Counted from the stretch's first letter, positions 1 to 64,000 are shown. The stretch is DNA of 64,000 bases from Candidatus Fermentibacteraceae bacterium (GCA_016744855.1 JADGDO010000002.1:186001-250000); one strand, 5' to 3'. Program-made: numbers and translations. Notes: generated from the letters alone by a model not told the origin.

Positions 1-110
1 GCTACAAAATTGTTCCAGCGTTCAATTTTTGGGCTACAACAAAAAATCCACGCATTTTCGTATCGTGAAACCTTTCTCGAATGACAAAACCAGCAGCACT
101 TGCCCTTGCA

Positions 111-139
111 TTGAGGTATATTACTACTTATTATATAGG
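111..139 (+). promoter_or_regulatory. candidate sigma70-type promoter for the FG-GAP gene at 205
   Basis: TTGAGG at 111-116 and TATAGG at 134-139 are 17 bp apart, in an AT-rich stretch about 65 bp before the GTG start at 205. The -35 box is good and the -10 box is weak. Nothing else in positions 1-204 looks coding: the short open frames there have no ribosome binding site and no recognisable composition. Confidence 0.35.
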
Positions 140-204
140 GAATTCGTTTGCGGGATTCTATCGTTTATTTATTTACCTATTTTGTTCACTAAAGGAGATT
201 TCTT

Positions 205-1452
205 GTGCGAATAGTCTTGTTGTTTTCGATTCTCTCTTTTGCCGGGACTGCGGCAGCTTTCCCTGCTTTTATGGAAAGCTTCCAGCTTTACTCTGCTGGA
301 GAAATGCTTGAGGCTGGTTACAACTCTTCCCCTACAGTCGTAGACTGGAACGATGACGGCCTCAATGATCTTGTAATAGCTTGCCTTGAAGAAATAGACA
401 GCACAAAAGTGGGAACAATACAGTTTTACCCGAACTCTGGAACAAATGCGAATCCAGTTTTCACCGGATTCACAAGAATCATGGCAGACGGAGAGGACAT
501 CCATACAGAAGGTCATTGTTGACCTAAAACAGGAGCAAGAAATCCACAGGTTGTGGATTGGAATGACGATGGAATGGATGACCTTCTTGTAGGAGAACAC
601 AACGGACACATAAAGTACTTCATGGCGGTAACGCCCGACAGTTTAACCGAAATGGATGATCTTCAGGCAGCCGGTGAAGATATTAACGCAGGTCTTGTTT
701 CGGCTCCGGCAATTTTCGATTGGAATGGTGATTCCAAAAACGACCTTATTGTGGGATTTGCATCGCCCCTGGCTGGAAGTTCGATCAAAGTTTACATCAA
801 TACTGGCACTCAGGGTAATCCTGAGCTAGCTGCTGGTGTGGATGTACTGTTTGCTGGAGAACCTCTTGCTGCCTATGGATGTACTCCCTGCATGGTTGAC
901 CTGGATCAGGACGGCCTAATTGACATTGTATACGGAGATTCCCCAGGACGAATTTACTTCTGCAAAAACATCGGAGCTGTTTCAGCACCTGTTTTTGATT
1001 CGCCTGAAATGCTTGAAACAGAACAAGGAGACATCGCGCTCGAGCTTAATACAGCTCCCTATGTGTGTGATTGGAACGATGACAGTTATCCCGATATTGT
1101 TGCCGGTTGTGGAGAGAGAGGCTATATCCATGCCTTCCTCTCTCCCTATACAACTGGTATTTCCTCTCAGGGGCAGACTAGCAATGATTTAACTGCTACA
1201 GTACTCCGGAATCCTGTTTCATCATCTCTTGGGGTACAACTGACATCAGCAGATGGAGGAGAACTCACCTCGGCAGTTTTCTCTCTTGACGGAAGAATAG
1301 TTCAGAAGCTTGATTCCAGACAGATTCAACCGGGCTCGACTATTCAAAACTTCAGCATTTCCAGTCATGCAGCCGGTGTATACATTCTGAGGTTTTCTGT
1401 TGGAAATTCAGTATCCTCTAATTTGATTACCATCATTGAAGGTGCTATCTAA
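205..1452 (+). CDS. secreted FG-GAP/VCBS repeat protein with T9SS sorting domain, interrupted by one in-frame TGA
   Basis: GTG start at 205 behind AAAGGAG (191-197). The first residues form a signal peptide ending near A-A-A-F. The body is a run of FG-GAP/VCBS-like repeats with the recurring D-W-N-D-D-G calcium-loop motif, and the C-terminus is a T9SS type A sorting domain (S-L-D-G-R, ending with a short beta strand). One TGA at 520-522 splits the frame, but the same frame stays open on both sides: 105 codons before it and, after it, a continuation that carries on the repeats for about 310 residues. The residue before the TGA is Cys. It is either a nonsense mutation, a sequencing error for Trp or Cys, or a recoded selenocysteine codon (see the hairpin at 542). 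No second disruption is present. The next gene starts 2 nt after the stop, so the two are probably co-transcribed. Function is unknown beyond being a secreted or surface-attached propeller. Confidence 0.75.
542..558 (+). promoter_or_regulatory. bSECIS-like hairpin after the in-frame TGA
   Basis: A perfect 7-bp stem, ATCCACA / TGTGGAT, closes a GGT loop at 549-551. The loop starts 26 nt after the TGA at 520-522. Bacterial selenocysteine insertion elements are short hairpins just 3' of the UGA, with a G as the first or second loop base and the loop roughly 16-37 nt from the UGA, so the geometry fits. The hairpin lies in repeat-coding sequence and could be a chance effect of codon use. Confidence 0.4.
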
Positions 1453-1454
1453 CC

Positions 1455-3290
1455 ATGAAGAATTACATCTTCACAATTCTATTCTGTCTATCAGTAGCCT
1501 CATACTCTGCAACTGGAACGCAGACAGACTGGTCGGGAGGAGCTGGCGTTTCTGGTCCGGTATCCTCCTGGTCGAATTCCTTTTCGGCATCAGAATCTAC
1601 AGAGTTTGCTGAAAACCCCGGTTCTATTTCTCTTCTCCATGGGAAATTAACAGATGCAGCGACTGAAATCGAAGGCAGTGCATTGCTATCTCTATGCACC
1701 TACCCCGAAGATGTCGATGGTGATGGAGATATCGACATTCTTGGAGCATCATTTGTCGACAACAGGATAGTGTGGTGGGAAAACCAAGGGGAGGGTGCTT
1801 CCTGGCAGTCCCATATTGTAACTACTGATCTTAATGGCGCGTTCGGTGCAGTCTGTGCCGATGTCGATAATGACGGAGATAACGACATAATTGGTGCTGC
1901 CATGAATGCTGACGTGGTTCTCTGGTGGGAAAACACTGATGGTTCAGCAACAACGTGGATTGAGCACTCTATTGATGACAGTTTGGACGGAGCCAAAGGC
2001 ATTTCAGCAGTTGACATAGACGACGATGGCCAGATCGATGCTGTTGTTGCTGCAAAGGGCGCAGATGAAATTGTCTGGTACAGAAACAACGGTTCAGGTT
2101 CCAGCTGGACCTTACACTCGATTACCACCGGTTTTGATTGTGCAATGTCTGTAGTTCCCGTTGATTTCGATGATGACGGAGACTGGGACATACTTTCGGC
2201 TGCTAAACTTGAGGGTGCTGTTCGCTGGTATGAAAACGTTGATGGTTCCGGGAACAGCTGGACAGAGCACTCAATAGGCGAAGACTTCTACTACGCAAGA
2301 AATGCATGTGCCGACGATATTGATGGTGACGGTGATATCGACGTTCTAAGCGCTGGTGGTGTCAGCAAATCAGTTGGTACAGTTTGCTGGTGGGAAAATA
2401 CAAACGGTATGGCAACAAGTTGGGCACAGCACATAATTGATGATGAATTTCACGGACCCTTTGCAGTTCTTCAATACGATGTTAACGGCGATGGCGATCC
2501 TGATGCAGTCTGCGGATCTCTGAATCAGAATGTAATCTGCTACTGGGAAAATGAGAATGATGGCCTCTCATGGGAGCCTCATGTCCTGGCCAACATCTAT
2601 GCACCGAGCATTGTTTCAGCAGCAGACCTCACAGGCGATGGGAACACAGAAATTTTTGCAGCTTCCCTCTACAGTTTCAACATCACATTCTGGGAAGTCT
2701 TTGGTTATCAGCCTGAAGGCTCACTATTTTCGAGCATCCTCGACACTGGAGAAGATGCCGAGTGGGTAAATCTCGACTGGACATCTGATACTCCCGAGGG
2801 TACCACCCTTGGTGTATCGATGAGATCCTCCTGGGATTCTCAGGATCTCGGTGCTTGGTCAGATACCGTATTCACATCACCCTACGATCTATCATCTCTG
2901 ATAAACGACAATGACAGATTCGTACAGTATTGTGTAGTAATGCAAAGCGATTCCTGGGAGATAACACCAGCTCTCGAGAGTCTTGAGATATCATGGAATC
3001 CGCTTTCAACCGGTTCCGCAAATGAACATGAAACCACACTTGGAATTACTGGAGGCAACCCGGCTGGAACCTCACCAGTAGTCGTCTTCACTCTGAACGA
3101 AACACAAACAGCTACTCTAACTGTTTATGATCTTTCTGGAAGATCTGTGTTTACAACGGGTGAAAAGCGAATGCCGGCTGGAACCAGCGAGTTCAGGATC
3201 AACAGGCTTTCTGATGGTATCTATTTTGCTGAACTTCAGTCAACAAACGGAAGGATTTCCAATAGATTCACTGTGATAAATCAGCTTTGA
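1455..3290 (+). CDS. secreted FG-GAP/VCBS repeat protein with T9SS type A sorting domain
   Basis: A 611-residue protein with an N-terminal signal peptide (hydrophobic stretch ending S-Y-S-A). From about residue 80 to 410 it has seven or so repeats built as D-x-D-G/N-D-G-D-x-D followed by W-W/Y-E-N, the FG-GAP/VCBS propeller pattern with calcium-type acidic loops. A spacer with beta-rich sequence follows, and the last 80 residues are a T9SS type A sorting domain (V-Y-D-L-S-G-R, ending S-N-R-F-T-V-I). It begins 2 nt after the preceding gene and ends in TGA. It is a paralogue of the protein at 11159-12958, sharing the architecture and the T-Q-T-x-W opening of the mature chain. Family knowledge says such proteins are exported over the outer membrane and attached or released; the ligand is unknown. 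Confidence 0.85.
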   Translation: MKNYIFTILFCLSVASYSATGTQTDWSGGAGVSGPVSSWSNSFSASESTEFAENPGSISLLHGKLTDAATEIEGSALLSLCTYPEDVDGDGDIDILGASFVDNRIVWWENQGEGASWQSHIVTTDLNGAFGAVCADVDNDGDNDIIGAAMNADVVLWWENTDGSATTWIEHSIDDSLDGAKGISAVDIDDDGQIDAVVAAKGADEIVWYRNNGSGSSWTLHSITTGFDCAMSVVPVDFDDDGDWDILSAAKLEGAVRWYENVDGSGNSWTEHSIGEDFYYARNACADDIDGDGDIDVLSAGGVSKSVGTVCWWENTNGMATSWAQHIIDDEFHGPFAVLQYDVNGDGDPDAVCGSLNQNVICYWENENDGLSWEPHVLANIYAPSIVSAADLTGDGNTEIFAASLYSFNITFWEVFGYQPEGSLFSSILDTGEDAEWVNLDWTSDTPEGTTLGVSMRSSWDSQDLGAWSDTVFTSPYDLSSLINDNDRFVQYCVVMQSDSWEITPALESLEISWNPLSTGSANEHETTLGITGGNPAGTSPVVVFTLNETQTATLTVYDLSGRSVFTTGEKRMPAGTSEFRINRLSDGIYFAELQSTNGRISNRFTVINQL

Positions 3291-3299
3291 TCAAAACAT

Positions 3300-3326
3300 C
3301 GGGCGGGAGCGTTTAGCTCTCGCCCG
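3300..3326. terminator. hairpin terminator between converging genes
   Basis: An 11-bp stem with one G-U pair (3300-3310 with 3316-3326) and a 5-base loop sits between the stop of the plus-strand gene at 3290 and the stop of the minus-strand gene at 3338. There is no clear T-run on the plus side; on the minus side GATGTTTT follows the stem. It probably serves both genes. Confidence 0.6.
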
Positions 3327-3337
3327 AGTCGAAACTG

Positions 3338-4033
3338 CTACAGCTGAACACCGAAGATATGTACCAGCGACAAATACACACCGACAAGAATAAACAAAAC
3401 CCCTGTTACCTTGCTTGCATATTTCTGGAACACCTCTACTTTGTCGAATATGCGTGAGGCTTTGTCTACTCCGGCAGCAAGAACAATGGAGAGCAGCAGA
3501 ACAGGAACTCCGGTAGCAACTCCATAAGCCAAAGGAATTACAACCGAAGAATTCGCACGAAGCGCTAAAGGAAGCGCGCTACCAAAGAACAAGGCCGCTG
3601 AAGTCGGGCAGAATGACAGGGCAAACAGAACTCCAAGCAGACCTGCTCCCCAAATTCCCGCACGATTGACAGAGTTCTTCAGTCTCCCTGCCGAAAATCC
3701 TCCTCCGGTACCGAAAGAGATAAGATTAAGCAAAACCATCCCAACAAGTACAAGAACAGGACCCAAGATCATGTTCATGTATTTCTGAAGAAAATGCGAT
3801 ATAGCAGGCAGATCAGACATGCTCCTGACGAGAACCATTCCCAAAACAGTATAGGTTATTCCACGGCCGAGAGTGTAGATAAGCCCGGCAAGAAAAACTC
3901 TCTTTCTCGAGTCTACTTGCCGCCCGATGTAAGAAACTGCGGTAAGATTTGTTGCCAAAGGGCAGGGACTGATCGAGGTGAGTATGCCTAACCAAAAAGC
4001 AGAGACAATGCCGCCGAGCAGTTCCAGATTCAT
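3338..4033 (-). CDS. arsG: ArsG-family (CcdA/DsbD-like) membrane transporter
   Basis: A 231-residue membrane protein with about six hydrophobic segments. It carries S-P-C-P-L-A-T-N near Cys24 and S-F-C-P-T-S near Cys142, the paired Cys-Pro motifs of the CcdA/DsbD transmembrane superfamily. Its placement directly after an ArsF-like and a small thioredoxin-like gene matches the arsEFG arrangement described for Shewanella, where ArsG is an efflux permease for trivalent aromatic arsenicals and ArsE/ArsF form the reducing partner. The ATG overlaps the stop of the upstream gene by 4 nt, so translation is coupled. The superfamily call is firm; the substrate is inferred from neighbours, and passage of electrons to periplasmic thiols is an alternative. 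Confidence 0.75.
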   Translation of the reverse strand: MNLELLGGIVSAFWLGILTSISPCPLATNLTAVSYIGRQVDSRKRVFLAGLIYTLGRGITYTVLGMVLVRSMSDLPAISHFLQKYMNMILGPVLVLVGMVLLNLISFGTGGGFSAGRLKNSVNRAGIWGAGLLGVLFALSFCPTSAALFFGSALPLALRANSSVVIPLAYGVATGVPVLLLSIVLAAGVDKASRIFDKVEVFQKYASKVTGVLFILVGVYLSLVHIFGVQL

Positions 4034-4479
4034 TTCACTTTCTCCAGTTCCACAAATATTTCACTGGTGACATATTCATAGAAAGCAGAGCTATCTGAAG
4101 TAAATTCCCAGACACGGTCAAGTTTTATCCAATCAGCATTTTCTATGTTTTCAACCACAACAGTTCGGTTAGCAAGATCAAAGTCGGTAACGAAATGCTC
4201 ATTCTCCCGATCTTCTATATTCACTATTCTGATTGCCAGAGTCCCATTATCCATTTCCTGCTGAAATTCAATCTGAAGACTGGAGAGTAAAAGTCGCTCG
4301 ATAGTGTTGCAGGAGACGCAGCGCATGTTACCATGGAAATAGTAAACAACCACTTCTGAAGCTACCTCTGGAACAGTCTCCGGTGTATCCGACTCACCAG
4401 TTTCCTTTGCAACAGCAAAAACCACACTGAGCCCTACAAAGATGATTAAAATTCCTGTAACCATCTTTTTTGAATTCAT
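4030..4479 (-). CDS. arsF: ArsF-like protein with extracytoplasmic C-x-x-C domain
   Basis: A 149-residue protein with one N-terminal hydrophobic segment (residues 7-24) acting as signal anchor or signal peptide, then a thioredoxin-like domain with Y-F-H-G-N-x-R-C-x-x-C (Cys54 and Cys57). This Y-F-H-G-x-x-R-C pattern is characteristic of proteins annotated as the ArsF subunit of a nitrophenyl/arsenical reductase. It overlaps ArsG by 4 nt and starts where the small thioredoxin-like gene ends. Inferred role: redox partner in an organoarsenical or thiol-redox efflux system, with the Cys pair facing the periplasm. Confidence 0.7.
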   Translation of the reverse strand: MNSKKMVTGILIIFVGLSVVFAVAKETGESDTPETVPEVASEVVVYYFHGNMRCVSCNTIERLLLSSLQIEFQQEMDNGTLAIRIVNIEDRENEHFVTDFDLANRTVVVENIENADWIKLDRVWEFTSDSSAFYEYVTSEIFVELEKVK

Positions 4480-4712
4480 CAGCTCAACATCTCTTTTAGT
4501 ACCTCTATAGAGGGTACTTTACCGGCAATTTTCACTACTCCATCGACGGCCATTGCCGGGGTCATCATTACACCAAAGCTCATGATGTCATTCAGATCAG
4601 TAACCTTTTCCAGTTCAAACTCTACTCCAAGTGCAGTTGCAGCTTCTTTTGCAGCTTCAGCAAGCTTGTTGCATTTAGGGCAACCAGTTCCAAGTATCTG
4701 TATTTTCTTCAT
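4479..4712 (-). CDS. small thioredoxin-like protein (glutaredoxin-like, ArsE position)
   Basis: A 77-residue single-domain protein starting K-K-I-Q-I-L-G-T-G-C-P-K-C, with the redox pair Cys11 and Cys14. The cis-proline motif M-M-T-P-A is present. Length and motif match the MTH895/TM0996-type redox-active disulfide proteins, often named thioredoxin family protein and found in arsenic operons beside UPF0718 permeases. GGAGA precedes the ATG. It has no signal peptide and is probably cytoplasmic, where it could pass electrons to the membrane partners encoded on both sides. Confidence 0.8.
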   Translation of the reverse strand: MKKIQILGTGCPKCNKLAEAAKEAATALGVEFELEKVTDLNDIMSFGVMMTPAMAVDGVVKIAGKVPSIEVLKEMLS

Positions 4713-4732
4713 TTTCTTCTCCTTTGTTGTGT

Positions 4733-6001
4733 CTAGATAAGGCCATAAATCAATCCGCTTACAGTAGCCATAACTACCACCAGCGAAACAAATGTAACTG
4801 TTTTTTTAGTACCCATTACGCTTCTGATCACTAACATGTTTGGAAGGCTTAAAGCAGGACCTGCGAGCAGAAGAGCCAGAGCCGGGCCCTTGCCCATTCC
4901 ACTGCCTATAAGCCCCTGAAGAATCGGAATTTCTGTAAGAGTGGCAAAGTACATAAATGCACCGGCAACAGAGGCAAACAAATTTGCCCGGAGGGAATTC
5001 CCACCTACAGCAGCCTCAATCCACGAAGAGGGAATGAGACCCTCGTAACCAACTCGACCGAGAAGTAACCCGGCAGCTAGAACTCCAGCGAGAAGCAGTG
5101 GAAGAATCTGCCTGGCAAACCCGAATGTAGCTTCAAACCATTCAGCTCCCTCTCCGCCACCACTGGCAAGAATCAGAGAGAGACCAAGCATTCCAACAAC
5201 AAATGGAACTGTAAAACCCTCAGGAATCAGTAGTGCCGTCAATGCAACAAGAGCAGCAAGAGCAGCAATCTTCCAGATCTTTGTCTCCATCCAGCGTACT
5301 AGAACAAGACCGAGGGCTATCCCAAGTAAAGAAAGAATGGGCTCTTTCATGCCGTAAATTGATCCGCCCCACGTTGCAGTAACCATGATTGCAACAAGAA
5401 TGAAAAAGAACACTGCGTTTTTCCATAAAGATCTTCCGGAATTATCCATAGTCATCGCCGGAGCCGCAGATACCCTTTTGGCCTCATCTTTCCTGAATAT
5501 CAGATGCATTAGCAAACCGATAACAACACTAAAAATCACGGCACCGAACGCCCTTGCAATTCCAAGTTCAACACCGAGGACACGAGCTGTCAGTATTATT
5601 GCCAGAACATTTATAGCTGGGCCAGCGTAGAGGAAAGCTGAAGCCGGCCCGAGACCTGCCCCCATTTTGTAGATACCTGCAAACAGAGGCAACACTGTAC
5701 ACGAACAAACAGCAAGAATAGATCCGGACACCGAAGCAACGGAGTAAGCAACAATTTTTTTTGCTCCGGCTCCGAGATACTTCATAACAGATCCCTGACT
5801 TACAAAAACACCAATTGCTCCTGCAATGAAAAACGCAGGGATCAGACAGAGCAGCACATGCTCACGTGCATACCACTTAGCCAACTCAAAGGCTTCAAGT
5901 ATTGCAAAATCGAATCTTTCCTTACCCACCGGCAGGTAATAAATGCCTAGGAAAACCCCTGCCAGTAAAGCTAGACTTTTCCAGTCTTTTTTCCAGTTCA
6001 T
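4733..6001 (-). CDS. UPF0718/ArsP-type permease
   Basis: A 422-residue membrane protein with about ten hydrophobic segments in two halves. It carries the V-C-S-C-T-V-L-P-L-F motif (Cys99 and Cys101) of the UPF0718 (DUF318) permeases. The duplicated small-residue motif appears as A-G-P-A-I-N in the first half and A-G-P-A-L-S in the second. ArsP, a member of this family, exports trivalent organoarsenicals, which agrees with the adjacent ArsR and ArsF/ArsG-like genes. The start codon overlaps the arsR stop by 4 nt (ATGA), so the two are translationally coupled. The transported compound cannot be read from the sequence. Confidence 0.85.
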   Translation of the reverse strand: MNWKKDWKSLALLAGVFLGIYYLPVGKERFDFAILEAFELAKWYAREHVLLCLIPAFFIAGAIGVFVSQGSVMKYLGAGAKKIVAYSVASVSGSILAVCSCTVLPLFAGIYKMGAGLGPASAFLYAGPAINVLAIILTARVLGVELGIARAFGAVIFSVVIGLLMHLIFRKDEAKRVSAAPAMTMDNSGRSLWKNAVFFFILVAIMVTATWGGSIYGMKEPILSLLGIALGLVLVRWMETKIWKIAALAALVALTALLIPEGFTVPFVVGMLGLSLILASGGGEGAEWFEATFGFARQILPLLLAGVLAAGLLLGRVGYEGLIPSSWIEAAVGGNSLRANLFASVAGAFMYFATLTEIPILQGLIGSGMGKGPALALLLAGPALSLPNMLVIRSVMGTKKTVTFVSLVVVMATVSGLIYGLI

Positions 6002-6333
6002 GATGACTCCCGACTATTCAAATACTCAGTTTCCTCTTTGATATTCAATTTGATTACTTCATCAAAACAGCTTAGGAACCCTAGAATGCAGGGGGTTCTC
6101 AAACTGTAGTAAACCTGTTTGCCATTCTTTCTGTACTGAACAATTCCAGCTTTCCGAAGAACTGACAGATGTCGTGAAATAGTTGAGTAATCAAGATCGA
6201 GGGCATCGTTAAACTCACACACACAGAGTTCCTTCTCTGCTAGTTTTTCCACCATCCACAGCCTGTAGGGGTTGGCAAGAGCTTTCAGAGTTTCGGCTCT
6301 ATCTCTGTAGAACAACATTTCTGCTTGTTTCAT
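5998..6333 (-). CDS. arsR: ArsR/SmtB-family metalloregulator
   Basis: A winged-helix repressor of about 111 residues. Counting from the start chosen here, the metal-binding motif E-L-C-V-C lies at Cys37 and Cys39 in the alpha-3 helix, as in As(III)-sensing ArsR proteins, and two more Cys lie near the C-terminus (T-P-C and L-S-C). The recognition helix reads D-Y-S-T-I-S-R-H-L-S-V-L. The frame is open from an ATG at 6348, but the ATG at 6333 has AAAGGAAA just before it and gives the usual family length, so it is preferred. It heads the operon and its promoter overlaps a direct repeat that is likely its own operator. Confidence 0.9.
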   Translation of the reverse strand: MKQAEMLFYRDRAETLKALANPYRLWMVEKLAEKELCVCEFNDALDLDYSTISRHLSVLRKAGIVQYRKNGKQVYYSLRTPCILGFLSCFDEVIKLNIKEETEYLNSRESS

Positions 6334-6349
6334 AATTTCCTTTCGCATT

Positions 6350-6384
6350 TATGCAAATATATGCAAACGTACATAAGTAAGCAA
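6350..6384 (-). promoter_or_regulatory. promoter and probable ArsR operator of the ars-type operon
   Basis: On the minus strand TTGCTT (6379-6384) and TATATT (6356-6361) are separated by 17 bp. Two direct copies of TATGCAAA (plus strand, 6350-6357 and 6360-6367), exactly one helical turn apart, cover the -10 box. ArsR-family repressors bind AT-rich repeats overlapping the promoter, so this is the expected operator position. Confidence 0.6.
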
Positions 6385-6390
6385 CCGAAA

Positions 6391-6406
6391 GGTAAGCTTG
6401 CTTACC
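6391..6406. promoter_or_regulatory. perfect 16-bp palindrome in the arsR/cupin divergent region
   Basis: GGTAAGC-TT-GCTTACC is a perfect dyad just upstream of the arsR -35 box and about 45 bp before the cupin start. A half-site, GTAAGC, recurs at 6377-6382. It could bind a dimeric regulator acting on either side. Confidence 0.45.
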
Positions 6407-6448
6407 CGCAAAGAATCCGGCAGATTGCATAAAACCGAATGGAGCAAA

Positions 6449-6808
6449 ATGATTAATCAGATTCTCGACGATCACAGAGATCAAAGAGGTTTCGTTGTAA
6501 ACCCTTTTGAACTTCTTGCAAACACAGGAGACATCAGCAATTGCCACGCATTTTCCATAGAACCGGGGCACAGCAGGGGTAACCATACCCACCCGGCAAG
6601 AAACGAACAGATACTTGTTCTTTCAGGCTCAATCACCGTCCAATACCCTGACAAGAAAACAGTTCTCTCAGCAGAGAAGCCATCAATTCTGACAGTATCT
6701 GCAGGATCGAAACACACATTTACAAATAACTCAACAGCAACAGCTGTAGTTATCTGCTGGAGTAGTGCCAGAGATGAGACATACGCTGGAGATGACACCG
6801 TCTGGTAA
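6449..6808 (+). CDS. cupin-domain protein
   Basis: A 119-residue single cupin domain. Start is the ATG at 6449 with GGAG four bases upstream; longer frames reach back to 6398 without a ribosome site. The first cupin motif reads G-N-H-T-H-P with His46 and His48 and then N-E-Q-I-L-V-L-S-G, and the second half has S-A-G-S-K-H-T-F. The pattern is like the cupins of capsule or dTDP-sugar enzymes (CapF C-domain, WxcM/FdtA-like), but no sugar genes are near. It is transcribed away from arsR. Substrate unknown. Confidence 0.75.
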   Translation: MINQILDDHRDQRGFVVNPFELLANTGDISNCHAFSIEPGHSRGNHTHPARNEQILVLSGSITVQYPDKKTVLSAEKPSILTVSAGSKHTFTNNSTATAVVICWSSARDETYAGDDTVW

Positions 6809-6919
6809 CTACTGCTCAAATTAGCCTTGGACACGATAGAGTCTGTGAGGGGAAAAATAAATCCCGTATGTTCGGCTTTAACATATTCTGTTTCCCATTA
6901 CCATCTGAGGTGAAATACC

Positions 6920-8266
6920 ATGATACTTCTTCTGGCCATAGCAGCGGGACTACTGCCATTCAATGTTGAGTTTGATTATCCGGGCAGCCAGACTGGCAAA
7001 GGTGCAGTTCAGACTGATTCCGGCTTTCTAATTGCTGGAAATACCCCACTCGATGCCAGTGGAAACTTTCAAGTGATATATGCCACTTATGACACTGAGG
7101 GTAGTTTTCTCTATGCTGATTCCTTCCACATAGGTGAGAGTACAGAGATTTATGCAGTTCAGTACTGTGACGCTGGGATAGTATTCACGGGAAACTGGAC
7201 AGACCCCTCCTCCGGAGTTAATGCCTTTGCATATACGATATCTTCCAGCTGCGAAAAATTGTGGACATACACCCTTGAGCTCGACTTTCATGAGTCTTTC
7301 ACAACAGCAGCACAGGGAACCAGTGGCGATGTTGTATGCGTAGGGTCAACCAGCAGCTTGGGTGCGGGTGGCAAAGATGTTCTGATGGTTGCACTTGACC
7401 AGTCTGGAAATGAACTCTGGCGAAAAACCTATGGCACTCCGGGAGAAGAAGCGACTTACCACATATCACCCTGCTCAGATGGTGGTTACGTACTTGCCTG
7501 CCAAGCAATGACATGGGGAGCTGGGCTTGGAGATTACTGGATAATCCGAACAGACAGCATGGGTGACACTCTCTGGACAAACACCTACGGAGGTCCTGAA
7601 TTTGATTATCCCTGGAGAGTCGCTGAAATTGGAGACTGTTTCTATGTTGCCGGAAGCACCCTCTCCTATGGCGCTGGAAGTTATGACTGGTGGATACTGA
7701 AACTCGACCAAACCGGTGAAATCATTTGGGAGACAGCCTGGGGAAGTAAAAACACAGACACTGCCATGGCGCTAACAGTAAGAGATGGCATGCCTGTTGT
7801 GGGAGGATCTTCCGAACCACAGTTAAACCAGTCACAGTCTACTGTGGTTGCTTTCAATGAGGATGGATCCGTGTATGAGGAATGGCTCTATGACCCGGCA
7901 ATGATCAGATCAATAGAGACTCTCGACAACGGTGGATTTCTTATTGGAGGTGTCAGCTACAGCCGTGATTCATCACTATGGGCTTTGTGCATAGACTCCC
8001 TCGGTAACGGTCCGGGCATGGGAATCATCCCGGAGACAGGAAAAAGCGACATCAGTTTGAGTACTAATCCTGTATTCCATTCAGTTGAAATCAAGGTGCT
8101 CGACAGCTCGTCAACTGTCACAGTCTGTGATCTTTCGGGAAGAATTGTGAGAACTGCTGAGATAAACAACGGGAATGTTCTATTAGACACCTCTAGTCTA
8201 CCCGCAGGAGTTTACACCATTCGAAGCAGCTGCGGGGGAGCAACCCGTATGGCTGTTATCAGGTGA
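6920..8266 (+). CDS. secreted beta-propeller protein with T9SS sorting domain
   Basis: A 448-residue protein, ATG preceded by GAGGTGA. A short hydrophobic leader is followed by about six repeats of about 50 residues of the type G-G-x-x-x-x-G-x-x-x-x-x-x-G-x-x-D-x-W-x-x-x-x-D-x-x-G-x-x-x-W, a propeller pattern common in FCB and archaeal secreted proteins (Y-G-G-P-E-F-D-Y and similar starts). The final 75 residues are a T9SS type A sorting domain (V-C-D-L-S-G-R). It ends with TGA. Nothing in the repeats indicates an enzyme; a binding or structural role outside the cell is likely. Confidence 0.8.
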   Translation: MILLLAIAAGLLPFNVEFDYPGSQTGKGAVQTDSGFLIAGNTPLDASGNFQVIYATYDTEGSFLYADSFHIGESTEIYAVQYCDAGIVFTGNWTDPSSGVNAFAYTISSSCEKLWTYTLELDFHESFTTAAQGTSGDVVCVGSTSSLGAGGKDVLMVALDQSGNELWRKTYGTPGEEATYHISPCSDGGYVLACQAMTWGAGLGDYWIIRTDSMGDTLWTNTYGGPEFDYPWRVAEIGDCFYVAGSTLSYGAGSYDWWILKLDQTGEIIWETAWGSKNTDTAMALTVRDGMPVVGGSSEPQLNQSQSTVVAFNEDGSVYEEWLYDPAMIRSIETLDNGGFLIGGVSYSRDSSLWALCIDSLGNGPGMGIIPETGKSDISLSTNPVFHSVEIKVLDSSSTVTVCDLSGRIVRTAEINNGNVLLDTSSLPAGVYTIRSSCGGATRMAVIR

Positions 8267-8514
8267 CCCCGGATTGAGACGGAACCACCTAGACTGAGCG
8301 AAGATGAATGCGACTTCGGCATGTATAGAACAACATATCAGCATAACGATCGTTCTACACTAAAAGGAAGCACCATTTTCACGCAAGTATGTAATCCAGC
8401 CTCCTATTTTTCATATTACTCTGTACACAAAACCTTATTGGTGTTACATTAACCATGTAAATTGGATTTGTCAGAAAAGCAGAAGCTTCTTTTCAAATTT
8501 CAAGGGAGAGTCAT
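8267..8514. other. intergenic region, 248 bp
   Basis: No gene, tRNA or strong hairpin is seen. A weak promoter-like pair, TTATTG and TAAATT with 17 bp between, lies about 70 bp before the gene at 8515. Confidence 0.5.
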
Positions 8515-9150
8515 ATGAACACGCTTTCAATCATCTTTGTATCTATAGCATGTCTTACCACCATCGACCTCTTATCCGATGGTTCTTTACCCGTTAATTC
8601 CTCTTCATCGGGAGACATGCTCCAGTATGATGATGGAACTGCTGTTTGGTCGTACTTTGAGCAACAATACAGAGGGATCTGGTTCAATTTGGATGACTTC
8701 ATTCCCGGTGAGCCAGGTTTTGACCTCGTGTATACAGAACTATGGTTCTACCATGACACTGCACACCCCTGGGACACTTCAGAAACACATGTCGAGTTCT
8801 GGAATGGCACCTCTTCAAACCCGCAGGAGTTTCTTGACCAAGTAACCGTAACTGCACTTCACTTCGCGCCTTCCATAATAGAACACCCGCTCAACAGCAT
8901 AACAGTTGAAAGTCAGTTTTGGATTATACAGAACACGGATTTGAGCCTGGGAGGATGGCCGTCTATTATAGGTGATCATGGGGGTTTACCGGTTGTTCAC
9001 AGCATGGTCAGAGAGAACATGTCTTTATGGGAACCATATACTCCAGCAAACGAAACCAACGGGAATTTCTTTATTCGCACATTGTACGATCCATGGCCCT
9101 GGTCTTCTTTGGCACCTCAGACATGGGCCTCCATTAAGACCGTATTCTGA
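8515..9150 (+). CDS. secreted protein of unknown function
   Basis: A 211-residue protein starting at ATG 8515 behind GGGAGAG. It has a hydrophobic N-terminus (residues 1-20) that looks like a signal peptide, then an acidic, aromatic-rich beta-type sequence containing D-D-G-T-A and several W-F/W-N motifs. It has no T9SS sorting domain and ends S-I-K-T-V-F. I do not recognise the family. It stands alone between a propeller gene and a convergent CPBP protease gene. Confidence 0.65.
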   Translation: MNTLSIIFVSIACLTTIDLLSDGSLPVNSSSSGDMLQYDDGTAVWSYFEQQYRGIWFNLDDFIPGEPGFDLVYTELWFYHDTAHPWDTSETHVEFWNGTSSNPQEFLDQVTVTALHFAPSIIEHPLNSITVESQFWIIQNTDLSLGGWPSIIGDHGGLPVVHSMVRENMSLWEPYTPANETNGNFFIRTLYDPWPWSSLAPQTWASIKTVF

Positions 9151-9205
9151 CAGATCTGCAACAGAACGGATCGGTCATTGCCCAAAAGTCCAGAAGAACC
9201 TGTCA

Positions 9206-10192
9206 TTAGGCTGATTGGTTCGAAGCTGCAACCTGCTTATCACCCTTTCTCAACGCCAGATTGGGTCCTTCTCTGTAGAGTATAGTAAACACGACTACGA
9301 GCAAAAGCATGACCAGAACACCATGGGAGTATAGACCTTGAGGATCTTCCAGGAGAGGTGAGTTGAAGAAACCACTGAGACCGGTAGGGTCATTAAATAA
9401 CCCGTGAATTGCAACACCGATTAGAATACTGCCGCCCAGACGATTATAGAAATAGGTGATGATAATACAATACAGAATGCAGGTAATGGTGAAAAAGAAA
9501 TAGAACGCAATACACTCGTGAATCGGCCAAACATTCAGCTTGATTGGTATATGCCACAGAGACCAGATTATTCCCAGAATGATACTCGCCTTTAGTGGAC
9601 CATGTGATTCTTGAAGTCTTGGTAAAGCAAATCCACGCCAGCCAAGCTCTTCCATTAACCCTCCACCTTCAAAAAACAATCCGGTAAAGAAAATGAAGAT
9701 GATCTCCTTGACAGAGTATAGGGAGTGAACCACAAAGAAATCCTTGAGCTCAACTCCGTTAGCGTAATTTATGAGAAGAGAATAAACCAGATTCAAGCCA
9801 ACCACAGTGCCGATAGCCTGCAACCATATTTTGATTCCAGCGCTCTTTGAAATGTCAGGAGCCCAGAATCTGAAACGCTTGAACAGTATTTTAACTTGCT
9901 TCTTGCCGTTGATGATCAATGATGAAAGAATCGCAGACAAAGAGGCACTGAAGGGCATTCCAAGAAGCAGAGCAGCGAACCATGCACCTCCGCTGACCCT
10001 TAATGCAATAGGAAGAGAGTAAAGGATATTTGTATTGTAATCTCTACCCTGGTTGGCCTCATACATATCTGGTCCGAAATCAGGGAATGCCTGGAAAATA
10101 AGAATTGCAGGTCCAATGGATAACAGAGCTAACAAGAGCGCTAATAACCAAAATGCAAGAACCTGATGCCTAATAAAGAAACTTCTCATCAT
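9206..10192 (-). CDS. CPBP-family intramembrane metalloprotease
   Basis: About 328 residues with some eight hydrophobic segments. It contains the CPBP/Rce1 motif 1 E-E-L-G-W-R-G in the form G-L-M-E-E-L-G-W-R-G-F, and motif 2 as a W-S-L-W-H-I-P segment, providing the Glu pair and His expected for metal binding. The frame is open from 10222, but the ATG at 10192 has AGGGG just upstream and is preferred. The family comprises CAAX-protease-like membrane proteins, some linked to bacteriocin self-immunity or membrane protein processing; the substrate here is unknown. Confidence 0.8.
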   Translation of the reverse strand: MMRSFFIRHQVLAFWLLALLLALLSIGPAILIFQAFPDFGPDMYEANQGRDYNTNILYSLPIALRVSGGAWFAALLLGMPFSASLSAILSSLIINGKKQVKILFKRFRFWAPDISKSAGIKIWLQAIGTVVGLNLVYSLLINYANGVELKDFFVVHSLYSVKEIIFIFFTGLFFEGGGLMEELGWRGFALPRLQESHGPLKASIILGIIWSLWHIPIKLNVWPIHECIAFYFFFTITCILYCIIITYFYNRLGGSILIGVAIHGLFNDPTGLSGFFNSPLLEDPQGLYSHGVLVMLLLVVVFTILYREGPNLALRKGDKQVAASNQSA

Positions 10193-10377
10193 ACATCCCC
10201 TGTAATAATTCAGAAATAACACTCAATTGCTGTTTTTGATAAAATCTTAAACGGTATCTCCCTCGCTCCTTCTTAATAGAACACATCAAGGGAATGCAGG
10301 CAATATCTCTCCAGGGAGTACCTATTTCCTGCGCTAATAGACTACCCCAATATGACTAGCTGTGAGAAAAAGAACCG

Positions 10378-10403
10378 ATATTGGATACATTTAGAACTCA
10401 CTG
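10378..10403 (+). repeat. intergenic repeat, degenerate copy 1a
   Basis: Contains ATTGGATACATTTAGAACT, matching the core of the family (GGATACGTTTCGAACT) with a few changes. It lacks the GGCACCCCGTA front half. Confidence 0.55.
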
Positions 10404-10426
10404 TTAAAGAAGCTCTACTCGTTCGC

Positions 10427-10461
10427 TTTGGCACCCCGTAGTCGACGCTTTTGGAACTGAT
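10427..10461 (+). repeat. intergenic repeat, copy 1b
   Basis: Begins TTTGGCACCCCGTAG and continues TCGACGCTTTTGGAACTGA. The front half is identical to the copies at 11088 and 13258; the second half is diverged. It lies 74 bp upstream of the toxin-antitoxin pair, in the same orientation as the copy that follows the toxin. Confidence 0.75.
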
Positions 10462-10534
10462 TTCAGGAAATACACAACAAAGAAGTCTGGACTTCTATGA
10501 TAGCCAAGTCGTATCTTCCAAACAACGGAGAGGA

Positions 10535-10759
10535 ATGAACATGGATATCAGTTTTCAGTTAGAAAAGATGACAATTCTGGAAAAGCTCCAAACGATAGAA
10601 GAAATCTGGAAAAATCTAGCAGAATCTTCTAACAGTGTACCATCTCCATCTTGGCATAATGATGTACTTCTTGCCAGAGCGGGAAGGGTTGAAGAAGGCT
10701 CATCACAATTTTCTGACTGGTCTGAGGCAAAAGATCGAATCCGCAACAAAACCAGATGA
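10535..10759 (+). CDS. antitoxin, addiction-module component (TIGR02574-like)
   Basis: About 74 residues, mostly helical and acidic. The N-terminal half L-E-K-L-Q-T-I-E-E-I-W-K-N-L and the C-terminal W-S-E-A-K-D-R-I-R match the short antitoxins annotated as putative addiction module components, which pair with ParE/RelE toxins. Two ATG codons (10535 and 10541) follow GGAGAGGA; the second has the better spacing. The stop overlaps the toxin ATG by 4 nt. In this class the antitoxin binds the toxin and usually represses the shared promoter. Confidence 0.8.
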   Translation: MNMDISFQLEKMTILEKLQTIEEIWKNLAESSNSVPSPSWHNDVLLARAGRVEEGSSQFSDWSEAKDRIRNKTR

Positions 10760-11061
10760 TTATCCATATTCTTGATGATGCTGAGCAGGATCTGATAGAT
10801 GGATTTAATTTCTACGATTCTCAAGAATCTGGTCTGGGTGACTACTTCATTGATTCTCTTTTCTCTGATATCGACTCGCTACACCTTTATTCAGGCATTC
10901 ACCCCATCAAGTTCAGTTACCACCGAATGCTTTCCCAACGGTTCCCATTCGCAATCTACTACGAGATAGAGGAGAATACTGTTAAAATATGGGCTGTACT
11001 GGATTGTAGACAGAATCCCGTTTCTACTCTTAAAAGGCTGGAGAATCTGGAGCTGAGATAA
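10756..11061 (+). CDS. ParE/RelE-superfamily toxin
   Basis: A 101-residue protein with the alpha-alpha-beta ParE fold signature: an N-terminal A-E-Q-D-L-I-D-G-F-N-F-Y-D helix region, H-R-M-L-S-Q-R-F-P-F-A-I-Y-Y-E strand and V-K-I-W-A-V-L-D-C-R-Q-N-P at the end. These are the conserved blocks of type II toxins of the ParE/RelE family. It overlaps its antitoxin by 4 nt. Whether it attacks gyrase or ribosome-bound mRNA cannot be told from sequence. The pair is bordered by same-orientation copies of an intergenic repeat, suggesting it arrived as a cassette. Confidence 0.85.
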   Translation: MIIHILDDAEQDLIDGFNFYDSQESGLGDYFIDSLFSDIDSLHLYSGIHPIKFSYHRMLSQRFPFAIYYEIEENTVKIWAVLDCRQNPVSTLKRLENLELR

Positions 11062-11087
11062 TAGTAAATTCTTCAGCTGGTAAAAAA

Positions 11088-11125
11088 TCTGGCACCCCGT
11101 AGTGGATACGTTTCGAACTGAGGTG
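11088..11125 (+). repeat. intergenic repeat, copy 2
   Basis: GGCACCCCGTAGT followed by GGATACGTTTCGAACTG and AGGTG. This copy matches that at 13258 closely. It begins 27 bp after the toxin stop and ends before the 3' end of the minus-strand gene at 11159. Confidence 0.8.
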
Positions 11126-11158
11126 AGAATGGAGAATTCGAAAACTCCAGATCTCAAA

Positions 11159-12958
11159 TCACTCAATAACAGTAAACCTCTGGCTAGCATTTCCTTCTGA
11201 TGTTTGAAGGTTGCAGAAGTAAACTCCAGGAGATAGTTCTCCTACAATTGTGCTGTGGTATCCTGAAGGATAGTTTGTCTCGTTTCTTGTGAAGGCAACT
11301 CTGCCGTAAATATCAAAAACTGACACAGAAACCAGTGAAGATTCGCTCAGAAAGAATTTGATTTCAGGTGAGCCGCTCACAGGAGAAGGGGATACTGGAT
11401 AAAGAACTGCTTCAGCCAGCACTTCTAAGTTTGGGTCCGATAGAGCGACAGGATTCCAGTTCAGGGCTATGTCGTATAGTACAGGGGCTGTATCGGCATC
11501 ATCCCTGGTTAGGATGATCATATACTGGAAATAGCTGTCATTTTCCGGAAGAATACCAGCTAATGAACCTGATTCCCAAATGGTATCCTGCCAGGCTCCC
11601 ATGTTGATCTGATCAGATGACCTGACTCCAATACCGACATTAGACCCTTCTGGGAGATACGCTGAGAAATCAAGGTTGCCCCATCCCGGATCATTTCCAA
11701 GGAATAGAATGCTGGAAGTTAACGATGCCGTAAAGATGTCTGTAACCTCCCAGTAGGCGAGTGAAACATTGTCTCCCCCAAACACTGTACCAATAACTTC
11801 AGTGATGCCGTCATCATTCAAATCATCAGCAAACACATCGCTTGCTCTCTGGAAGTATGGGCAGACCTCATGCTGAGTCCAATCGGTTCCGGTAGTGTCG
11901 AGGTTCTCCCACCAGTAAACAACCGACACTGCAGTAGCTGTAATGTCAAGATCACCATCATTATCTATGTCATACCCAAAGGTTCCGTCTGGAGAACCTG
12001 TGTTCACGTTTGCTACTAAGTGTTCAGTCCACTGTGTTCCTGTGCCATCCACATTCTGCCACCAACGAATCTTGTTATCATAACAAGCCATCATATCAAT
12101 GGATCCATCACCATTTACATCATTTACGTCCATCCCATCGACAGGCCCTCCAAAAATACCATGCCTAATCCAATTCGTGCCTGTTCCATCAACATTCTCG
12201 TACCAGGTTACATCACTGTACTCCACAATAACCACATCGAGATTACCATCACCGTTCACATCTGCTGATTGGACAAGACTCGGTCGCTCCATACTGAAAA
12301 GTAGTCTCTTTGTCCAAGAGAGGCCATTTCCGTCCAAATTCTCGTACCAGAATGCATCGTCCTCGTCAGATACAGTAACAATGTCAAGGTCGAAGTCCCC
12401 GTCAAAATCACCGAAGGAAATGTCTCTAGGCTTAGCAACATCAGAATCAATTAATCTTTCTATCCAGTTAATACCTGTTCCATCAGTATTCTCCCACCAG
12501 ATAATACTGTTGCCCCAGTAACTTCCTCCTGCTAGATCAGTAAAACCATCACCATTCAAATCACAAGCCTGGTTGAAATGGATACCGAGCGAACAGGTTG
12601 TGGCCACAGTATGCTCTGTCCACAAATCACCTGAACCATCATCATTCTCCCACCATGATGTGTTATAGAACAAAGGAGCAGCTACAATATCGGTGAACCC
12701 ATCATTGTTCATATCTGCTGTATGAGGAGTGCTTGTATAAGCATAGGAACTGTTGAGATTGACTTGGTGATATGCAGCAAAGGTTAACTCTCCTGCTATT
12801 TCCACGAATGCATCACAATCACTGAAATAGTTTTGCCCCCATTCCACAACTGGACCAAGCACACCTGACTGGCCCTTCCAGGATGTTTGTGTCACAGAGT
12901 CACCGCCTGAAACGCTCACAATAAACAGAAGGCAAAATAGTATTGCTTCTCTATGCAT
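11159..12958 (-). CDS. secreted FG-GAP/VCBS repeat protein with T9SS type A sorting domain
   Basis: About 599 residues, starting at the ATG at 12958 with GGAGGAATT directly before it (an upstream ATG at 12973 would leave this site inside the gene). A signal peptide is followed by a T-Q-T-S-W opening, eight or so repeats of the D-x-N-x-D-G-x-x-D type each ending in W-W/Y-E-N-x-D-G-x-G/T, a beta-rich spacer, and a T9SS sorting domain (V-F-D-I-Y-G-R, ending A-S-Q-R-F-T-V-I). It is a paralogue of the protein at 1455-3290, with the same order of parts. Probably a calcium-stabilised surface or secreted propeller; the ligand is unknown. Confidence 0.85.
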   Translation of the reverse strand: MHREAILFCLLFIVSVSGGDSVTQTSWKGQSGVLGPVVEWGQNYFSDCDAFVEIAGELTFAAYHQVNLNSSYAYTSTPHTADMNNDGFTDIVAAPLFYNTSWWENDDGSGDLWTEHTVATTCSLGIHFNQACDLNGDGFTDLAGGSYWGNSIIWWENTDGTGINWIERLIDSDVAKPRDISFGDFDGDFDLDIVTVSDEDDAFWYENLDGNGLSWTKRLLFSMERPSLVQSADVNGDGNLDVVIVEYSDVTWYENVDGTGTNWIRHGIFGGPVDGMDVNDVNGDGSIDMMACYDNKIRWWQNVDGTGTQWTEHLVANVNTGSPDGTFGYDIDNDGDLDITATAVSVVYWWENLDTTGTDWTQHEVCPYFQRASDVFADDLNDDGITEVIGTVFGGDNVSLAYWEVTDIFTASLTSSILFLGNDPGWGNLDFSAYLPEGSNVGIGVRSSDQINMGAWQDTIWESGSLAGILPENDSYFQYMIILTRDDADTAPVLYDIALNWNPVALSDPNLEVLAEAVLYPVSPSPVSGSPEIKFFLSESSLVSVSVFDIYGRVAFTRNETNYPSGYHSTIVGELSPGVYFCNLQTSEGNASQRFTVIE

Positions 12959-13189
12959 AATTCCTCCGATCAATCAACAGACTCCCCAACAGAACAATTT
13001 TCTCATCTGTGCCGCAGTATAACTATATGGTTTTTCAATAGAAAAAAAACTGCATAGTTCAGTGTTGGTATTGATTGATTGAACATCAAGCATCTATCCA
13101 CACTCTATGTGTTTGAGTACTCTGAAATGCTTCCAGAGAGAATCAAAAAGCACAGCAAACTGGACAGAGCTCTACAAAAAGAAATTACA

Positions 13190-13248
13190 GTGCCCGAAGT
13201 ATTGGATATGTTTCGAACTCCGCTGTAATAAGTTACAGTCACTAAAAG
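13190..13248 (+). repeat. intergenic repeat, copy 3 with extended tail
   Basis: TGCCCGAAGTATT then GGATATGTTTCGAACT, followed by the tail CGCTGTAATAAGTTACAGT. The same tail, with one or two changes, follows copy 4, so here the repeat unit is about 50 bp rather than 35. Confidence 0.7.
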
Positions 13249-13257
13249 AACTTACAG

Positions 13258-13310
13258 TTGGCACCCCGTATTGGATACGTTTCGAACTGGGCTGGAATAA
13301 GTTACAGTAA
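13258..13310 (+). repeat. intergenic repeat, copy 4 with extended tail
   Basis: TTGGCACCCCGTATT then GGATACGTTTCGAACTG and the tail GCTGGAATAAGTTACAGTA. This is the fullest copy in the window and shares its core with copy 2 at 11088. Confidence 0.8.
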
Positions 13311-13316
13311 TACATT

Positions 13317-13346
13317 TTGGCACCCCGAAGCGAATTCGAACTCGGG
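13317..13346 (+). repeat. intergenic repeat, copy 5 (shortened)
   Basis: TTTGGCACCCCGAAG then CGAATTCGAACTCGGG. The middle is deleted relative to the other copies. It ends exactly at the stop codon of the minus-strand SUMF gene. Confidence 0.65.
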
Positions 13347-14111
13347 TTAGTTTGAGGCTCTAACAAGTCTGAGACCCAGGAAATAGTACTGCAAATCTGG
13401 GTAGCAGGCATCACGGGCTGCAGAACGACACCTGCGAAGAGAGCTGCCAATACTTCCCCCACGGCTAACCATGTTTAACGTGGAGGGCTCAAGCCATGAA
13501 GATCCATCAGTGGGAGCTCCTTCGTAGCTTTCATGGAAGTAATCCTCACACCATTCCCAAACATTTCCGCTCATGTCATAAAGACCCCAGGCATTCGGGG
13601 CGAGCTGGGCACACTCCTCAGTGGTAGATCCCGAGTTGTGATCAAACCACCCGATCTCTTTAAGATTATCTTCACTGTCACCTGAATAGTACCTTGTTGT
13701 GGTTCCAGCCCTGCAGGCATACTCCCACTCAGCCTCAGTCGGAAAGCGGTAGTTGTATTGATTGTCGAGTTGATTCAACTTCTCAATAAATAGAGCACAC
13801 TCATTCCACGAGACACATTCCACAGGACTAGCGGGATTCGGAAAGTACGAAGGGTTGCTGCCCATGACCTCTTCCCAGAGTTCCTGGGAAACCTCTGTTG
13901 TCATTATTTCAAAAGAATAGTTGATGGTAACCTCGTGCAGAGGGCTCTCGTTTGCATACCTACCCTCTTCTCCTTCAGGGCTGCCCATCATGAATGAACC
14001 GGCCGGAATCACGGCAAACTCCATTGCTGTTAATACACTGTTCATTCCCGATGGATCAGAGCAAGCAGAAAGACAAGTTATAGCAAATGTGGTAAAAAAC
14101 ATATTTTTCAT
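13347..14111 (-). CDS. SUMF/formylglycine-generating-enzyme-like lipoprotein
   Basis: A 254-residue protein, ATG behind TTAGGAGA. The N-terminus is a lipoprotein signal with lipobox L-S-A-C (Cys near residue 17). The rest is one SUMF (FGE-sulfatase) domain: F-M-M-G-S, R-F-P-T-E-A-E-W-E-Y-A-C-R-A-G, N-A-W-G-L-Y-D-M-S-G-N-V-W-E-W and R-G-G-S, ending G-L-R-L-V-R. In true formylglycine-generating enzymes two copper-binding Cys follow the R-G-G-S block; only one Cys is found there (R-R-C-R-S-A-A-R), so it is probably not a sulfatase activator but one of the many non-enzymatic or ligand-binding SUMF proteins. Its 3' end touches an intergenic repeat. Confidence 0.85.
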   Translation of the reverse strand: MKNMFFTTFAITCLSACSDPSGMNSVLTAMEFAVIPAGSFMMGSPEGEEGRYANESPLHEVTINYSFEIMTTEVSQELWEEVMGSNPSYFPNPASPVECVSWNECALFIEKLNQLDNQYNYRFPTEAEWEYACRAGTTTRYYSGDSEDNLKEIGWFDHNSGSTTEECAQLAPNAWGLYDMSGNVWEWCEDYFHESYEGAPTDGSSWLEPSTLNMVSRGGSIGSSLRRCRSAARDACYPDLQYYFLGLRLVRASN

Positions 14112-14203
14112 AATCTCCTAACTCTCTGGACTATTAGATTCAGTGAGGGTATTCTATAGTAATCATACGAAGATTCAAACAACAACGGGCAGGAAAACTT
14201 AAA

Positions 14204-14488
14204 ATGATGAAAATACCGGATGAAATGATGGGTATGTGCGCAGATAAGATGGTGACAATGCTACCATGCTGAGTAAGCATGGTTCTTCCGGGAGTTCCCC
14301 GGAGCAAAAGAATTGTCTTTGTGCACAAGTTGATAAGGCTCCTTCTAGAGGATGGTATCGATGGGATTACCAAAAAGGAGTACGACGACCTTTCAGCAAT
14401 GATTCAGAATCTGCTTGATTCAATAACAGTTGATTCTGAAACAAAAGAAAAAAATGAAGAACCGGAAGACAAACCGGGAAGTTGTTGA
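14204..14488 (+). CDS. small Met/Cys-rich protein interrupted by one in-frame TGA
   Basis: ATG at 14204 (second ATG at 14207) behind AGGA. The frame gives 22 codons rich in Met and Cys (ending M-L-P-C), a TGA at 14270-14272, then 72 more codons in the same frame: a basic/hydrophobic helix (R-I-V-F-V-H-K-L-I-R-L-L-L), an I-T-K-K-E-Y-D-D-L helix and an acidic tail ending P-G-S-C. The 92-residue protein at 38939 is a clear homologue with matching order (Met-rich start, K-V-F-L-F-E-S-V-R-E-M-L helix, M-T-D-E-E-Y-Q-L-L helix, ending N-S-C-C), which shows that both sides of the TGA belong to one gene. The TGA follows a Cys codon and a hairpin lies just downstream. Nonsense mutation or selenocysteine (Cys-Sec) are both possible. 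Function unknown; Met/Cys content suggests metal or thiol chemistry. Confidence 0.65.
14286..14304 (+). promoter_or_regulatory. bSECIS-like hairpin after the in-frame TGA of the small Met/Cys-rich gene
   Basis: Stem TTCCGGG / CCCGGAG (seven pairs, one of them G-U) closes an AGTTC loop at 14293-14297. The stem starts 13 nt and the loop 20 nt after the TGA, and G is the second loop base followed by U, which fits the bacterial SECIS pattern. GC-rich hairpins occur by chance, so this alone is not proof. Confidence 0.4.
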
Positions 14489-14545
14489 GGCGATGCAGAA
14501 GAAGGTCAGGTGACCTCTGAAGGTGATTGCTGCCCCGTTTAGTTT

Positions 14546-15250
14546 CTACTCTGTTTCTGGACCAAAGAACTCAATCCGAAGATTGACAGGAGAGGTACGT
14601 CCCGGAGGAATCGGCGGAATACTGGCACTGTTCAATGCGTGTGTAACAGCCCTGTCAAACCCATTGTCTCCACTTGTTCTGAGTACTTCGTGGGAATGTG
14701 TACCGTCAGGGTTTACAGTAAAACTTATCTGGTAACTCTGTGCCGGGATTACCGACGTTCTGAAATTCCTTCGTATTGCACCGAAAACTCTTCCTTCGTA
14801 GCTGGCGGGTCCAGGAGATCCGCTTCCGGCTTCACCCGAGGAACCGACACCGATAAATTCTGTGCTTTCTAGAGGAGCAACCTCCGTCTGAACATCTTCA
14901 ACGGGCTCGGTTGTTTCAACCTCTACTTCTTCAACTTCCACTTCAACAACTTCCTCAACAGACTCTGAAACAATTTCTTCGACGACCTCAACGACTTCTT
15001 CCTGAACATCTTCAACAACCTCTGAAACCATCTCGGAAGGGTTATCTCCTGTATCCAGGACTATCATTTCTACTGAAACGAACTCACCACCGCCCATAGG
15101 CACGACAGTTTCTCTGCTACCGGCAATCCATCCCATCAAAATGAGCAGAACAAAAATACCACCATGAATACCAACTGACACATAGAGGTCATTCTTGCTT
15201 CTGGTGGCATGAGCTGCCTGTAATTTCACAAAGGGATTAGTCGATTGCAC
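14546..15250 (-). CDS. TonB-family energy transducer
   Basis: A 234-residue protein: cytoplasmic N-terminus of about 23 residues, one membrane segment (about 24-43), a long periplasmic linker, and a TonB C-terminal domain (Y-Q-I-S-F-T-V-N-P-D-G-T, then F-D-R-A-V-T-H-A-L-N and P-P-I-P-P-G). The linker is unusual: it is made of Glu/Val repeats (E-V-V-E-V-V-E-E type, about residues 75-120) instead of the normal Pro-rich spacer. The start overlaps exbD by 14 nt. Together with ExbB and ExbD it would couple proton-motive force to outer-membrane transport or integrity (TonB or TolA-type role). The plus strand between 14489 and 14545 holds only a short dyad (AGGTCA-GG-TGACCT). Confidence 0.85.
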   Translation of the reverse strand: MQSTNPFVKLQAAHATRSKNDLYVSVGIHGGIFVLLILMGWIAGSRETVVPMGGGEFVSVEMIVLDTGDNPSEMVSEVVEDVQEEVVEVVEEIVSESVEEVVEVEVEEVEVETTEPVEDVQTEVAPLESTEFIGVGSSGEAGSGSPGPASYEGRVFGAIRRNFRTSVIPAQSYQISFTVNPDGTHSHEVLRTSGDNGFDRAVTHALNSASIPPIPPGRTSPVNLRIEFFGPETE

Positions 15251-15671
15251 TTGCAGACTCCTGTATAAGACCTACGTTTTCAAATCCACCACGCCTGAGC
15301 TCAGTGAGGGCTCCTGCAAGAGTGGCATACTGTACTTGACCATCAGCTCTTAGAAAAGCTTCAGTTCTTCCGGAGACAAGAGCAGCTTCCGCAAGAGAAG
15401 CGAGATCTTCTGGTGCGACAGCTTGACCCGCTACCGAGAGATTCCCCAAACCGTCCATTTCGACAACCATAGAAGTACCCGGGTCGAGTCGTCGAATAAT
15501 TTCACCCTGATCAGTACTTGGTGGAGTAACATCTGTACTGCGCTGCATCACCGGTGAGCTGAGCATAAAAACGACAAGCAGAACAAAAGTAACATCCACC
15601 AGATTAGTTACATTGATAGACGAGAACTGCTTGTATCTCCGTTTTATCATTCGATTGATCCTCTGCGACAA
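15237..15671 (-). CDS. exbD: ExbD/TolR-family biopolymer transport protein
   Basis: A 144-residue protein with one N-terminal membrane segment carrying N-L-V-D-V-T-F-V-L-L-V-V-F-M, where the Asp is the conserved proton-path residue of ExbD/TolR. A periplasmic domain of about 90 residues follows. The gene overlaps exbB upstream (25 nt) and tonB downstream (14 nt), so translation of the three is coupled. It forms the proton channel with ExbB. TolR is an alternative name; the partner TonB-type gene favours ExbD. Confidence 0.85.
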   Translation of the reverse strand: MSQRINRMIKRRYKQFSSINVTNLVDVTFVLLVVFMLSSPVMQRSTDVTPPSTDQGEIIRRLDPGTSMVVEMDGLGNLSVAGQAVAPEDLASLAEAALVSGRTEAFLRADGQVQYATLAGALTELRRGGFENVGLIQESASAID

Positions 15672-16315
15672 ACATCAACAAGCTCACTCAAAAATCTGTC
15701 CATCTCACCCGCAAGATCATCAACCTTTCCGACAACATAGTTGTGGAAAACGTTAGCTGGGATCGCAGCCAGAAGGCCTGCTGCCGTGGTAGTAAGAGCG
15801 GCTGCAACACCGGCTCCTACTGCACTGATGTCTGCAACACCGGCTTCTCTCATGCCGATAAAGCTCGCAAGAACTCCCCAAACGGTACCAAGAAGACCGA
15901 GCAAAGGACTAACGCTGGTAACAGTAGCAAGAAAACCGATGTTCCGGGTTCTGTGGGCAAGATCCTCGCTTGCCTCTCTCTCGAGTGCGCTGTGGAGAAT
16001 AGCCACTTCATCCCGATTGAGCGGATCATTTCTTCCCTGGTCTTTGCGGCGCGTTAGAAATCTTCCGGCCTCAGTATACATCCTGGCAAGGGGGCCCATG
16101 TCTCCAGAGTTTTTAACAAATTTCCCACCAGGTGGGCGACCGGTCGTTCTGAGGGCTTCCATAAATGTCGTAGACGCACCCATGATTCGCCGCAATTCCT
16201 TGAGCTTGGCAATTGCAACTGTCCAGGATCCGATTGAAAGTGCAAGAATTAGAAAAAGTATAAACTTTGTAAAACCATCTGATTCCACTACAGTTGTCCA
16301 AACCTGACCAAGCAT
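15647..16315 (-). CDS. exbB: ExbB/TolQ/MotA-family proton channel subunit
   Basis: A 222-residue protein with three membrane segments (about 16-36, 130-155 and 165-190). The conserved motif S-P-L-L-G-L-L-G-T-V-W-G and the following A-A-L-T-T-T-A-A-G-L-L-A-A-I-P are the hallmark ExbB/TolQ/MotA segments. It begins 1 nt after the ridA stop and overlaps exbD. It would sit in the inner membrane as a pentamer around the ExbD segments. Confidence 0.88.
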   Translation of the reverse strand: MLGQVWTTVVESDGFTKFILFLILALSIGSWTVAIAKLKELRRIMGASTTFMEALRTTGRPPGGKFVKNSGDMGPLARMYTEAGRFLTRRKDQGRNDPLNRDEVAILHSALEREASEDLAHRTRNIGFLATVTSVSPLLGLLGTVWGVLASFIGMREAGVADISAVGAGVAAALTTTAAGLLAAIPANVFHNYVVGKVDDLAGEMDRFLSELVDVCRRGSIE

Positions 16316-16316
16316 T

Positions 16317-16700
16317 CTATCTCTCTTTCAGTCTTGCCACAGCCTCAATTTCAACCATAGCATTCAGTGGGAGTTTAACGACCTGGTAAGCTGCACGGGC
16401 GGGATAAGGTTCTTCAAAAAATTCCGCATATACGCCATTCATCGCTACAAAATCATTCATATCAGCAAGAAGTATAGTCGTTTTTACAATGTCATTCATT
16501 GTAGAACCGGTTTCAGCAAGTATGCTGGAAATACCACTCAGTGCAAGGCGTGTCTGTTCTTCAATAGTATTACCGAGTTTTCTATCAGCCGGATTTACTC
16601 CCAGTTGTCCGCTAACGAACACAAGAGACCCGGATACTACGGCCTGACTGTACGGTCCCACAGGTGCGAGAGCCTCTTTAGAGAATACAGCTCTTTTCAC
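16317..16700 (-). CDS. ridA: RidA-family enamine/imine deaminase
   Basis: A 127-residue RidA (YjgF/YER057c/UK114) protein. It has the P-V-G-P-Y-S-Q-A-V opening, the V-F-V-S-G-Q-L-G strand, the L-A-D-M-N-D-F segment and P-A-R-A-A-Y-Q-V near the C-terminus, where Arg binds the substrate carboxylate. The family hydrolyses reactive 2-aminoacrylate-type enamines made by PLP enzymes. It is full length. It is the first gene of a tight cluster with exbB, exbD and tonB, which gives no obvious functional link. Confidence 0.9.
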   Translation of the reverse strand: MKRAVFSKEALAPVGPYSQAVVSGSLVFVSGQLGVNPADRKLGNTIEEQTRLALSGISSILAETGSTMNDIVKTTILLADMNDFVAMNGVYAEFFEEPYPARAAYQVVKLPLNAMVEIEAVARLKER

Positions 16701-16796
16701 ATCTATCCCCCCAACTTTCTATTTAATCAGTATACATCAGTTAAATCAATTCTGTTCCATCTGCCTTCGAGAGCTCTCTGTCGAGAATCACCTGGG

Positions 16797-17273
16797 TCAT
16801 TCATCCACTACTCCGTGAAAAATAACTGAATGGGAGTCAAAACCGGAAGAGTTGTATATGAACTTTCCACTGAAGAAACGATCACTTTCAAGCCATTTCA
16901 TAAAAACCCTGTCCCCATCCCAGAGAGGAAGATCCATGAGACGATCATCTTCGATCCAGAAAAGATCACCCTCATGGCAGCTTTTCTTGAGAATACCGGA
17001 GTACTCGGTGGCAGTGTATACAAAAACGTACCAGTCCTCTTCGCCGTCAAATGCCGGGAAGGTCAGAACCCCCCGCATCCGCGGATTCTTAACGGTTAGA
17101 GCCGTCTCCTCGAAGACTTCTCTGACAGCGCACTCGTCCGGTGTTTCGCCGGGTTCAATTTTACCGCCGGGTGCATTCCATTTGCCGAAATGCATATCAT
17201 CCGGGCGCGAATTGCGGTGCATCATCAGTGTTTTTCCATTGTTTCTTAGGTAACAGAGTACAGCGAGTTTCAT
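16797..17273 (-). CDS. NUDIX hydrolase (MutT-like)
   Basis: About 158 residues from the ATG at 17273; the frame is open to 17360 but the added residues fit no family and neither start has a strong ribosome site. The NUDIX box reads G-K-I-E-P-G-E, then R-E-V-F-E-E-T-A-L, matching G-x5-E-x7-R-E-U-x-E-E-x-G-U except that the usual Gly is Ala. K-W-N-A-P-G-G-K and M-H-F-G-K-W precede the box as in 8-oxo-dGTP diphosphatases. Likely a nucleotide-pool sanitising or other NDP-X hydrolase. Confidence 0.8.
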   Translation of the reverse strand: MKLAVLCYLRNNGKTLMMHRNSRPDDMHFGKWNAPGGKIEPGETPDECAVREVFEETALTVKNPRMRGVLTFPAFDGEEDWYVFVYTATEYSGILKKSCHEGDLFWIEDDRLMDLPLWDGDRVFMKWLESDRFFSGKFIYNSSGFDSHSVIFHGVVDE

Positions 17274-17375
17274 AACTGGGAATATATCCACGACAACCTC
17301 GGGAACAAATAGACCACATCGGGGTTCAAACAGTATGTTACAATAGATGTTTGTACCCAAGCCTGAAGGAAAATA

Positions 17376-19382
17376 ATGATTCTGAGTATCCTCGTTTTTC
17401 TGCTTTCTGTTACTGAAACTGACAGTTTCGTGCCATTTCCTTCAGGATATTCAATTTCTCAGCAAGATGGGCTCAGCACTGTTTCTGTGGATCAGGAGGA
17501 AGGGTTTTTCTCGCTGGCACCCGGCGCGCCATTTCTTCCATCCGTTTCCAGAACACTTATTCTTCCAGGAAATTGCAAAGTAACTTCAACTAGAGTTCAC
17601 CTGAATCCTGCTGTAGACGCTACCCGTATTGCAGCGCCACTGGCAGGTGCCCCGGTGCTTCAAACGATTGGAACTAATGGGGATCGCTCTCTAACTGCAA
17701 CGACCATCAGTATTATCCCTCAAGATAACACTTTCTCCGTTCGAACCGGGCACATCCTGGATGCGTATACAATCGTATCTGTTTCTGTGAACCCGTGGAT
17801 TTATGATTCAGAGACCCAGGAACTTGGGTTAGCATCTACTTGTACGATTCAGATGGAATGGGAAGAATCCAAAGCGCAGACCAGTTTTTCCACTCTGCAG
17901 GTCGAAATGGTCAATTTCAGGATGGCAGCGCTGGCAGATCAATTCAGCACCTCCTTCACCCCTCTCTACACAACCCCTGCAACTGATGGCAGTGTAGACT
18001 ACCTGATTATCACTGGAGAGGAATTTCTTTCAGAGATAGCAACCCTCGAAGAATTGCTGGAAGACAAAGATATCTCCTTTCAGACAGTCACCGTGCAGCA
18101 AATTGCCGGCAACTGGGGAGGTGTCGACACGCAGGAAGATATAAGAAACTGTATCAGACACTACGCTTACAATGAAGGAACCGTCTATGTAGCGCTTGCC
18201 GGGGATGAAACAGTTATTCCGGCGCGGGAGGTCTATACAGAGTGTGAGGGCTTGAGTGAGTTTGCTCCTATTGACCTCTACTATGCCGATCTGGACGGAA
18301 CATGGGATTTCAATTCAAATGGAATCTATGGAGAGTGGGCAGACAGTCTTGATCTATATGCAGATGTTCTCCTTGGAAGATTACTCTTTTCAACAAGTGC
18401 CGGGGCAAATGCCATTTTAAACAAGAACACTACCTATGCAAATGTAAGCAATAATGAAACATGGTTCAAAAGTGCTGTGCTCTGTGGTGCCATTCTTTTC
18501 GATAGCATCGGTTATACATCGGAAAAGGGCTGCGAAATGATGGCAGAAGAATATCCCAACAACTTCCTGCTTACAAAAGCCTATGAAACTTCTCCCGGTG
18601 TGTATCCGGAAACATACCGCCCCGTAATCTACAACGGTGCCGGTTGGAACCACTACGCAGGTCATGGAAACGACAGAGGCGTATACTGGATAGACCACTC
18701 CGGTATTCTGAGCATTTCTAGAATGAGTGGATTCATGAACCCCGGACGCACGGGTATTCACTCGAGCATAGGATGTCATACAGGAGACTTTACCGATCCC
18801 GGAGTATGTCTTCCTGACACCCTTCTTACTCTACCTGACGCAGGTGGAGTCGCGGGTTTCTTTAACACATCATGGGGTTGGGAAGGCTACTGGCCTGAAA
18901 TCGGCTCATCAGAAAGACTCACCTACTACACTGTTCAGCAGGTTTACAGCAATCACGCTTCCTCACTTGGCCTTGCATACACCACAGCAAAAGACCTCGA
19001 AATCCCCCACTTAACAGGTCCCTATGACAGAGTGATGCAATCTGTTCTTGCCTACACAGGCTTCATGGATCCCGCGCTTCAAGTCCTTGGGGTTTCCAGC
19101 TTTAATCCCATTCCACCTTCCCCCTTCCAGTTGCAGATGCTTTCACCGAATCCGCTTTCCACAGGGTATGTATCTTTCAAGGTAACAGGATCACAATATT
19201 TTTATGAAACTGCAATCTATGACTTGATGGGAAGGACTGTAAGCGAGTCCGCAACTCAACAACAGAATACCATGAGAACAGTTGATGTGAGAGGCTTGCC
19301 AAACGGAGTCTACTTCGTCTCCGCAAAAGCCCCTAATGGTGTAACTGTATCGGGAAGCTTTGTTGTTCTGCAGCAGAATTAA
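17376..19382 (+). CDS. secreted C25-family (gingipain-like) cysteine peptidase with T9SS sorting domain
   Basis: A 668-residue preproprotein. Signal peptide at residues 1-17, a propeptide-like region to about residue 200, and then a C25 domain beginning D-Y-L-I-I-T-G-E-E-F. The catalytic dyad is visible as H-Y-A-G-H-G-N (His430) and S-I-G-C-H-T-G-D-F (Cys467), with V-A-L-A-G-D-E upstream as in the family. The last 80 residues are a T9SS type A sorting domain (I-Y-D-L-M-G-R). Gingipain-type peptidases are exported by T9SS, which fits. It is divergent from the NUDIX gene and its stop is 1 nt from that of the convergent AEC gene. Confidence 0.88.
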   Translation: MILSILVFLLSVTETDSFVPFPSGYSISQQDGLSTVSVDQEEGFFSLAPGAPFLPSVSRTLILPGNCKVTSTRVHLNPAVDATRIAAPLAGAPVLQTIGTNGDRSLTATTISIIPQDNTFSVRTGHILDAYTIVSVSVNPWIYDSETQELGLASTCTIQMEWEESKAQTSFSTLQVEMVNFRMAALADQFSTSFTPLYTTPATDGSVDYLIITGEEFLSEIATLEELLEDKDISFQTVTVQQIAGNWGGVDTQEDIRNCIRHYAYNEGTVYVALAGDETVIPAREVYTECEGLSEFAPIDLYYADLDGTWDFNSNGIYGEWADSLDLYADVLLGRLLFSTSAGANAILNKNTTYANVSNNETWFKSAVLCGAILFDSIGYTSEKGCEMMAEEYPNNFLLTKAYETSPGVYPETYRPVIYNGAGWNHYAGHGNDRGVYWIDHSGILSISRMSGFMNPGRTGIHSSIGCHTGDFTDPGVCLPDTLLTLPDAGGVAGFFNTSWGWEGYWPEIGSSERLTYYTVQQVYSNHASSLGLAYTTAKDLEIPHLTGPYDRVMQSVLAYTGFMDPALQVLGVSSFNPIPPSPFQLQMLSPNPLSTGYVSFKVTGSQYFYETAIYDLMGRTVSESATQQQNTMRTVDVRGLPNGVYFVSAKAPNGVTVSGSFVVLQQN

Positions 19383-19383
19383 T

Positions 19384-20334
19384 TCAGTTAATCATCCAGA
19401 ATATCCCGAGAAGCGAGAGACTGCTAAGGAGTGTTGCAACAAGAAGAAGGGTTGAGGCCAGGGAGGCATCCCCTCCATATCTTTTCAGGAAAACAACCCC
19501 AAGAACAGCAGAGGGCATTGCAGCCATAAGAACTAGAACATCTTTCCAAATCTCAGGAAAACCGAATGCCGTTCCAAGATAGTTGGCAAAAAGTGGTTTC
19601 AATAGCAATTTCAGCAGAAGAACAATAGCAAGCGGTATAAGAATGGTGCGAATCGCAGGTTTCTTAAACATCAGTCCTACTGAGAGTATTGCTACCGGAG
19701 TCAGTGCGTTTGAGAGTATTGAACCGAGGTGAAAAAGTGGAGCTGTATATAAATTGTTTTCCCCCGGAAGCCGGAAGACGCTCCATAGGATACCTGCTAT
19801 CAGAGCAAAGAATACCGGTGATTTGAAAAATGAAAGAGAAGCGCGTAATTCTGATTTGCCGGACTGGCCTGAACCGAAATAGGCAGCAAGCATCGGGCCG
19901 AGAATGAATATAGGGTACCCAACACCTATTTCCGATATCAACACAGCTTCGGTAAGCGCCTCAGGTGTAGCGGGGTACATCTGCATAACAATGGAATATC
20001 CTAAAAATGTTGATGATCCGAATGCAGAGCAGAAGACAACAGCACCGAGTTGTGCTCTGCTCAATTTCAAGATAGTACCAATCACCCATGCAAGAGCAAT
20101 GAAGAAAATTTCCAGGCCCAGCATAGCAAGCGCCGGTTCTATTTGAGAGGGATGAATGCTCTGGCTGGCCAGACTTACAAAAACGACAGCCGGAAGAAAC
20201 ACATCAGTCACAATTCTTGCGAGTGTTAGGGAGTGCTCATCTTTCAGAATCTTCTTCTGCTTAAGAATTACTGCGATGACATAGATCATCACTATAACAA
20301 GAATTGCATTTAGCAGGTCATGAAATTCGTTCAT
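19384..20334 (-). CDS. AEC-family (auxin efflux carrier-like) transporter
   Basis: A 316-residue membrane protein with ten hydrophobic segments in two five-helix halves, the topology of the AEC family. F-L-P-A-V-V-F in helix 2 and L-T-P-V-A-I-L-S-V-G-L-M in the second half resemble the broken-helix regions of the family. Bacterial members carry malonate, malate or other carboxylates; the substrate here cannot be assigned. There is no terminator between it and the convergent peptidase gene. Confidence 0.82.
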   Translation of the reverse strand: MNEFHDLLNAILVIVMIYVIAVILKQKKILKDEHSLTLARIVTDVFLPAVVFVSLASQSIHPSQIEPALAMLGLEIFFIALAWVIGTILKLSRAQLGAVVFCSAFGSSTFLGYSIVMQMYPATPEALTEAVLISEIGVGYPIFILGPMLAAYFGSGQSGKSELRASLSFFKSPVFFALIAGILWSVFRLPGENNLYTAPLFHLGSILSNALTPVAILSVGLMFKKPAIRTILIPLAIVLLLKLLLKPLFANYLGTAFGFPEIWKDVLVLMAAMPSAVLGVVFLKRYGGDASLASTLLLVATLLSSLSLLGIFWMIN

Positions 20335-20469
20335 TCCTCAACTTTCTGTTAAGCTGAATGTGTCCCTGGAATATTCAAAAAAGCATCAGACTTGACAAAG
20401 GGCTTCTCTCTATTAGGTTTGCATCACAAACTTATATGTGTCGTGAACTTGTTTTCGAGGAGGACTGCC

Positions 20470-21084
20470 ATGAATCAATTGGAAAAGCGCGTCTATCAAT
20501 CTGTCTGCAGAGACGGCCTTTTGGAAATGACCGTCGGCACCTACATGGTTCTTCTGGGAACCATTTTTATATTTCAACCTAGGCTAGTTGCTTTTTCAGT
20601 CTTCTTCATGTTCCTCCTCAAGCCTCTGGTCCAGAAAGTAAAAAACAGCTGCATCTACCCAAGAACAGGTTACGTAAAGTTGAAAAATGAAGACGAAACA
20701 GTAGGAAAAGGTATTGCTATAACTGCAGTTATCTTTATTCTCGTACTTGCAGGATCACTTATTGCCCTAATTCTATCCCTGGGAACCGTCGCTGGAAGAC
20801 AGATCTGGTTCAGATGGTTTCTGCCTATTCTTTCAAGCATAATGTTTGCATTCGGGCCCTTTTGGGTTGGAACCACATACGGATTGAAAAGAGCATATCT
20901 GTTTGCTGCCTTCGTACCGCTATGCGGCATTACAGTCGCTGTTACCGGTATAACAACAGGATACACATCAATCGGGATAGTCTGCCTCGCTGCCGGAACT
21001 CCTGCGTTGATTTCCGGAGTGATAATGTTCAATAGTTTTCTTCGCCGCTATCCACTGGAGGATGTGTCAAATGTTATTGAATAG
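20470..21084 (+). CDS. membrane protein of unknown function paired with a winged-helix regulator
   Basis: About 204 residues with five or six hydrophobic segments. The ATG at 20470 follows GAGGAGGA; the frame extends to 20392 but those residues have no ribosome site. It starts L-E-K-R-V-Y-Q-S-V-C-R-D-G-L-L-E-M-T-V-G, a pattern seen in small integral membrane proteins encoded next to PadR or winged-helix regulators. It overlaps the regulator gene. Function unknown; the pairing suggests the regulator controls it. Confidence 0.7.
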   Translation: MNQLEKRVYQSVCRDGLLEMTVGTYMVLLGTIFIFQPRLVAFSVFFMFLLKPLVQKVKNSCIYPRTGYVKLKNEDETVGKGIAITAVIFILVLAGSLIALILSLGTVAGRQIWFRWFLPILSSIMFAFGPFWVGTTYGLKRAYLFAAFVPLCGITVAVTGITTGYTSIGIVCLAAGTPALISGVIMFNSFLRRYPLEDVSNVIE

Positions 21085-21403
21085 CAAATCTCAAACTGAG
21101 CAACAGAGCATACTGGGAATAGATAGAGTCATTCATGAACCCGCAAGAATGCTGATACTGATGATTCTGCTTTCGGTGGAGAATGCGGATTTTCTCTTCC
21201 TGCTCCGTCAAACCGGACTGACCAGAGGCAATCTATCATCGCACATGAGTAAACTTGAGGCAGCCGGATTTATCACTATACAAAAGGAATTTGTGGAAAA
21301 GATACCAAGAACTCTTCTTTCTATTAAAGAAGACGGAAAGTCGGCATTCTACAGTTATTGCAAGGTTATGAAAGAAATAATAAGCTGCTGTCCTGCGGAG
21401 TAA
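21071..21403 (+). CDS. winged-helix transcriptional regulator
   Basis: About 110 residues with one winged-helix DNA-binding domain: I-H-E-P-A-R-M-L-I-L-M-I-L-L then L-L-R-Q-T-G-L-T-R-G-N-L-S-S-H-M-S-K-L as the recognition helix and K-I-P-R-T-L-L-S-I in the wing. This is the HTH_27 / MarR-like group often found beside small membrane proteins. The ATG at 21071 is 9 nt after GGAGG; another ATG at 21062 is too close to it. Overlaps the membrane-protein gene by 14 nt. Likely an autoregulator of the pair. Confidence 0.8.
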   Translation: MLLNSKSQTEQQSILGIDRVIHEPARMLILMILLSVENADFLFLLRQTGLTRGNLSSHMSKLEAAGFITIQKEFVEKIPRTLLSIKEDGKSAFYSYCKVMKEIISCCPAE

Positions 21404-21437
21404 TTGGAAACTTAGGAATATGATTTCCCTATCTTCT

Positions 21438-22121
21438 TCAATTTCTTACCCCTCGGCAAGATGGGCACAAGTTTCGGCATCTCCAGCATTTCTTAATGAC
21501 AAAATCTTTAGAGTTTCTGCTTACTGAGAGCGGTCTGCATAGTTTCTGTATAGTGGATTTACCACCCAGAGCTGAAACCGGGCACTCGTCAATACAAATA
21601 GAGCATTTTTCTGGGCATACTTCATACTCAGCAATTGGATCAGGTTCAAATACTCTGTCAAGAAGAATTGCGCCTAACTGAATCATGTTACCTAGTTTTT
21701 TGTTAATGAGAAGACCGCTCCTGCCAAGTCTTCCAAGGCCGGCAAGAAGAGCCGCATGACGCAGTGAGAGAATTGCTTCTCCTCTCATTTCTACCGGATT
21801 CCAGGATTCATATGGATCATCTGAGGGAATCATCACATTGCCAATAGATGCGCGGTCCAATTTTCGGGAAATTTCAAGAGACATTCTATCGACCTCAGCA
21901 GCCATCATTCCATTGAGAAGGGTGTAGGGAACAGGGCTTTCAGCCCTCTCAGTGTTGCCTGGCATTCTAATAGCAAATACCAGAACACTTCTGGTTTCAG
22001 ACCAGATGTCTCGTGGGTGAAAACCGGAGGGTGCCTCTGAGAAACTCTGCGATGAAGCAACACCGCATAGATCTGCGCCCATACTAACTACCAGTTTTTT
22101 CAGATCTTCACTGTTTTTCAT
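21438..22121 (-). CDS. 4Fe-4S protein related to epoxyqueuosine reductase
   Basis: A 227-residue protein. The N-terminal two thirds match the QueG-like/DUF1730 region (G-A-D-L-C-G-V-A, L-A-G-L-G-R-L-G-R-S-G-L-L-I). A ferredoxin cluster follows (C-P-E-K-C-S-I-C-I-D-E-C-P) and more Cys sit at the C-terminus (K-K-C-W-R-C-R-N-L-C-P-S-C). It lacks the HEAT-repeat tail of full-length QueG (about 370 residues), so it is more likely one of the short epoxyqueuosine-reductase-like Fe-S proteins than the tRNA-modifying enzyme. Electron donor and substrate are unknown. Confidence 0.75.
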   Translation of the reverse strand: MKNSEDLKKLVVSMGADLCGVASSQSFSEAPSGFHPRDIWSETRSVLVFAIRMPGNTERAESPVPYTLLNGMMAAEVDRMSLEISRKLDRASIGNVMIPSDDPYESWNPVEMRGEAILSLRHAALLAGLGRLGRSGLLINKKLGNMIQLGAILLDRVFEPDPIAEYEVCPEKCSICIDECPVSALGGKSTIQKLCRPLSVSRNSKDFVIKKCWRCRNLCPSCRGVRN

Positions 22122-22149
22122 ACAGTAGCTCTTTCTGGTTTGTAACTGT

Positions 22150-22815
22150 TCAACTGAGGAATATCAGGTATGCAGCCATTATTGAGAGATCGGCGAACAA
22201 GTGAGTAATTACAGCAAAGAGAATAGAGGCTGTTTTTACTCGAACAGTACCCCATACAACACCTGCTGCAAAGACTGCTATTGTCGAAATTATAGCATAC
22301 TGAAGTGAGAAAAGAACACCCGTAGTAATGGCATGATATGAAGTGTAAAAGAGCGCAGATAATAGAATCTTCCCTCTGTTGCCAAAGACGGGTGATAGTT
22401 TGTGTACAATGTATCCACGCCAGAAAAACTCCTCTAAGAAAGCATTTCCAAAAACCATCATGGAGACGAATAGAAGAGGATTCATGCTGTTGATTCCCCA
22501 TTTGGATATAACTTGGGCAATCGCCGTTGAATCCCAAATCCTCTCTTTGAAAAGTGAGAAGAATGTGAAAATAACTACAGAAAGAAGAATGCCCCATAGG
22601 AATGAGGAAATCCACATTTTCCCGGTTGCTTTGAAGCCACAATTTTTGAGAAAAACCGGAAGGGGAATTCTGTGAGTTAGAAAATCAGATACCGGTAGCA
22701 AAAGACAAACGCCACCGTGAAAAAGAAGAAAAGTGATTCCAGCGTTTTTAAACAGAAGAAGCCCGGCAGCAATCGATGCAGGGGCAAGGAACATAAGTAG
22801 TATTAATTTTATCAT
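22150..22815 (-). CDS. CPBP-family intramembrane metalloprotease
   Basis: A 221-residue membrane protein with about seven hydrophobic segments. Motif 1 is F-L-E-E-F-F-W-R-G-Y and motif 2 is the F-Y-T-S-Y-H-A-I segment; a late A-V-I-T-H-L-F-A-D matches motif 3. These supply the Glu and His residues of the CPBP/Rce1 family. It is shorter than the one at 9206 and not closely similar outside the motifs. The neighbours give no clue to the substrate. Confidence 0.8.
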   Translation of the reverse strand: MIKLILLMFLAPASIAAGLLLFKNAGITFLLFHGGVCLLLPVSDFLTHRIPLPVFLKNCGFKATGKMWISSFLWGILLSVVIFTFFSLFKERIWDSTAIAQVISKWGINSMNPLLFVSMMVFGNAFLEEFFWRGYIVHKLSPVFGNRGKILLSALFYTSYHAITTGVLFSLQYAIISTIAVFAAGVVWGTVRVKTASILFAVITHLFADLSIMAAYLIFLS

Positions 22816-22869
22816 ATCAACAGTACCGAAATGAGCTGATTTCTCTGTTGCAAAACTGTCCCGCCGGGA

Positions 22870-23307
22870 TCAGTTATAGGCCAGTCGTGTTTCCTCATCT
22901 GTCAGTACATCTCTGATAAGCTTCTGCTGGGTTTCAGATCCCCAGGTACCGAGCTCCCCGTGTGTAATAAAATAGCTTTTGGGAATAGGGTGTGTTCCAG
23001 CTACAACTTCCATATCGTATTTTGCTGGAATGAACTCCATAAAGGCATTAATCCTGGGACATGGCGGGTATCCTACAATAAGACCGGTAGCCAGATGAAT
23101 AATCTCTGCTCCGTTTTTCTTCATTTCTGCAGGTACATACTCAACATTTCCACCCGGGCATCCGCCACAGGTAGTGTAACCAACCAGTTCAACTTCTTCG
23201 TTTTTGTAACGGGCAAATGCACCTTCCCTGTTTTTGAGAGCTCTCAGGCACTTCCCACCACCACAAGTGTGATAACGGTCGCAGATAATAATGCCGATTT
23301 TTTTCAT
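22870..23307 (-). CDS. CGGC-domain protein
   Basis: A 145-residue protein of the CGGC domain family (PF08821). It starts K-K-I-G-I-I-I-C-D-R-Y, has T-C-G-G-G-K-C at about residues 15-21, the name-giving T-T-C-G-G-C-P-G-G, and Y-P-P-C-P later, as expected. The conserved Cys suggest metal binding, but no function is established. GGAGAG precedes the ATG. It lies 26 bp after pfkA on the same strand and may be the last gene of the long ribosomal transcript. Confidence 0.85.
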   Translation of the reverse strand: MKKIGIIICDRYHTCGGGKCLRALKNREGAFARYKNEEVELVGYTTCGGCPGGNVEYVPAEMKKNGAEIIHLATGLIVGYPPCPRINAFMEFIPAKYDMEVVAGTHPIPKSYFITHGELGTWGSETQQKLIRDVLTDEETRLAYN

Positions 23308-23333
23308 CTAACTCTCCTTAACAGTACGAAAAA

Positions 23334-24299
23334 CTATTCGAGACCTGAGCTGAGTTTTACAACAAGATCATCCAAACCCTTCTTGCGGGTCCAGGCATCG
23401 GCAAGAGGATGACGACTTATCAAGCCGTTTTCGACACCAACCATACAGGGAGCGGCATCATCGAGAAGAGCCATAACTGCTGCATAGCCAAGTTTGGTTG
23501 CGAGTAATCTGTCTGAGGCTGTCGGGCTTCCACCACGCTGCACATGTCCCAGAACCGTTACCCGGCTTTTCATGCCGCAACAAGCTTCTATTTTTGCAGC
23601 AATTTCGTAGGCATTACCTTCTTCGTCACCCTCGGCTACAACCAGTATGCTGGAGGTTCTGCCATTTTTATATCTTCTCTGGAGCTTTCGGCAAATTTCA
23701 GGAATATCAGTGACAGTCTCAGGAATGAGAATTTCTTCCGCTCCGGCTCCGATTCCAACTTCGAGTGCAATAAATCCAGCATGCCTTCCCATAACCTCAA
23801 CAATAAAGAGGCGATCATGAGCTGCTGCGGTATCTCTAACTTTGTCTATTGCTTCAAGAGCCGTGTTCACAGCAGTATCGAAACCTATGGTGAAATCGCT
23901 TCCCCATATATCGTTATCAATAGTAGAAGGTACACCTATCACTCTTGTGCCGTGTTCACGCTGCAAATCATTTGCTCCCCGGAAACTACCATCTCCTCCA
24001 AACACAACAAGACCATCAATCTTGTGTTTTTCAAGATTCTCGGCAGCCTTAAGTCTTCCCTCTTCTGTCCGGAATTCTTCGCTTCGTGCTGAATGAAGAA
24101 TTGTTCCTCCATGTTGAAGGATATTACTGACATCTGTAGAAAGAAGCGGAACAAGATCATTTTCAATCAGACCCTGATACCCGCGTTTAACACCATACAC
24201 CGAAAGGCCACAGGTGAGTGCTGTCCTCACCGTGGCCCGAATTCCGGCGTTCATCCCAGGGGCGTCTCCACCGCTGGTAAGAACTGCGATAGCTTTCAA
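23334..24299 (-). CDS. pfkA: 6-phosphofructokinase, ATP type
   Basis: A 321-residue phosphofructokinase phosphorylating fructose 6-phosphate in glycolysis. Visible motifs: T-S-G-G-D-A-P-G-M-N-A at the N-terminus, G-G-D-G-S-F-R-G-A (the Gly after G-G-D marks ATP rather than pyrophosphate use), P-S-T-I-D-N-D with catalytic Asp, M-G-R-H-A-G-F and H-V-Q-R-G-G-S-P. Full length. It follows rplQ by 6 bp, so glycolysis gene expression appears tied to the ribosomal operon. Confidence 0.95.
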   Translation of the reverse strand: MKAIAVLTSGGDAPGMNAGIRATVRTALTCGLSVYGVKRGYQGLIENDLVPLLSTDVSNILQHGGTILHSARSEEFRTEEGRLKAAENLEKHKIDGLVVFGGDGSFRGANDLQREHGTRVIGVPSTIDNDIWGSDFTIGFDTAVNTALEAIDKVRDTAAAHDRLFIVEVMGRHAGFIALEVGIGAGAEEILIPETVTDIPEICRKLQRRYKNGRTSSILVVAEGDEEGNAYEIAAKIEACCGMKSRVTVLGHVQRGGSPTASDRLLATKLGYAAVMALLDDAAPCMVGVENGLISRHPLADAWTRKKGLDDLVVKLSSGLE

Positions 24300-24305
24300 G
24301 CGTCT

Positions 24306-24683
24306 TTACTTCCCGCTGTCGGCAGCAGGAGAGTCAACAAGCTCGAGAATAACAGCTTCAGCCGCGTCACCATGACGGGGGCCAAGCTTGATTATACGGG
24401 TATAACCACCGGGTCTGTCCGCATAGCGGGGACCAAGTTCATTGAACAACTTTTTCACAACCGCGGAACCGTAAACCATGCCGGCAACAAGTCTGCGAGA
24501 GTGAACAGTATCATTCTTACCCTTTGTAATTATTCTCTCGGCAAGACTTCTAGTCGCCTTTGCTCTTGCATGACTGGTAACCACTTTTTCCTCGAGGAAA
24601 AGTGATGTAACCAGGTTACGGAGCATTCTGGTTCTGGCGTCCTTATTTCTGCCCAGCTTGGGAGTTGTTTTCCTGTGGCGCAT
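24306..24683 (-). CDS. rplQ: 50S ribosomal protein L17
   Basis: A 125-residue L17 starting M-R-H-R-K-T-T-P-K-L-G-R, with R-M-L-R-N-L-V-T-S-L and the conserved G-P-R-Y-A-D-R-P-G-G-Y-T-R-I core. It has a short Ala/Asp tail. It sits in the usual place after rpoA and is the last ribosomal gene of the run. Confidence 0.97.
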   Translation of the reverse strand: MRHRKTTPKLGRNKDARTRMLRNLVTSLFLEEKVVTSHARAKATRSLAERIITKGKNDTVHSRRLVAGMVYGSAVVKKLFNELGPRYADRPGGYTRIIKLGPRHGDAAEAVILELVDSPAADSGK

Positions 24684-24701
24684 CGAAACTCCCGTTCCTT
24701 T

Positions 24702-25685
24702 CTATATTGCCACAGAGCGACCGTAAGTCTCCAGCAATTCCCTTACAACATCGAGAGATGCAGCACCGAAATTGCGGAGCTCAAGGAGCTCTTCAGCAGT
24801 CTTCGCTGCCAGCTGGTTGATCGTGGCGATGCCACCAGCAGACAGGATTTTAATATACCTTTTTGAAAGATCTGTGTCGGCGAGATCTACATCTTCTGCC
24901 AGTGTTTCTTCAACTGCAGGAGTTTCCTCTTCTGCAACTGTATCTTCACTAGGCTCTTCAATCTCTGTTACAGGTTCTTCAAGTCCAATACCGAGTATCA
25001 TCTCGAAATGCCTCATAAGAATCTTAGTTGAATTCTCGATTGCATCACTTGGTGAAATACTTCCGTCGGTAGTAACTTCAATATTGAGACGATCGAAATC
25101 GGTTCTGTCTCCGACACGAGCGCTCTCTACTTCAAAGTTAACCTTTTTCACAGGGCAGAACCATGAGTCGACGAGGATTGTTCCTATTTCGCGACCTTTA
25201 CTGCTGTTGTACCACTCGTCCTGTGTAACGAAACCTTTACCTCGTTCAACATCAATTGTGATATCAAGCTCACCGGATTCTTCCGTGATCTCAGCAATAA
25301 CAAGATCAGGGTTGGCAACGGTAACGCCTTCATCGCACTCAAATGATGCTGCTGTATAGATGCCGGGTTTATCTGCCTTTAGGGTAAGACAAACCGTCTC
25401 ATCTCCAGAATATCTGACTGCGAGTGATTTCACGTTGAGAATGATGTCCGGAACATCTTCCAATACACCATTTAGAACGCTGAACTCATGCTCGGCACCC
25501 TTGATCGAAACTGAAACAGGAGCCGCACCCTCAAGAGAGGAGAGCATAACTCTGCGCAGAGCTGTTCCCAGCGTTCTGCCAAACCCTCTTTCAAGAGCGG
25601 TAACAGTCATTTTTCCATAAACATCTGAGAGAGTGTCATTATCCCACTCAATGATATCCGGCAGATGCAGTTTCATGAATTCCAT
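24702..25685 (-). CDS. rpoA: RNA polymerase alpha subunit
   Basis: A 327-residue alpha subunit. The N-terminal domain has G-F-G-R-T-L-G-T-A-L-R-R and S-L-E-G-A-A-P for dimerisation and beta/beta-prime contact. An acidic linker of about 50 residues (about 225-270, Glu-rich) leads to the C-terminal domain (L-L-E-L-R-N-F-G-A-A-S-L), which binds UP elements and regulators. ATG follows GGGGGATACG. Directly upstream is rpsK: the rpsD gene that normally separates rpsK and rpoA is not there. Confidence 0.97.
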   Translation of the reverse strand: MEFMKLHLPDIIEWDNDTLSDVYGKMTVTALERGFGRTLGTALRRVMLSSLEGAAPVSVSIKGAEHEFSVLNGVLEDVPDIILNVKSLAVRYSGDETVCLTLKADKPGIYTAASFECDEGVTVANPDLVIAEITEESGELDITIDVERGKGFVTQDEWYNSSKGREIGTILVDSWFCPVKKVNFEVESARVGDRTDFDRLNIEVTTDGSISPSDAIENSTKILMRHFEMILGIGLEEPVTEIEEPSEDTVAEEETPAVEETLAEDVDLADTDLSKRYIKILSAGGIATINQLAAKTAEELLELRNFGAASLDVVRELLETYGRSVAI

Positions 25686-25710
25686 CGTATCCCCCTGTAC
25701 GCTGAAGTTG

Positions 25711-26112
25711 TCAGTTCTTGGCTCGGCGCCTCTTATTAGGCCTGCATCCGTTGTGAGGTATCCTTGTGATATCCTTAACGCCGGTTACTTCCAAGTCTGT
25801 TGACTGAAGAGCTCGAACCGCTGCTTCTCTTCCAGAACCTGGTCCTCTAACCCATACTTCAACTTTTTTCAGTCCTGCTTCAAGAGCTTTCTCGGCTGCC
25901 TGTACGGAAGCCTGACTTGCTGCAAAAGCAGTACTTTTTCTTGTTCCGCGAACACCTGTTGTACCGCCACTGGCCCATGTAATCACATTTCCATTTTTAT
26001 CAGAAATAGTGATAACAGTGTTGTTGAAAGAAGATTTGATGTGTGCCACACCATGGATATCAGAGACCTTTGCGGTCTTCTTTGTTGCTTTACGTACTTT
26101 TCCCTTTGCCAT
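25711..26112 (-). CDS. rpsK: 30S ribosomal protein S11
   Basis: A 133-residue S11 with [22 protein letters not shown] and the C-terminal I-P-H-N-G-C-R-P. Lys-rich start as usual. Lies 7 bp after rpsM and 25 bp before rpoA. Confidence 0.97.
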
Positions 26113-26119
26113 GACTCAC

Positions 26120-26485
26120 CTACCTTCTCTTTCCGTGGCCGCGCTTCGGACCTTTACGGGTCCTGGCATTCGTATGTGTGCGCTGCCCTCTAACAGGGAG
26201 ATTCTTTCTGTGTCTGAGACCGCGATAGCAACCGATATCCATCAGTCTCTTGCGGTTCATGTTAATCTCTGCCCTGAGAGCACCTTCAACTTTATAATCA
26301 TCTTCAATAACTTTACGAAGAGCAGCAACATCTGTCTCCGTAAGAGTATCGGTGTTTCTTTCCAATGGAATTCCTGCTTTTGTCAGAATTTCCTTGGAAG
26401 AAGTCATGCCAATACCATGAATGTATGGGAGCGCATAAACTACCATCTTATTACGCGGTAGATCCACTCCAGCTATTCTCGCCAC
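26120..26485 (-). CDS. rpsM: 30S ribosomal protein S13
   Basis: A 121-residue S13: starts [13 protein letters not shown], has Y-I-H-G-I-G and the C-terminal [14 protein letters not shown] tail that reaches the tRNA sites. First of the alpha-operon block after rpmJ. Confidence 0.97.
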
Positions 26486-26514
26486 TTGTTACCTCCGTTA
26501 ATGCCTCCTGGCGG

Positions 26515-26631
26515 CTATCCCTGTCTCTGCTTGTGACGAGGATTGCGGGAACAAATAACAAATACCTTTCCCTCTCTCCGTACAATTCGACAGTACTCGC
26601 AAATCTTTTTTACTGAACTGCGTACTTTCAT
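26515..26631 (-). CDS. rpmJ: 50S ribosomal protein L36
   Basis: A 38-residue L36, too short for most gene callers. It reads [14 protein letters not shown] at the start and [12 protein letters not shown] at the end. The three Cys and one His make the zinc site of the C+ form. It lies between infA and rpsM, its usual position. GAGGTAATAG precedes the ATG. Confidence 0.96.
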
Positions 26632-26641
26632 CTCTATTACC

Positions 26642-26866
26642 TCACTTGTATCTGTAAGTTATCCGTCCTCTGCTCAGGTCGTAGGGAGACAGTTCAACTG
26701 TTACCCTGTCACCGATCAGTATCCGAATGTAGTGCATCCTCATCTTGCCTGACACATGACAGAGAACAACATGTCCCTCCGGCTTATCAAGCTCGACTCG
26801 ACACATGCTGTTTGGAAGGGTCTCTAGAACCGTTCCGTCAACAACTATGCCCTGTTCTTTCGCCAT
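26642..26866 (-). CDS. infA: translation initiation factor IF-1
   Basis: A 74-residue S1-domain protein starting [12 protein letters not shown] and ending [15 protein letters not shown], the standard IF-1 ends. H-V-S-G-K-M-R-M is present in the middle. Follows map. Confidence 0.97.
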
Positions 26867-26914
26867 CTTGTCCTCTCCGTATGGTCAAGGAAGTGCAAAT
26901 ATCTTTATAAAAGA

Positions 26915-27661
26915 CTATGCCGTCAATATTTCCGGATGATTTCCGTTAACCATGATGGTGTTTTCTGCATGAGCAGAAAGTGCTCCATCTTCGGTAACTA
27001 CTGTCCATCCATCTTGTAAATACCTGACCATGGCGGTACCGGCATTTACCATAGGTTCTATCGCCAGCAAAAGCCCGTTACTAAGTTTCATGCCATTTCC
27101 AGCTTTCCCGTAATTCGGTACTTGCGGTTTCTCGTGGAGCTTACGGCCAATACCGTGGCCCACCAGTTGGTGGACAACACTGAACCCGTTTGCCTCCACA
27201 TAACTCTGTACGGCATGTCCGATGTCTCCAACACAGTTACCTTGAACAGCCGCAGCTATTCCGCGATTCCTTGCTTCGTATGTAACATCAACAAGTCTTC
27301 TTGCTTCCGGCGAAACGCTTCCCACCATTATTGTGTCAGCTGCATCACCGTGGTAACCGTTCTTGTAAGCACCAACATCTACACCTACAATATCTCCATC
27401 TTCTACAACTCTGTCAGCGGATGGAATGCCATGCACAACCTCACGATTAATAGAAATACAAACCGCCGCGGGATAACCGTTGTAATTAAGGAAAGAAGGA
27501 ACTGCACCTTCTTTTCTAATTATATCCCTTCCCAGTGCATTGATCTCCGCCGTAGTAACACCCGGCCTTGTAAATTGTGCAAGTTCGTTAAGAACTTTCC
27601 TAACAATCCTGCACGATTCCCTCGCTGCAGCTACATCTTTATCAAGAGTAACTATTCCCAT
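26915..27661 (-). CDS. map: type I methionine aminopeptidase
   Basis: A 248-residue enzyme that removes the start methionine. Metal ligands are visible in V-G-V-D-V-G-A-Y-K-N-G-Y-H-G-D-A-A-D-T (two Asp), G-H-G-I-G (His), I-E-P-M (Glu) and A-H-A-E-N-T (last Glu). It overlaps adk by 10 nt, the normal spc-operon arrangement in many phyla. Confidence 0.96.
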   Translation of the reverse strand: MGIVTLDKDVAAARESCRIVRKVLNELAQFTRPGVTTAEINALGRDIIRKEGAVPSFLNYNGYPAAVCISINREVVHGIPSADRVVEDGDIVGVDVGAYKNGYHGDAADTIMVGSVSPEARRLVDVTYEARNRGIAAAVQGNCVGDIGHAVQSYVEANGFSVVHQLVGHGIGRKLHEKPQVPNYGKAGNGMKLSNGLLLAIEPMVNAGTAMVRYLQDGWTVVTEDGALSAHAENTIMVNGNHPEILTA

Positions 27662-28227
27662 TCCCGGAGCGCCTTTGCAATTTTGCGAGTCACTTCGGTA
27701 GTGGAACCTGTTCCATTAACCCTGACAATTCTGTCAGAGTAGTATTCGATCAGGGGCTCAGTTTGCTGCCGGTAAACCTCAAACCGATGACGGATCACCG
27801 CTGGGGCGTCATCAGCTCTTCTGTAGTTTTCTATTTTATCCTGTCTCTGAGTTCTTCTGAGGATAAGACGTTCTTCCGCCACCTCAATGGGAACATCAAG
27901 AAACAGGGCACAGGTAAGTTCAGTACCGATGTTCTGAAGATGAACATCAAACATCCTGGCCTGTGCAATATTTCGCGGGTAGCCATCCACCAGGAACCTG
28001 TTCAAGCCTTCAATTGCTTTGAACAGTACGTAGTTGGCGGTGATATCATCCACCAGACTACCCGCGGCAATCGTATCTCCGATTCTCCTGCCGATTCGAG
28101 TTCCATCAAGAACTTTCGCTCTGAAGATCTCACCGGTAGAAATGTGAGTCAGACCGTATCCGACAGACAATTCATTTGCCTGAGTGCCTTTACCGGAACC
28201 GGGCGAACCGAAAAATACTATTCTCAT
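27652..28227 (-). CDS. adk: adenylate kinase, short form
   Basis: A 191-residue kinase interconverting ATP + AMP and 2 ADP. The P-loop is G-S-P-G-S-G-K-G-T, D-G-Y-P-R-N carries the AMP-site Arg, and the lid is the short type without zinc Cys (R-R-T-Q-R-Q-D-K). Overlaps secY by 4 nt and map by 10 nt. Confidence 0.96.
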   Translation of the reverse strand: MRIVFFGSPGSGKGTQANELSVGYGLTHISTGEIFRAKVLDGTRIGRRIGDTIAAGSLVDDITANYVLFKAIEGLNRFLVDGYPRNIAQARMFDVHLQNIGTELTCALFLDVPIEVAEERLILRRTQRQDKIENYRRADDAPAVIRHRFEVYRQQTEPLIEYYSDRIVRVNGTGSTTEVTRKIAKALREWE

Positions 28228-29528
28228 CGTCTTCCGCGTATCCTTCCCTTAGCAAGGAAACCATCGTAGTGCCTCATGAGAAGATGCGTCTCAATCTGTC
28301 TGAGTGTCTCGAGAGCCACACCGACAACGATTAGAAGACTAGTTCCACCGAACATGAAGTTAAGACCCACATGACGCATGAGTAACATTGGAAGAACAGC
28401 AATTGCAGCAAGGAAAAGGGCTCCGGGGAGCGTTACTCTTACGAGAACCTTCTCTATGTACTTGGCAGTGCTCTTTCCAGGCTTGCGACCCGGAATAAAC
28501 CCACCCTGCTTTTTCATGTTATCTGCAAGATCCTGTGGATTGAATACCATGGCTGTATAAACATACGCGAACAGAATGATCAACGTGGAGTAAATGAGAA
28601 TGTACACGCCACTACCAGGGGCCATCCAAGTGTTTACCCATCCAGAAATGTCACTGCTCGGAAAGAACATGGCAAGTGTGGAAGGGAACATCATAAATGA
28701 CTGAGCGAAAATTACCGGAATAACTCCAGCAGTATTCAACCTGAGAGGGATGTGTGTGCTCTGTCCTCCGTAAACCTTTCTGCCTCTAACCTGTTTAGCA
28801 TAGGAAACAGGTATTCTTCTTTGCGCTTCTGTCATAACAACAACAAAAGCAACTACTGCAAACATGAAAGCAGCAAGGAAAATTCCCGTGAGAAAACTTG
28901 TCTGCTGAAGAACAAATATGTCCTTGTACAGAGTACTGAGATCTGAAGGAATTCTTCCCACAATACCTGCGAAAATGATAAGACTTATGCCGTTACCAAT
29001 ACCGCGTTCACCGATACGCTCGCCCAGCCACATCACAAAGATGGTACCAGTTACAAGTGTAATAACGGTTTGTATTGTGAATGCGATGCCCGGATTGGGA
29101 ACAACACCAGGCATCTGACTATTCATGCTAACTATATACTGACTGATTCCAAGCCCCTGTATAGTGGCCAGAAGAACAGTACCGTATCTGGTAAGTTCAG
29201 TCATCTTCTGGCGACCGGCTTCTCCTTCTTTCTTCAATTTCTCGAAGTAGGGAAGAACAGATCCCAAAAGCTGAATGATAATGGAGGCAGAAATGTAAGG
29301 CATGATTCCAAGAGCAAAAATACTTGCTCTACGAAGCGCTCCACCTACGAAAAGGTCGAACATGCCCATAACTCCGCCACCACTGGAAAAAGCTTCCTGA
29401 AGAGCGTGACTATTGATACCGGGTACCGGGATAAAACCGCCTAGACGGTAAATCGCGAGCAACCCGAACGTATAGAAAATCTTCTTCCGGAGCTCCGGGA
29501 TCTTCATTACGCTGTCAAAACCGCGCAT
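28224..29528 (-). CDS. secY: protein translocase subunit SecY
   Basis: A 434-residue ten-helix channel protein. M-K-I-P-E-L-R-K-K-I-F, Y-R-L-G-G-F-I-P-V-P-G-I-N, the plug region and P-V-S-Y-A-K-Q are standard SecY features. Start is the ATG at 29528, which shares a base with the rplO stop; an internal ATG seven codons later is possible. Partner secE is at 56499. Confidence 0.97.
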   Translation of the reverse strand: MRGFDSVMKIPELRKKIFYTFGLLAIYRLGGFIPVPGINSHALQEAFSSGGGVMGMFDLFVGGALRRASIFALGIMPYISASIIIQLLGSVLPYFEKLKKEGEAGRQKMTELTRYGTVLLATIQGLGISQYIVSMNSQMPGVVPNPGIAFTIQTVITLVTGTIFVMWLGERIGERGIGNGISLIIFAGIVGRIPSDLSTLYKDIFVLQQTSFLTGIFLAAFMFAVVAFVVVMTEAQRRIPVSYAKQVRGRKVYGGQSTHIPLRLNTAGVIPVIFAQSFMMFPSTLAMFFPSSDISGWVNTWMAPGSGVYILIYSTLIILFAYVYTAMVFNPQDLADNMKKQGGFIPGRKPGKSTAKYIEKVLVRVTLPGALFLAAIAVLPMLLMRHVGLNFMFGGTSLLIVVGVALETLRQIETHLLMRHYDGFLAKGRIRGRR

Positions 29529-29971
29529 CAGCTAAGCACCTCCACTGTACCTCCGGCTTCGGTAATCGCTTTTTCGGCGCTTGCAGTATATGCATCTGCA
29601 CATACTGTAAGACTGTGTTCAAGCGTTCCGTGCCCGAGTATTTTTACCGGCTTAATTCTTGAAGAAATAAGACCAGCCTCTTTGAGTTTATCAGGAGTAA
29701 CTACCGAGTCTTTGTCAAAACGGCTAAGCATACCGATGTTCACTACCTGGTACTTCACAGCATGACGGGCATTACTAAAACCCTTGTGTGTCATACGGCG
29801 CTGGAGTGGCATCTGACCACCCTCGAACCAAGGATGAATAGATGCTCTTGCTTTCTGACCCTTGTGACCCTTACCGGCAGTTCCACCGTTTCCGGTTCCA
29901 AGACCGCAACCTCTACGCTTGCGATCCTTCTTTGCACCCTGTGCAGGACGAAGGTGTTGGAGCCTTCTCAT
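29528..29971 (-). CDS. rplO: 50S ribosomal protein L15
   Basis: A 147-residue L15 with the Gly/Arg/Lys-rich N-terminal tail ([17 protein letters not shown]), [11 protein letters not shown] and the K-I-L-G-H-G-T-L core. Overlaps rpmD by 4 nt and touches secY. Confidence 0.97.
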
Positions 29972-30159
29972 GCATCCACCTCCTCGACTTTAAGAAGATG
30001 CTTCACTTTGAAAATCATTCCGCGGATCTGAGGTGTATCGTTATGAACTCTGGACGAGTTCATTTTGCCGAGACCGAGGGCTTCAAGAGTTCTCTTCTGC
30101 CCGCTCTGTCGACCGATAGCACTTCTTACCTTAGTCACCTTGAGCTTCTTTTCAGCCAT
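29968..30159 (-). CDS. rpmD: 50S ribosomal protein L30
   Basis: A 63-residue L30: [10 protein letters not shown] start, L-E-A-L-G-L-G-K in the middle and G-M-I-F-K-V-K-H-L near the end. Overlaps rpsE by 8 nt and rplO by 4 nt. Confidence 0.95.
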
Positions 30160-30754
30160 TAGCCTTGCTCCTTTCAGTGACTATTCTGCGCCTGATGGAG
30201 CTTACGTGATCGATGGTGATAAGATCCTTTAAACCAGCCATTGTTGCTTTCGTAACATTATGGGGGTTGTTGGATCCCTGTGCTTTGGTAAGCACGTCTT
30301 TTACACCGGCACATTCCATAATAGCGCGTACAGCACTTCCTGCAATAACACCGGTACCGGGGCTGGCAGGTCTTAAGAGAACCTTGCCTGCGCCATAGTT
30401 ACCGATGATAAGATGAGGAAGAGTACGATTATCAATAAGGGGCACCTTGATCATAGATTTCTGAGCATTCTCAGTAGCTTTTCTGATTGATTCAGGAAGC
30501 TCTGTAGCTTTGCCCAGACCGATTCCAACTCTACCATTCTGATCGCCTACTGCAACGATAGCATTGAAACCAAAGGATCTTCCACCCTTAGTTACTTTTG
30601 CGCATCGGTTCACAGTAATCAGCCTGTCGACAAGACCGGCTTCTTCAATAGCAGATGGTCTCCGCTCTTTTTTCTGACCCTTTTTGCCTCTGGAATCGTT
30701 TGAATTCCTTCCGCCTTTAGGGTTTCTGTCTTTGTTCTCTGTTCTTTTTTCCAT
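30152..30754 (-). CDS. rpsE: 30S ribosomal protein S5
   Basis: A 200-residue S5. The core has [20 protein letters not shown] and [12 protein letters not shown]. There is an extra, highly charged N-terminal extension of about 30 residues (K, R, D, N, G-rich) before the usual start. Follows rplR. Confidence 0.97.
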
Positions 30755-30764
30755 CAGTGTCCCC

Positions 30765-31127
30765 CTAGAATTCCAGTCCGCATTCGCGGACCTTCTCCGC
30801 CAGAGCTTTCACTCTGCCGTGATAGGGATGTCCACCTCTGTCAAAAACCACGGTGTTGATTCCCTTTTCTTTCGCCAATTCGGCAATTTTAGTACCTAGT
30901 GCTTCGGCCAGCTCAGTTTTGGAACCGCTGGTAGATGCCCGGAACTCTTTGGAATCCGTGGTAAGAGAAAGAAGGGTTTTTCCCTCAACATCATCAATCA
31001 GGCAAGCAATCATGTGTCTAAGTGATCTTCTAACGAAGAGTCTCGGACGCGCAGCAGTACCAGAAACTTTCTTTCTGAGACGCCTGTGCCTGCGGGAGAG
31101 GCTTTCTCTTCTCGTCAATTTTGCCAT
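30765..31127 (-). CDS. rplR: 50S ribosomal protein L18
   Basis: A 120-residue L18: [13 protein letters not shown] start, R-P-R-L-F-V-R-R-S and the C-terminal [16 protein letters not shown]. Binds 5S rRNA. Confidence 0.97.
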
Positions 31128-31144
31128 TCTTACACCTCCCCTTT

Positions 31145-31690
31145 CTAACTTACTACCGACTTAGCAGCTTTACGCTTCACCTGCTGGTCGCTGTAGCGGA
31201 AACCTATAAGATTATAGGGTTCTACCTTGCGGAGCTTGTAAAGCGTTGATGCAAATGCACCAACAAGATGCTTGTCGTTACCTGTAATTGTCAGAGTAAA
31301 CTCGTTCTGACCTGGCTTAACCTCAACAACAAGACCTGCAGGAATTGCAGCCACAACTCTGTGGCTGAAACCAATCTGCATGTCGAGCGCCTGTGGTTTA
31401 ACCTCGGCACTATAACCTTTACCCTGAACTATAAGAGAACGGGAATGACCTTTGGATACTCCCAATACTCTATTGTTAACTTCTGCACGGGTTACTCCAT
31501 GAAGTCTGCGCTGATCCTGACTGTCATCAGCTCTTCCCAGGTGAAGAAATGTGCCTTCAATTTTGGCTGTAATTCCTTCAGGAAGAGGATAAAAAGCCTC
31601 TCCGCGCTTACCTTTAGCAGTAACCATACCGTCTGCGAGTTTTACTTCTACACCATCAAGGGAGATGGGAAGTCTGCCTATTCTTGACAT
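31145..31690 (-). CDS. rplF: 50S ribosomal protein L6
   Basis: A 181-residue L6 with both halves of the duplicated fold: S-R-I-G-R-L-P-I at the start and the C-terminal [12 protein letters not shown] near the sarcin-ricin loop contact. The usual K-K..K-G-P is slightly changed. Confidence 0.96.
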
Positions 31691-31699
31691 TATTCCCCC

Positions 31700-32095
31700 C
31701 TACCAGACGTGAAGCAGCACTTCGCCGCCGATTTTGTGTTTTCTTGCTTCAGCGTCTGTAATAACTCCACGAGGTGTGGTTAGAACAGCAAGTCCGCGTC
31801 CACCCATAACTCTTTTGATATCACTAACACTTGCATAAACCCTGCATCCAGGTTTTGAAACACGCTTAAGACCGAGAATCAGAGACTGACCATTATTATA
31901 GGACAGATATACTCTGAGCATTCCCTGCTTATCGTCTTCAATTCTCCTGAAACCACGAATGTAACCGTGGTTATAGAGAACTCTTGCAATACTGGCCTTC
32001 ATCTTGGAGGCCGGTATATCGACCATTTTGTGTCCAGCCGAAGAAGCATTCCTGATGCGGGTCAGCATATCAGCAATAGGATCTGTCATTGACAT
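31700..32095 (-). CDS. rpsH: 30S ribosomal protein S8
   Basis: A 131-residue S8: D-P-I-A-D-M-L-T-R-I-R-N-A start, V-L-Y-N-H-G-Y-I, and the C-terminal S-D-I-K-R-V-M-G-G-R-G-L-A-V-L-T-T block that binds 16S rRNA. In E. coli S8 is the spc-operon repressor. Confidence 0.97.
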   Translation of the reverse strand: MSMTDPIADMLTRIRNASSAGHKMVDIPASKMKASIARVLYNHGYIRGFRRIEDDKQGMLRVYLSYNNGQSLILGLKRVSKPGCRVYASVSDIKRVMGGRGLAVLTTPRGVITDAEARKHKIGGEVLLHVW

Positions 32096-32105
32096 ATTTT
32101 TCTCC

Positions 32106-32291
32106 CTACCAACTTGCCTTGCGCACGCCCGGAATCATGCCGCGATTGGCCATGTCCCGGAAACAAATGCGGCAGATGCCGAACTTTCTTAGGTAACCCC
32201 TGGGTCTTCCACACAGTGAGCACCTGTTGTATTTTCTAACTTCGAACTTTGGCGTTCTTTTGCACTTCTCGATGAGGCCTTTTTTTGCCAT
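32106..32291 (-). CDS. rpsN: 30S ribosomal protein S14, zinc-binding type
   Basis: A 61-residue S14 of the short zinc-ribbon (C+) type, with C-S-L-C-G-R-P-R-G and F-G-I-C-R-I-C-F-R. Ends V-R-K-A-S-W as standard. Its start overlaps the rplE stop by 1 nt. Confidence 0.96.
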
Positions 32292-32866
32292 TACGCACCT
32301 CCTCTGCCTGTACGGTTGAAAGGCATTCCAAGAGCTTTTACAAGCTCATAGCCTTCTTCATCCGTTTTGGCTGTGGTAACTATGGTGATGTTCATTCCTC
32401 TGAATTTGTCGATCTTGTCAACATCGATCTCAGGGAAAATCGCCTGTTCCTCGATACCAAAGTTGTAGTTTCCTCTTCCGTCGAATGCCTTGGGAGAGAG
32501 ACCTCTAAAGTCTCGTACCCGTGGCAGGGAAAAGTTTATCAACCTGTCGAGAAATTCCCACATACGATCATTTCTGAGTGTGGTGAAAACACCTATAGGC
32601 ATTCCCTCGCGAAGCCTGAAACCCGCTATGGAATTCTTTGCCTTTACAACAACGCACTTCTGACCGGAAATGAGTTCCAGCTGAGCCTGTGCATTTGTTA
32701 CATTGTTGGCATTGTCCATAGCTTCTTTACCGAGACCCATATTAAGTACTACTTTTGTGAATCCTGGAATCTGCATTGGATTGGCAAAATTGAACCTCTC
32801 CTGCATTTTTTCCTTGATCTCATCGTTATACATTTTCTGGAGTCTGGGCATATCTTTTTTGTTCAT
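32291..32866 (-). CDS. rplE: 50S ribosomal protein L5
   Basis: About 191 residues. The frame extends into rplX, but AGGGGG stands before the paired ATG codons at 32869 and 32866, and the latter gives the usual L5 length. Core motifs: [18 protein letters not shown] and the [17 protein letters not shown] end. Binds 5S rRNA. Confidence 0.95.
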
Positions 32867-32876
32867 CATCAGCCCC

Positions 32877-33194
32877 CTAACCGACAGCAATGGTTTCGCC
32901 GCAGGCTTTGCATACGCGCCTGAGACGGCCCTCGGCATCACGGGTGCGGCTAATTCCTGTGGCTTTGCCGCATCCTGGGCATATCAGTCTGAGGTTCGAT
33001 ACGTGTATCGGAGCCTCTCGCTCAATTATGCCGCCCTGCTGATTCTTCTGGGAGGGACGGGTATGTCTTTTAATGAAGTTAAGACCTTCGACAATTGCCC
33101 TTTCTCTTCCGGGAAAAACCTTAAGTATTTTCCCTTCTTTGCCCCTCTCGTTACCTGATAAAACCTTAACCTTATCGCCCTTCTTCACATGCAT
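32877..33194 (-). CDS. rplX: 50S ribosomal protein L24
   Basis: A 105-residue L24 with the KOW motif near the start (H-V-K-K-G-D-K-V-K-V-L-S-G), E-G-L-N-F-I-K-R-H-T, and a C-terminal half carrying C-P-G-C and C-K-A-C. The four Cys suggest a zinc ribbon, as in many non-proteobacterial L24 proteins. Confidence 0.96.
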   Translation of the reverse strand: MHVKKGDKVKVLSGNERGKEGKILKVFPGRERAIVEGLNFIKRHTRPSQKNQQGGIIEREAPIHVSNLRLICPGCGKATGISRTRDAEGRLRRVCKACGETIAVG

Positions 33195-33560
33195 CTAAAC
33201 CACCTCCGGTGCCAGCGAAACTATTTTCATAAAACGCTGACGGAGTTCACGGCCAACCGGGCCGAAGATACGAGTGGCTACGGGCTGTCCCGCCTCATCA
33301 AGAATGACAGCTGCATTATCGTCGAAACGAACAATGGTGCCGTCAGGCCTGTTGAGTTCTTTACGTGTACGGACTACTACGGCCCTGCGAACTTCACTTT
33401 TCTTCACGGTACCACCTGGAATGGCTTCTTTCACTGTAATAACAATGACATCACCGATTCTGGCGTAGCGGCGTCTAGTGCCACCAAGTACCTTGATGCA
33501 GAGAACCTCGCGGGCGCCGGAGTTGTCGGCCACCTTGAGTCTGGATTCCACCTGGATCAT
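33195..33560 (-). CDS. rplN: 50S ribosomal protein L14
   Basis: A 121-residue L14: [16 protein letters not shown] start, V-V-V-R-T-R-K, F-D-D-N-A-A-V and [11 protein letters not shown] near the end. Very conserved. Confidence 0.97.
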
Positions 33561-33572
33561 CCTATAGTCCTC

Positions 33573-33839
33573 CTAAAGTGCCTTCTCCACGATGTCGAGC
33601 AGACGCCAGCGTTTAAGTCTTGAAGTTGGGCGGGTTTCCGAAATGGTAACCACATCGCCTACTCCACACTGGTTCTGATCATCGTGGGCATAGTATTTCT
33701 TACTTGTCTTGAATCTCTTACGGTAAACAGGGTGAGATTTGATAGTGGTGACTTCGACGACAATGGTTTTATCCATCTTGTCTGAAACAACCACTCCTCG
33801 GAGAATTCTCCTGTTTGTTTTCGTTGCTTCTTCCACCAC
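33573..33839 (-). CDS. rpsQ: 30S ribosomal protein S17
   Basis: An 88-residue S17 with [16 protein letters not shown] and H-P-V-Y-R-K-R. The OB-fold end ([12 protein letters not shown]) is intact. Its ATG touches the rpmC stop. Confidence 0.96.
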
Positions 33840-34054
33840 TAACTCCCTTTCTCGTCGGCAATCATACCAAGCTCTTTTTCACGCAAAAGCGTGAGAGCTC
33901 TGGCAAGACTTCTCTTGGAGTCACGGATCTTCAGCGGGTTCTCTAGCTGGTGTGCTGCTTTGCGGAATCTGAGGTTAAAAACCTCTGTCCTCATGTCGCG
34001 TACCTGCTCCTGAAGTTCCTCGATACTCATAGACCGGAGATCGTGTGCTTTCAT
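33839..34054 (-). CDS. rpmC: 50S ribosomal protein L29
   Basis: A 71-residue two-helix L29: M-S-I-E-E-L-Q-E-Q in the first helix, [14 protein letters not shown] at the turn. Overlaps rplP by 4 nt. Confidence 0.95.
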
Positions 34055-34476
34055 CGCTGAATAACCTCCTTGTCCCTGGCAACAAACCTCGTCTTAAGAG
34101 GAAGTTTGTGGCTTGCAAGTCTCATTGCTTCCCTGGCTACATCCATCGGGACACCTTCTATCTCGAACATTACTCTTCCTGGTTTGACTACTGCCACCCA
34201 GAAATCGACTGCTCCTTTTCCTTTACCCATTCTAGTTTCCGCTGGGGTGGAGGTAACAGGTTTATCAGGAAAAAGCCTGATCCACACTTTTCCTCCACGA
34301 CGGACATGTCGCGTCAAAGCAATACGAGCGGATTCGATCTGAGCACTGGTGATCCAGCTGGCCTCTGTAGCCTGAAGACCGAATTCACCAAAGGCTACAG
34401 TATCTCCGCCTTTGGCACGGCCGCGCATGCGACCCCTGTGATGCTTACGAAACTTTGTTCTTTTCGGCATTAACAT
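34051..34476 (-). CDS. rplP: 50S ribosomal protein L16
   Basis: A 141-residue L16 starting [11 protein letters not shown], with [11 protein letters not shown]-rich core, P-D-K-P-V-T and G-K-G-K-G. Reaches the peptidyl transferase region in the ribosome. Confidence 0.97.
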
Positions 34477-34493
34477 TCTATATCACCGCTCTC

Positions 34494-35141
34494 TTAAGAT
34501 CCAGCAACAGGTACTTCATGTACCTCGCCTTTGTAGATCCATACCTTAACACCGATTACGCCATATGTTGTACGGGCAACGCCCTTGGCAAAATCGATAT
34601 CCGCTCTGAGAGTGTGCAAAGGAACTCTTCCTTCGTGGTAAGAATTGACTCTTGACATCTCAGCACCACCCAAACGACCGGAGCAGGAAATCTTTATCCC
34701 GAGTGCTCCTGCGCGCATGGAATCGGAAATGGTTCTCTTCATTGCTCTGCGAACGCTAACTCTGTTTTCCAACTGTCTGGCCACACTGTCTGCCACAAGC
34801 ATGGCATCGGTTTCTGGCTTTTCTACCTGGTTAACCTTGATTTTTACAGATTTCTTTGTCAGGTGCTTAAGCTCACTGGTAAGACTGTCGATCGTGCTGC
34901 CCCTGCTTCCGATAACAAGACCGGGACGGGCAGTGCTGATAACAACCTGAACTTCCTGTGGCTTGCGCTCAATGAGGATTCTTGAGAGCTGAGCTCTCTC
35001 GAGACGACGATAAACATACCTTCTGATGCGTTCGTCTTCCTCAACAAATCTCGCAAAATCTCTTCCCCTGGCAAACCAGTTGGAATCCCAGCCACGGCTT
35101 ATACCGAGCCTGAGACCGATCGGATTGGTTTTCTGACCCAA
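34494..35141 (-). CDS. rpsC: 30S ribosomal protein S3
   Basis: A 215-residue S3: starts M-G-Q-K-T-N-P-I-G-L-R-L-G, has the KH-domain V-I-G-S-R-G-S and the C-terminal G-R-L-G-G-A-E-M-S-R and Y-G-V-I-G-V-K-V-W. Slightly shorter tail than in E. coli. Confidence 0.97.
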   Translation of the reverse strand: MGQKTNPIGLRLGISRGWDSNWFARGRDFARFVEEDERIRRYVYRRLERAQLSRILIERKPQEVQVVISTARPGLVIGSRGSTIDSLTSELKHLTKKSVKIKVNQVEKPETDAMLVADSVARQLENRVSVRRAMKRTISDSMRAGALGIKISCSGRLGGAEMSRVNSYHEGRVPLHTLRADIDFAKGVARTTYGVIGVKVWIYKGEVHEVPVAGS

Positions 35142-35145
35142 ACGA

Positions 35146-35505
35146 TTACTCCTCTCCAGGTTCGGCGCCGTCGGCGACTTTTACCACAATGTGGCTTGTC
35201 CGGTGGCGAATTTTAGTAGCTCTACCGCGAGCTCTGGGTCTCCAGCGCATCGTGGTGGGGCCTTCATCAACAGTTATTACTTCAATCTTAAGGTCATCAA
35301 TATCCAGGCTTGCACCTTCTGCTTTGACAACAGCGTTGGCAACTGCAGAGTCAAGAATTCTGCCGATAATCTTTGACGCGTTCTTGGGAACTGTCATAAG
35401 AATCGCCAGAGCCTGATTGATAGACTTGCCTCTCACCAGGTCAGCTACTGCACGAGCTTTCCTTGGGGGAACCTTTACGAATCTAGCTTTTGCTATTGCT
35501 TCCAT
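35146..35505 (-). CDS. rplV: 50S ribosomal protein L22
   Basis: A 119-residue L22: P-P-R-K-A-R-A-V-A-D-L-V-R-G-K, and the exit-tunnel loop region P-T-M-R-W-R-P-R-A-R-G-R. Followed by T-S-H-I-V-V. Confidence 0.97.
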   Translation of the reverse strand: MEAIAKARFVKVPPRKARAVADLVRGKSINQALAILMTVPKNASKIIGRILDSAVANAVVKAEGASLDIDDLKIEVITVDEGPTTMRWRPRARGRATKIRHRTSHIVVKVADGAEPGEE

Positions 35506-35516
35506 TATTCCCCTCC

Positions 35517-35792
35517 CTAGGTGGTGGTGGCTTTCTTCTCGCGGTGACCGCGGAAGGTTCTTGTTGGTGCAAACTCTCCGAGCTTGTGACCAACCATGTT
35601 TTCAACCACAAACACCGGTACGAATTTCCTGCCGTTATGCACAGCAAAGGTATGTCCTACAAAATCGGGTGGGATATCCGACCTGCGAGCCCAGGTCTTG
35701 ATAACTCTCTTGTCTCCCGATTCTTTCTGAGCATTCACCTTTTCCTGGAGGTTCGAATCGATGTATGGGCCTTTCTTCAGTGAACGGGCCAT
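35517..35792 (-). CDS. rpsS: 30S ribosomal protein S19
   Basis: A 91-residue S19: [27 protein letters not shown] and [12 protein letters not shown]. Ends in a short Lys/Thr tail. Confidence 0.97.
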
Positions 35793-35794
35793 AA

Positions 35795-36637
35795 CTACTT
35801 CCTCCTCTTACCGGTTGGTCTGCGTCTTGATATCATCTTGTTTGACTGCTTCTTATTCTTACGGGTACGAAGTCCTTTTGCAAGCTGTCCCCATGGAGAG
35901 CACGGATGGCGTCCTCCACTGGTTTTACCCTCTCCTCCACCCATTGGGTGATCGACAGGGTTCATGGCAACACCGCGGACATGAGGTCTGCGGCCGCGCC
36001 AACGGCTGGCTCCTGCTTTACCCGGTACAACCAGGTTGTGCTCAATGTTTCCGACTGTCCCAATAGTAGCTGCGCAAGTTACCGGTATTCTGCGCATCTC
36101 TCTTGAGGGAAGCTTCAACATGGCATAATTGCCCTCACGGGCCATAAGCTGAACTGCTGTTCCGGCACTTCTGGCCATCTGGCCACCCTTGCCGGGTTTG
36201 AGCTCAACGTTGTGAACCATTGTGCCCAGTGGAATTCTGTCCATTGGAAGGTGGTTGCCTACCTCTGGAGCAGCTTCAGGTCCGGACATAATCTGTGTAT
36301 CCACAGCGAGACCTACCGGTGCAAGAATGTAACGCTTCTCGCCATCAGCATAAACAACAAGAGCGATTCGTGCTGAACGGTTAGGATCATATTCAATCGT
36401 GGCAACTCTTCCCGGAATACCGATTTTGTTGCGCTTGAAATCGATGGCACGGTACATTTTCTTGTGACCGCCTCCACGATGCCTTGCTGTAACACGACCG
36501 TTGCTGTTTCTACCAGCAGTCTTCTTGAGAGGAGTCATGAGTGACTTCTCTCCATGATTTCTTGTGATTTCTGCGAAATCAGGAGAAACCTTAAATCTGG
36601 TACCGGGAGTCATGGGTTTCCATCTCTTCATTCCCAC
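35795..36637 (-). CDS. rplB: 50S ribosomal protein L2
   Basis: A 280-residue L2 with K-P-M-T-P-G-T-R at the start, [12 protein letters not shown], and the C-terminal [16 protein letters not shown] with the His needed for peptidyl transfer. Basic tail. Confidence 0.98.
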
Positions 36638-36639
36638 GA

Positions 36640-36927
36640 TTATACCCCCTCAAAGAAGTCTACAGAGTCACCCTCAGCGAGAGTAACAATTGCCTTTTTC
36701 CAGGCAGATCTGCGACCGAGGTTCCGGCCAAGTCTTTTGACTTTGCCATCCATATTGATTGTGCGAACCTTTAATACTTTAACTTCAAAAATCTGCTCAA
36801 TTGCGTGTGCGATCTGAGGCTTTGTAGCTGTGGGGATCACTTTGAAGCTGTACCTGTTGTACAACTCACGGGCAATTGTCGATTTTTCAGTTACTATCGG
36901 CTCTAGAACTATCTGACGTGGGTCCAT
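36640..36927 (-). CDS. rplW: 50S ribosomal protein L23
   Basis: A 95-residue L23: [24 protein letters not shown], and [12 protein letters not shown]. Sits at the tunnel exit, the docking site for trigger factor and SRP. Its ATG touches the rplD stop. Confidence 0.96.
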
Positions 36928-37547
36928 TAGTTCACCCTCGCCTTCAGCTGCTCCAGGGCATTCTCTGCAACCAGTACTATCTCTGAGTTAACAAGAGTTG
37001 TAACTGGTACATGACTTGCTGACACTGCATAAACACCTGGAATGTTACCGGCGGCTCTGGCAATCATGTTGTCGCCATTTGTAAGAATTACAGTTTTCTT
37101 TCCTGCAAGTCCGTTTCCACCGATCATATCTGTTACTTCACTGGTCTTGCCAGTAACGGACAAGTCGCGAATAACTCTGAGGTTTCCCTCGGAAAGTCTT
37201 TCACTGAGGATACCGGCAAGAGCCTTGCGGCGAACCTTGCGGTTAATCTTCAAACTGAAATTCCTTGGCTTTGGACCGTGAGCTACTCCACCGCTGCGCC
37301 AGATAGGACTCTTGAAAGAACCGGCACGAGCATGGCCAGTACCCTTCTGTCTCCATGGTTTTCTGCCGCTACCTTTTACTTCTGCTCTTGTGAGTGCACT
37401 GGCATTCCCCTGGCGTTTGTTGTTCTGCTCAGCACGAACCACTTCCCAGAGAACATGAGTAGAAACACCCATTGCAAAGAGCTCATCGGGGAGCTTTACA
37501 GCACCAACCTCTTCACCCTTCATGGTGTAAATTCTGGCTTCTGCCAT
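36927..37547 (-). CDS. rplD: 50S ribosomal protein L4
   Basis: A 206-residue L4: R-Q-G-N-A-S-A-L-T-R-A-E-V, G-S-G-R-K-P-W-R-Q-K-G-T-G-H-A-R-A-G and W-R-S-G-G-V-A-H-G-P are the conserved tunnel-loop blocks. In E. coli L4 represses the S10 operon. Confidence 0.97.
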   Translation of the reverse strand: MAEARIYTMKGEEVGAVKLPDELFAMGVSTHVLWEVVRAEQNNKRQGNASALTRAEVKGSGRKPWRQKGTGHARAGSFKSPIWRSGGVAHGPKPRNFSLKINRKVRRKALAGILSERLSEGNLRVIRDLSVTGKTSEVTDMIGGNGLAGKKTVILTNGDNMIARAAGNIPGVYAVSASHVPVTTLVNSEIVLVAENALEQLKARVN

Positions 37548-38182
37548 TAGCTCTCACCTCCCCTGCGAATCTGCTTCCTAACCATGAGATAACCGTTCTT
37601 GGCACCGGGCACTGCGCCCTTGATAACAAGAAGGTTTTTCTCTACATCGATCTGAACGATCTCGAGGTTTTTCACAGTTGTTTTTGTATTTCCGCACTGA
37701 CCGGGCATTTTCTTGTTCTTCCAGACTCTTCCCGGTGTTGCGCACTGACCGATTGAACCGGGAATACGCTTTCCATGATAACCATGTGTCGCATCAAAAC
37801 CGGAGAAACCGTGACGCTTTACAACTCCCTGAAAACCCTTACCCTTAGTGAGACCTGTGACATTAACCTTCTCCCCAGGAATGAACATTGAAACGGTGAA
37901 AGTATCACCAGCTTTAACGCCTTCCGCAGGAGTAGGAAACTCAACAAGTCTTGAAACAGGAGGAGCCCCTGCCTTATCAAGGTGACCCTTGAGAGGCTTA
38001 TGGATTCTACTCTCCTTTTTCGGCCAATAACCCACCTGAACCGCGGAGTATCCATCGGTTTCCTGTGTTTTGACCTGCACCACCGGGTTGGGGGCAGCTT
38101 CAAGCACCGTAACAGGTATAGCTCTGCCGTCTTCTGCGAAGACGCGAGTCATGCCCAATTTACGAGCCATAATTCCGCTCAT
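37547..38182 (-). CDS. rplC: 50S ribosomal protein L3
   Basis: About 211 residues. The ATG at 38182 has GGGAAG just upstream; a GTG two codons earlier (38188) is the alternative. Motifs: K-L-G-M-T-R-V-F, V-T-G-L-T-K-G-K-G-F-Q-G-V-V-K-R and G-S-I-G-Q-C-A-T-P-G-R-V-W-K. The gene starts about 150 bp after rpsJ, an unusually wide gap for this run. Confidence 0.96.
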   Translation of the reverse strand: MSGIMARKLGMTRVFAEDGRAIPVTVLEAAPNPVVQVKTQETDGYSAVQVGYWPKKESRIHKPLKGHLDKAGAPPVSRLVEFPTPAEGVKAGDTFTVSMFIPGEKVNVTGLTKGKGFQGVVKRHGFSGFDATHGYHGKRIPGSIGQCATPGRVWKNKKMPGQCGNTKTTVKNLEIVQIDVEKNLLVIKGAVPGAKNGYLMVRKQIRRGGES

Positions 38183-38202
38183 AACCACTTCCCATCGCTG
38201 AA

Positions 38203-38223
38203 GTCCCCATGGAACGGGGGGAC
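38203..38223 (-). promoter_or_regulatory. hairpin in the rpsJ-rplC spacer
   Basis: GTCCCC (38203-38208) pairs with GGGGAC (38218-38223) around a 9-base loop. It lies about 20 bp before rplC in a 140-bp spacer, the only long gap in the ribosomal run. A second small stem (CCCG/CGGG near 38292-38305) is in the same spacer. Possible autoregulatory or processing element; not proven. Confidence 0.35.
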
Positions 38224-38328
38224 AAGCGTTTCTGTTTTTACCACCTGAAGGATCGACCGTCCTCGTCCTGCCAGTGTGGTTTTCCTCTTAACCCGAGCAT
38301 CCGGGTCAGTAAGGAATGGAACTAATTA

Positions 38329-38634
38329 CTATTTAATCTCCACGTCGACACCAGCAGGAACATCGAGCTTCCTGAGTGCTTCGGTGGTCTGCTCATTGGG
38401 ATCCATGATCTCAATAAGTCTTGAATGTACCCTAATCTCAAACTGCTCGCGTGATTTTTTATTCACATGCGGGCTTCTCAAAACTGTTATAACCGAACGT
38501 CTTGTGGGCAGAGGAATCGGTCCAGCAACACGAGCACCGGTGTTAACAACACCGCGAACTATGTCAGTGGATGACCTGTCCAGAAGACGATGATCATAGG
38601 CTCTGAGCCTGATCCTCAATCTGTTCTCGTTCAA
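38329..38634 (-). CDS. rpsJ: 30S ribosomal protein S10
   Basis: A 101-residue S10, first gene of the ribosomal run. It begins with TTG at 38634, preceded by AAGGAG at the right spacing; no ATG or GTG nearby is better. [27 protein letters not shown] and [11 protein letters not shown] are standard. S10 also works as NusE in antitermination. Confidence 0.96.
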
Positions 38635-38938
38635 TGCAACTCCTTAAACAAACAACTAATTGGACGGGATAAACCCGCACCATAAAAACTGCCGCAAAGA
38701 ACTTCATCTGTATAGTACACATGAACTTCCACGCAAACAACCAAAACTCTATAGCACCTGCTGGACCCATAGAAGCCCGCAGGGATGGCTATTATACACA
38801 ATAGCCGTCAATTGCGCTACCCCGACAACTACCGCAAAGCTACTCAAACTCCGGTTTTTATGCAAAAGGCAAATCAATCTGTTTTCTATTAGAATATTCA
38901 TAGAGGATAACAGTACACAAACCTGAATGGAGTAAAGT
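38635..38938. promoter_or_regulatory. divergent control region between rpsJ and the small Met/Cys-rich gene
   Basis: About 300 bp without a gene. On the minus strand TTTGCG (38732-38737) and TATACA (38709-38714) are 17 bp apart and are the best promoter candidate for rpsJ, with a weak -35. Further upstream a perfect inverted repeat GGCTATT / AATAGCC (38787-38793 and 38800-38806) encloses a TATAAT on the minus strand, possibly an operator or a second start site. Confidence 0.4.
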
Positions 38939-39217
38939 ATGATGTTTGGAAGCGACGAGAAATCTGGAATGGGTATGCCCGGTCCGGCAATGGCCGCAAA
39001 AATGATGAGCAGAGTGCCAATGATGATGGGAAGCAGGCTTTCAGAAATGTGCGGCAAGGATAGAAAAGTTTTTCTTTTTGAATCCGTTCGTGAAATGCTC
39101 GCTGACTACTCCGGGGAAATGACAGACGAGGAATATCAGCTTCTGGTGGAAGAACTGACCGGCACCCTTAAGGAACGTCCAACCCCCTCTAAAGATGCCG
39201 GGAATAGTTGCTGCTGA
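38939..39217 (+). CDS. small Met/Cys-rich protein, intact homologue of the gene at 14204
   Basis: A 92-residue protein, ATG behind GGAG. The first 35 residues are rich in Met and Gly (G-M-G-M-P-G-P, V-P-M-M-M-G-S), then E-M-C-G-K-D, a helix K-V-F-L-F-E-S-V-R-E-M-L, a second helix M-T-D-E-E-Y-Q-L-L-V-E-E-L, and an end N-S-C-C. I do not recognise a named family. The parallel with 14204-14488 is clear across the two helices and the Cys end. Met and Cys enrichment suggests metal binding, which is inference only. Confidence 0.7.
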   Translation: MMFGSDEKSGMGMPGPAMAAKMMSRVPMMMGSRLSEMCGKDRKVFLFESVREMLADYSGEMTDEEYQLLVEELTGTLKERPTPSKDAGNSCC

Positions 39218-39235
39218 TCGCACAGTGGAAAACCG

Positions 39236-41290
39236 TCAGTAGGTAATACCCATTTTTTCCAGCAGTTTTCTCTGGACATTAGGTGGTACCTCAGAATATT
39301 CACTGAACTGCATTGTGTATCCTGCTCTACCTTGTGAAAGACTCCTAAGAGCACTTGTGTAGCCAAACAACTCGGCGAGAGGAATGTTTGCCAGGATCGC
39401 CTGAGCCTCACCCCGCTGATCAATAGAGACAACGGTACCCCGCCTTGCATTCACATCTCCGATTATGTCTCCCATGTAATCAATCGGTGTAACAATATCC
39501 ACCTTCATAAGAGGTTCTCTGATAACAGGAGATGCATCTTGAAGTGCTTTTCTTAAAGCTATTGCAGCGGATGAACTGTAACCGAGCTCAGTTGAGTCCG
39601 TTTCGTGTATTTTGGCAGCGGTAAGCACGATCTCGACACCATCAAGAGGATAACCGGCTAGAACACCGGCACTGACTGATCCCATAACTCCACTTTTTGC
39701 CGCCTCTAAAAAGAGATTCGGGAGAGTCGAGACTTCCGAGACAAAGCTAATTCCTGATTCTGCAGGTCTGACTTCTACAGTTGCATTGCCATAATTGCCT
39801 TTGCCCCCGATAAGGCGCTCAAATGTATCGGTAGCCCTTCCGATTGATGATACACTCTCTCTGTAAGAAACCTGTGGTCTTCCGGTTCTAACATTGAGTT
39901 TCTTCTCCCGCTTCATTCTGTCTACTACTATTTCAAGATGAAGTTCTCCCATACCACGGATAAGGGTCTGCCCCGTTTCTCTGTCAACTCCTACCCGGAG
40001 ACTGGGGTCTTCACTCGTCATGTCGAGCAGTGTATCTTCAAGTTTTTTCTCGTCACCGGTACTAACAGGCTCAATAGCCATCTCCATTACTGGATCAACA
40101 AAGTGAATTGTTTCAAGAGTAAGGGGTTTTCCCAAGGCAGTTAGTGTATCTCCAGTTGCTGCATTTTTCATACCGGCTGCGGCTATATCACCCTCTGATA
40201 CAGAATCAAGATGAATCCTCTTGTCGGCATGCATCATAACAAGTCGGGTCAAGCGTTCTTTCTTGCCTGTTCTGTTATTAAATATTGGTTGACCGTCATT
40301 AGCTTTGCCTGAATAAACCCGCAGATAAGCAAGCCTCCCCAGATGGGGGTCTGTCTGAATTTTGAAAACAAGTGCTGTAAAGGGTTCGGTATCTGATCTA
40401 TCTCTTGTCTCTTCTTTGCCATTAGGCTTTATTCCTGTCACAGAAGGAAGCTCTTCAGGCGCTGGAAGCCAGTCAACAATGGCATCGATAAGACGCTGTA
40501 CACCAACATTCCTAAGGGCTGCTCCACACAACACCGGGATAAAAGCACCCTCAATTGTTCCTTTTCTGAGAAGAGCGGAAATCTCCTCCTTCTCCAGCTC
40601 ACCGGCAAAATATCTCTCCATTGCCTCATCATCGAGTTCTGAGACAGATTCTTTGACCTTCTCCAGTGCTGCTGCTGCTGCGTCTTTATAATCATCGGGT
40701 ATTTCTCTGGTTTCAAATTTTGTTCCGAGTGACTCCATATCAAAATACAGAGCTTTCTGTTCAAGGACATCGATAACGCCCTTAAAGTCACTACCCTGCC
40801 CGACGGGCAGCATAACTGGAAGAGGAACCTCACCCAGTATGTCTGTCATCATCTGAAGCACGCGATCAAAATCTGCACCCTGTCTGTCCAGCTTATTAAC
40901 GAATGCAAGTGTTGGTACAGAGTATCTCTGAGCCTGTCTCCAGACAGTTTCTGTCTGAGGCTCTACTCCGCCAACGGCACAGAATACACCGACACCTCCA
41001 TCAAGAACTCTCAGAGAGCGCTCAACCTCAGCGGTGAAGTCTACATGGCCAGGTGTGTCAATGATATTTATTCTTGTATCACGCCACTCACAAGTTGTGG
41101 CAGCAGATACAATTGTTATACCTCGCTCCCTTTCCTGGGGCATCCAGTCCATTACTGCAGTACCGTGATCAACATCACCCAGTCTGTGCGTTCGTCCGCT
41201 GTAGAAAAGAATTCTCTCCGTTACAGTGGTTTTTCCAGCATCTATATGTGCGAAAATACCGATGTTTCTTGTTTTACTGGGCGTACCCAT
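39236..41290 (-). CDS. fusA: translation elongation factor G
   Basis: A 684-residue GTPase that drives tRNA-mRNA translocation. G1 is A-H-I-D-A-G-K-T-T, switch region E-R-E-R-G-I-T-I, G3 D-T-P-G-H-V-D-F, G4 N-K-L-D-R. Domain IV has [22 protein letters not shown] precedes the ATG. It is separated from rpsL-rpsG by four other genes and has its own promoter. Some details (E-R-E-R-G instead of E-Q-E-R-G, short length) are reminiscent of EF-G2-type paralogues, so a second EF-G elsewhere is possible. Confidence 0.92.
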
Positions 41291-41334
41291 TCCAGTTTCT
41301 CCTTTATGTCGCAGTGATTAATCTCTGACTGTGC

Positions 41335-41362
41335 AATTTATTAAGAAGGAAGCTAATGTCAA
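41335..41362 (-). promoter_or_regulatory. promoter of fusA
   Basis: On the minus strand a perfect TTGACA (41357-41362) is 16 bp from TAAATT (41335-41340), about 45 bp before the fusA ATG. The -35 box overlaps the stop codon region of the preceding gene. Confidence 0.6.
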
Positions 41363-42051
41363 CCTTGGAGAACAGAAGGGCTAACAGCAACTCTACAAAA
41401 GTCATCTCCCGCAAAAACAGATTCAATGATTTCAACTCTGACAGAAGTCTCTGTAATAGTTTCCCAGATGTCTCTATAAAAGCCCGCACCGCAAAGGCAA
41501 TAGTCTACAGGCACTTGTATTCCAAGCATCAGGGCTTGATTCACCCTGGGGCAATGGCAGTACATCTTCCTTCTCTCTTCCGGATCCTTTTCGTAAAACC
41601 ATTTTTTTAAATTGCAACTTTTGGGGATCTTTGTTGCTACTATCCTCTTGCCGTCTAGTACCCCCGGCAAACCCATATTCATCTCAAGAAGTTTTTCTAT
41701 TATTTGCTGATCCAAATCCATTCCGTCACGCAGAGACTCAACAAACTGATTTTCAAGAAGAGAGATACATTCTCCAATACTTCCCCTCTTACGGAAAGCA
41801 TCCCTGATAGGTAGCAATTTCGTTCGAGGGTAATGGCAGGCGCATCCGGTAACAACATCATGCAAGTCTTCAGAGGAAAGCCCTTCCTGCATTTTCTCCA
41901 CAGCGGAAGCAGTCCACTGCAGTACCGCACCTGCAGAAGAGCTTGAGTTCAAAGTCTCTGAGTTAATCAAAACCATATCCCTGAACTCTTTGCCCTTCAA
42001 GTCCAGCAGCTGTGAGGAAAGCTTATCCAGCCACATTCTTTCAAAATCCAT
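41359..42051 (-). CDS. cysteine-rich protein of unknown function, nitroreductase partner
   Basis: About 230 residues. The ATG at 42051 has GGAA upstream and lies just past the nitroreductase stop; a longer start at 42078 overlaps that gene. Cys are clustered: G-C-A-C-H-Y-P in the middle, then Y-C-H-C-P-R-V, and Y-C-L-C-G-A-G-F-Y-R-D-I-W before an S-V-F-A-G-D-D-F-C-R end. The last block resembles a domain of unknown function (DUF6144-like, low certainty) whose Cys are conserved, and the G-D-x-x-C motif recalls ligand-binding 4-vinyl-reductase-type domains. It is probably co-transcribed with the nitroreductase. Function unknown. Confidence 0.65.
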   Translation of the reverse strand: MDFERMWLDKLSSQLLDLKGKEFRDMVLINSETLNSSSSAGAVLQWTASAVEKMQEGLSSEDLHDVVTGCACHYPRTKLLPIRDAFRKRGSIGECISLLENQFVESLRDGMDLDQQIIEKLLEMNMGLPGVLDGKRIVATKIPKSCNLKKWFYEKDPEERRKMYCHCPRVNQALMLGIQVPVDYCLCGAGFYRDIWETITETSVRVEIIESVFAGDDFCRVAVSPSVLQG

Positions 42052-42053
42052 GG

Positions 42054-42818
42054 CTATTCCATCGGATTTAGATCGCATAACTTAAACTTCTTTAAAAGCT
42101 CATCCGGGTCGGTGCTCCACTGGGCCATTTTCCTCGAGATGTGCTCAGTCCAGCCGTAATTGTCAAATGAGTACTTCTCTTCTTTGCTTTTATCAGAAAG
42201 GGGAATCATGTAACCGGCATTTCTGTAATAATCCTGTTCCAGGTAACCATCGTCCATTTGCTTCATTGCTTCTCTTATCAATTCAGGTGAAAGCTGAGGG
42301 TACTTCTCTTCAAACAGATGAAACTCCATCGGGTATCTTGGTCGTACCGGTGGGTTTTCAGCTGGAAAGCCCATGGAAATAATAACGAGCGGGAAGACAT
42401 GTTCAGGGATATTGCAATGCTTCCGCAGTTTATCTGCCATGTATGGGGCAGCGCCGATGTAGCAACTTCCCATACCGAGGCTTTCTGCAGCATTCACCAT
42501 ATTCTGAGCCATGTAAGCTGCATCCTGCATACCGAACAAGAGGCTGTGTATGTCTGACGCTTCTCTCTTCCATCCCCTGGCTTCCATCACTTTTTCCATT
42601 CGGTGAAGATCGCAGAGAATGATGAATTGAATGGGTGCCTTGAAAGCATTTGTTTCGCGGTTACGCTGTATTATGACACTGCCGAGCTGCATGGCAAAAG
42701 GAGCCTGCTGCCCTGCTCTAACAACAGTAAGAATTTCTTCCTCTGTTGGAATCTGATCTGTGTACTTTCTAATGGATTTCCTGTTCATCATGGAATCAAT
42801 GACTTCGTTATGGATCAT
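42054..42818 (-). CDS. nitroreductase-family protein
   Basis: About 254 residues from the ATG at 42818 (GAGGG at good spacing; a GTG at 42836 is open but without such a site). The FMN-binding start reads N-R-K-S-I-R-K-Y-T, followed by A-G-Q-Q-A-P-F-A-M-Q and the middle A-A-E-S-L-G-M-G-S-C-Y-I-G-A. These are the flavin and substrate positions of the nitroreductase superfamily. The C-terminal 90 residues extend the usual domain. Natural substrate unknown; linked to the Cys-rich gene behind it. Confidence 0.85.
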   Translation of the reverse strand: MIHNEVIDSMMNRKSIRKYTDQIPTEEEILTVVRAGQQAPFAMQLGSVIIQRNRETNAFKAPIQFIILCDLHRMEKVMEARGWKREASDIHSLLFGMQDAAYMAQNMVNAAESLGMGSCYIGAAPYMADKLRKHCNIPEHVFPLVIISMGFPAENPPVRPRYPMEFHLFEEKYPQLSPELIREAMKQMDDGYLEQDYYRNAGYMIPLSDKSKEEKYSFDNYGWTEHISRKMAQWSTDPDELLKKFKLCDLNPME

Positions 42819-42941
42819 AACAGCCCTCACTTTCACTACCGAGAATGTCTAAATCTATTGGCTTCTATTATACACTCACTTGACCCTTCACTGCCTTCCT
42901 GCAATCTTCAACTTGTACAAACAAGCAGAAAGGTAGGAAAT

Positions 42942-43475
42942 ATGGGATTGATAGATTCGATTATTAAAGAGCATGGGGGTGGCATAGTCACCCAGCTTGC
43001 AGGGCAGTTCGGGCTCGACAAGGCAACGGCAGAAAAGGCAGTTCGAGCTCTGATGCCAGCACTTTCAGAAGGGTTGAACAAAAACATTTCCTCTCCTGAT
43101 GGACTTCAATCGCTTGTTTCGGCTCTCCAGAAAGGGGACCGTGGAACTATCATCGACAATCCGGCTGAGCTTTCCAACCCGGGAATTACAGAAGACGGCA
43201 ATGGAATACTAGGCCACCTTCTCGGAAGTAAAGAAGCCAGCCGACGCGTAGCCGGGGATGCAGCAGAACAAACAGGAGTAGACAGCAGTACCCTTAAAAA
43301 GATTCTACCTGTGGTAGCATCAGTAGCAATGGGTGTATTAAGCAAACAGAATCTTGGATTAGGTGGCGGTGCCGCTTCGATGATAACGGGCGCACTCGGC
43401 TCATTCCTGAAATCAGATGATGGAGACGGATCAGACGAACAAGGCCTGCTCGGTCTTGCAAAAAAGTTGTTTTAA
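42942..43475 (+). CDS. DUF937-domain protein
   Basis: A 177-residue protein from the ATG at 42942 (GGTAGGAA upstream; the frame runs further back through non-coding sequence). It matches the DUF937 (YidB-like) pattern: L-I-D-S-I-I-K-E-H-G-G, L-A-G-Q-F-G-L-D-K-A-T-A-E-K-A-V, S-L-L-like G-H-L-L-G-S-K-E, and a Gly-rich G-L-G-G-G-A-A-S-M end. Mostly helical and probably cytoplasmic. Function unknown. Followed after 27 bp by the BON-LysM gene. Confidence 0.8.
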   Translation: MGLIDSIIKEHGGGIVTQLAGQFGLDKATAEKAVRALMPALSEGLNKNISSPDGLQSLVSALQKGDRGTIIDNPAELSNPGITEDGNGILGHLLGSKEASRRVAGDAAEQTGVDSSTLKKILPVVASVAMGVLSKQNLGLGGGAASMITGALGSFLKSDDGDGSDEQGLLGLAKKLF

Positions 43476-43502
43476 ACAGAACCGCAAAAAAGGAGGAAGA
43501 AG

Positions 43503-43931
43503 ATGGGACTACTTGATTTCGCAGCAAACATAGGGAGAACTCTCTATACAAAAGAGGAAGAAGCCCATGAAAAAATACAGAAGCATATTGAAGAGGACAA
43601 TCCCGGCATAGAAGAATTACTTGTTTCTTTCGAAAAAGGCATAGTAACCCTTTCAGGTAAAGCCAAAAACAGCGATGCTCTTGAAAAGGCAATCCTGATG
43701 GCCGGAAACGTCAAGGGTGTCAGCAAGATAATTAACAAAGTCAAAAGCGCTCTTCCTCTTTCAGGAAATGTTGCTTACTACGAGATCAAGTCAGGCGATA
43801 CCCTCTGGGCTGTTGCAAAGAAACACTACGGTGACGGAAACAAGTACACTAAAATAGTGGAAGCCAACAAAGAGGTCATCAAGGACGCCGACAAAATCTT
43901 CCCCGGACAGAAAATCAGACTCCCGAAATAG
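43503..43931 (+). CDS. BON and LysM domain protein
   Basis: A 142-residue protein behind AAAGGAGGAAG. Residues about 20-85 form a BON domain (V-S-F-E-K-G-I-V-T-L-S-G-K-A, V-K-G-V-S-K-I-I-N-K), and residues 95-142 a LysM domain (Y-Y-E-I-K-S-G-D-T-L-W-A-V-A, I-F-P-G-Q-K-I-R-L-P). This is the layout of the E. coli YgaU/Kbp family, small proteins described as potassium-binding or linked to cell envelope stress. No signal peptide. Confidence 0.88.
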   Translation: MGLLDFAANIGRTLYTKEEEAHEKIQKHIEEDNPGIEELLVSFEKGIVTLSGKAKNSDALEKAILMAGNVKGVSKIINKVKSALPLSGNVAYYEIKSGDTLWAVAKKHYGDGNKYTKIVEANKEVIKDADKIFPGQKIRLPK

Positions 43932-43941
43932 AGTGTAACTG

Positions 43942-43979
43942 AAAAGGCCACTCTCCTGCATGCAGGGGAGTGGCCTTTT
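43942..43979. terminator. bidirectional terminator
   Basis: An almost perfect 38-bp dyad: AAAAGGCCACTC on one side and GAGTGGCCTTTT on the other, with a CCTGCATGCAGG centre. Each strand ends in a T-run. It closes the BON-LysM gene on the plus strand and the rpsL-rpsG operon on the minus strand. Confidence 0.92.
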
Positions 43980-43995
43980 CTTTATCAGTCAGAAG

Positions 43996-44460
43996 TTACC
44001 AGCGGTAGTGGGCAAATGCCTTATTGGCGTCAGCCATCTTGTGGGTATCTTCTTTTTTCTTAACACTGGAACCTTCACCGCGGGAAGCATCCAAAAACTC
44101 GGCAGCCAGACGCGTTCTCATGGTGTTACCCTTACGCTTTCTGGAGAAACCGATGATCCATCTCATGGCAAGTGCGTCCCTTTCTTCGGGGCGAACTTCA
44201 AGAGGAATCTGATATGTGGATCCACCGACACGACGACTCTTAACCTTCAAAACGGGACGCACATTGTTCATAGCTTTAGTGAAAACGGCTACTGGGTCCT
44301 GGCCTTTTTCTGCAATGATATCAAATGCACCATAAACAATAGATTCTGCAACAGATTTCTTTCCCTGAAGCATGATATTGTTGATGAATTTGGCAATAAC
44401 AATATTACCGAATTTTACGTCTGGCAGAATTTCTCTGCGCTTTGGTCTATTTCTTCTCAT
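43996..44460 (-). CDS. rpsG: 30S ribosomal protein S7
   Basis: A 154-residue S7: [35 protein letters not shown], and the end [10 protein letters not shown]. Last gene of the rpoB-rpoC-rpsL-rpsG stretch; fusA does not follow it here. Confidence 0.97.
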
Positions 44461-44475
44461 TTTATATTCCCCGCT

Positions 44476-44847
44476 CTACGATTCCCGTTTTGTTCCGTAT
44501 TTGGAACGGCTTTGTTTTCTACCTTCAACGCCGCTTGTATCCTCAACACCACGAATGATGTGATAACGTACGCCGGGAAGATCTTTTACTCGGCCACCCC
44601 TTACAAGAACAACGGAGTGTTCGTTAAGGTTGTGTCCCTCACCGGGAATATATGCTGTAACCTCGAACCCGTTACGCAGCCTCACGCGGGCAACCTTACG
44701 AAGTGCCGAGTTAGGTTTCTTAGGTGTGGAAGTGTACACTCTGGTACAGATTCCTTTCCTCTGTGGACAACTAGTCAGGGCTGGAGCCTTGTTTTTTTGA
44801 ACTTGCTTCTTACGCCCTTTTCGCACCAGCTGATTAATGGTGGGCAA
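44476..44847 (-). CDS. rpsL: 30S ribosomal protein S12
   Basis: A 123-residue S12 with the streptomycin-site segments [11 protein letters not shown] and [14 protein letters not shown], both of wild type. A short Cys (S-C-P-Q-R-K) loop precedes the first. GAAAGGAGAAAG lies upstream. Confidence 0.97.
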
Positions 44848-44866
44848 ACTTTCTCCTTTCGTGGGT

Positions 44867-44882
44867 CAGCTCGTGCGAGCTG
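44867..44882 (-). promoter_or_regulatory. hairpin between rpoC and rpsL
   Basis: CAGCTCG-TG-CGAGCTG is a perfect 7-bp dyad in the 64-bp spacer between rpoC and rpsL, upstream of the rpsL ribosome site. Could be an mRNA processing or regulatory element. Confidence 0.35.
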
Positions 44883-44911
44883 CCGTTTCTCCTATTACAG
44901 TGAGTGCAACT

Positions 44912-47900
44912 CTATACATGATTAAACTTATCGTCAACCTCTGGCTCCGGGACCGGTATTGGTAACTCAGAACCATCGCTCATGGAAATGGCGATATCAC
45001 GGTAAGCTTTTACTCCAGTTCCTGCGGGTACAAGATGTCCCACAATAACATTTTCCTTTAGGCCAACCAGTCTATCCAGCTTGCCGTTAATGGCAGCGTC
45101 TGAAAGAACTGAATTTGTCTCCTGGAAGGATGCCGCGGAGAGGAAGCTTGTTGTAGCCAGTGATGCCTTGGTTATGCCAAGCAGCATTACATCACTGGAA
45201 GCAGGGCGTCTGCCCTGACCCATCATTTCCATGTTCACTTTATTCAGGGCAAGACGGCTCACTCTGGCTCCCTCGAGGAACTGAGTATCACCTGCATTCT
45301 CAACCCTTGCTTTACCCAGCATCTGTCTTACGACGATACCGATGTGTTTATCGTTAATCTTAACACCCTGAAGTCTGTAGACTTCCTGGATCTCATTAAG
45401 AAGATATGCCTCTACGCTCTCGGTACCAATAACTCTGAGGATATCATGTGGATCAAGAGGACCATCCGTGAGTTTGTCTCCTGCCTCAACACGATCGCCT
45501 TCGCGGACTCTAATGTGCTTGGTTGCCTGTATTTTAATATTGGCTTCCTGGCCCTGATCTCCAGCGATAGTCACCGTACGCATTGCAGCTTTAATCGGGC
45601 TCAGCGAAATAGTTCCGCTGATCTCAGCAATCGCTGCTGCATCGGAAGGACGTCTTGCTTCAAAAAGCTCGTCTACTCTTGGAAGACCACCGGTAATATC
45701 CTTCTGCATACCTGCTCGCTTAACCATTCTAGCGATGTGTGTACCTGTCCTAATGAGATGTCCATCTCTAACGTGAAGCGTTGCACCACTTGGTATCGGG
45801 TAGATACCTCTTACATGGTCCTTGATAAACTGTTCAACCGGATCTGCTCCAAGCTGACGCTGCTTACCGCGAACAACGATGTGGCTTCTGGAGCCACCCT
45901 TCTGGAAGAAACTCACAAAAATAAGAATTCGTGAGCTGGCAATTATCTCACTGAGACGAAGAATTACCTGGCGGGTTCCAGCATGAGCCTTATCAAGACT
46001 CGCAAGACCCATGATAAACGGATGACTCTGGCTGTAGGCAATCAGAGCATCCATGAATTCATCTTCGAGTTCCTCATTCTTACGGCTGCTGGAAACAGCC
46101 AGACGTTCTGTAACTTCTTTAAGGGTTTTGAACTCTTTTTTGTCTTTTGCTGTCTTTGCAGTCGAGTTTCCGAGCTGCTCAACAATTTCAGCAAATGCTG
46201 CATAACTACCGGTTCCTACTCTTCTGCAATCAAGAGAAAGGAAAGGCGTTTCAGATGGGCTGCTGGCATGATCATTGATGATATCATCATAAAGTGAAGT
46301 AGGACGAACGGCATTGGTATCACGATAGGTGAATACAATTCTACCGTTTTTACTTTCCACTTCTTCCAGAAGCTCGTTGAATGTTATCAGCTCTTCTTCC
46401 CTGCGCCTTGGACGGCCGGAAAGAACCACCATGTGCTCTGGAAGGATGAATATGTGGGGATGTAGCGTACGGCTTCTATCCTCCACAATAATCATCTGTC
46501 TGTGCTGCTCACTATCGATGTCCTCCTGAAGAGTAACATCCTCTTCAATATCCACATAGTGAATTGAACCGGAATGCTCACTCACAATCGGATTACTGAA
46601 GGGCTCAGCTACAAACAGAAGCTCATCTCTCTCAACGATCTGATCATCACCAACGAACATGATAGCTCCGGGAGATATCTCGTAGGAAGAGAGAATTTCA
46701 CCATCGCCGTCAACAACATCAATCTGGCCGTTTCTTGAAGCAATGACACTTGGGTTGCCCTCTGCATCAGTACCCTCAACCATGTGTATGTTCCTGAAAC
46801 TAATTTTTCCAGGATGTCTGGCCTTAACCTGGTTGTCCTGTGCCTCGCGAGACGCAACACCACCGGTATGGAAAGTTCTGAGTGTAAGCTGTGTACCTGG
46901 CTCACCGATTGACTGAGCAGCAATAACACCGGCTGCCTCTCCTTCGGTAACCATTCTGTTACGGCTTAGATCCCACCCGTAACACTTTCCACACAAACCG
47001 CGTTCTGCTTCACAGGTAAGTACCGACCGGATTTTAACAGACTCGATGGAACGTGAATCTATGTACGAAGCAAGTTTGGGTGTAATCTCTGCTCCGGAAT
47101 CACAGATAATCTCATCGGTCACAGGGTCGTAAACATCCTCTGCAGTCACACGTCCAACAATACGCTCGCTGAGCTTTTCAATAACCTTCTCGCCCTCTTT
47201 AAGAGCAGTAATTTCACGACCGCGAATGGTTCCGCAATCCTCTTTAGAAATCACTACATCCTGACAAACATCAACAAGACGTCTGGTCAGGTAACCGGCA
47301 TCAGCCGTTTTAAGGGCGGTATCGGCAAGACCTTTTCTGGAACCGTGAGTTGAGATGGAGTATTCGATAACCGAAAGACCCTCTTTGAGGGAACTGATAA
47401 TCGGTGTTTCAATTGTTTCACCGATCTCACCTGAGAGCTTCTTCTTCGGTTTGGCCATAAGACCTCGCATACCTGCAAGCTGTCTTACCTGTTCGATACT
47501 TCCTCGAGCACCCGAGTTTGCCATCAGATAGATGGGATTGAACCCGTGGTTATCATGACTGAGCTGCTCCATCATAGCGTTCTTCACGCCATCGGTAGCT
47601 GTTGACCATACATCAATAATCTTGTTGTATCTGTCACTCTCGGTCATTTCACCCTTACGGGCAGCAAACTCAACCTCAGCCACAAGGGCTGAACTTTCTT
47701 TGATGATCCCGCTCTTAGCGTCAGGAATAATCATGTCGTCCATACCCACTGTTAAACCGCAGGTGGTACTGTACTTGAATCCGAGGTCCTTGAGGTTATC
47801 AAGGAATACAGCAGTTTTGACAGCACCGAGTTCATTGAATGATCTCGATACCATACGGTTCAAACCCTTTTTCCCGAATATTTTAGCGTGGGATTCAGTA

Positions 47901-49693
47901 AGGCCATTGGCCATTATGTAACCCATACCCTCGGGAACAATAGAGTTAAAGATTACCTGACCCGGGGTCGTGTAATCCTTCCAGTATTTGGGCTGACGTC
48001 TTTCGCCCTTGGAATTTATCTCATTAATTTTATTAATGTTACGTATTTTGATTCTGGTATGAAGATTTACCTTACCAGCATCCAGTGCCCCGATTACCTC
48101 ACTCTTTGATGCGAAGATCATACCCTCGCCTTTGTCTTTGGCAAGAGGTTTCGTGATGTAATAAGCACCGATAACAATATCGTGGCTCGGAGCTGCTACA
48201 GGTTCACCGCTTGAAGGCTGAAGAATATTTCGGCTTCCAAGCATTAGAACTCGTGCTTCAATCTGGGCTTCAGCAGAGAGAGGAAGGTGAACAGCCATCT
48301 GATCGCCATCGAAATCTGCATTGAAAGCTGCACATGCAAGCGGGTGAAGCCTAATGGCAAGACCCTCCACAAGTACAGGTTCGAAAGCCTGGATTCCAAG
48401 TCTGTGCAGGGTTGGTGCACGGTTAAGCAACACAGGGTGATTTGCTATAACCTCTTCAAGTATTGCCCAGACAATTTCATCTTTGTCTTCAACCTGCTTC
48501 TGAGCCATCTTTACCTTGTCACCGGTTAACCTGGCCAGTCTTCCAACCACGAATGGTTTGAATAGCTCGAGAGCCATGGTCTTGGGAAGACCACACTGGT
48601 GCATTTTAAGCTCGGGACCAACAACAATTACAGAACGACCGGAATAGTCTACTCGTTTACCGAGCAAATTCTGACGGAATCTTCCACGCTTGCCCTTAAG
48701 CAAATCAGAAAGACTGCGCAGAGGACGCATTCCTGCACCCTTTACCGGTTTACGGCGACTACCATTATCCAGAACAGCATCTACAGCTTCCTGAAGCATT
48801 CTCTTCTCGTTACGGAGAATAACATCTGGAGCCTGGAGATCAAGAAGTCTCAGCAATCTGTTGTTTCTGTTAATAACGCGCCTATAGAGATCGTTGAGAT
48901 CACTTGAAGCGAATCGTCCACCCTCAAGAGGCACGAGTGGCCTAAGATCAGGAGGAAGAACAGGGAGTATTCGAAGAATCATCCACTCCGGCTTGTTATC
49001 ATTCTTTGAGCTTTCAAAAGCAACAACCTCTTTCAGGCGCTTCAGATTCTTCTGACGCCTGCTCTGTGTGGTTTCATTGGCAATACTCGTACGAAGAGTT
49101 GCTGCCAGTTCATCCAGATCTATTTCCGAGAGAAGGCTTGTTACAGCTTCCGCTCCCATGCCTACGGTAAAGGCATCTTCACCGTAAGTTTCTCTAGCGG
49201 CGTAGTAATCCTCATCATCCAGGACTTTGCCCGGTTTGAGAGAAGGATGTTCGCTCGTGATTACGATATATGATTCGTAATACAGAACACGTTCCAGATT
49301 AAGATTGGTGATATCAAGAAGCTTGTTGATTTTTCTGCTCTTGAAATACCAGATGTGAGATACAGGAACAGCAAGTTCAATATGTCCCATGCGACTGCGT
49401 CTGACCCGTGAATGGGTAACTTCAACACCGCATCGGTCACACTTAACACCTCTGTAACGAGGTTTTTTGTACCTTCCGCAACTGCACTCCCAGTCCTTTA
49501 CCGGACCGAATATTTTTTCACAAAAGAGACCGTCCGCCTCAGGCTTGTAACTGCGATAATTTATAGTTTCAGCCTTGGTCACCTCGCCGTAAGACCATTC
49601 TTTAATAGTCTCCGGTGAAGCAAGACTGATTCTTATTCCTGAGAAATCAGCCGGAAATGTATTGGCATCTCTTAGGGAATGTGAATCAAGCAT
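44912..49693 (-). CDS. rpoC: RNA polymerase beta-prime subunit with enlarged SI3 region
   Basis: A 1593-residue subunit. The first zinc site is C-S-C-G-R-Y-K-K and C-D-R-C-G near residue 70-90, the catalytic loop is N-A-D-F-D-G-D-Q-M-A near residue 460, and the second zinc cluster is T-C-E-A-E-R-G-L-C-G-K-C. The trigger loop (T-L-R-T-F-H-T-G-G-V-A) is followed by an SI3-type insertion and then K-D-I-T-G-G-L-P-R-V. Between these points there are roughly 385 residues, against about 190 in E. coli; the extra part lies near residues 1090-1300, where helical and charged sequence replaces the short SI3 loop. It starts 1 nt after rpoB. Confidence 0.97.
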   Translation of the reverse strand: MLDSHSLRDANTFPADFSGIRISLASPETIKEWSYGEVTKAETINYRSYKPEADGLFCEKIFGPVKDWECSCGRYKKPRYRGVKCDRCGVEVTHSRVRRSRMGHIELAVPVSHIWYFKSRKINKLLDITNLNLERVLYYESYIVITSEHPSLKPGKVLDDEDYYAARETYGEDAFTVGMGAEAVTSLLSEIDLDELAATLRTSIANETTQSRRQKNLKRLKEVVAFESSKNDNKPEWMILRILPVLPPDLRPLVPLEGGRFASSDLNDLYRRVINRNNRLLRLLDLQAPDVILRNEKRMLQEAVDAVLDNGSRRKPVKGAGMRPLRSLSDLLKGKRGRFRQNLLGKRVDYSGRSVIVVGPELKMHQCGLPKTMALELFKPFVVGRLARLTGDKVKMAQKQVEDKDEIVWAILEEVIANHPVLLNRAPTLHRLGIQAFEPVLVEGLAIRLHPLACAAFNADFDGDQMAVHLPLSAEAQIEARVLMLGSRNILQPSSGEPVAAPSHDIVIGAYYITKPLAKDKGEGMIFASKSEVIGALDAGKVNLHTRIKIRNINKINEINSKGERRQPKYWKDYTTPGQVIFNSIVPEGMGYIMANGLTESHAKIFGKKGLNRMVSRSFNELGAVKTAVFLDNLKDLGFKYSTTCGLTVGMDDMIIPDAKSGIIKESSALVAEVEFAARKGEMTESDRYNKIIDVWSTATDGVKNAMMEQLSHDNHGFNPIYLMANSGARGSIEQVRQLAGMRGLMAKPKKKLSGEIGETIETPIISSLKEGLSVIEYSISTHGSRKGLADTALKTADAGYLTRRLVDVCQDVVISKEDCGTIRGREITALKEGEKVIEKLSERIVGRVTAEDVYDPVTDEIICDSGAEITPKLASYIDSRSIESVKIRSVLTCEAERGLCGKCYGWDLSRNRMVTEGEAAGVIAAQSIGEPGTQLTLRTFHTGGVASREAQDNQVKARHPGKISFRNIHMVEGTDAEGNPSVIASRNGQIDVVDGDGEILSSYEISPGAIMFVGDDQIVERDELLFVAEPFSNPIVSEHSGSIHYVDIEEDVTLQEDIDSEQHRQMIIVEDRSRTLHPHIFILPEHMVVLSGRPRRREEELITFNELLEEVESKNGRIVFTYRDTNAVRPTSLYDDIINDHASSPSETPFLSLDCRRVGTGSYAAFAEIVEQLGNSTAKTAKDKKEFKTLKEVTERLAVSSSRKNEELEDEFMDALIAYSQSHPFIMGLASLDKAHAGTRQVILRLSEIIASSRILIFVSFFQKGGSRSHIVVRGKQRQLGADPVEQFIKDHVRGIYPIPSGATLHVRDGHLIRTGTHIARMVKRAGMQKDITGGLPRVDELFEARRPSDAAAIAEISGTISLSPIKAAMRTVTIAGDQGQEANIKIQATKHIRVREGDRVEAGDKLTDGPLDPHDILRVIGTESVEAYLLNEIQEVYRLQGVKINDKHIGIVVRQMLGKARVENAGDTQFLEGARVSRLALNKVNMEMMGQGRRPASSDVMLLGITKASLATTSFLSAASFQETNSVLSDAAINGKLDRLVGLKENVIVGHLVPAGTGVKAYRDIAISMSDGSELPIPVPEPEVDDKFNHV

Positions 49694-49694
49694 T

Positions 49695-52600
49695 CTACCT
49701 CTCCCTCTCTTCAGTCATGTCAAGTTCGACGTCCAGAGCTAGACTTCTCATTTCACTGAGAAGAACATTGAACGCCTCAGGCGTTCCTCTGGTTTCGACA
49801 TTCCTGCCATGAACTATTGCCTTGTAAGCTTCAGTACGCCCGTCAACATCATCACTCTTGATGGTGAGCATTTCCTGAAGACAATGCGATGCGCCGTAAG
49901 CTTCAAGAGCCCAGACTTCCATCTCGCCGAGTCTCTGCCCGCCATTCTGGGCTTTTCCACCCAGAGGCTGCTGTGTAACCATGGCGTATGGTCCAGTGGA
50001 TCGCGCATGAATTTTATCTTCAACCTGGTGGGCAAGCTTAAGCATGTACATCCTGCCGACAGTAACTCTTTGATCAAATGGCTCGCCTGTTCTGCCATCG
50101 TACAGCACGGTTTTACCGTCGCGGTCATGGCCAGCCTCTTCCAGAAGATCAGCGATGTCTTTGTTGTTCACACTGTCAAAAACAGGAGTAATAGCATTAA
50201 TACCGAGATCGGCTGCAGCCATACCCAGGTTAGTTTCCATAATCTGTCCCACATTCATTCTACTGGGGACACCAAGAGGGTTGAGGCAGATATCTACGGG
50301 AGTTCCATCAGGAAGATAAGGCATATCCTCCTCAGGAACGATAATGCTTACAACACCCTTGTTACCGTGACGGCCAGCCATCTTGTCACCGATACGAAGT
50401 GTTCTTCGCTTAGCAACATAAACTTTTACCAGTCTTGTAACGCCGGGTTTCAGCTCATCTCCGCGATGAAGTCTGTCTTCAATATCCTGATACTTATCAT
50501 TAAGTTCTTTGAGTTTGTTCTCTGCGCTGCGCAGAATTCTTCTGGCTCTGTCATCTACTACGAGGTCTTCAACAAGCTGACGGTTAAAATCGAGATCAGT
50601 GAAATCGATTTTTTTGAGGAAAGTAACAGTAATTTTTCTTCCCTCGGGAATCAGCTGTTCTCCGGTTACCCCGTCGATGAATGTCGCAGCTTTTCGTCCT
50701 GCAAGGACGTCTCTCAGCATTGCATCGCGATTTTCGAAGAGTCTTCTTTCGCTCTCCATGCGCTCTTCGCGGATGGCATCAACGCGAGATTCAATTTCTC
50801 GTCTTCCACGCTCAGTATCGTCTCTGCGAGAGTAAACCTTAACGTCAACTACAATACCGGACATTCCAACAGGAGCTTTAAGGGATGTATCTTTCACATC
50901 ACTCGCTCTCTTACCGAATATCGCCCGGATAAGACGCTCCTCGGGAGAGAGATCCTGTTCACCCTTGGGGCTTACTTTACCCACAAGAATGTCTCCTGCT
51001 CTGATTCTGGAACCGATACGGACAATACCGTTGTCATCCAGATTGCGCATAGCATCGCGCTTTTCAGTCGCATTAGGAAGATCATAGGTCAGTTCTTCAG
51101 GACCGAGTTTGGTTTCACGGAATTGTGTTTCAAACTCTACGATGTGAACAGAGGTAAAGGTATCATCCTTAACTACTCTCTCGCTCACTACGATAGCATC
51201 CTCAAAGTTGTAACCGTTCCAGGGAGTGAAAGCAACAAGTGCATTAACACCGATAGCAAGTCGACCATTTTTAGTCGCCATACCGTCAGCGAGAATATCA
51301 CCTTTTTCCACTTTATCACCAATTGAAACAAGTGGCTTCTGGTTTACACATGTATCCTGGTTAGACCGCTCGAATTTTCTAAGAGAATAAACATCTTCTC
51401 TATCGAAATCATATTCATCACCGTCTGCCTTTATAACAACTCTGCCGGCATCAACATGAGTGATAATACCAGCTCTCTCTGCAACAACAATCGATCCACT
51501 ATCTCTCGCTGCAATCTCTTCCATACCAGTACCAACTACCGGATCATCTGTGAAAAGAAGAGGTACAGCCTGACGTTGCATATTTGAACCCATCAGGGCC
51601 CTGTTTGCATCATCATGCTCAAGGAAAGGAATAAGAGCTGCGGAAAGTCCTACAAGCTGCATTGGACTTACATCGATGTACTCCACTTCCTCAGGTGTAA
51701 CCATCGGGAATGCACCGGCTTTTCTTGCTCTTACCAGAGGGCCAATAAGTCTGTTGTCGTTATCGACAAGAGAATCAGCCTCTGCAACTGTTGTTCTATC
51801 TTCTTTATCTGCTGACAGGAAAGAAACTTCATTTGTTATCTTTCCATTAATCACTCGCCTGTATGGTGTTTCAAGGAAGCCAAATCGGTTGATTGATGCG
51901 TAAACAGAGAGTGTTGTAATTAGACCAATGTTCGGTCCCTCAGGTGTTTCCACTGGGCATACTCTGCCGTAATGGGTGTGGTGAACATCTCTTACATCGA
52001 AACCGGCGCGCTCTCTCGTAAGACCACCCTCACCAAGTGCACTTGTACGGCGCTTGTGGGTAAGTTCAGCAAGAGGATTTGTCTGCTCCATAAACTGAGA
52101 CAACTGACTCTGTCCAAAGAAAGAGTTAATAACGCTGGAGAGGGTTCTTGAGTTAACAAGATCCTGTGGTCTGAGTTTCTCCCTGTCTTGCTGTCCCATT
52201 CTGTCTTTGATAGTTCTGGCCATCCTGGCAAGACCCTTTGAGAATTCCTGACCGAGAAGTTCGCCAACAGTCTTTACTCTTCGGTTACCGAGGTGATCAA
52301 TATCATCAGAGACATTGGTGCCCTCCCGGAGACATATAAGATTATCAACAATAGAAACAAGATCTGGAACTGTCAGTGTCAACTTATCCATGGACGTGTT
52401 TATGTTCAATCTCTCATTCAGCTTGTATCGTCCAACCTCACTCAGGCTGTAACGTTTGCTGTCAAAGAACATTGATCTTAAATAGCTTCTGGCGTGATCA
52501 AGCGAAGGTGCGTCGGTTCCGCGAAGTGCTTCGTAGATCCACATTGTAGCAGAAGCTTCACTCTTCTCTATACCTGCACCCAGTGCAGCCTCTTCTTTTG

Positions 52601-53513
52601 CAAGTGTACGACGAATACTGTCTATGCTGTTGCGGTCATTACGTGGCTCAAGAAATTTTACTTTGAGTATGCCCGCAGCGGCAAGTTTCTCCAGTTTCTC
52701 CACACTTTCCACAGGCTCATCGCAGCGAACAAGAAATTCTCCAGTTTCGCTATCAATAATATCCTCTGCGAATGACTTGTGTACGATCTCAGAGACCTTT
52801 GACTGTCTCTTAAGAATCGATGCAAGTTCCTTCTCCTGTACAGGGTAGAAGGATGAAAGTATTTCTGTTTCAGTACTAAGTCCAAGCGCTCTTAAGAGCA
52901 TGGTGATTGGAATTCGCTTGGGCTTTTTATCAATATTAGCAAAAATAATGTCGTTAGAATCAAGTGTTAAATCCAACCAGGATCCCTTCTGCGGGATAAC
53001 TCTGGCTGTACAGATTCTACGGCCCCTCTGCTGCGTCTTCTCTTCGAAGAAAACACCGGGACTTCTGTGAAGCTGACTAACTATTACTCGTTCAGCTCCG
53101 TTAATAATAAATGATCCGTTTTCTGTCATCTGAGGAAGCTCACCAAGGAATGTACCCTGATCAACAGCCATCTTCATAACAAGTGTTTCTGGATCTCTGG
53201 TTACAAGTCGCATTGTAGCATTCAAAGGTGCGGAAAAAGTTACGCCTCGCTCTACTGCCTCGCGTTTCGAGTGCCGCGGACGACCTATATCGTAACCAAC
53301 ATACTCCAAAGAGAATTCTTTAGTCGAACTCTCGATGGGAAAAGTGTCTATTAATATTTTATGAAGCCCCTGGGGGAGCCTCTCCTCGGGCTTAACGTCT
53401 GCCTGAAGAAAATTGTCGAACGATTCCTTCTGCACTCTCAATAAGTCAGGAACTCTTATCGCAGGTTTAACGCGAGAAAAATTCCTCATAGGTCTCGTTT
53501 TTTTCACTGCCAC
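49695..53513 (-). CDS. rpoB: RNA polymerase beta subunit
   Basis: A 1272-residue subunit. The rifampicin region reads F-F-G-Q-S-Q-L-S-Q-F-M-E-Q-T-N-P with H-K-R-R-T-S-A-L-G after it. Compared with E. coli this has Glu at the Asp516 position and Thr at Ile530; His526 and Ser531 are conserved. G-D-K-M-A-G-R-H-G-N-K-G and the C-terminal S-F-N-V-L-like F-N-V-L-L-S-E are intact. Slightly shorter than E. coli, as in the Bacteroidetes group. GGAGTGGCAGTG-type start (ATG). Confidence 0.98.
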   Translation of the reverse strand: MAVKKTRPMRNFSRVKPAIRVPDLLRVQKESFDNFLQADVKPEERLPQGLHKILIDTFPIESSTKEFSLEYVGYDIGRPRHSKREAVERGVTFSAPLNATMRLVTRDPETLVMKMAVDQGTFLGELPQMTENGSFIINGAERVIVSQLHRSPGVFFEEKTQQRGRRICTARVIPQKGSWLDLTLDSNDIIFANIDKKPKRIPITMLLRALGLSTETEILSSFYPVQEKELASILKRQSKVSEIVHKSFAEDIIDSETGEFLVRCDEPVESVEKLEKLAAAGILKVKFLEPRNDRNSIDSIRRTLAKEEAALGAGIEKSEASATMWIYEALRGTDAPSLDHARSYLRSMFFDSKRYSLSEVGRYKLNERLNINTSMDKLTLTVPDLVSIVDNLICLREGTNVSDDIDHLGNRRVKTVGELLGQEFSKGLARMARTIKDRMGQQDREKLRPQDLVNSRTLSSVINSFFGQSQLSQFMEQTNPLAELTHKRRTSALGEGGLTRERAGFDVRDVHHTHYGRVCPVETPEGPNIGLITTLSVYASINRFGFLETPYRRVINGKITNEVSFLSADKEDRTTVAEADSLVDNDNRLIGPLVRARKAGAFPMVTPEEVEYIDVSPMQLVGLSAALIPFLEHDDANRALMGSNMQRQAVPLLFTDDPVVGTGMEEIAARDSGSIVVAERAGIITHVDAGRVVIKADGDEYDFDREDVYSLRKFERSNQDTCVNQKPLVSIGDKVEKGDILADGMATKNGRLAIGVNALVAFTPWNGYNFEDAIVVSERVVKDDTFTSVHIVEFETQFRETKLGPEELTYDLPNATEKRDAMRNLDDNGIVRIGSRIRAGDILVGKVSPKGEQDLSPEERLIRAIFGKRASDVKDTSLKAPVGMSGIVVDVKVYSRRDDTERGRREIESRVDAIREERMESERRLFENRDAMLRDVLAGRKAATFIDGVTGEQLIPEGRKITVTFLKKIDFTDLDFNRQLVEDLVVDDRARRILRSAENKLKELNDKYQDIEDRLHRGDELKPGVTRLVKVYVAKRRTLRIGDKMAGRHGNKGVVSIIVPEEDMPYLPDGTPVDICLNPLGVPSRMNVGQIMETNLGMAAADLGINAITPVFDSVNNKDIADLLEEAGHDRDGKTVLYDGRTGEPFDQRVTVGRMYMLKLAHQVEDKIHARSTGPYAMVTQQPLGGKAQNGGQRLGEMEVWALEAYGASHCLQEMLTIKSDDVDGRTEAYKAIVHGRNVETRGTPEAFNVLLSEMRSLALDVELDMTEERER

Positions 53514-53588
53514 TCCTCTACACTGCTCCTGTACCGAAATAAGCTAATTAGCGGGATATCACGAATTTCTCACCAGTACTCAATGAAC

Positions 53589-53649
53589 CCCGGCAAGAAG
53601 TCCGGGAATAAGGGGCTGAAGGCGGGAGGAGTAGTACTCCCCTCCCGCC
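53589..53649 (-). terminator. two hairpins between rplL and rpoB
   Basis: In the 158-bp spacer a large imperfect hairpin (53621-53649: GGCGGGAGGAGTA with TACTCC-CC-TCCCGCC) follows rplL, and a smaller one (53589-53606: CCCGG / CCGGG) comes next. Neither has a T-run on the minus strand. In E. coli the same spacer holds an attenuator and an RNase III site that set the rpoBC to rplJL ratio, so an attenuation or processing role is likely. Confidence 0.55.
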
Positions 53650-53671
53650 GTCAGTATAGGTAATCTGGTAT

Positions 53672-54049
53672 CTATTTAAGAACAGCTGTTGCGCCGGCCT
53701 CTTCAAGCTGCTTCTTTACCTCTTCTGCTTCGGCCTTCTCAACACCCTCTTTAACCTTGGACGGTACGTTGTCTACAAGATCCTTGGCTTCTTTGAGACC
53801 GAGACCTGTAAGCTCACGAACGACCTTGATAACGGCGATCTTCTTAGCGCCGAAACTTTCAAGAACAACGTCGAACTCGCTCTGCTCTTCTACTGCTTCT
53901 CCGGCAGGACCTGCTGCTACAGCTGCTGCTGCAGGTGCTGCTGCTGATACACCGAACTTGTCTTCCATTTCCTTAACAAGCTCAGCGAGCTCAAGGACGG
54001 TCATGTTCGAAATAGCCTCGATGACCGCGGCCTTTCTATCTTCACTCAT
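53672..54049 (-). CDS. rplL: 50S ribosomal protein L7/L12
   Basis: A 125-residue stalk protein: N-terminal dimer helices with [10 protein letters not shown], an Ala-rich hinge (A-A-A-P-A-A-A-A-V), and the globular C-terminal domain [20 protein letters not shown]. Recruits translation GTPases. Confidence 0.98.
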
Positions 54050-54106
54050 CGTATTTCCTCCGTACTTCGCGAGATTCCAGTGAATCCCGTGTTGCTATTG
54101 TTCAAG

Positions 54107-54637
54107 TTATTCTTTGCTTTCGCTGATGGCATTAACAGCATAAAGGAACTTTCTGATAACACCGCTGGTAACCATTACGAAGCCCTGCAGTGGTGAGTTC
54201 ATTGATCCAACTACACGTGCAAGAAGTTCTTCCTTACTTGGCATGTCAGCAAGACTGATAACCTCATCCGCACTGAATGATTTTCCGGAAACAAATCCAC
54301 CCTTGGCTACAAGTAATCCTTTGTGTGCTTTAGAAAAAGCTTTGATGATTCTTGCTGGTGCAACTTCGTCTTCGCTGTATGCAATTGCAGTAGGACCGTT
54401 GAGAATACCAAAAATATCCTCATCTGGATTTATACCTACTTCTTCAAAAGCACGCTTCAGGAGCGTGTTTTTTACAACGGTAAAAACGATTCCGGCTTCA
54501 CGCATCTGTATGCGCAATTCAGTCATTGCCTCAACATTGATACCTGTGAAGTCGGCCAGTATAACTGATCCTGATTCACCGATTCCGCCGTTAAGATCAG
54601 AGACTACGACTTCTTTATCTTTTCTAGTAATACTCAT
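54107..54637 (-). CDS. rplJ: 50S ribosomal protein L10
   Basis: A 176-residue L10, base of the L7/L12 stalk. T-R-K-D-K-E start, K-N-T-L-L-K-R-A and the C-terminal helix for L12 dimers. Only 15 bp separate it from rplA, so no long L10 leader is present. Confidence 0.96.
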   Translation of the reverse strand: MSITRKDKEVVVSDLNGGIGESGSVILADFTGINVEAMTELRIQMREAGIVFTVVKNTLLKRAFEEVGINPDEDIFGILNGPTAIAYSEDEVAPARIIKAFSKAHKGLLVAKGGFVSGKSFSADEVISLADMPSKEELLARVVGSMNSPLQGFVMVTSGVIRKFLYAVNAISESKE

Positions 54638-54652
54638 AGTCGCAACTCCTTT

Positions 54653-55354
54653 CTACCTGAGCAGTGCGCGGATATCATTGATGTCCACACGAATGCCGGG
54701 GCCCATTGTCGAGGAAACAGACATGTTTTTAAGGTAACGGCCTTTTACCGATGAAGGTCTAAGCTGTATAACCTTTTCCATGAATGTAAGAATGTTCTCC
54801 ATGAGATCTTTGTGTTCAAAGCTTGCTTTTCCAACAGGAACATGAACATTACCGGTTTTATCAACTCTGAAGCTGATTTTACCTGCTTTTGAATCCTTAA
54901 CAGCAGCTCCAACATCCATTGTAACTGTACCTGTCTTGGGATTCGGCATCAGGCCTCTTGGTCCAAGAACGCGACCGAGTTTACCGACAACACCCATCAT
55001 GTCCGGAGAGGCGATAACAACATCAAAGTCGAGCCAGCCCTCAGTAATCTTCTTGGCTGTTTCTTCGTCTCCAATGAAATCGGCTCCGGCTGCCTTGGCT
55101 TCTTCTGCCTTGTCACCTCTTGCGAAAGCAAGAACTCTGACAACTTTACCTGTTCCGTTAGGAAGCATGCATGTTCCGCGGACAACCTGATCGCTGTACT
55201 TGGGATCTACACCAAGATTACAAGCAACTTCAATTGTCTCATTGAACTTGGCAGTAGCAAGATCTTTGATAGTAGCCACAGTCTCTTCGAGAGTATAAAT
55301 TCTCTCTCTGTCAACGGTTTCCAGGGCTTTTGCAAATCTTTTGCTTTTAGCCAT
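54653..55354 (-). CDS. rplA: 50S ribosomal protein L1
   Basis: A 233-residue L1: [39 protein letters not shown]1 is the usual repressor of rplK-rplA mRNA. Overlaps rplK by 8 nt. Confidence 0.97.
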
Positions 55355-55775
55355 CCACCACCTCCAGGCCCATGCTGCGAGCGGTGCCTGCTATCATGCT
55401 GATAGCTGTCTCCTCTGACGCTGCATTAAGGTCTTTGATTTTCAGCTTAGCAATCTCCCGACACTGCTCAACCGTGACTGTTCCAACCTTTTCACGATGA
55501 GATTCGGCAGATCCCTTAGCTAACCCAGCTGCCCGTTTCAGCAGTACTGAAGCAGGGGGGGACTTGAGTATGAAGGTAAAGCTTCTGTCTTTGAAGACAG
55601 TTACTACTGCAGGTACGATAAGTCCTTCTTTACCCTGGGTACGGGCGTTGAAGTCCTTACAGAATCCGGCCAGATTTATACCATACTGGCCGAGGGCTGG
55701 GCCTACCGGTGGTGCCGGTGTAGCCTTGCCTGCAGGGAGCTGAAGCTTTACCACGCCCAAGATTTTCTTGGCCAT
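55347..55775 (-). CDS. rplK: 50S ribosomal protein L11
   Basis: A 142-residue L11: [30 protein letters not shown] and the A-R-S-M-G-L end. The proline-rich N-domain contacts EF-G and RelA. Confidence 0.97.
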
Positions 55776-55790
55776 GGTTACTCCTTTCTG

Positions 55791-55822
55791 CTGCTTACCC
55801 CTCCCCTTACTGGGGTGAGCAG
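55791..55822 (-). promoter_or_regulatory. leader hairpin before rplK
   Basis: An 11-bp stem with one G-U pair (55791-55801 with 55812-55822) and a 10-base loop ends 15 nt before the rplK start, in the nusG-rplK spacer. L1 represses its own mRNA by binding a hairpin in this place in many bacteria; this is the natural candidate. Confidence 0.5.
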
Positions 55823-55868
55823 TAGTTTACCGGATACAATAAAAGGGACTGAAGGTTCCGGTGTACCC

Positions 55869-56471
55869 TCAGATCATCCTGACTTGTTTGTAATCTATCT
55901 CAACCGGCGCCTTGCGCCCGAAAATTGTAAAAATAATCTTAACTTTGCCACGCTCGGCATTGATGCTTTCAACAACACCTGTAAAGTTTCTGAAAGGTCC
56001 ATCAGTTACCCTGACAGTCTGTCCAACCTTGAACTGAATTCTGACAACCTTTTTATCGGTTGCACCAGTTGTCTGTCCAAGAATTCTCTTCATGTCAGGA
56101 CCGGTCAGCGGAACAGGTTTTCCCCTATTCATAGGAGGAAATCCACTAACATTACCCATGGCACGGATATCCATAATAATTTCGTCCGTTATTTCCAGTT
56201 GTACAAAAACATAACCTGGGTAAAGTTTCTTTTCCCTGGTGTATTCCTTACCATTTTTCCTGTGTGTGATCTCTTCAGTTGGAACCAGAGTTTTACCAAT
56301 GTGCCCGGGATACCTGCGAAGAAGCTGGCCTTCCATATACTTCGCTACTTTCTGTTCGTATCCCGAGAAAGAGTGGACCACATACCACTTGTAATTCTTA
56401 TTTTCCTCTACAGATTCAGCCACGACTTCGGCTTTATCGCTATTTTCATTCTCCAACGGTTCAACAGTCAT
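55869..56471 (-). CDS. nusG: transcription termination/antitermination protein NusG
   Basis: A 200-residue NusG with an acidic N-terminal extension of about 25 residues, then the NGN domain (K-W-Y-V-V-H-S-F-S-G-Y-E-Q-K-V, L-Y-P-G-Y-V-F-V-Q) and the KOW domain (V-R-V-T-D-G-P-F-R-N-F-T-G). Couples RNA polymerase to Rho or ribosomes. Confidence 0.97.
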   Translation of the reverse strand: MTVEPLENENSDKAEVVAESVEENKNYKWYVVHSFSGYEQKVAKYMEGQLLRRYPGHIGKTLVPTEEITHRKNGKEYTREKKLYPGYVFVQLEITDEIIMDIRAMGNVSGFPPMNRGKPVPLTGPDMKRILGQTTGATDKKVVRIQFKVGQTVRVTDGPFRNFTGVVESINAERGKVKIIFTIFGRKAPVEIDYKQVRMI

Positions 56472-56498
56472 CGTGTGCCTTTCTCTGAGATTCTTTTT

Positions 56499-56735
56499 TT
56501 AGCCCAGCAGCCTTACAAGACCGGCCATGCTCATCGCTGTAATTTTATCAACTACGAATATCCAGAGGGCAACAACGACAACAGCGCCAAGTACTACCCA
56601 GGTTGAAGAAATAGCTTCATCACGACTGGGCCATGCCACTTTGAGCATTTCGGCTTTTACCTCTCCGAAAAAAACAGCGACAACCTGCCACCATTTCACA
56701 AGCAGATTCTCACTTTTTGCGGCTTTTGCAGCCAT
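56499..56735 (-). CDS. secE: preprotein translocase subunit SecE
   Basis: A 78-residue single-span SecE from the ATG at 56735, preceded by AAGGACGGAG; the frame runs on upstream only through the tRNA-Trp gene. F-F-G-E-V-K-A-E-M-L-K-V-A-W-P-S-R-D-E is the conserved amphipathic helix, followed by one membrane segment. Works with SecY (28224). Confidence 0.95.
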   Translation of the reverse strand: MAAKAAKSENLLVKWWQVVAVFFGEVKAEMLKVAWPSRDEAISSTWVVLGAVVVVALWIFVVDKITAMSMAGLVRLLG

Positions 56736-56782
56736 TTCTCCGTCCTTTCGGCAATTCTGCCTATACTGTAATGAAGAGAGGC

Positions 56783-56858
56783 TGGCAGGGCAGGAAGGAC
56801 TTGAACCCTCAACCTTCGGATTTGGAGTCCGATGCACTGCCAATTGTGCTACTGCCCT
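56783..56858 (-). tRNA. trnW: tRNA-Trp (CCA)
   Basis: A 76-nt tRNA with encoded CCA. Acceptor AGGGCAG pairs with CTGCCCT, discriminator G; anticodon loop CTCCAAA gives CCA. T-loop GTTCAAGTC. Lies between rpmG and secE. Confidence 0.96.
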
Positions 56859-56889
56859 GCGGCCACTCTTCTTAACCAGTCAGTACTGT

Positions 56890-57039
56890 TTATTTGCCTT
56901 CTCTGTGCAAAGTATGCTTTCTGCAAAAGCGACAGTACTTCTTGAGTTCCATCCGCTCCGGATGTGTTCTCTTATTCTTAGTAGTAGTGTAGTTTCTACG
57001 CTTGCACTCTGTGCATGCGAGTGTTGCTATTATACGCAC
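56890..57039 (-). CDS. rpmG: 50S ribosomal protein L33
   Basis: A 49-residue L33, too short for most callers. GTG start at 57039 with AGG about 7 nt upstream. Sequence runs [33 protein letters not shown]. Four Cys form the zinc ribbon of the C+ type. Between tuf and tRNA-Trp, as in many bacteria. Confidence 0.95.
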
Positions 57040-57046
57040 CGCTAAC

Positions 57047-58243
57047 CTACTTAATTATCTTTGTAACAACTCCAGCGCCAACAGTGCGTCCACCTTCGCG
57101 GATAGCGAAACGGAGGCCCTCTTCCATGGCGATAGGAGTAATAAGTTCAACATTCATTTTCACATTATCACCAGGCATGATCATTTCCATACCCTCAGGG
57201 AGGCTGATTGCTCCGGTAACATCAGTTGTACGGAAGTAGAACTGAGGTCTGTAACCGTTGAAGAATGGCTTGTGACGTCCACCCTCCTTCTGGCTGAGAA
57301 TATAAACCTCACCCTCAAATGTTGTATGAGGATTGATTGAACCCGGCTTGGCTATAACCTGGCCGCGCTCGATCTCATCCTTAGCAACACCCCTGAGGAG
57401 TAGACCAACGTTGTCGCCGGCACGCCCCTCATCGAGAATCTTACGGAACATCTCCACACCAGTACAAACTGTAGGGCGTGTGTCACGAATTCCAACAAGC
57501 TCAATCTTATCCTGTGTATTAACAATACCGCGCTCAATACGACCGGTTGCAACTGTGCCGCGACCAGGAATTGAGAACACATCTTCAACAGGCATAAGGA
57601 AAGGTTTGTCTGTATCGCGCTCCGGTGTAGGAATCCAGGTATCAACAGCTTCCATGAGTTCGTAAATACATGCTGCATCTGGATCGTCCGGTGCACCTGA
57701 ACTATTAAGAGCCTTAAGGGCGGAACCACGGATGATTGGACTGTCTTCTTCGAACTGGTATTTCTCAAGAAGTTCCTGAACTTCCATCTCTACAAGTTCA
57801 ACAAGCTCGTCATCATCAACCATGTCTACCTTGTTAAGGAAAACAACCATTCTTGGAACGTTTACCTGACGTGCAAGCAGAACGTGTTCCTGTGTCTGAG
57901 CCATAACACCATCGTTTGCGCCGATAACAAGAATAGCACCATCCATCTGGGCAGCACCTGTAATCATATTCTTGATGTAATCAGCGTGACCAGGACAATC
58001 AACGTGGGCATAATGCCTGTTCTCTGTCTGGTACTCCTGGTGAGATGTTGCAATAGTAATACCACGCGCTTTCTCTTCCGGCGCGTTATCAATCTGGTCG
58101 AATGCAACGTATTTTACGTCATCATTCTGAGTTGCGAGGCACTTAGTGATTGCCGCGGTAAGAGTTGTCTTACCGTGATCAATGTGACCAATAGTACCCA
58201 CATTCACATGCGGTTTAGTCCTCTCAAATTTTTCTTTGGCCAT
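57047..58243 (-). CDS. tuf: translation elongation factor Tu
   Basis: A 398-residue GTPase that brings aminoacyl-tRNA to the ribosome. G1 is [17 protein letters not shown] holds the catalytic His, and N-K-V-D-M gives guanine specificity. Less usual: [10 protein letters not shown] replaces the common D-G-P-M-P-Q-T-R-E-H. The C-terminal domains are complete. Follows tRNA-Thr(GGU) by about 80 bp and precedes rpmG by 7 bp. Confidence 0.98.
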
Positions 58244-58324
58244 GAGCTACTCCTACTCTCGGCAAGGGTTTCAGTAATCCACCTGTTCAATTAACTTCTA
58301 AAATTGCACCGAATTTCAAGCTCG

Positions 58325-58400
<76 letters not shown>

Positions 58401-58433
58401 ACCTCAAACCTTCAAAACGGTCTCATACGATTC

Positions 58434-58509
58434 TGGAGCGGGAGACGAGCCTCGAACTCGCGACCCTCAGCTTGGAAGGCTGATGCTCTGCCAACTGAGC
58501 TACTCCCGC
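58434..58509 (-). tRNA. trnG: tRNA-Gly (UCC)
   Basis: A 76-nt tRNA with encoded CCA. Acceptor GCGGGAG pairs with CTCCCGC; anticodon loop CTTCCAA gives TCC. Corresponds to E. coli glyT. Confidence 0.96.
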
Positions 58510-58518
58510 TCGGAATCG

Positions 58519-58604
58519 TGGTGGCGAGGGGTGGATTTGAACCACCGAAGGCATCCGCCAACAGATTTACAGTCTGCCCCCTTTGACCACTCGGGAACCT
58601 CGCC
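58519..58604 (-). tRNA. trnY: tRNA-Tyr (GUA)
   Basis: An 86-nt class II tRNA with long variable arm and encoded CCA. Acceptor GGCGAGG pairs with CCTCGCC; anticodon loop CTGTAAA gives GTA. Corresponds to E. coli tyrU. Confidence 0.96.
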
Positions 58605-58648
58605 ACTATTCCTTTATATACTAACACTTTACGTGTTCTCAATTCCTA

Positions 58649-58724
58649 TGGAGCTGGCGATGGGACTTGAACCCGCAACCTGCTGATTACAAATCAGCTG
58701 CTCTACCAATTGAGCTACGCCAGC
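58649..58724 (-). tRNA. trnT: tRNA-Thr (UGU)
   Basis: A 76-nt tRNA with encoded CCA. Acceptor GCTGGCG pairs with CGCCAGC; anticodon loop TTTGTAA gives TGT. First gene of the cluster, corresponding to E. coli thrU. Confidence 0.96.
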
Positions 58725-58735
58725 ACAGGACAGCG

Positions 58736-58764
58736 ATAATACTACGCAGAGAATTAACCGTCAA
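58736..58764 (-). promoter_or_regulatory. promoter of the tRNA-tuf-rpoBC transcript
   Basis: TTGACG (58759-58764) and TATTAT (58736-58741) on the minus strand are exactly 17 bp apart. The start of transcription would be about 5 nt before the first tRNA. This is the best promoter match in the window. Confidence 0.85.
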
Positions 58765-58793
58765 GTCTAGTTTGGAGGAATCTAACACACCTG

Positions 58794-58822
58794 TTGACGA
58801 GAGTATTTTTTATTCATAATTT
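58794..58822 (+). promoter_or_regulatory. promoter of the lipoprotein-ABC operon
   Basis: TTGACG (58794-58799) and TAATTT (58817-58822) are 17 bp apart, about 40 bp before the ATG at 58863. It is back to back with the tRNA promoter. Confidence 0.6.
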
Positions 58823-58862
58823 GGCAGCATATTATTAAACTTGGAATTGATTGGAGGCTGTC

Positions 58863-59708
58863 ATGATAAGACGTAAAAAAGCCCCTTTAGCTGTAATGCT
58901 TCTTGCAGGAACAGTGCTTTTTACTTCTTGCAACAATAGTGACCCGATACCCGAATTGAACCTAGTTCCGGCCACATCACTTATTCACATACATATCGAA
59001 CCCGGGATCAATTCCAGTCTGACAACCTATGCCGGCGAAAATATTGAAAGTTTTGCCTTAGCAGATTCACTCCTCAAGAGAGGAGCAATAGGTGTTTCAC
59101 TCGTCGGAGTCGATATATCCACTCTCGATCCTCAGCTTCTTATTCTAACCCAGCACGCAACAGAGGAATACACAACGGCACTTGCAGCGAGAGTACTTGA
59201 TCTTGACCCCCGGCAGGAGTCCAACAGAATTGATCTCGTGTCAGAGCAGGGCTATGCAAGGGCTTCAGTTACAGGTAGAGATGGCTGGACAGCAGTATAC
59301 ATCGGTCCCGCCCCTCATATTACACTCGGCACCTGGCTCGACCTTGATGAAAACAGCTCCTTGAGCGCAGATACTGCTCTCGCCTCAGTTATACCAGAAG
59401 AGAAGCAAATAACAATCCTTTTCCCAGGAAACCTATTTGGATTCGTCTCTCTGCTACCTCTTGAGAGACAGATTCCATGGTGGACCGAATACAAGAGCAT
59501 AGCAGAAACAATCAAGCCGGCAGCTCTCTCCCTTTCTCTCTCTTGGCCAGAACCTGACACCGAAGAACCTCTTAGAGCCGGAGTAATGCTGGCCAGAAGA
59601 GGCGGCGGAGTGAGCGTAATAGATCTTTCTTTTTCTGATACGCAGGTGGATACAGACAGTTGTTTCTCTCTGCTTCTGCAAATACTGGAAGGGGGGAATC
59701 CCCTGTGA
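58863..59708 (+). CDS. lipoprotein of an ABC-transporter operon, function unknown
   Basis: A 281-residue protein from the ATG at 58863, with GGAGG 5 nt before it (a TTG at 58851 is open but includes this site). Signal peptide with lipobox L-F-T-S-C, Cys at about residue 23. The mature part is mostly beta/alpha with no family I recognise; it has repeated L-D-P/L-D-L segments and W-T-E-Y. The stop overlaps the GTG of the ABC ATPase by 4 nt, so it is probably a functional partner of the transporter. Confidence 0.75.
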   Translation: MIRRKKAPLAVMLLAGTVLFTSCNNSDPIPELNLVPATSLIHIHIEPGINSSLTTYAGENIESFALADSLLKRGAIGVSLVGVDISTLDPQLLILTQHATEEYTTALAARVLDLDPRQESNRIDLVSEQGYARASVTGRDGWTAVYIGPAPHITLGTWLDLDENSSLSADTALASVIPEEKQITILFPGNLFGFVSLLPLERQIPWWTEYKSIAETIKPAALSLSLSWPEPDTEEPLRAGVMLARRGGGVSVIDLSFSDTQVDTDSCFSLLLQILEGGNPL

Positions 59709-60376
59709 GCAAGCCTCTTATCCATGCCAGCTCCATAGTAAAGGTTTTTGATGAACTCAAGGTTCTCAACAAAGCCAGCTTCACCCTGAATGAGGGGGAA
59801 TTCGTGGCAGTTACAGGTAAGAGTGGCGTGGGGAAGTCTACGCTGCTTGGCATTCTCGGAACTCTAGATCCAGCTTTTACCGGAGAGCTGACTATTAATG
59901 GAGTCAGCACACCAAAGGCCTCGTCCATGGAACTGGCTGAATTGCGCAGGGAATTCATGGGTTTCATTTTTCAGGACTTTCACCTTCTGCCAAATCTGAG
60001 CGCTCTCGACAACATCCTCTTGCCCGCAGTTTTTAGTGGCACAGATTCTCTGGAAGTCAGGAAAGACGCCGCAGCGATACTTTCCAGGCTGGATCTGAGA
60101 AACGACAATACTCCCACCAGATTTCTTTCAAGAGGCGAAAGACAGCGAGTAGCATCTGCCAGAGCACTTGTAAACAATCCGAAAGTTCTTCTTGCTGATG
60201 AGCCGACAGCAAGCCTCGACGAAGACAGTGAAGAAAACCTCTTCGACCTTCTTGATGCACTCCGAAAGGAACGGGGGTTTGCTATCATTGCTGTACTGCA
60301 CTCAAAGAGAATATTATCAAGAGCAGACAGAATTCTGGAGCTAAAGGGGGGAGTTCTTCATGAAAAACACGCGTAA
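59705..60376 (+). CDS. ABC transporter ATPase, LolD/MacB type
   Basis: About 223 residues from the GTG at 59705, behind a GGGGGG run and overlapping the upstream stop (GTGA); a longer start at 59660 is less likely. Walker A is G-K-S-G-V-G-K-S-T, the Q-loop F-Q-D-F, signature L-S-R-G-E-R-Q-R-V (Arg in place of the second Gly), Walker B V-L-L-A-D-E-P-T-A-S-L-D. Typical of LolD/MacB-like ATPases that move lipoproteins or peptides. Overlaps the permease gene. Confidence 0.92.
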   Translation: MSKPLIHASSIVKVFDELKVLNKASFTLNEGEFVAVTGKSGVGKSTLLGILGTLDPAFTGELTINGVSTPKASSMELAELRREFMGFIFQDFHLLPNLSALDNILLPAVFSGTDSLEVRKDAAAILSRLDLRNDNTPTRFLSRGERQRVASARALVNNPKVLLADEPTASLDEDSEENLFDLLDALRKERGFAIIAVLHSKRILSRADRILELKGGVLHEKHA

Positions 60377-61643
60377 GGCAATATCCCTCTGGAACCGGGG
60401 ACACTGGAAAGATTATGTGTTCAGTCAGGGAATGCTCCTGGTCGCCTCTCTTCTTCTGGTTTTCTTTATATCCATAGGGCTGGGTGTAGGTAACATTCTC
60501 GAGAGATTCCTCTCATCCGATCTGCCGGAAGAACAGGTTCGTATCACTCCTCAGGGAGTGCAGGCAGGCTTTTTTCAAACAGAACGTGGTGGTACAGAAA
60601 TAACCGCCGATGTTATGGACTCACTGACTGCCCTACCTCAGGTAGAGAGAATCGATCCTCAGGTTTATGCCCATGTACCCGCCTATTTGAGGGGACTTCT
60701 CGGAGGAAGAAACTACTACACAGACATAACCCTTGAGGGCGTTTCTACAGCCTTTGTACCTGATTCCATGCTTGAATACATAGACTGGAACTACACACTC
60801 TCCGACAGTGCTGAAAAGCCACTTCCAATAATTCTGAGTGAAAATCTCCTTATTCTTTACAACGCTGGTTTTGCTGAGTCCAATGGGCTGATGGGCCTTA
60901 CCCCGGAGGGAGTGATCGGCCTGGAAGTTCAGGTTAATGTTGGCAGCAGCTCGATCGCTTCACTACAGGCCCCGCCAATCAATCTCCGGGCAGAGATAGT
61001 GGGTACCTCAAGAAGCATGGCACTCTTTGCCCTTGCTGTTCCAATCGAGTTCGTGGAGGAGGTTAACAATCTATACCTGCCTGATGACAAACACACATAC
61101 AGCGCTCTGATGGTAACAGCCCTCGAAGCAGAGGATGTGCCGGCAATAGTTCGATACGCTGAGAGCATGGGTCTTGCTGCGGAAACTCGCAGGGGGATAG
61201 CCCAGAAGGCCGAGGTGCTCGTTGGAGTGGTTACGGCTGCGCTGGGGGCTCTTGCTGCAGCAATCCTCTTCTCGGCTGTCGCCAGTGCCATTCACACACT
61301 TGTAGCTGATCTTAAAAACAGATCTTACGCTCTGGGTGTTCTTGTTGCTCTGGGAACCAAGAGAGAAAGACTCGTGTACATATTCGCTTTCCAGATATTC
61401 TTCATGTCCCTTATCAGCACAGTATTCGGAGGGCTGCTGGGATGCGCGCTCTCTTTCTTAGTCAGCTCAACACTGCTCAATCTGCTTCCGGTTCTGAAAT
61501 ATGCTGTAGAATCACTTGCAGTCTTCCCTGTAGGCTGGCTCGCGTCCGGACTCGGGCTTGTGCTTGCTGTTTCAACAATATCCGCATGGTTCTTCTTTCG
61601 GAAGATACTATCAACACCTGTCACTGAATTGCTGAGAAGGTAA
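60360..61643 (+). CDS. FtsX-like ABC permease, LolC/LolE type
   Basis: A 427-residue protein with one N-terminal membrane helix (about 18-42), a periplasmic domain of about 230 residues, and three C-terminal helices of an FtsX domain (K-N-R-S-Y-A-L-G-V-L-V-A-L-G between the first two). This is the MacB/LolC four-helix layout. Forms the transporter with the ATPase upstream, with the lipoprotein as likely cargo, sensor or partner. Gene overlap of 17 nt. Confidence 0.88.
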   Translation: MKNTRKAISLWNRGHWKDYVFSQGMLLVASLLLVFFISIGLGVGNILERFLSSDLPEEQVRITPQGVQAGFFQTERGGTEITADVMDSLTALPQVERIDPQVYAHVPAYLRGLLGGRNYYTDITLEGVSTAFVPDSMLEYIDWNYTLSDSAEKPLPIILSENLLILYNAGFAESNGLMGLTPEGVIGLEVQVNVGSSSIASLQAPPINLRAEIVGTSRSMALFALAVPIEFVEEVNNLYLPDDKHTYSALMVTALEAEDVPAIVRYAESMGLAAETRRGIAQKAEVLVGVVTAALGALAAAILFSAVASAIHTLVADLKNRSYALGVLVALGTKRERLVYIFAFQIFFMSLISTVFGGLLGCALSFLVSSTLLNLLPVLKYAVESLAVFPVGWLASGLGLVLAVSTISAWFFFRKILSTPVTELLRR

Positions 61644-61658
61644 ATAGGGGAGGATCTG

Positions 61659-62870
61659 ATGAGATTAATTTTTCTGGTTACAGCGATAGTTTTTGTTGCA
61701 AATGCCCAGTTTCCAGATACACTTCTTGGGTCCGTGTCGGTCGGTCAGAATCCCTCTGATGTCTGCCTCTCACCCGATGGAAGTAGGGCTTACGTTGCGG
61801 TTAAATTCGGTTTTGCTGCAGTAGTTAGCATATCCGGCTATTCGGATTTTTCTCTTGAAGAACTTGTTTCCATAGATGGCGAGCCGGTCACCTTGCAGTG
61901 CGATCCGTCTGGAGAATACCTGTATGTAGCCGATCAGGAAAACAACATGCTGCATCTGATCAATACGGAAACGCTTTTAGTAGAGAACACTCAAGCAATT
62001 GAAGCTTCTCCAACAGATATGGTTCTCTACTCTGCAGGAAACCGGATATACATGTCTCATCAAAGTGGAATGATAACCGTAATAAACACCGAGACCAGAT
62101 TGGTTGAAGACTGCTTCTGGGCGGGAGAGCAAATCCACTCTCTCTGTATCACCCCAACACAAAATCTAATTTTTGCCGCAGATAACGCGAGCCCGGAAGA
62201 AGCTGTGATAAACACAGATACAGAATTTCTCCACCATTTAAACAGCGGAATGGACAGTTACAGTTGCGCTGTTTCCGGTGATGGTTCCAGACTATTCCTC
62301 TCCTGTCCCTCCTGGAACATCATTGGGATCGTGGATATAGCCTCCTCTATGGTGGAATCCTCCATCTCCTGCCCAAGTGGTTCTCCAGACAACATGGTAG
62401 CCCTACCGAACCTCCCATACCTTTATGGTGTCTATCCGGATCAAAACACTCTTGTTGTATTTGGAACTGATGACTTGCTTCAAAAAGGTGAGATTTCTCT
62501 GGCTGGAGCTCCTGTAAACATTGCAGTACACCCGGATGGGGAAAGACTTTTTGTTGTAAACGAGGGAGACAACAAGATCAAAGTTATCGGTTTTGACCCT
62601 TCAGGAATTAGTCCTTTTTCAGAAACGCAGATGCTTAGTGCAGTTGTTTCACCCGCAGCACAACCTATAGTTCGAATCACAGGTTTAAATTCAGGACCGG
62701 TTTCCTTGAAGGCTTTTGATCTTTCCGGCAGAACTGTTTGGAGTGCAGAAACAGGGATAGCATTAGATGAGGTTAAGCAGTTTACAGTGAGCAATGTTGC
62801 CCCAGGAGTTCTTACGGTAACTGCAAGAGCTGGAACATTATCCAGTTCAGTGAGAGTAATTGTTCTTTAG
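61659..62870 (+). CDS. secreted YVTN-type beta-propeller protein with T9SS sorting domain
   Basis: A 403-residue protein, ATG behind GGGGAGGATC. Signal peptide (to about residue 16), then seven or so blades of the YVTN/lactonase type (S-P-D-G-S-R-A-Y-V-A-V, D-P-S-G-E-Y-L-Y-V-A-D, H-P-D-G-E-R-L-F-V-V-N). The last 75 residues form a T9SS type A sorting domain (A-F-D-L-S-G-R). Follows the ABC genes by 16 bp and could be in the same operon. Overlaps the convergent gene by 4 nt. Confidence 0.85.
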   Translation: MRLIFLVTAIVFVANAQFPDTLLGSVSVGQNPSDVCLSPDGSRAYVAVKFGFAAVVSISGYSDFSLEELVSIDGEPVTLQCDPSGEYLYVADQENNMLHLINTETLLVENTQAIEASPTDMVLYSAGNRIYMSHQSGMITVINTETRLVEDCFWAGEQIHSLCITPTQNLIFAADNASPEEAVINTDTEFLHHLNSGMDSYSCAVSGDGSRLFLSCPSWNIIGIVDIASSMVESSISCPSGSPDNMVALPNLPYLYGVYPDQNTLVVFGTDDLLQKGEISLAGAPVNIAVHPDGERLFVVNEGDNKIKVIGFDPSGISPFSETQMLSAVVSPAAQPIVRITGLNSGPVSLKAFDLSGRTVWSAETGIALDEVKQFTVSNVAPGVLTVTARAGTLSSSVRVIVL

Positions 62871-64000
62871 AACCGTAGCCTGATGTAAACTTCAGAATCG
62901 AGTTTTTCCCAGCTCTCAACAACGGGTGTTCTGGTGTAATCCAGTGAACTGCCGAGAATGAGAGAGACGCGCCCTGGAAGATCGAATTCGAGTTCACCCA
63001 CTGCGTCAGCCACAAGATTGTCTCTGTCTCCGGGAACATAAACACTTCCGGAAAGCCACAGCGAAGGCAACCATGAAACGGAGCCGGAAGCCCACGTGCT
63101 TAATGAAAAGTATGTAGTTAACTCGTTTGTTCTTTCCTGGCCGGTACTCCATCTGGTGTTAACCAGTCCAGCACCTATCTCGGGGGCAATCCATATCCAT
63201 GAGGCTGGCCAGCTTTTCCATCCGGCAGCCAGATAAGAACTGACCTGCCATGGGCGCACGGTAATCGGCTGTCGGTCCCAGCTAGTACTGGCACCTGCAT
63301 ACAGATGATCGGTAAGGAAATGTTCAGATGAAAGCGAGGTCCAGGCGCCTTTCCGGATATCTTTTCCATTGCTAATTTCTGTTCTGGTGTTGGCCTCGAG
63401 CGAGAGTGAACTGCCCCGCTGACCATACTTGAAGGTTATGCTTGCACCTCCTCCATAATTCTGCTCATCGATGTTACCGCCAGTGGAAGAAAGATCCACC
63501 CAAGCGCTCCAGCTAAGAGCTTTATTGCGCGCTCTTGTATACTCAGGATCATAGTTTTCGCTGCTTATATATCTCAGTCTGTCCTCAGCATAAGGATATC
63601 CCGGCTCGATTCTCAAAGCTTGCAGATACATATTCAGTGCACCCTCAAGATTCCCCCGATTTTCTTCGATCAATCCGAGATAGCAGATAGCATAAACCGA
63701 AACCGGATTTTCTTCCATAACCTCCAGCAGAAGCTCTTCTGCACTGTCCAGTTGATCATCAAACAAATAAGCCTCGGCAAGGGCTGAAGTAAGTTCCTGA
63801 TCGAATGGATAAGAATGATAAGTTGCAGAAAGCAAATCTATCGACTCCTGAACCTGGTTTTCCGTGTAATAGTAGTCTGCGATACTCATTGCGACATAAA
63901 AATCGTCACTGTCCATCGCAAGGGCTCTCTCATAACACAATCTGCGCTTATCAGGAATTTCCAGAGAACCGTAAAGCTCACCAAGACTGATACTATGCCA
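62867..64000 (-). CDS. TPR protein with C-terminal outer-membrane beta-barrel (partial)
   Basis: The frame is open past the right edge of the window, so the N-terminus is missing; at least 377 residues are present. The first 160 residues are tetratricopeptide repeats (A-L-A-E-A-Y-L-F-D-D-Q-L-D-S-A-E-E-L-L and L-G-L-I-E-E-N-R-G-N-L-E-G-A-L). The remaining 220 are alternating beta strands rich in Trp, Ser and Gly, ending R-L-R-F, a Phe terminus as in outer-membrane barrels. This fits a periplasmic TPR domain fused to a barrel. Role unknown; such fusions are seen in polysaccharide or secretion systems. Confidence 0.75.
   Translation of the reverse strand, partial: WHSISLGELYGSLEIPDKRRLCYERALAMDSDDFYVAMSIADYYYTENQVQESIDLLSATYHSYPFDQELTSALAEAYLFDDQLDSAEELLLEVMEENPVSVYAICYLGLIEENRGNLEGALNMYLQALRIEPGYPYAEDRLRYISSENYDPEYTRARNKALSWSAWVDLSSTGGNIDEQNYGGGASITFKYGQRGSSLSLEANTRTEISNGKDIRKGAWTSLSSEHFLTDHLYAGASTSWDRQPITVRPWQVSSYLAAGWKSWPASWIWIAPEIGAGLVNTRWSTGQERTNELTTYFSLSTWASGSVSWLPSLWLSGSVYVPGDRDNLVADAVGELEFDLPGRVSLILGSSLDYTRTPVVESWEKLDSEVYIRLRF

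Follow-up and report, generated by a model that had tools for sequence, protein, structure and literature searches.

Three in-frame TGA codons in two genes of a Fermentibacterota genome very probably encode selenocysteine, in two protein families that look new

From comparative sequence evidence, we conclude that three in-frame TGA codons in two genes of a Candidatus Fermentibacteraceae bacterium (GCA_016744855.1) are almost certainly read as selenocysteine (Sec) by the standard SelB/bSECIS system. In the proposed mechanism, SelB would deliver Sec-tRNA(Sec), with its UCA anticodon, to UGA, and a small hairpin about 17-26 nt 3' of the UGA, its loop rich in G and usually GGU, would specify Sec. 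The decoding system is a known one; what look new, when compared with a 2026 inventory of 119 prokaryotic selenoprotein families (PMC13188914), Pfam and NCBIfam, are the two protein families. Both genes lie in a stretch of 64,000 nucleotides, which we call the window, from a 3.24 Mb draft genome of 107 contigs whose named close matches belong to Candidatus Sabulitectum (Fermentibacterota), one fragment being 81% identical. Two genes in the window are interrupted, TGA alone serves as the interruption, and the two genes hold three TGY-TGA sites.

An earlier note on this DNA had proposed that two frames interrupted at TGA share a recoding mechanism. Both interruptions are confirmed: 205-1452 is open save for the TGA at 520-522, and 14279-14488 ends at the TGA at 14486-14488. 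The second gene, however, begins before 14279, with an ATG at 14204, and a further in-frame TGA at 14270-14272 had been overlooked. Its statement that TGA is an ordinary stop elsewhere was borne out, with 3288 and 8264 ending long ORFs and 5998 forming a minus-strand ATGA overlap. The Cys it placed just before TGA is indeed encoded at all three window sites (TGT before 520-522, TGC before 14270-14272 and TGT before 14486-14488), but does not hold as a general rule, most homologues having G-U-C, with the Cys after. A preceding Cys as a component of the signal was considered and ruled out, as the residue before TGA in homologues can be G, T, Y or R; the Cys is incidental. The shared mechanism itself is upheld by the Sec machinery, the cross-phylum TGA, the Cys homologues, covarying hairpins and purifying selection past TGA, and the argument originally made for it is weaker than this final evidence.

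The first gene (205..1452, plus strand) starts at a GTG with AAAGGAG upstream and, with TGA translated as U, yields 415 residues including one Sec, U106, encoded by the TGA at 520..522 (+) in the context GHC-U-PKTGARNPQ and shared with the orthologues L037, L038 and L039. Its N terminus looks signal-like by eye. A Pfam search finds FG-GAP repeats (FG-GAP_3, 4.9e-13, 49.9 bits, cut-off 26.9), and the secondary structure of the predicted model (mean pLDDT 86) places five FG-GAP propeller blades at 319..1137 (+), with inner strands at residues 39-46, 112-117, 165-171, 227-231 and 284-288 and the Sec loop predicted to precede the inner strand of blade 2; the best PDB matches of the model are five-bladed GH43-type propellers (Z 19). 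A T9SS C-terminal (type A) sorting domain at 1210..1416 (+) is recognized by NCBIfam TIGR04183 (25.4 bits, cut-off 23), and Pfam Por_Secre_tail scores 24.7, slightly below its cut-off of 27. With the type A sorting domain in the protein and the translocon gene SprA in the genome (SprA_N, 65 bits), the gene 1 product is a predicted T9SS-exported protein. The host genome has a very large repertoire of exported proteins, with over 100 hits to the T9SS sorting tail.

The second gene (14204..14542, +), again with TGA as U, encodes 112 residues with Sec at U23 and U95 and a Cys-Cys-Pro-Val end. Its first Sec codon (14270..14272, +; MLPC-U-VSM) is kept as TGA in loci L027-L033 wherever these cover it, and the second (14486..14488, +; KPGSC-U-GDAEEGQ), after which the frame runs 17 codons on to a TAG at 14540-14542, is kept in the relatives that cover the site. 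Full-length relatives within the genus have both TGAs, as do a second genus of the family and a more distant relative from another family of the same order; one genus member has a mid-gene frame break, and another has the N-terminal part absent. A distant paralogue without TGA (L189, G012:C203:4454-4675) ends in Gly-Cys-Cys (QGCC). The model predicts four helices and an unfolded tail. Searches of Pfam and NCBIfam gave no family and no convincing Pfam relative, and the PDB gave no match by structure or by sequence. In several relatives, though not in the window, a C69 dipeptidase gene lies directly upstream of gene 2, and TonB/ExbD genes adjoin gene 2 tail to tail throughout the genus; neither settles a function for gene 2. 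A plasmid search gave no match.

The genome encodes the Sec machinery, with SelA (503 bits), SelB (316 bits), a tRNA-Sec (68 bits, anticodon TCA, UCA in the RNA) and two SelD genes. In each selD the U of the classical CAG-U-AGK motif is an in-frame TGA, followed by a hairpin whose GGU or GGC loop lies 22 nt downstream, and these Sec codons and hairpins are an internal positive control. Across genomes, SelB scores above cut-off in 23 of 26 with TGA forms versus 8 of 20 without (Fisher p=0.001, with relatedness ignored). The three TGA-form genomes in which no SelB match above cut-off was found (L071, L086 and L132) may perhaps be incomplete; L132, a Nitrospiraceae member with a TGA form and a weak hairpin, is an exception.

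The conservation of TGA in the gene 1 family was followed by homology searches, from which the genome-wide tally of TGA forms comes. A profile search of the host's own genome found a single TGA at the motif in all nine full-length members (9/9), whereas none of the remaining 117 matches, almost all of them confined to the T9SS tail, contains an internal stop. Among 99 relatives there are about 100 homologues with one TGA each. In the combined set, which includes the named genomes, 96 of the 126 long matches (250 or more columns covering the motif), from several phyla, have TGA at the motif and 0 of 126 have TAA or TAG; the outcome that would have spoken against recoding, TAA and TAG being as frequent as TGA, was thus not seen in these homologues. 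With overlap among loci taken into account, the distinct Sec sites number 86. Where TAA or TAG occurs away from the motif, it is almost always just 5' of a start codon. Carriers of TGA include Fermentibacterota, WOR-3/Stahlbacteria, Fibrobacterota, Krumholzibacteriota, Zixibacteria, Planctomycetota and Nitrospirota. The most frequent motif is G-U-C-T-G-A-T-N-P-Q, the window protein having the minor C-U-P-K-T-G form, and the adjacent Cys can be missing, as in members with G-U-x-G or T-U-G. Among forms that lack TGA, Planctomycetota and groups related to them have GC(M/L/Q)G and Verrucomicrobia have GGCGAP, so that GUCxG or GULG pairs with GC(M/L/Q)G as Sec and Cys forms, most clearly for GULG, with a one-residue alignment shift relative to GUCxG. 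A paralogue with GET for GUC (L048:62-1303, minus strand, and the second ORF of L069) keeps a SECIS-like hairpin and is probably a recent Sec loss. In orthologue pairs the non-synonymous/synonymous ratio is 0.1-0.5 on both sides of each TGA, with synonymous change near saturation, except in the last 11 codons (the tail segment) of one comparison; these ratios indicate that purifying selection continues past TGA.

Hairpins 3' of TGA, which the earlier note had described for two sites with G-U in the loop, are present at all three, with G-U or G-G in a loop that lies 26, 20 and 19 nt after the TGAs at 520, 14270 and 14486, and they fall within the published bSECIS rules that we applied, 16-37 nt after the UGA and a G within the first two loop positions (PMC13188914). 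The gene 1 hairpin, AAUCCACA-GGU-UGUGGAUU (541..559, +; loop 549-551), has a stability of -7.7 kcal/mol, equalled by 1% of synonymous recodings. The first hairpin of gene 2, UUCCGGG-AGUUC-CCCGGAG (14286..14304, +), reaches -10.6 kcal/mol, equalled by 0.2%, and its stem is retained in relatives with compensatory changes. The second, AGGUC-AGGU-GACCU (14503..14516, +; -5.4 kcal/mol), conforms to the loop and spacing rules and is weak by itself because 19% of synonymous recodings are equally stable; relatives have GGGUC-AGGU-GACCC at this position, or have replaced the stem wholly. Both gene 2 hairpins are kept among relatives, with different stem sequences in the more distant ones.

In the gene 1 family, 91% of the 86 Sec sites are followed by a hairpin of at least 5 kcal/mol. 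The figure is 20% for 268 ordinary TGAs that end long frames, and 10% for 228 internal Cys codons. Hairpins are therefore much rarer after normal TGA stops (20% vs 91%), where the earlier note had allowed that they might prove equally common. A hairpin alone is not diagnostic, since 20% of ordinary TGA ends pass, and we dropped it as a sole criterion because the terminator after 3288 outscores everything else: that ordinary stop has a terminator-like hairpin (3288-3330, -24.8 kcal/mol) that passes the bSECIS rules. Elsewhere in the window, at 33040 (+), a Cys-TGA in MPPCUFFWEG has a weak GGUA hairpin and is flanked by 53 and 51 open codons. As the stem sits on the NPQVVDW codons, protein conservation needed to be excluded as its source. 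Under random synonymous recoding that keeps to the codon use of the gene itself, the mean is -2.2 kcal/mol versus the observed -8.2, with p<0.05 at 60 of 86 sites, related sequences being counted as independent here as in the other statistical tests. Pro codons CCT/CCC occur 0 times within the NPQVVD-type motif versus 61 of 127 in other blades, and Val is GTG in the stem in 50 of 50 cases versus 14 of 59 elsewhere, which indicates that codons are fixed where pairing requires it. One stem position is paired A-U, G-C, G-U and U-A across the family. Cells with both sides changed number 13 versus 3.3 expected from shuffling, and slid registers come nowhere near, although the p-values of this test are overstated because shuffling leaves relatedness in. 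Two of the stem compensations also change the amino acid: Val becomes Ala alongside CCG, and Glu alongside CCT.

Three other readings of the interrupted frames deserve consideration. Conserved frames broken by in-frame stops could mean that both genes are decaying pseudogenes and their TGAs chance nonsense mutations, but this is barely conceivable when the same column holds TGA in dozens of genomes and TAA or TAG in none, when selection persists past TGA at near-saturated synonymous change, and when nine family members in one genome carry TGA without exception. We regard it as highly improbable that the conservation of the hairpin is a mere by-product of the conserved peptide NPQVVDW; the stem does lie on conserved codons, and the related FPRVVDW also occurs in Cys forms, but such hairpins are rare under synonymous recoding, codon use in the stem is skewed relative to other blades, the compensatory changes alter amino acids, and by inspection Cys forms with a near-identical peptide have no hairpin. 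The remaining reading accepts that read-through is clearly selected and supposes that a suppressor or near-cognate tRNA inserts Trp or Cys. The case for selenium is made from sequence, which gives this some room, yet the complete Sec machinery, the fit of the hairpins to both the bSECIS rules and the host's own selD hairpins, the Cys that replaces TGA in distant homologues, and the tracking of TGA forms by SelB together make it very improbable. Selenocysteine insertion thus remains the reading that we adopt for all three codons.

The biochemical roles of both proteins are ones that we infer. The gene 1 product would be a five-bladed FG-GAP propeller exported via the type IX secretion system, its Sec lying next to a Cys in the loop entering the inner strand of blade 2, at or near the propeller mouth; the placement at the mouth draws on an analogy with five-bladed enzymes, whose loops meet there. 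We think that the protein works through this Sec-Cys pair. Tentatively, and at a little short of an even chance, the pair would be redox-active, most likely as a selenenylsulphide, with a soft-metal site less likely. That the exported propeller instead provides a soft-metal or selenium/sulphur ligand site and is not redox-active seems to us unlikely, if not strongly so: adjacent Cys-Sec is found in the organometal-linked SaoL and HgcA (PMC13188914), and an extra Cys in blade 4 is common among TGA forms and rare in others, but only about a third of members have it. The gene 2 product is predicted to be small and helical, one Sec lying next to a pair of helices and the other in a flexible C-terminal GCUG-like tail; it is probably a redox or soft-metal carrier. 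Thioredoxin reductase ends in a C-terminal GCUG tail, and gene 2 is like it in its flexible GCUG-like end segment and further Cys, a resemblance only; unlike thioredoxin reductase, it is without a flavoprotein domain, has 112 residues and has a second Sec near the N terminus. Also in the window, 3338-6348 (-) is an apparent operon whose translations suggest an ArsR-type regulator, a permease, a thioredoxin-like protein and a CcdA-like membrane protein.

Set beside the E. coli-type system of SelA, SelB, SelD, tRNA-Sec and bSECIS, the machinery, spacing and loop G are the same, the GGU loop is that of the host selD, and there is no essential difference, the hairpin of the FG-GAP family being strikingly uniform. 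Gene 1 shares the repeats, DxDxDG-like loops and predicted propeller fold of FG-GAP/VCBS propellers (PF13517, PF01839; integrin alpha, CRTAC1), and is unlike them in its five blades, its Sec-Cys loop before blade 2 and its T9SS tail. SaoC, SaoL, HgcA and MbdU are CU-motif selenoproteins with adjacent Cys-Sec, MbdU having two Sec (PMC13188914); the window proteins share the adjacent Cys-Sec with all four, and gene 2 shares its two Sec with MbdU. None of the sources searched lists a selenoprotein form of FG-GAP/VCBS propellers, the 119 inventoried families include neither an FG-GAP protein nor a propeller (PMC13188914; those known by Pfam/InterPro alone were compared by name, the Pfam ones also by scan), and neither window protein matches the selenoprotein models of NCBIfam release 20. 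We found no literature linking selenoproteins with FG-GAP (in the relevant sense), Fermentibacter, VCBS or T9SS, though Haft and Tolstoy 2025 and Deng et al. 2026 may mention such a link.

The propeller fold is thus not among the listed prokaryotic selenoproteins. Standard gene calling would cut these genes at TGA, and as a result a large exported family spanning several phyla is likely to be truncated or missed in annotations. Its uniform hairpin and its Cys forms make a ready set in which to study how Sec and Cys are exchanged and how SECIS elements evolve. It is unusual for a single genome to hold nine selenoprotein genes from one exported family, and this points to extracellular use of selenium. 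It is possible, if on balance doubtful, that secreted five-bladed propellers with a Sec-Cys mouth constitute a widespread and unnamed class of extracellular selenoenzymes, one that, with nine copies here, would place much of the cell's selenium at its surface.
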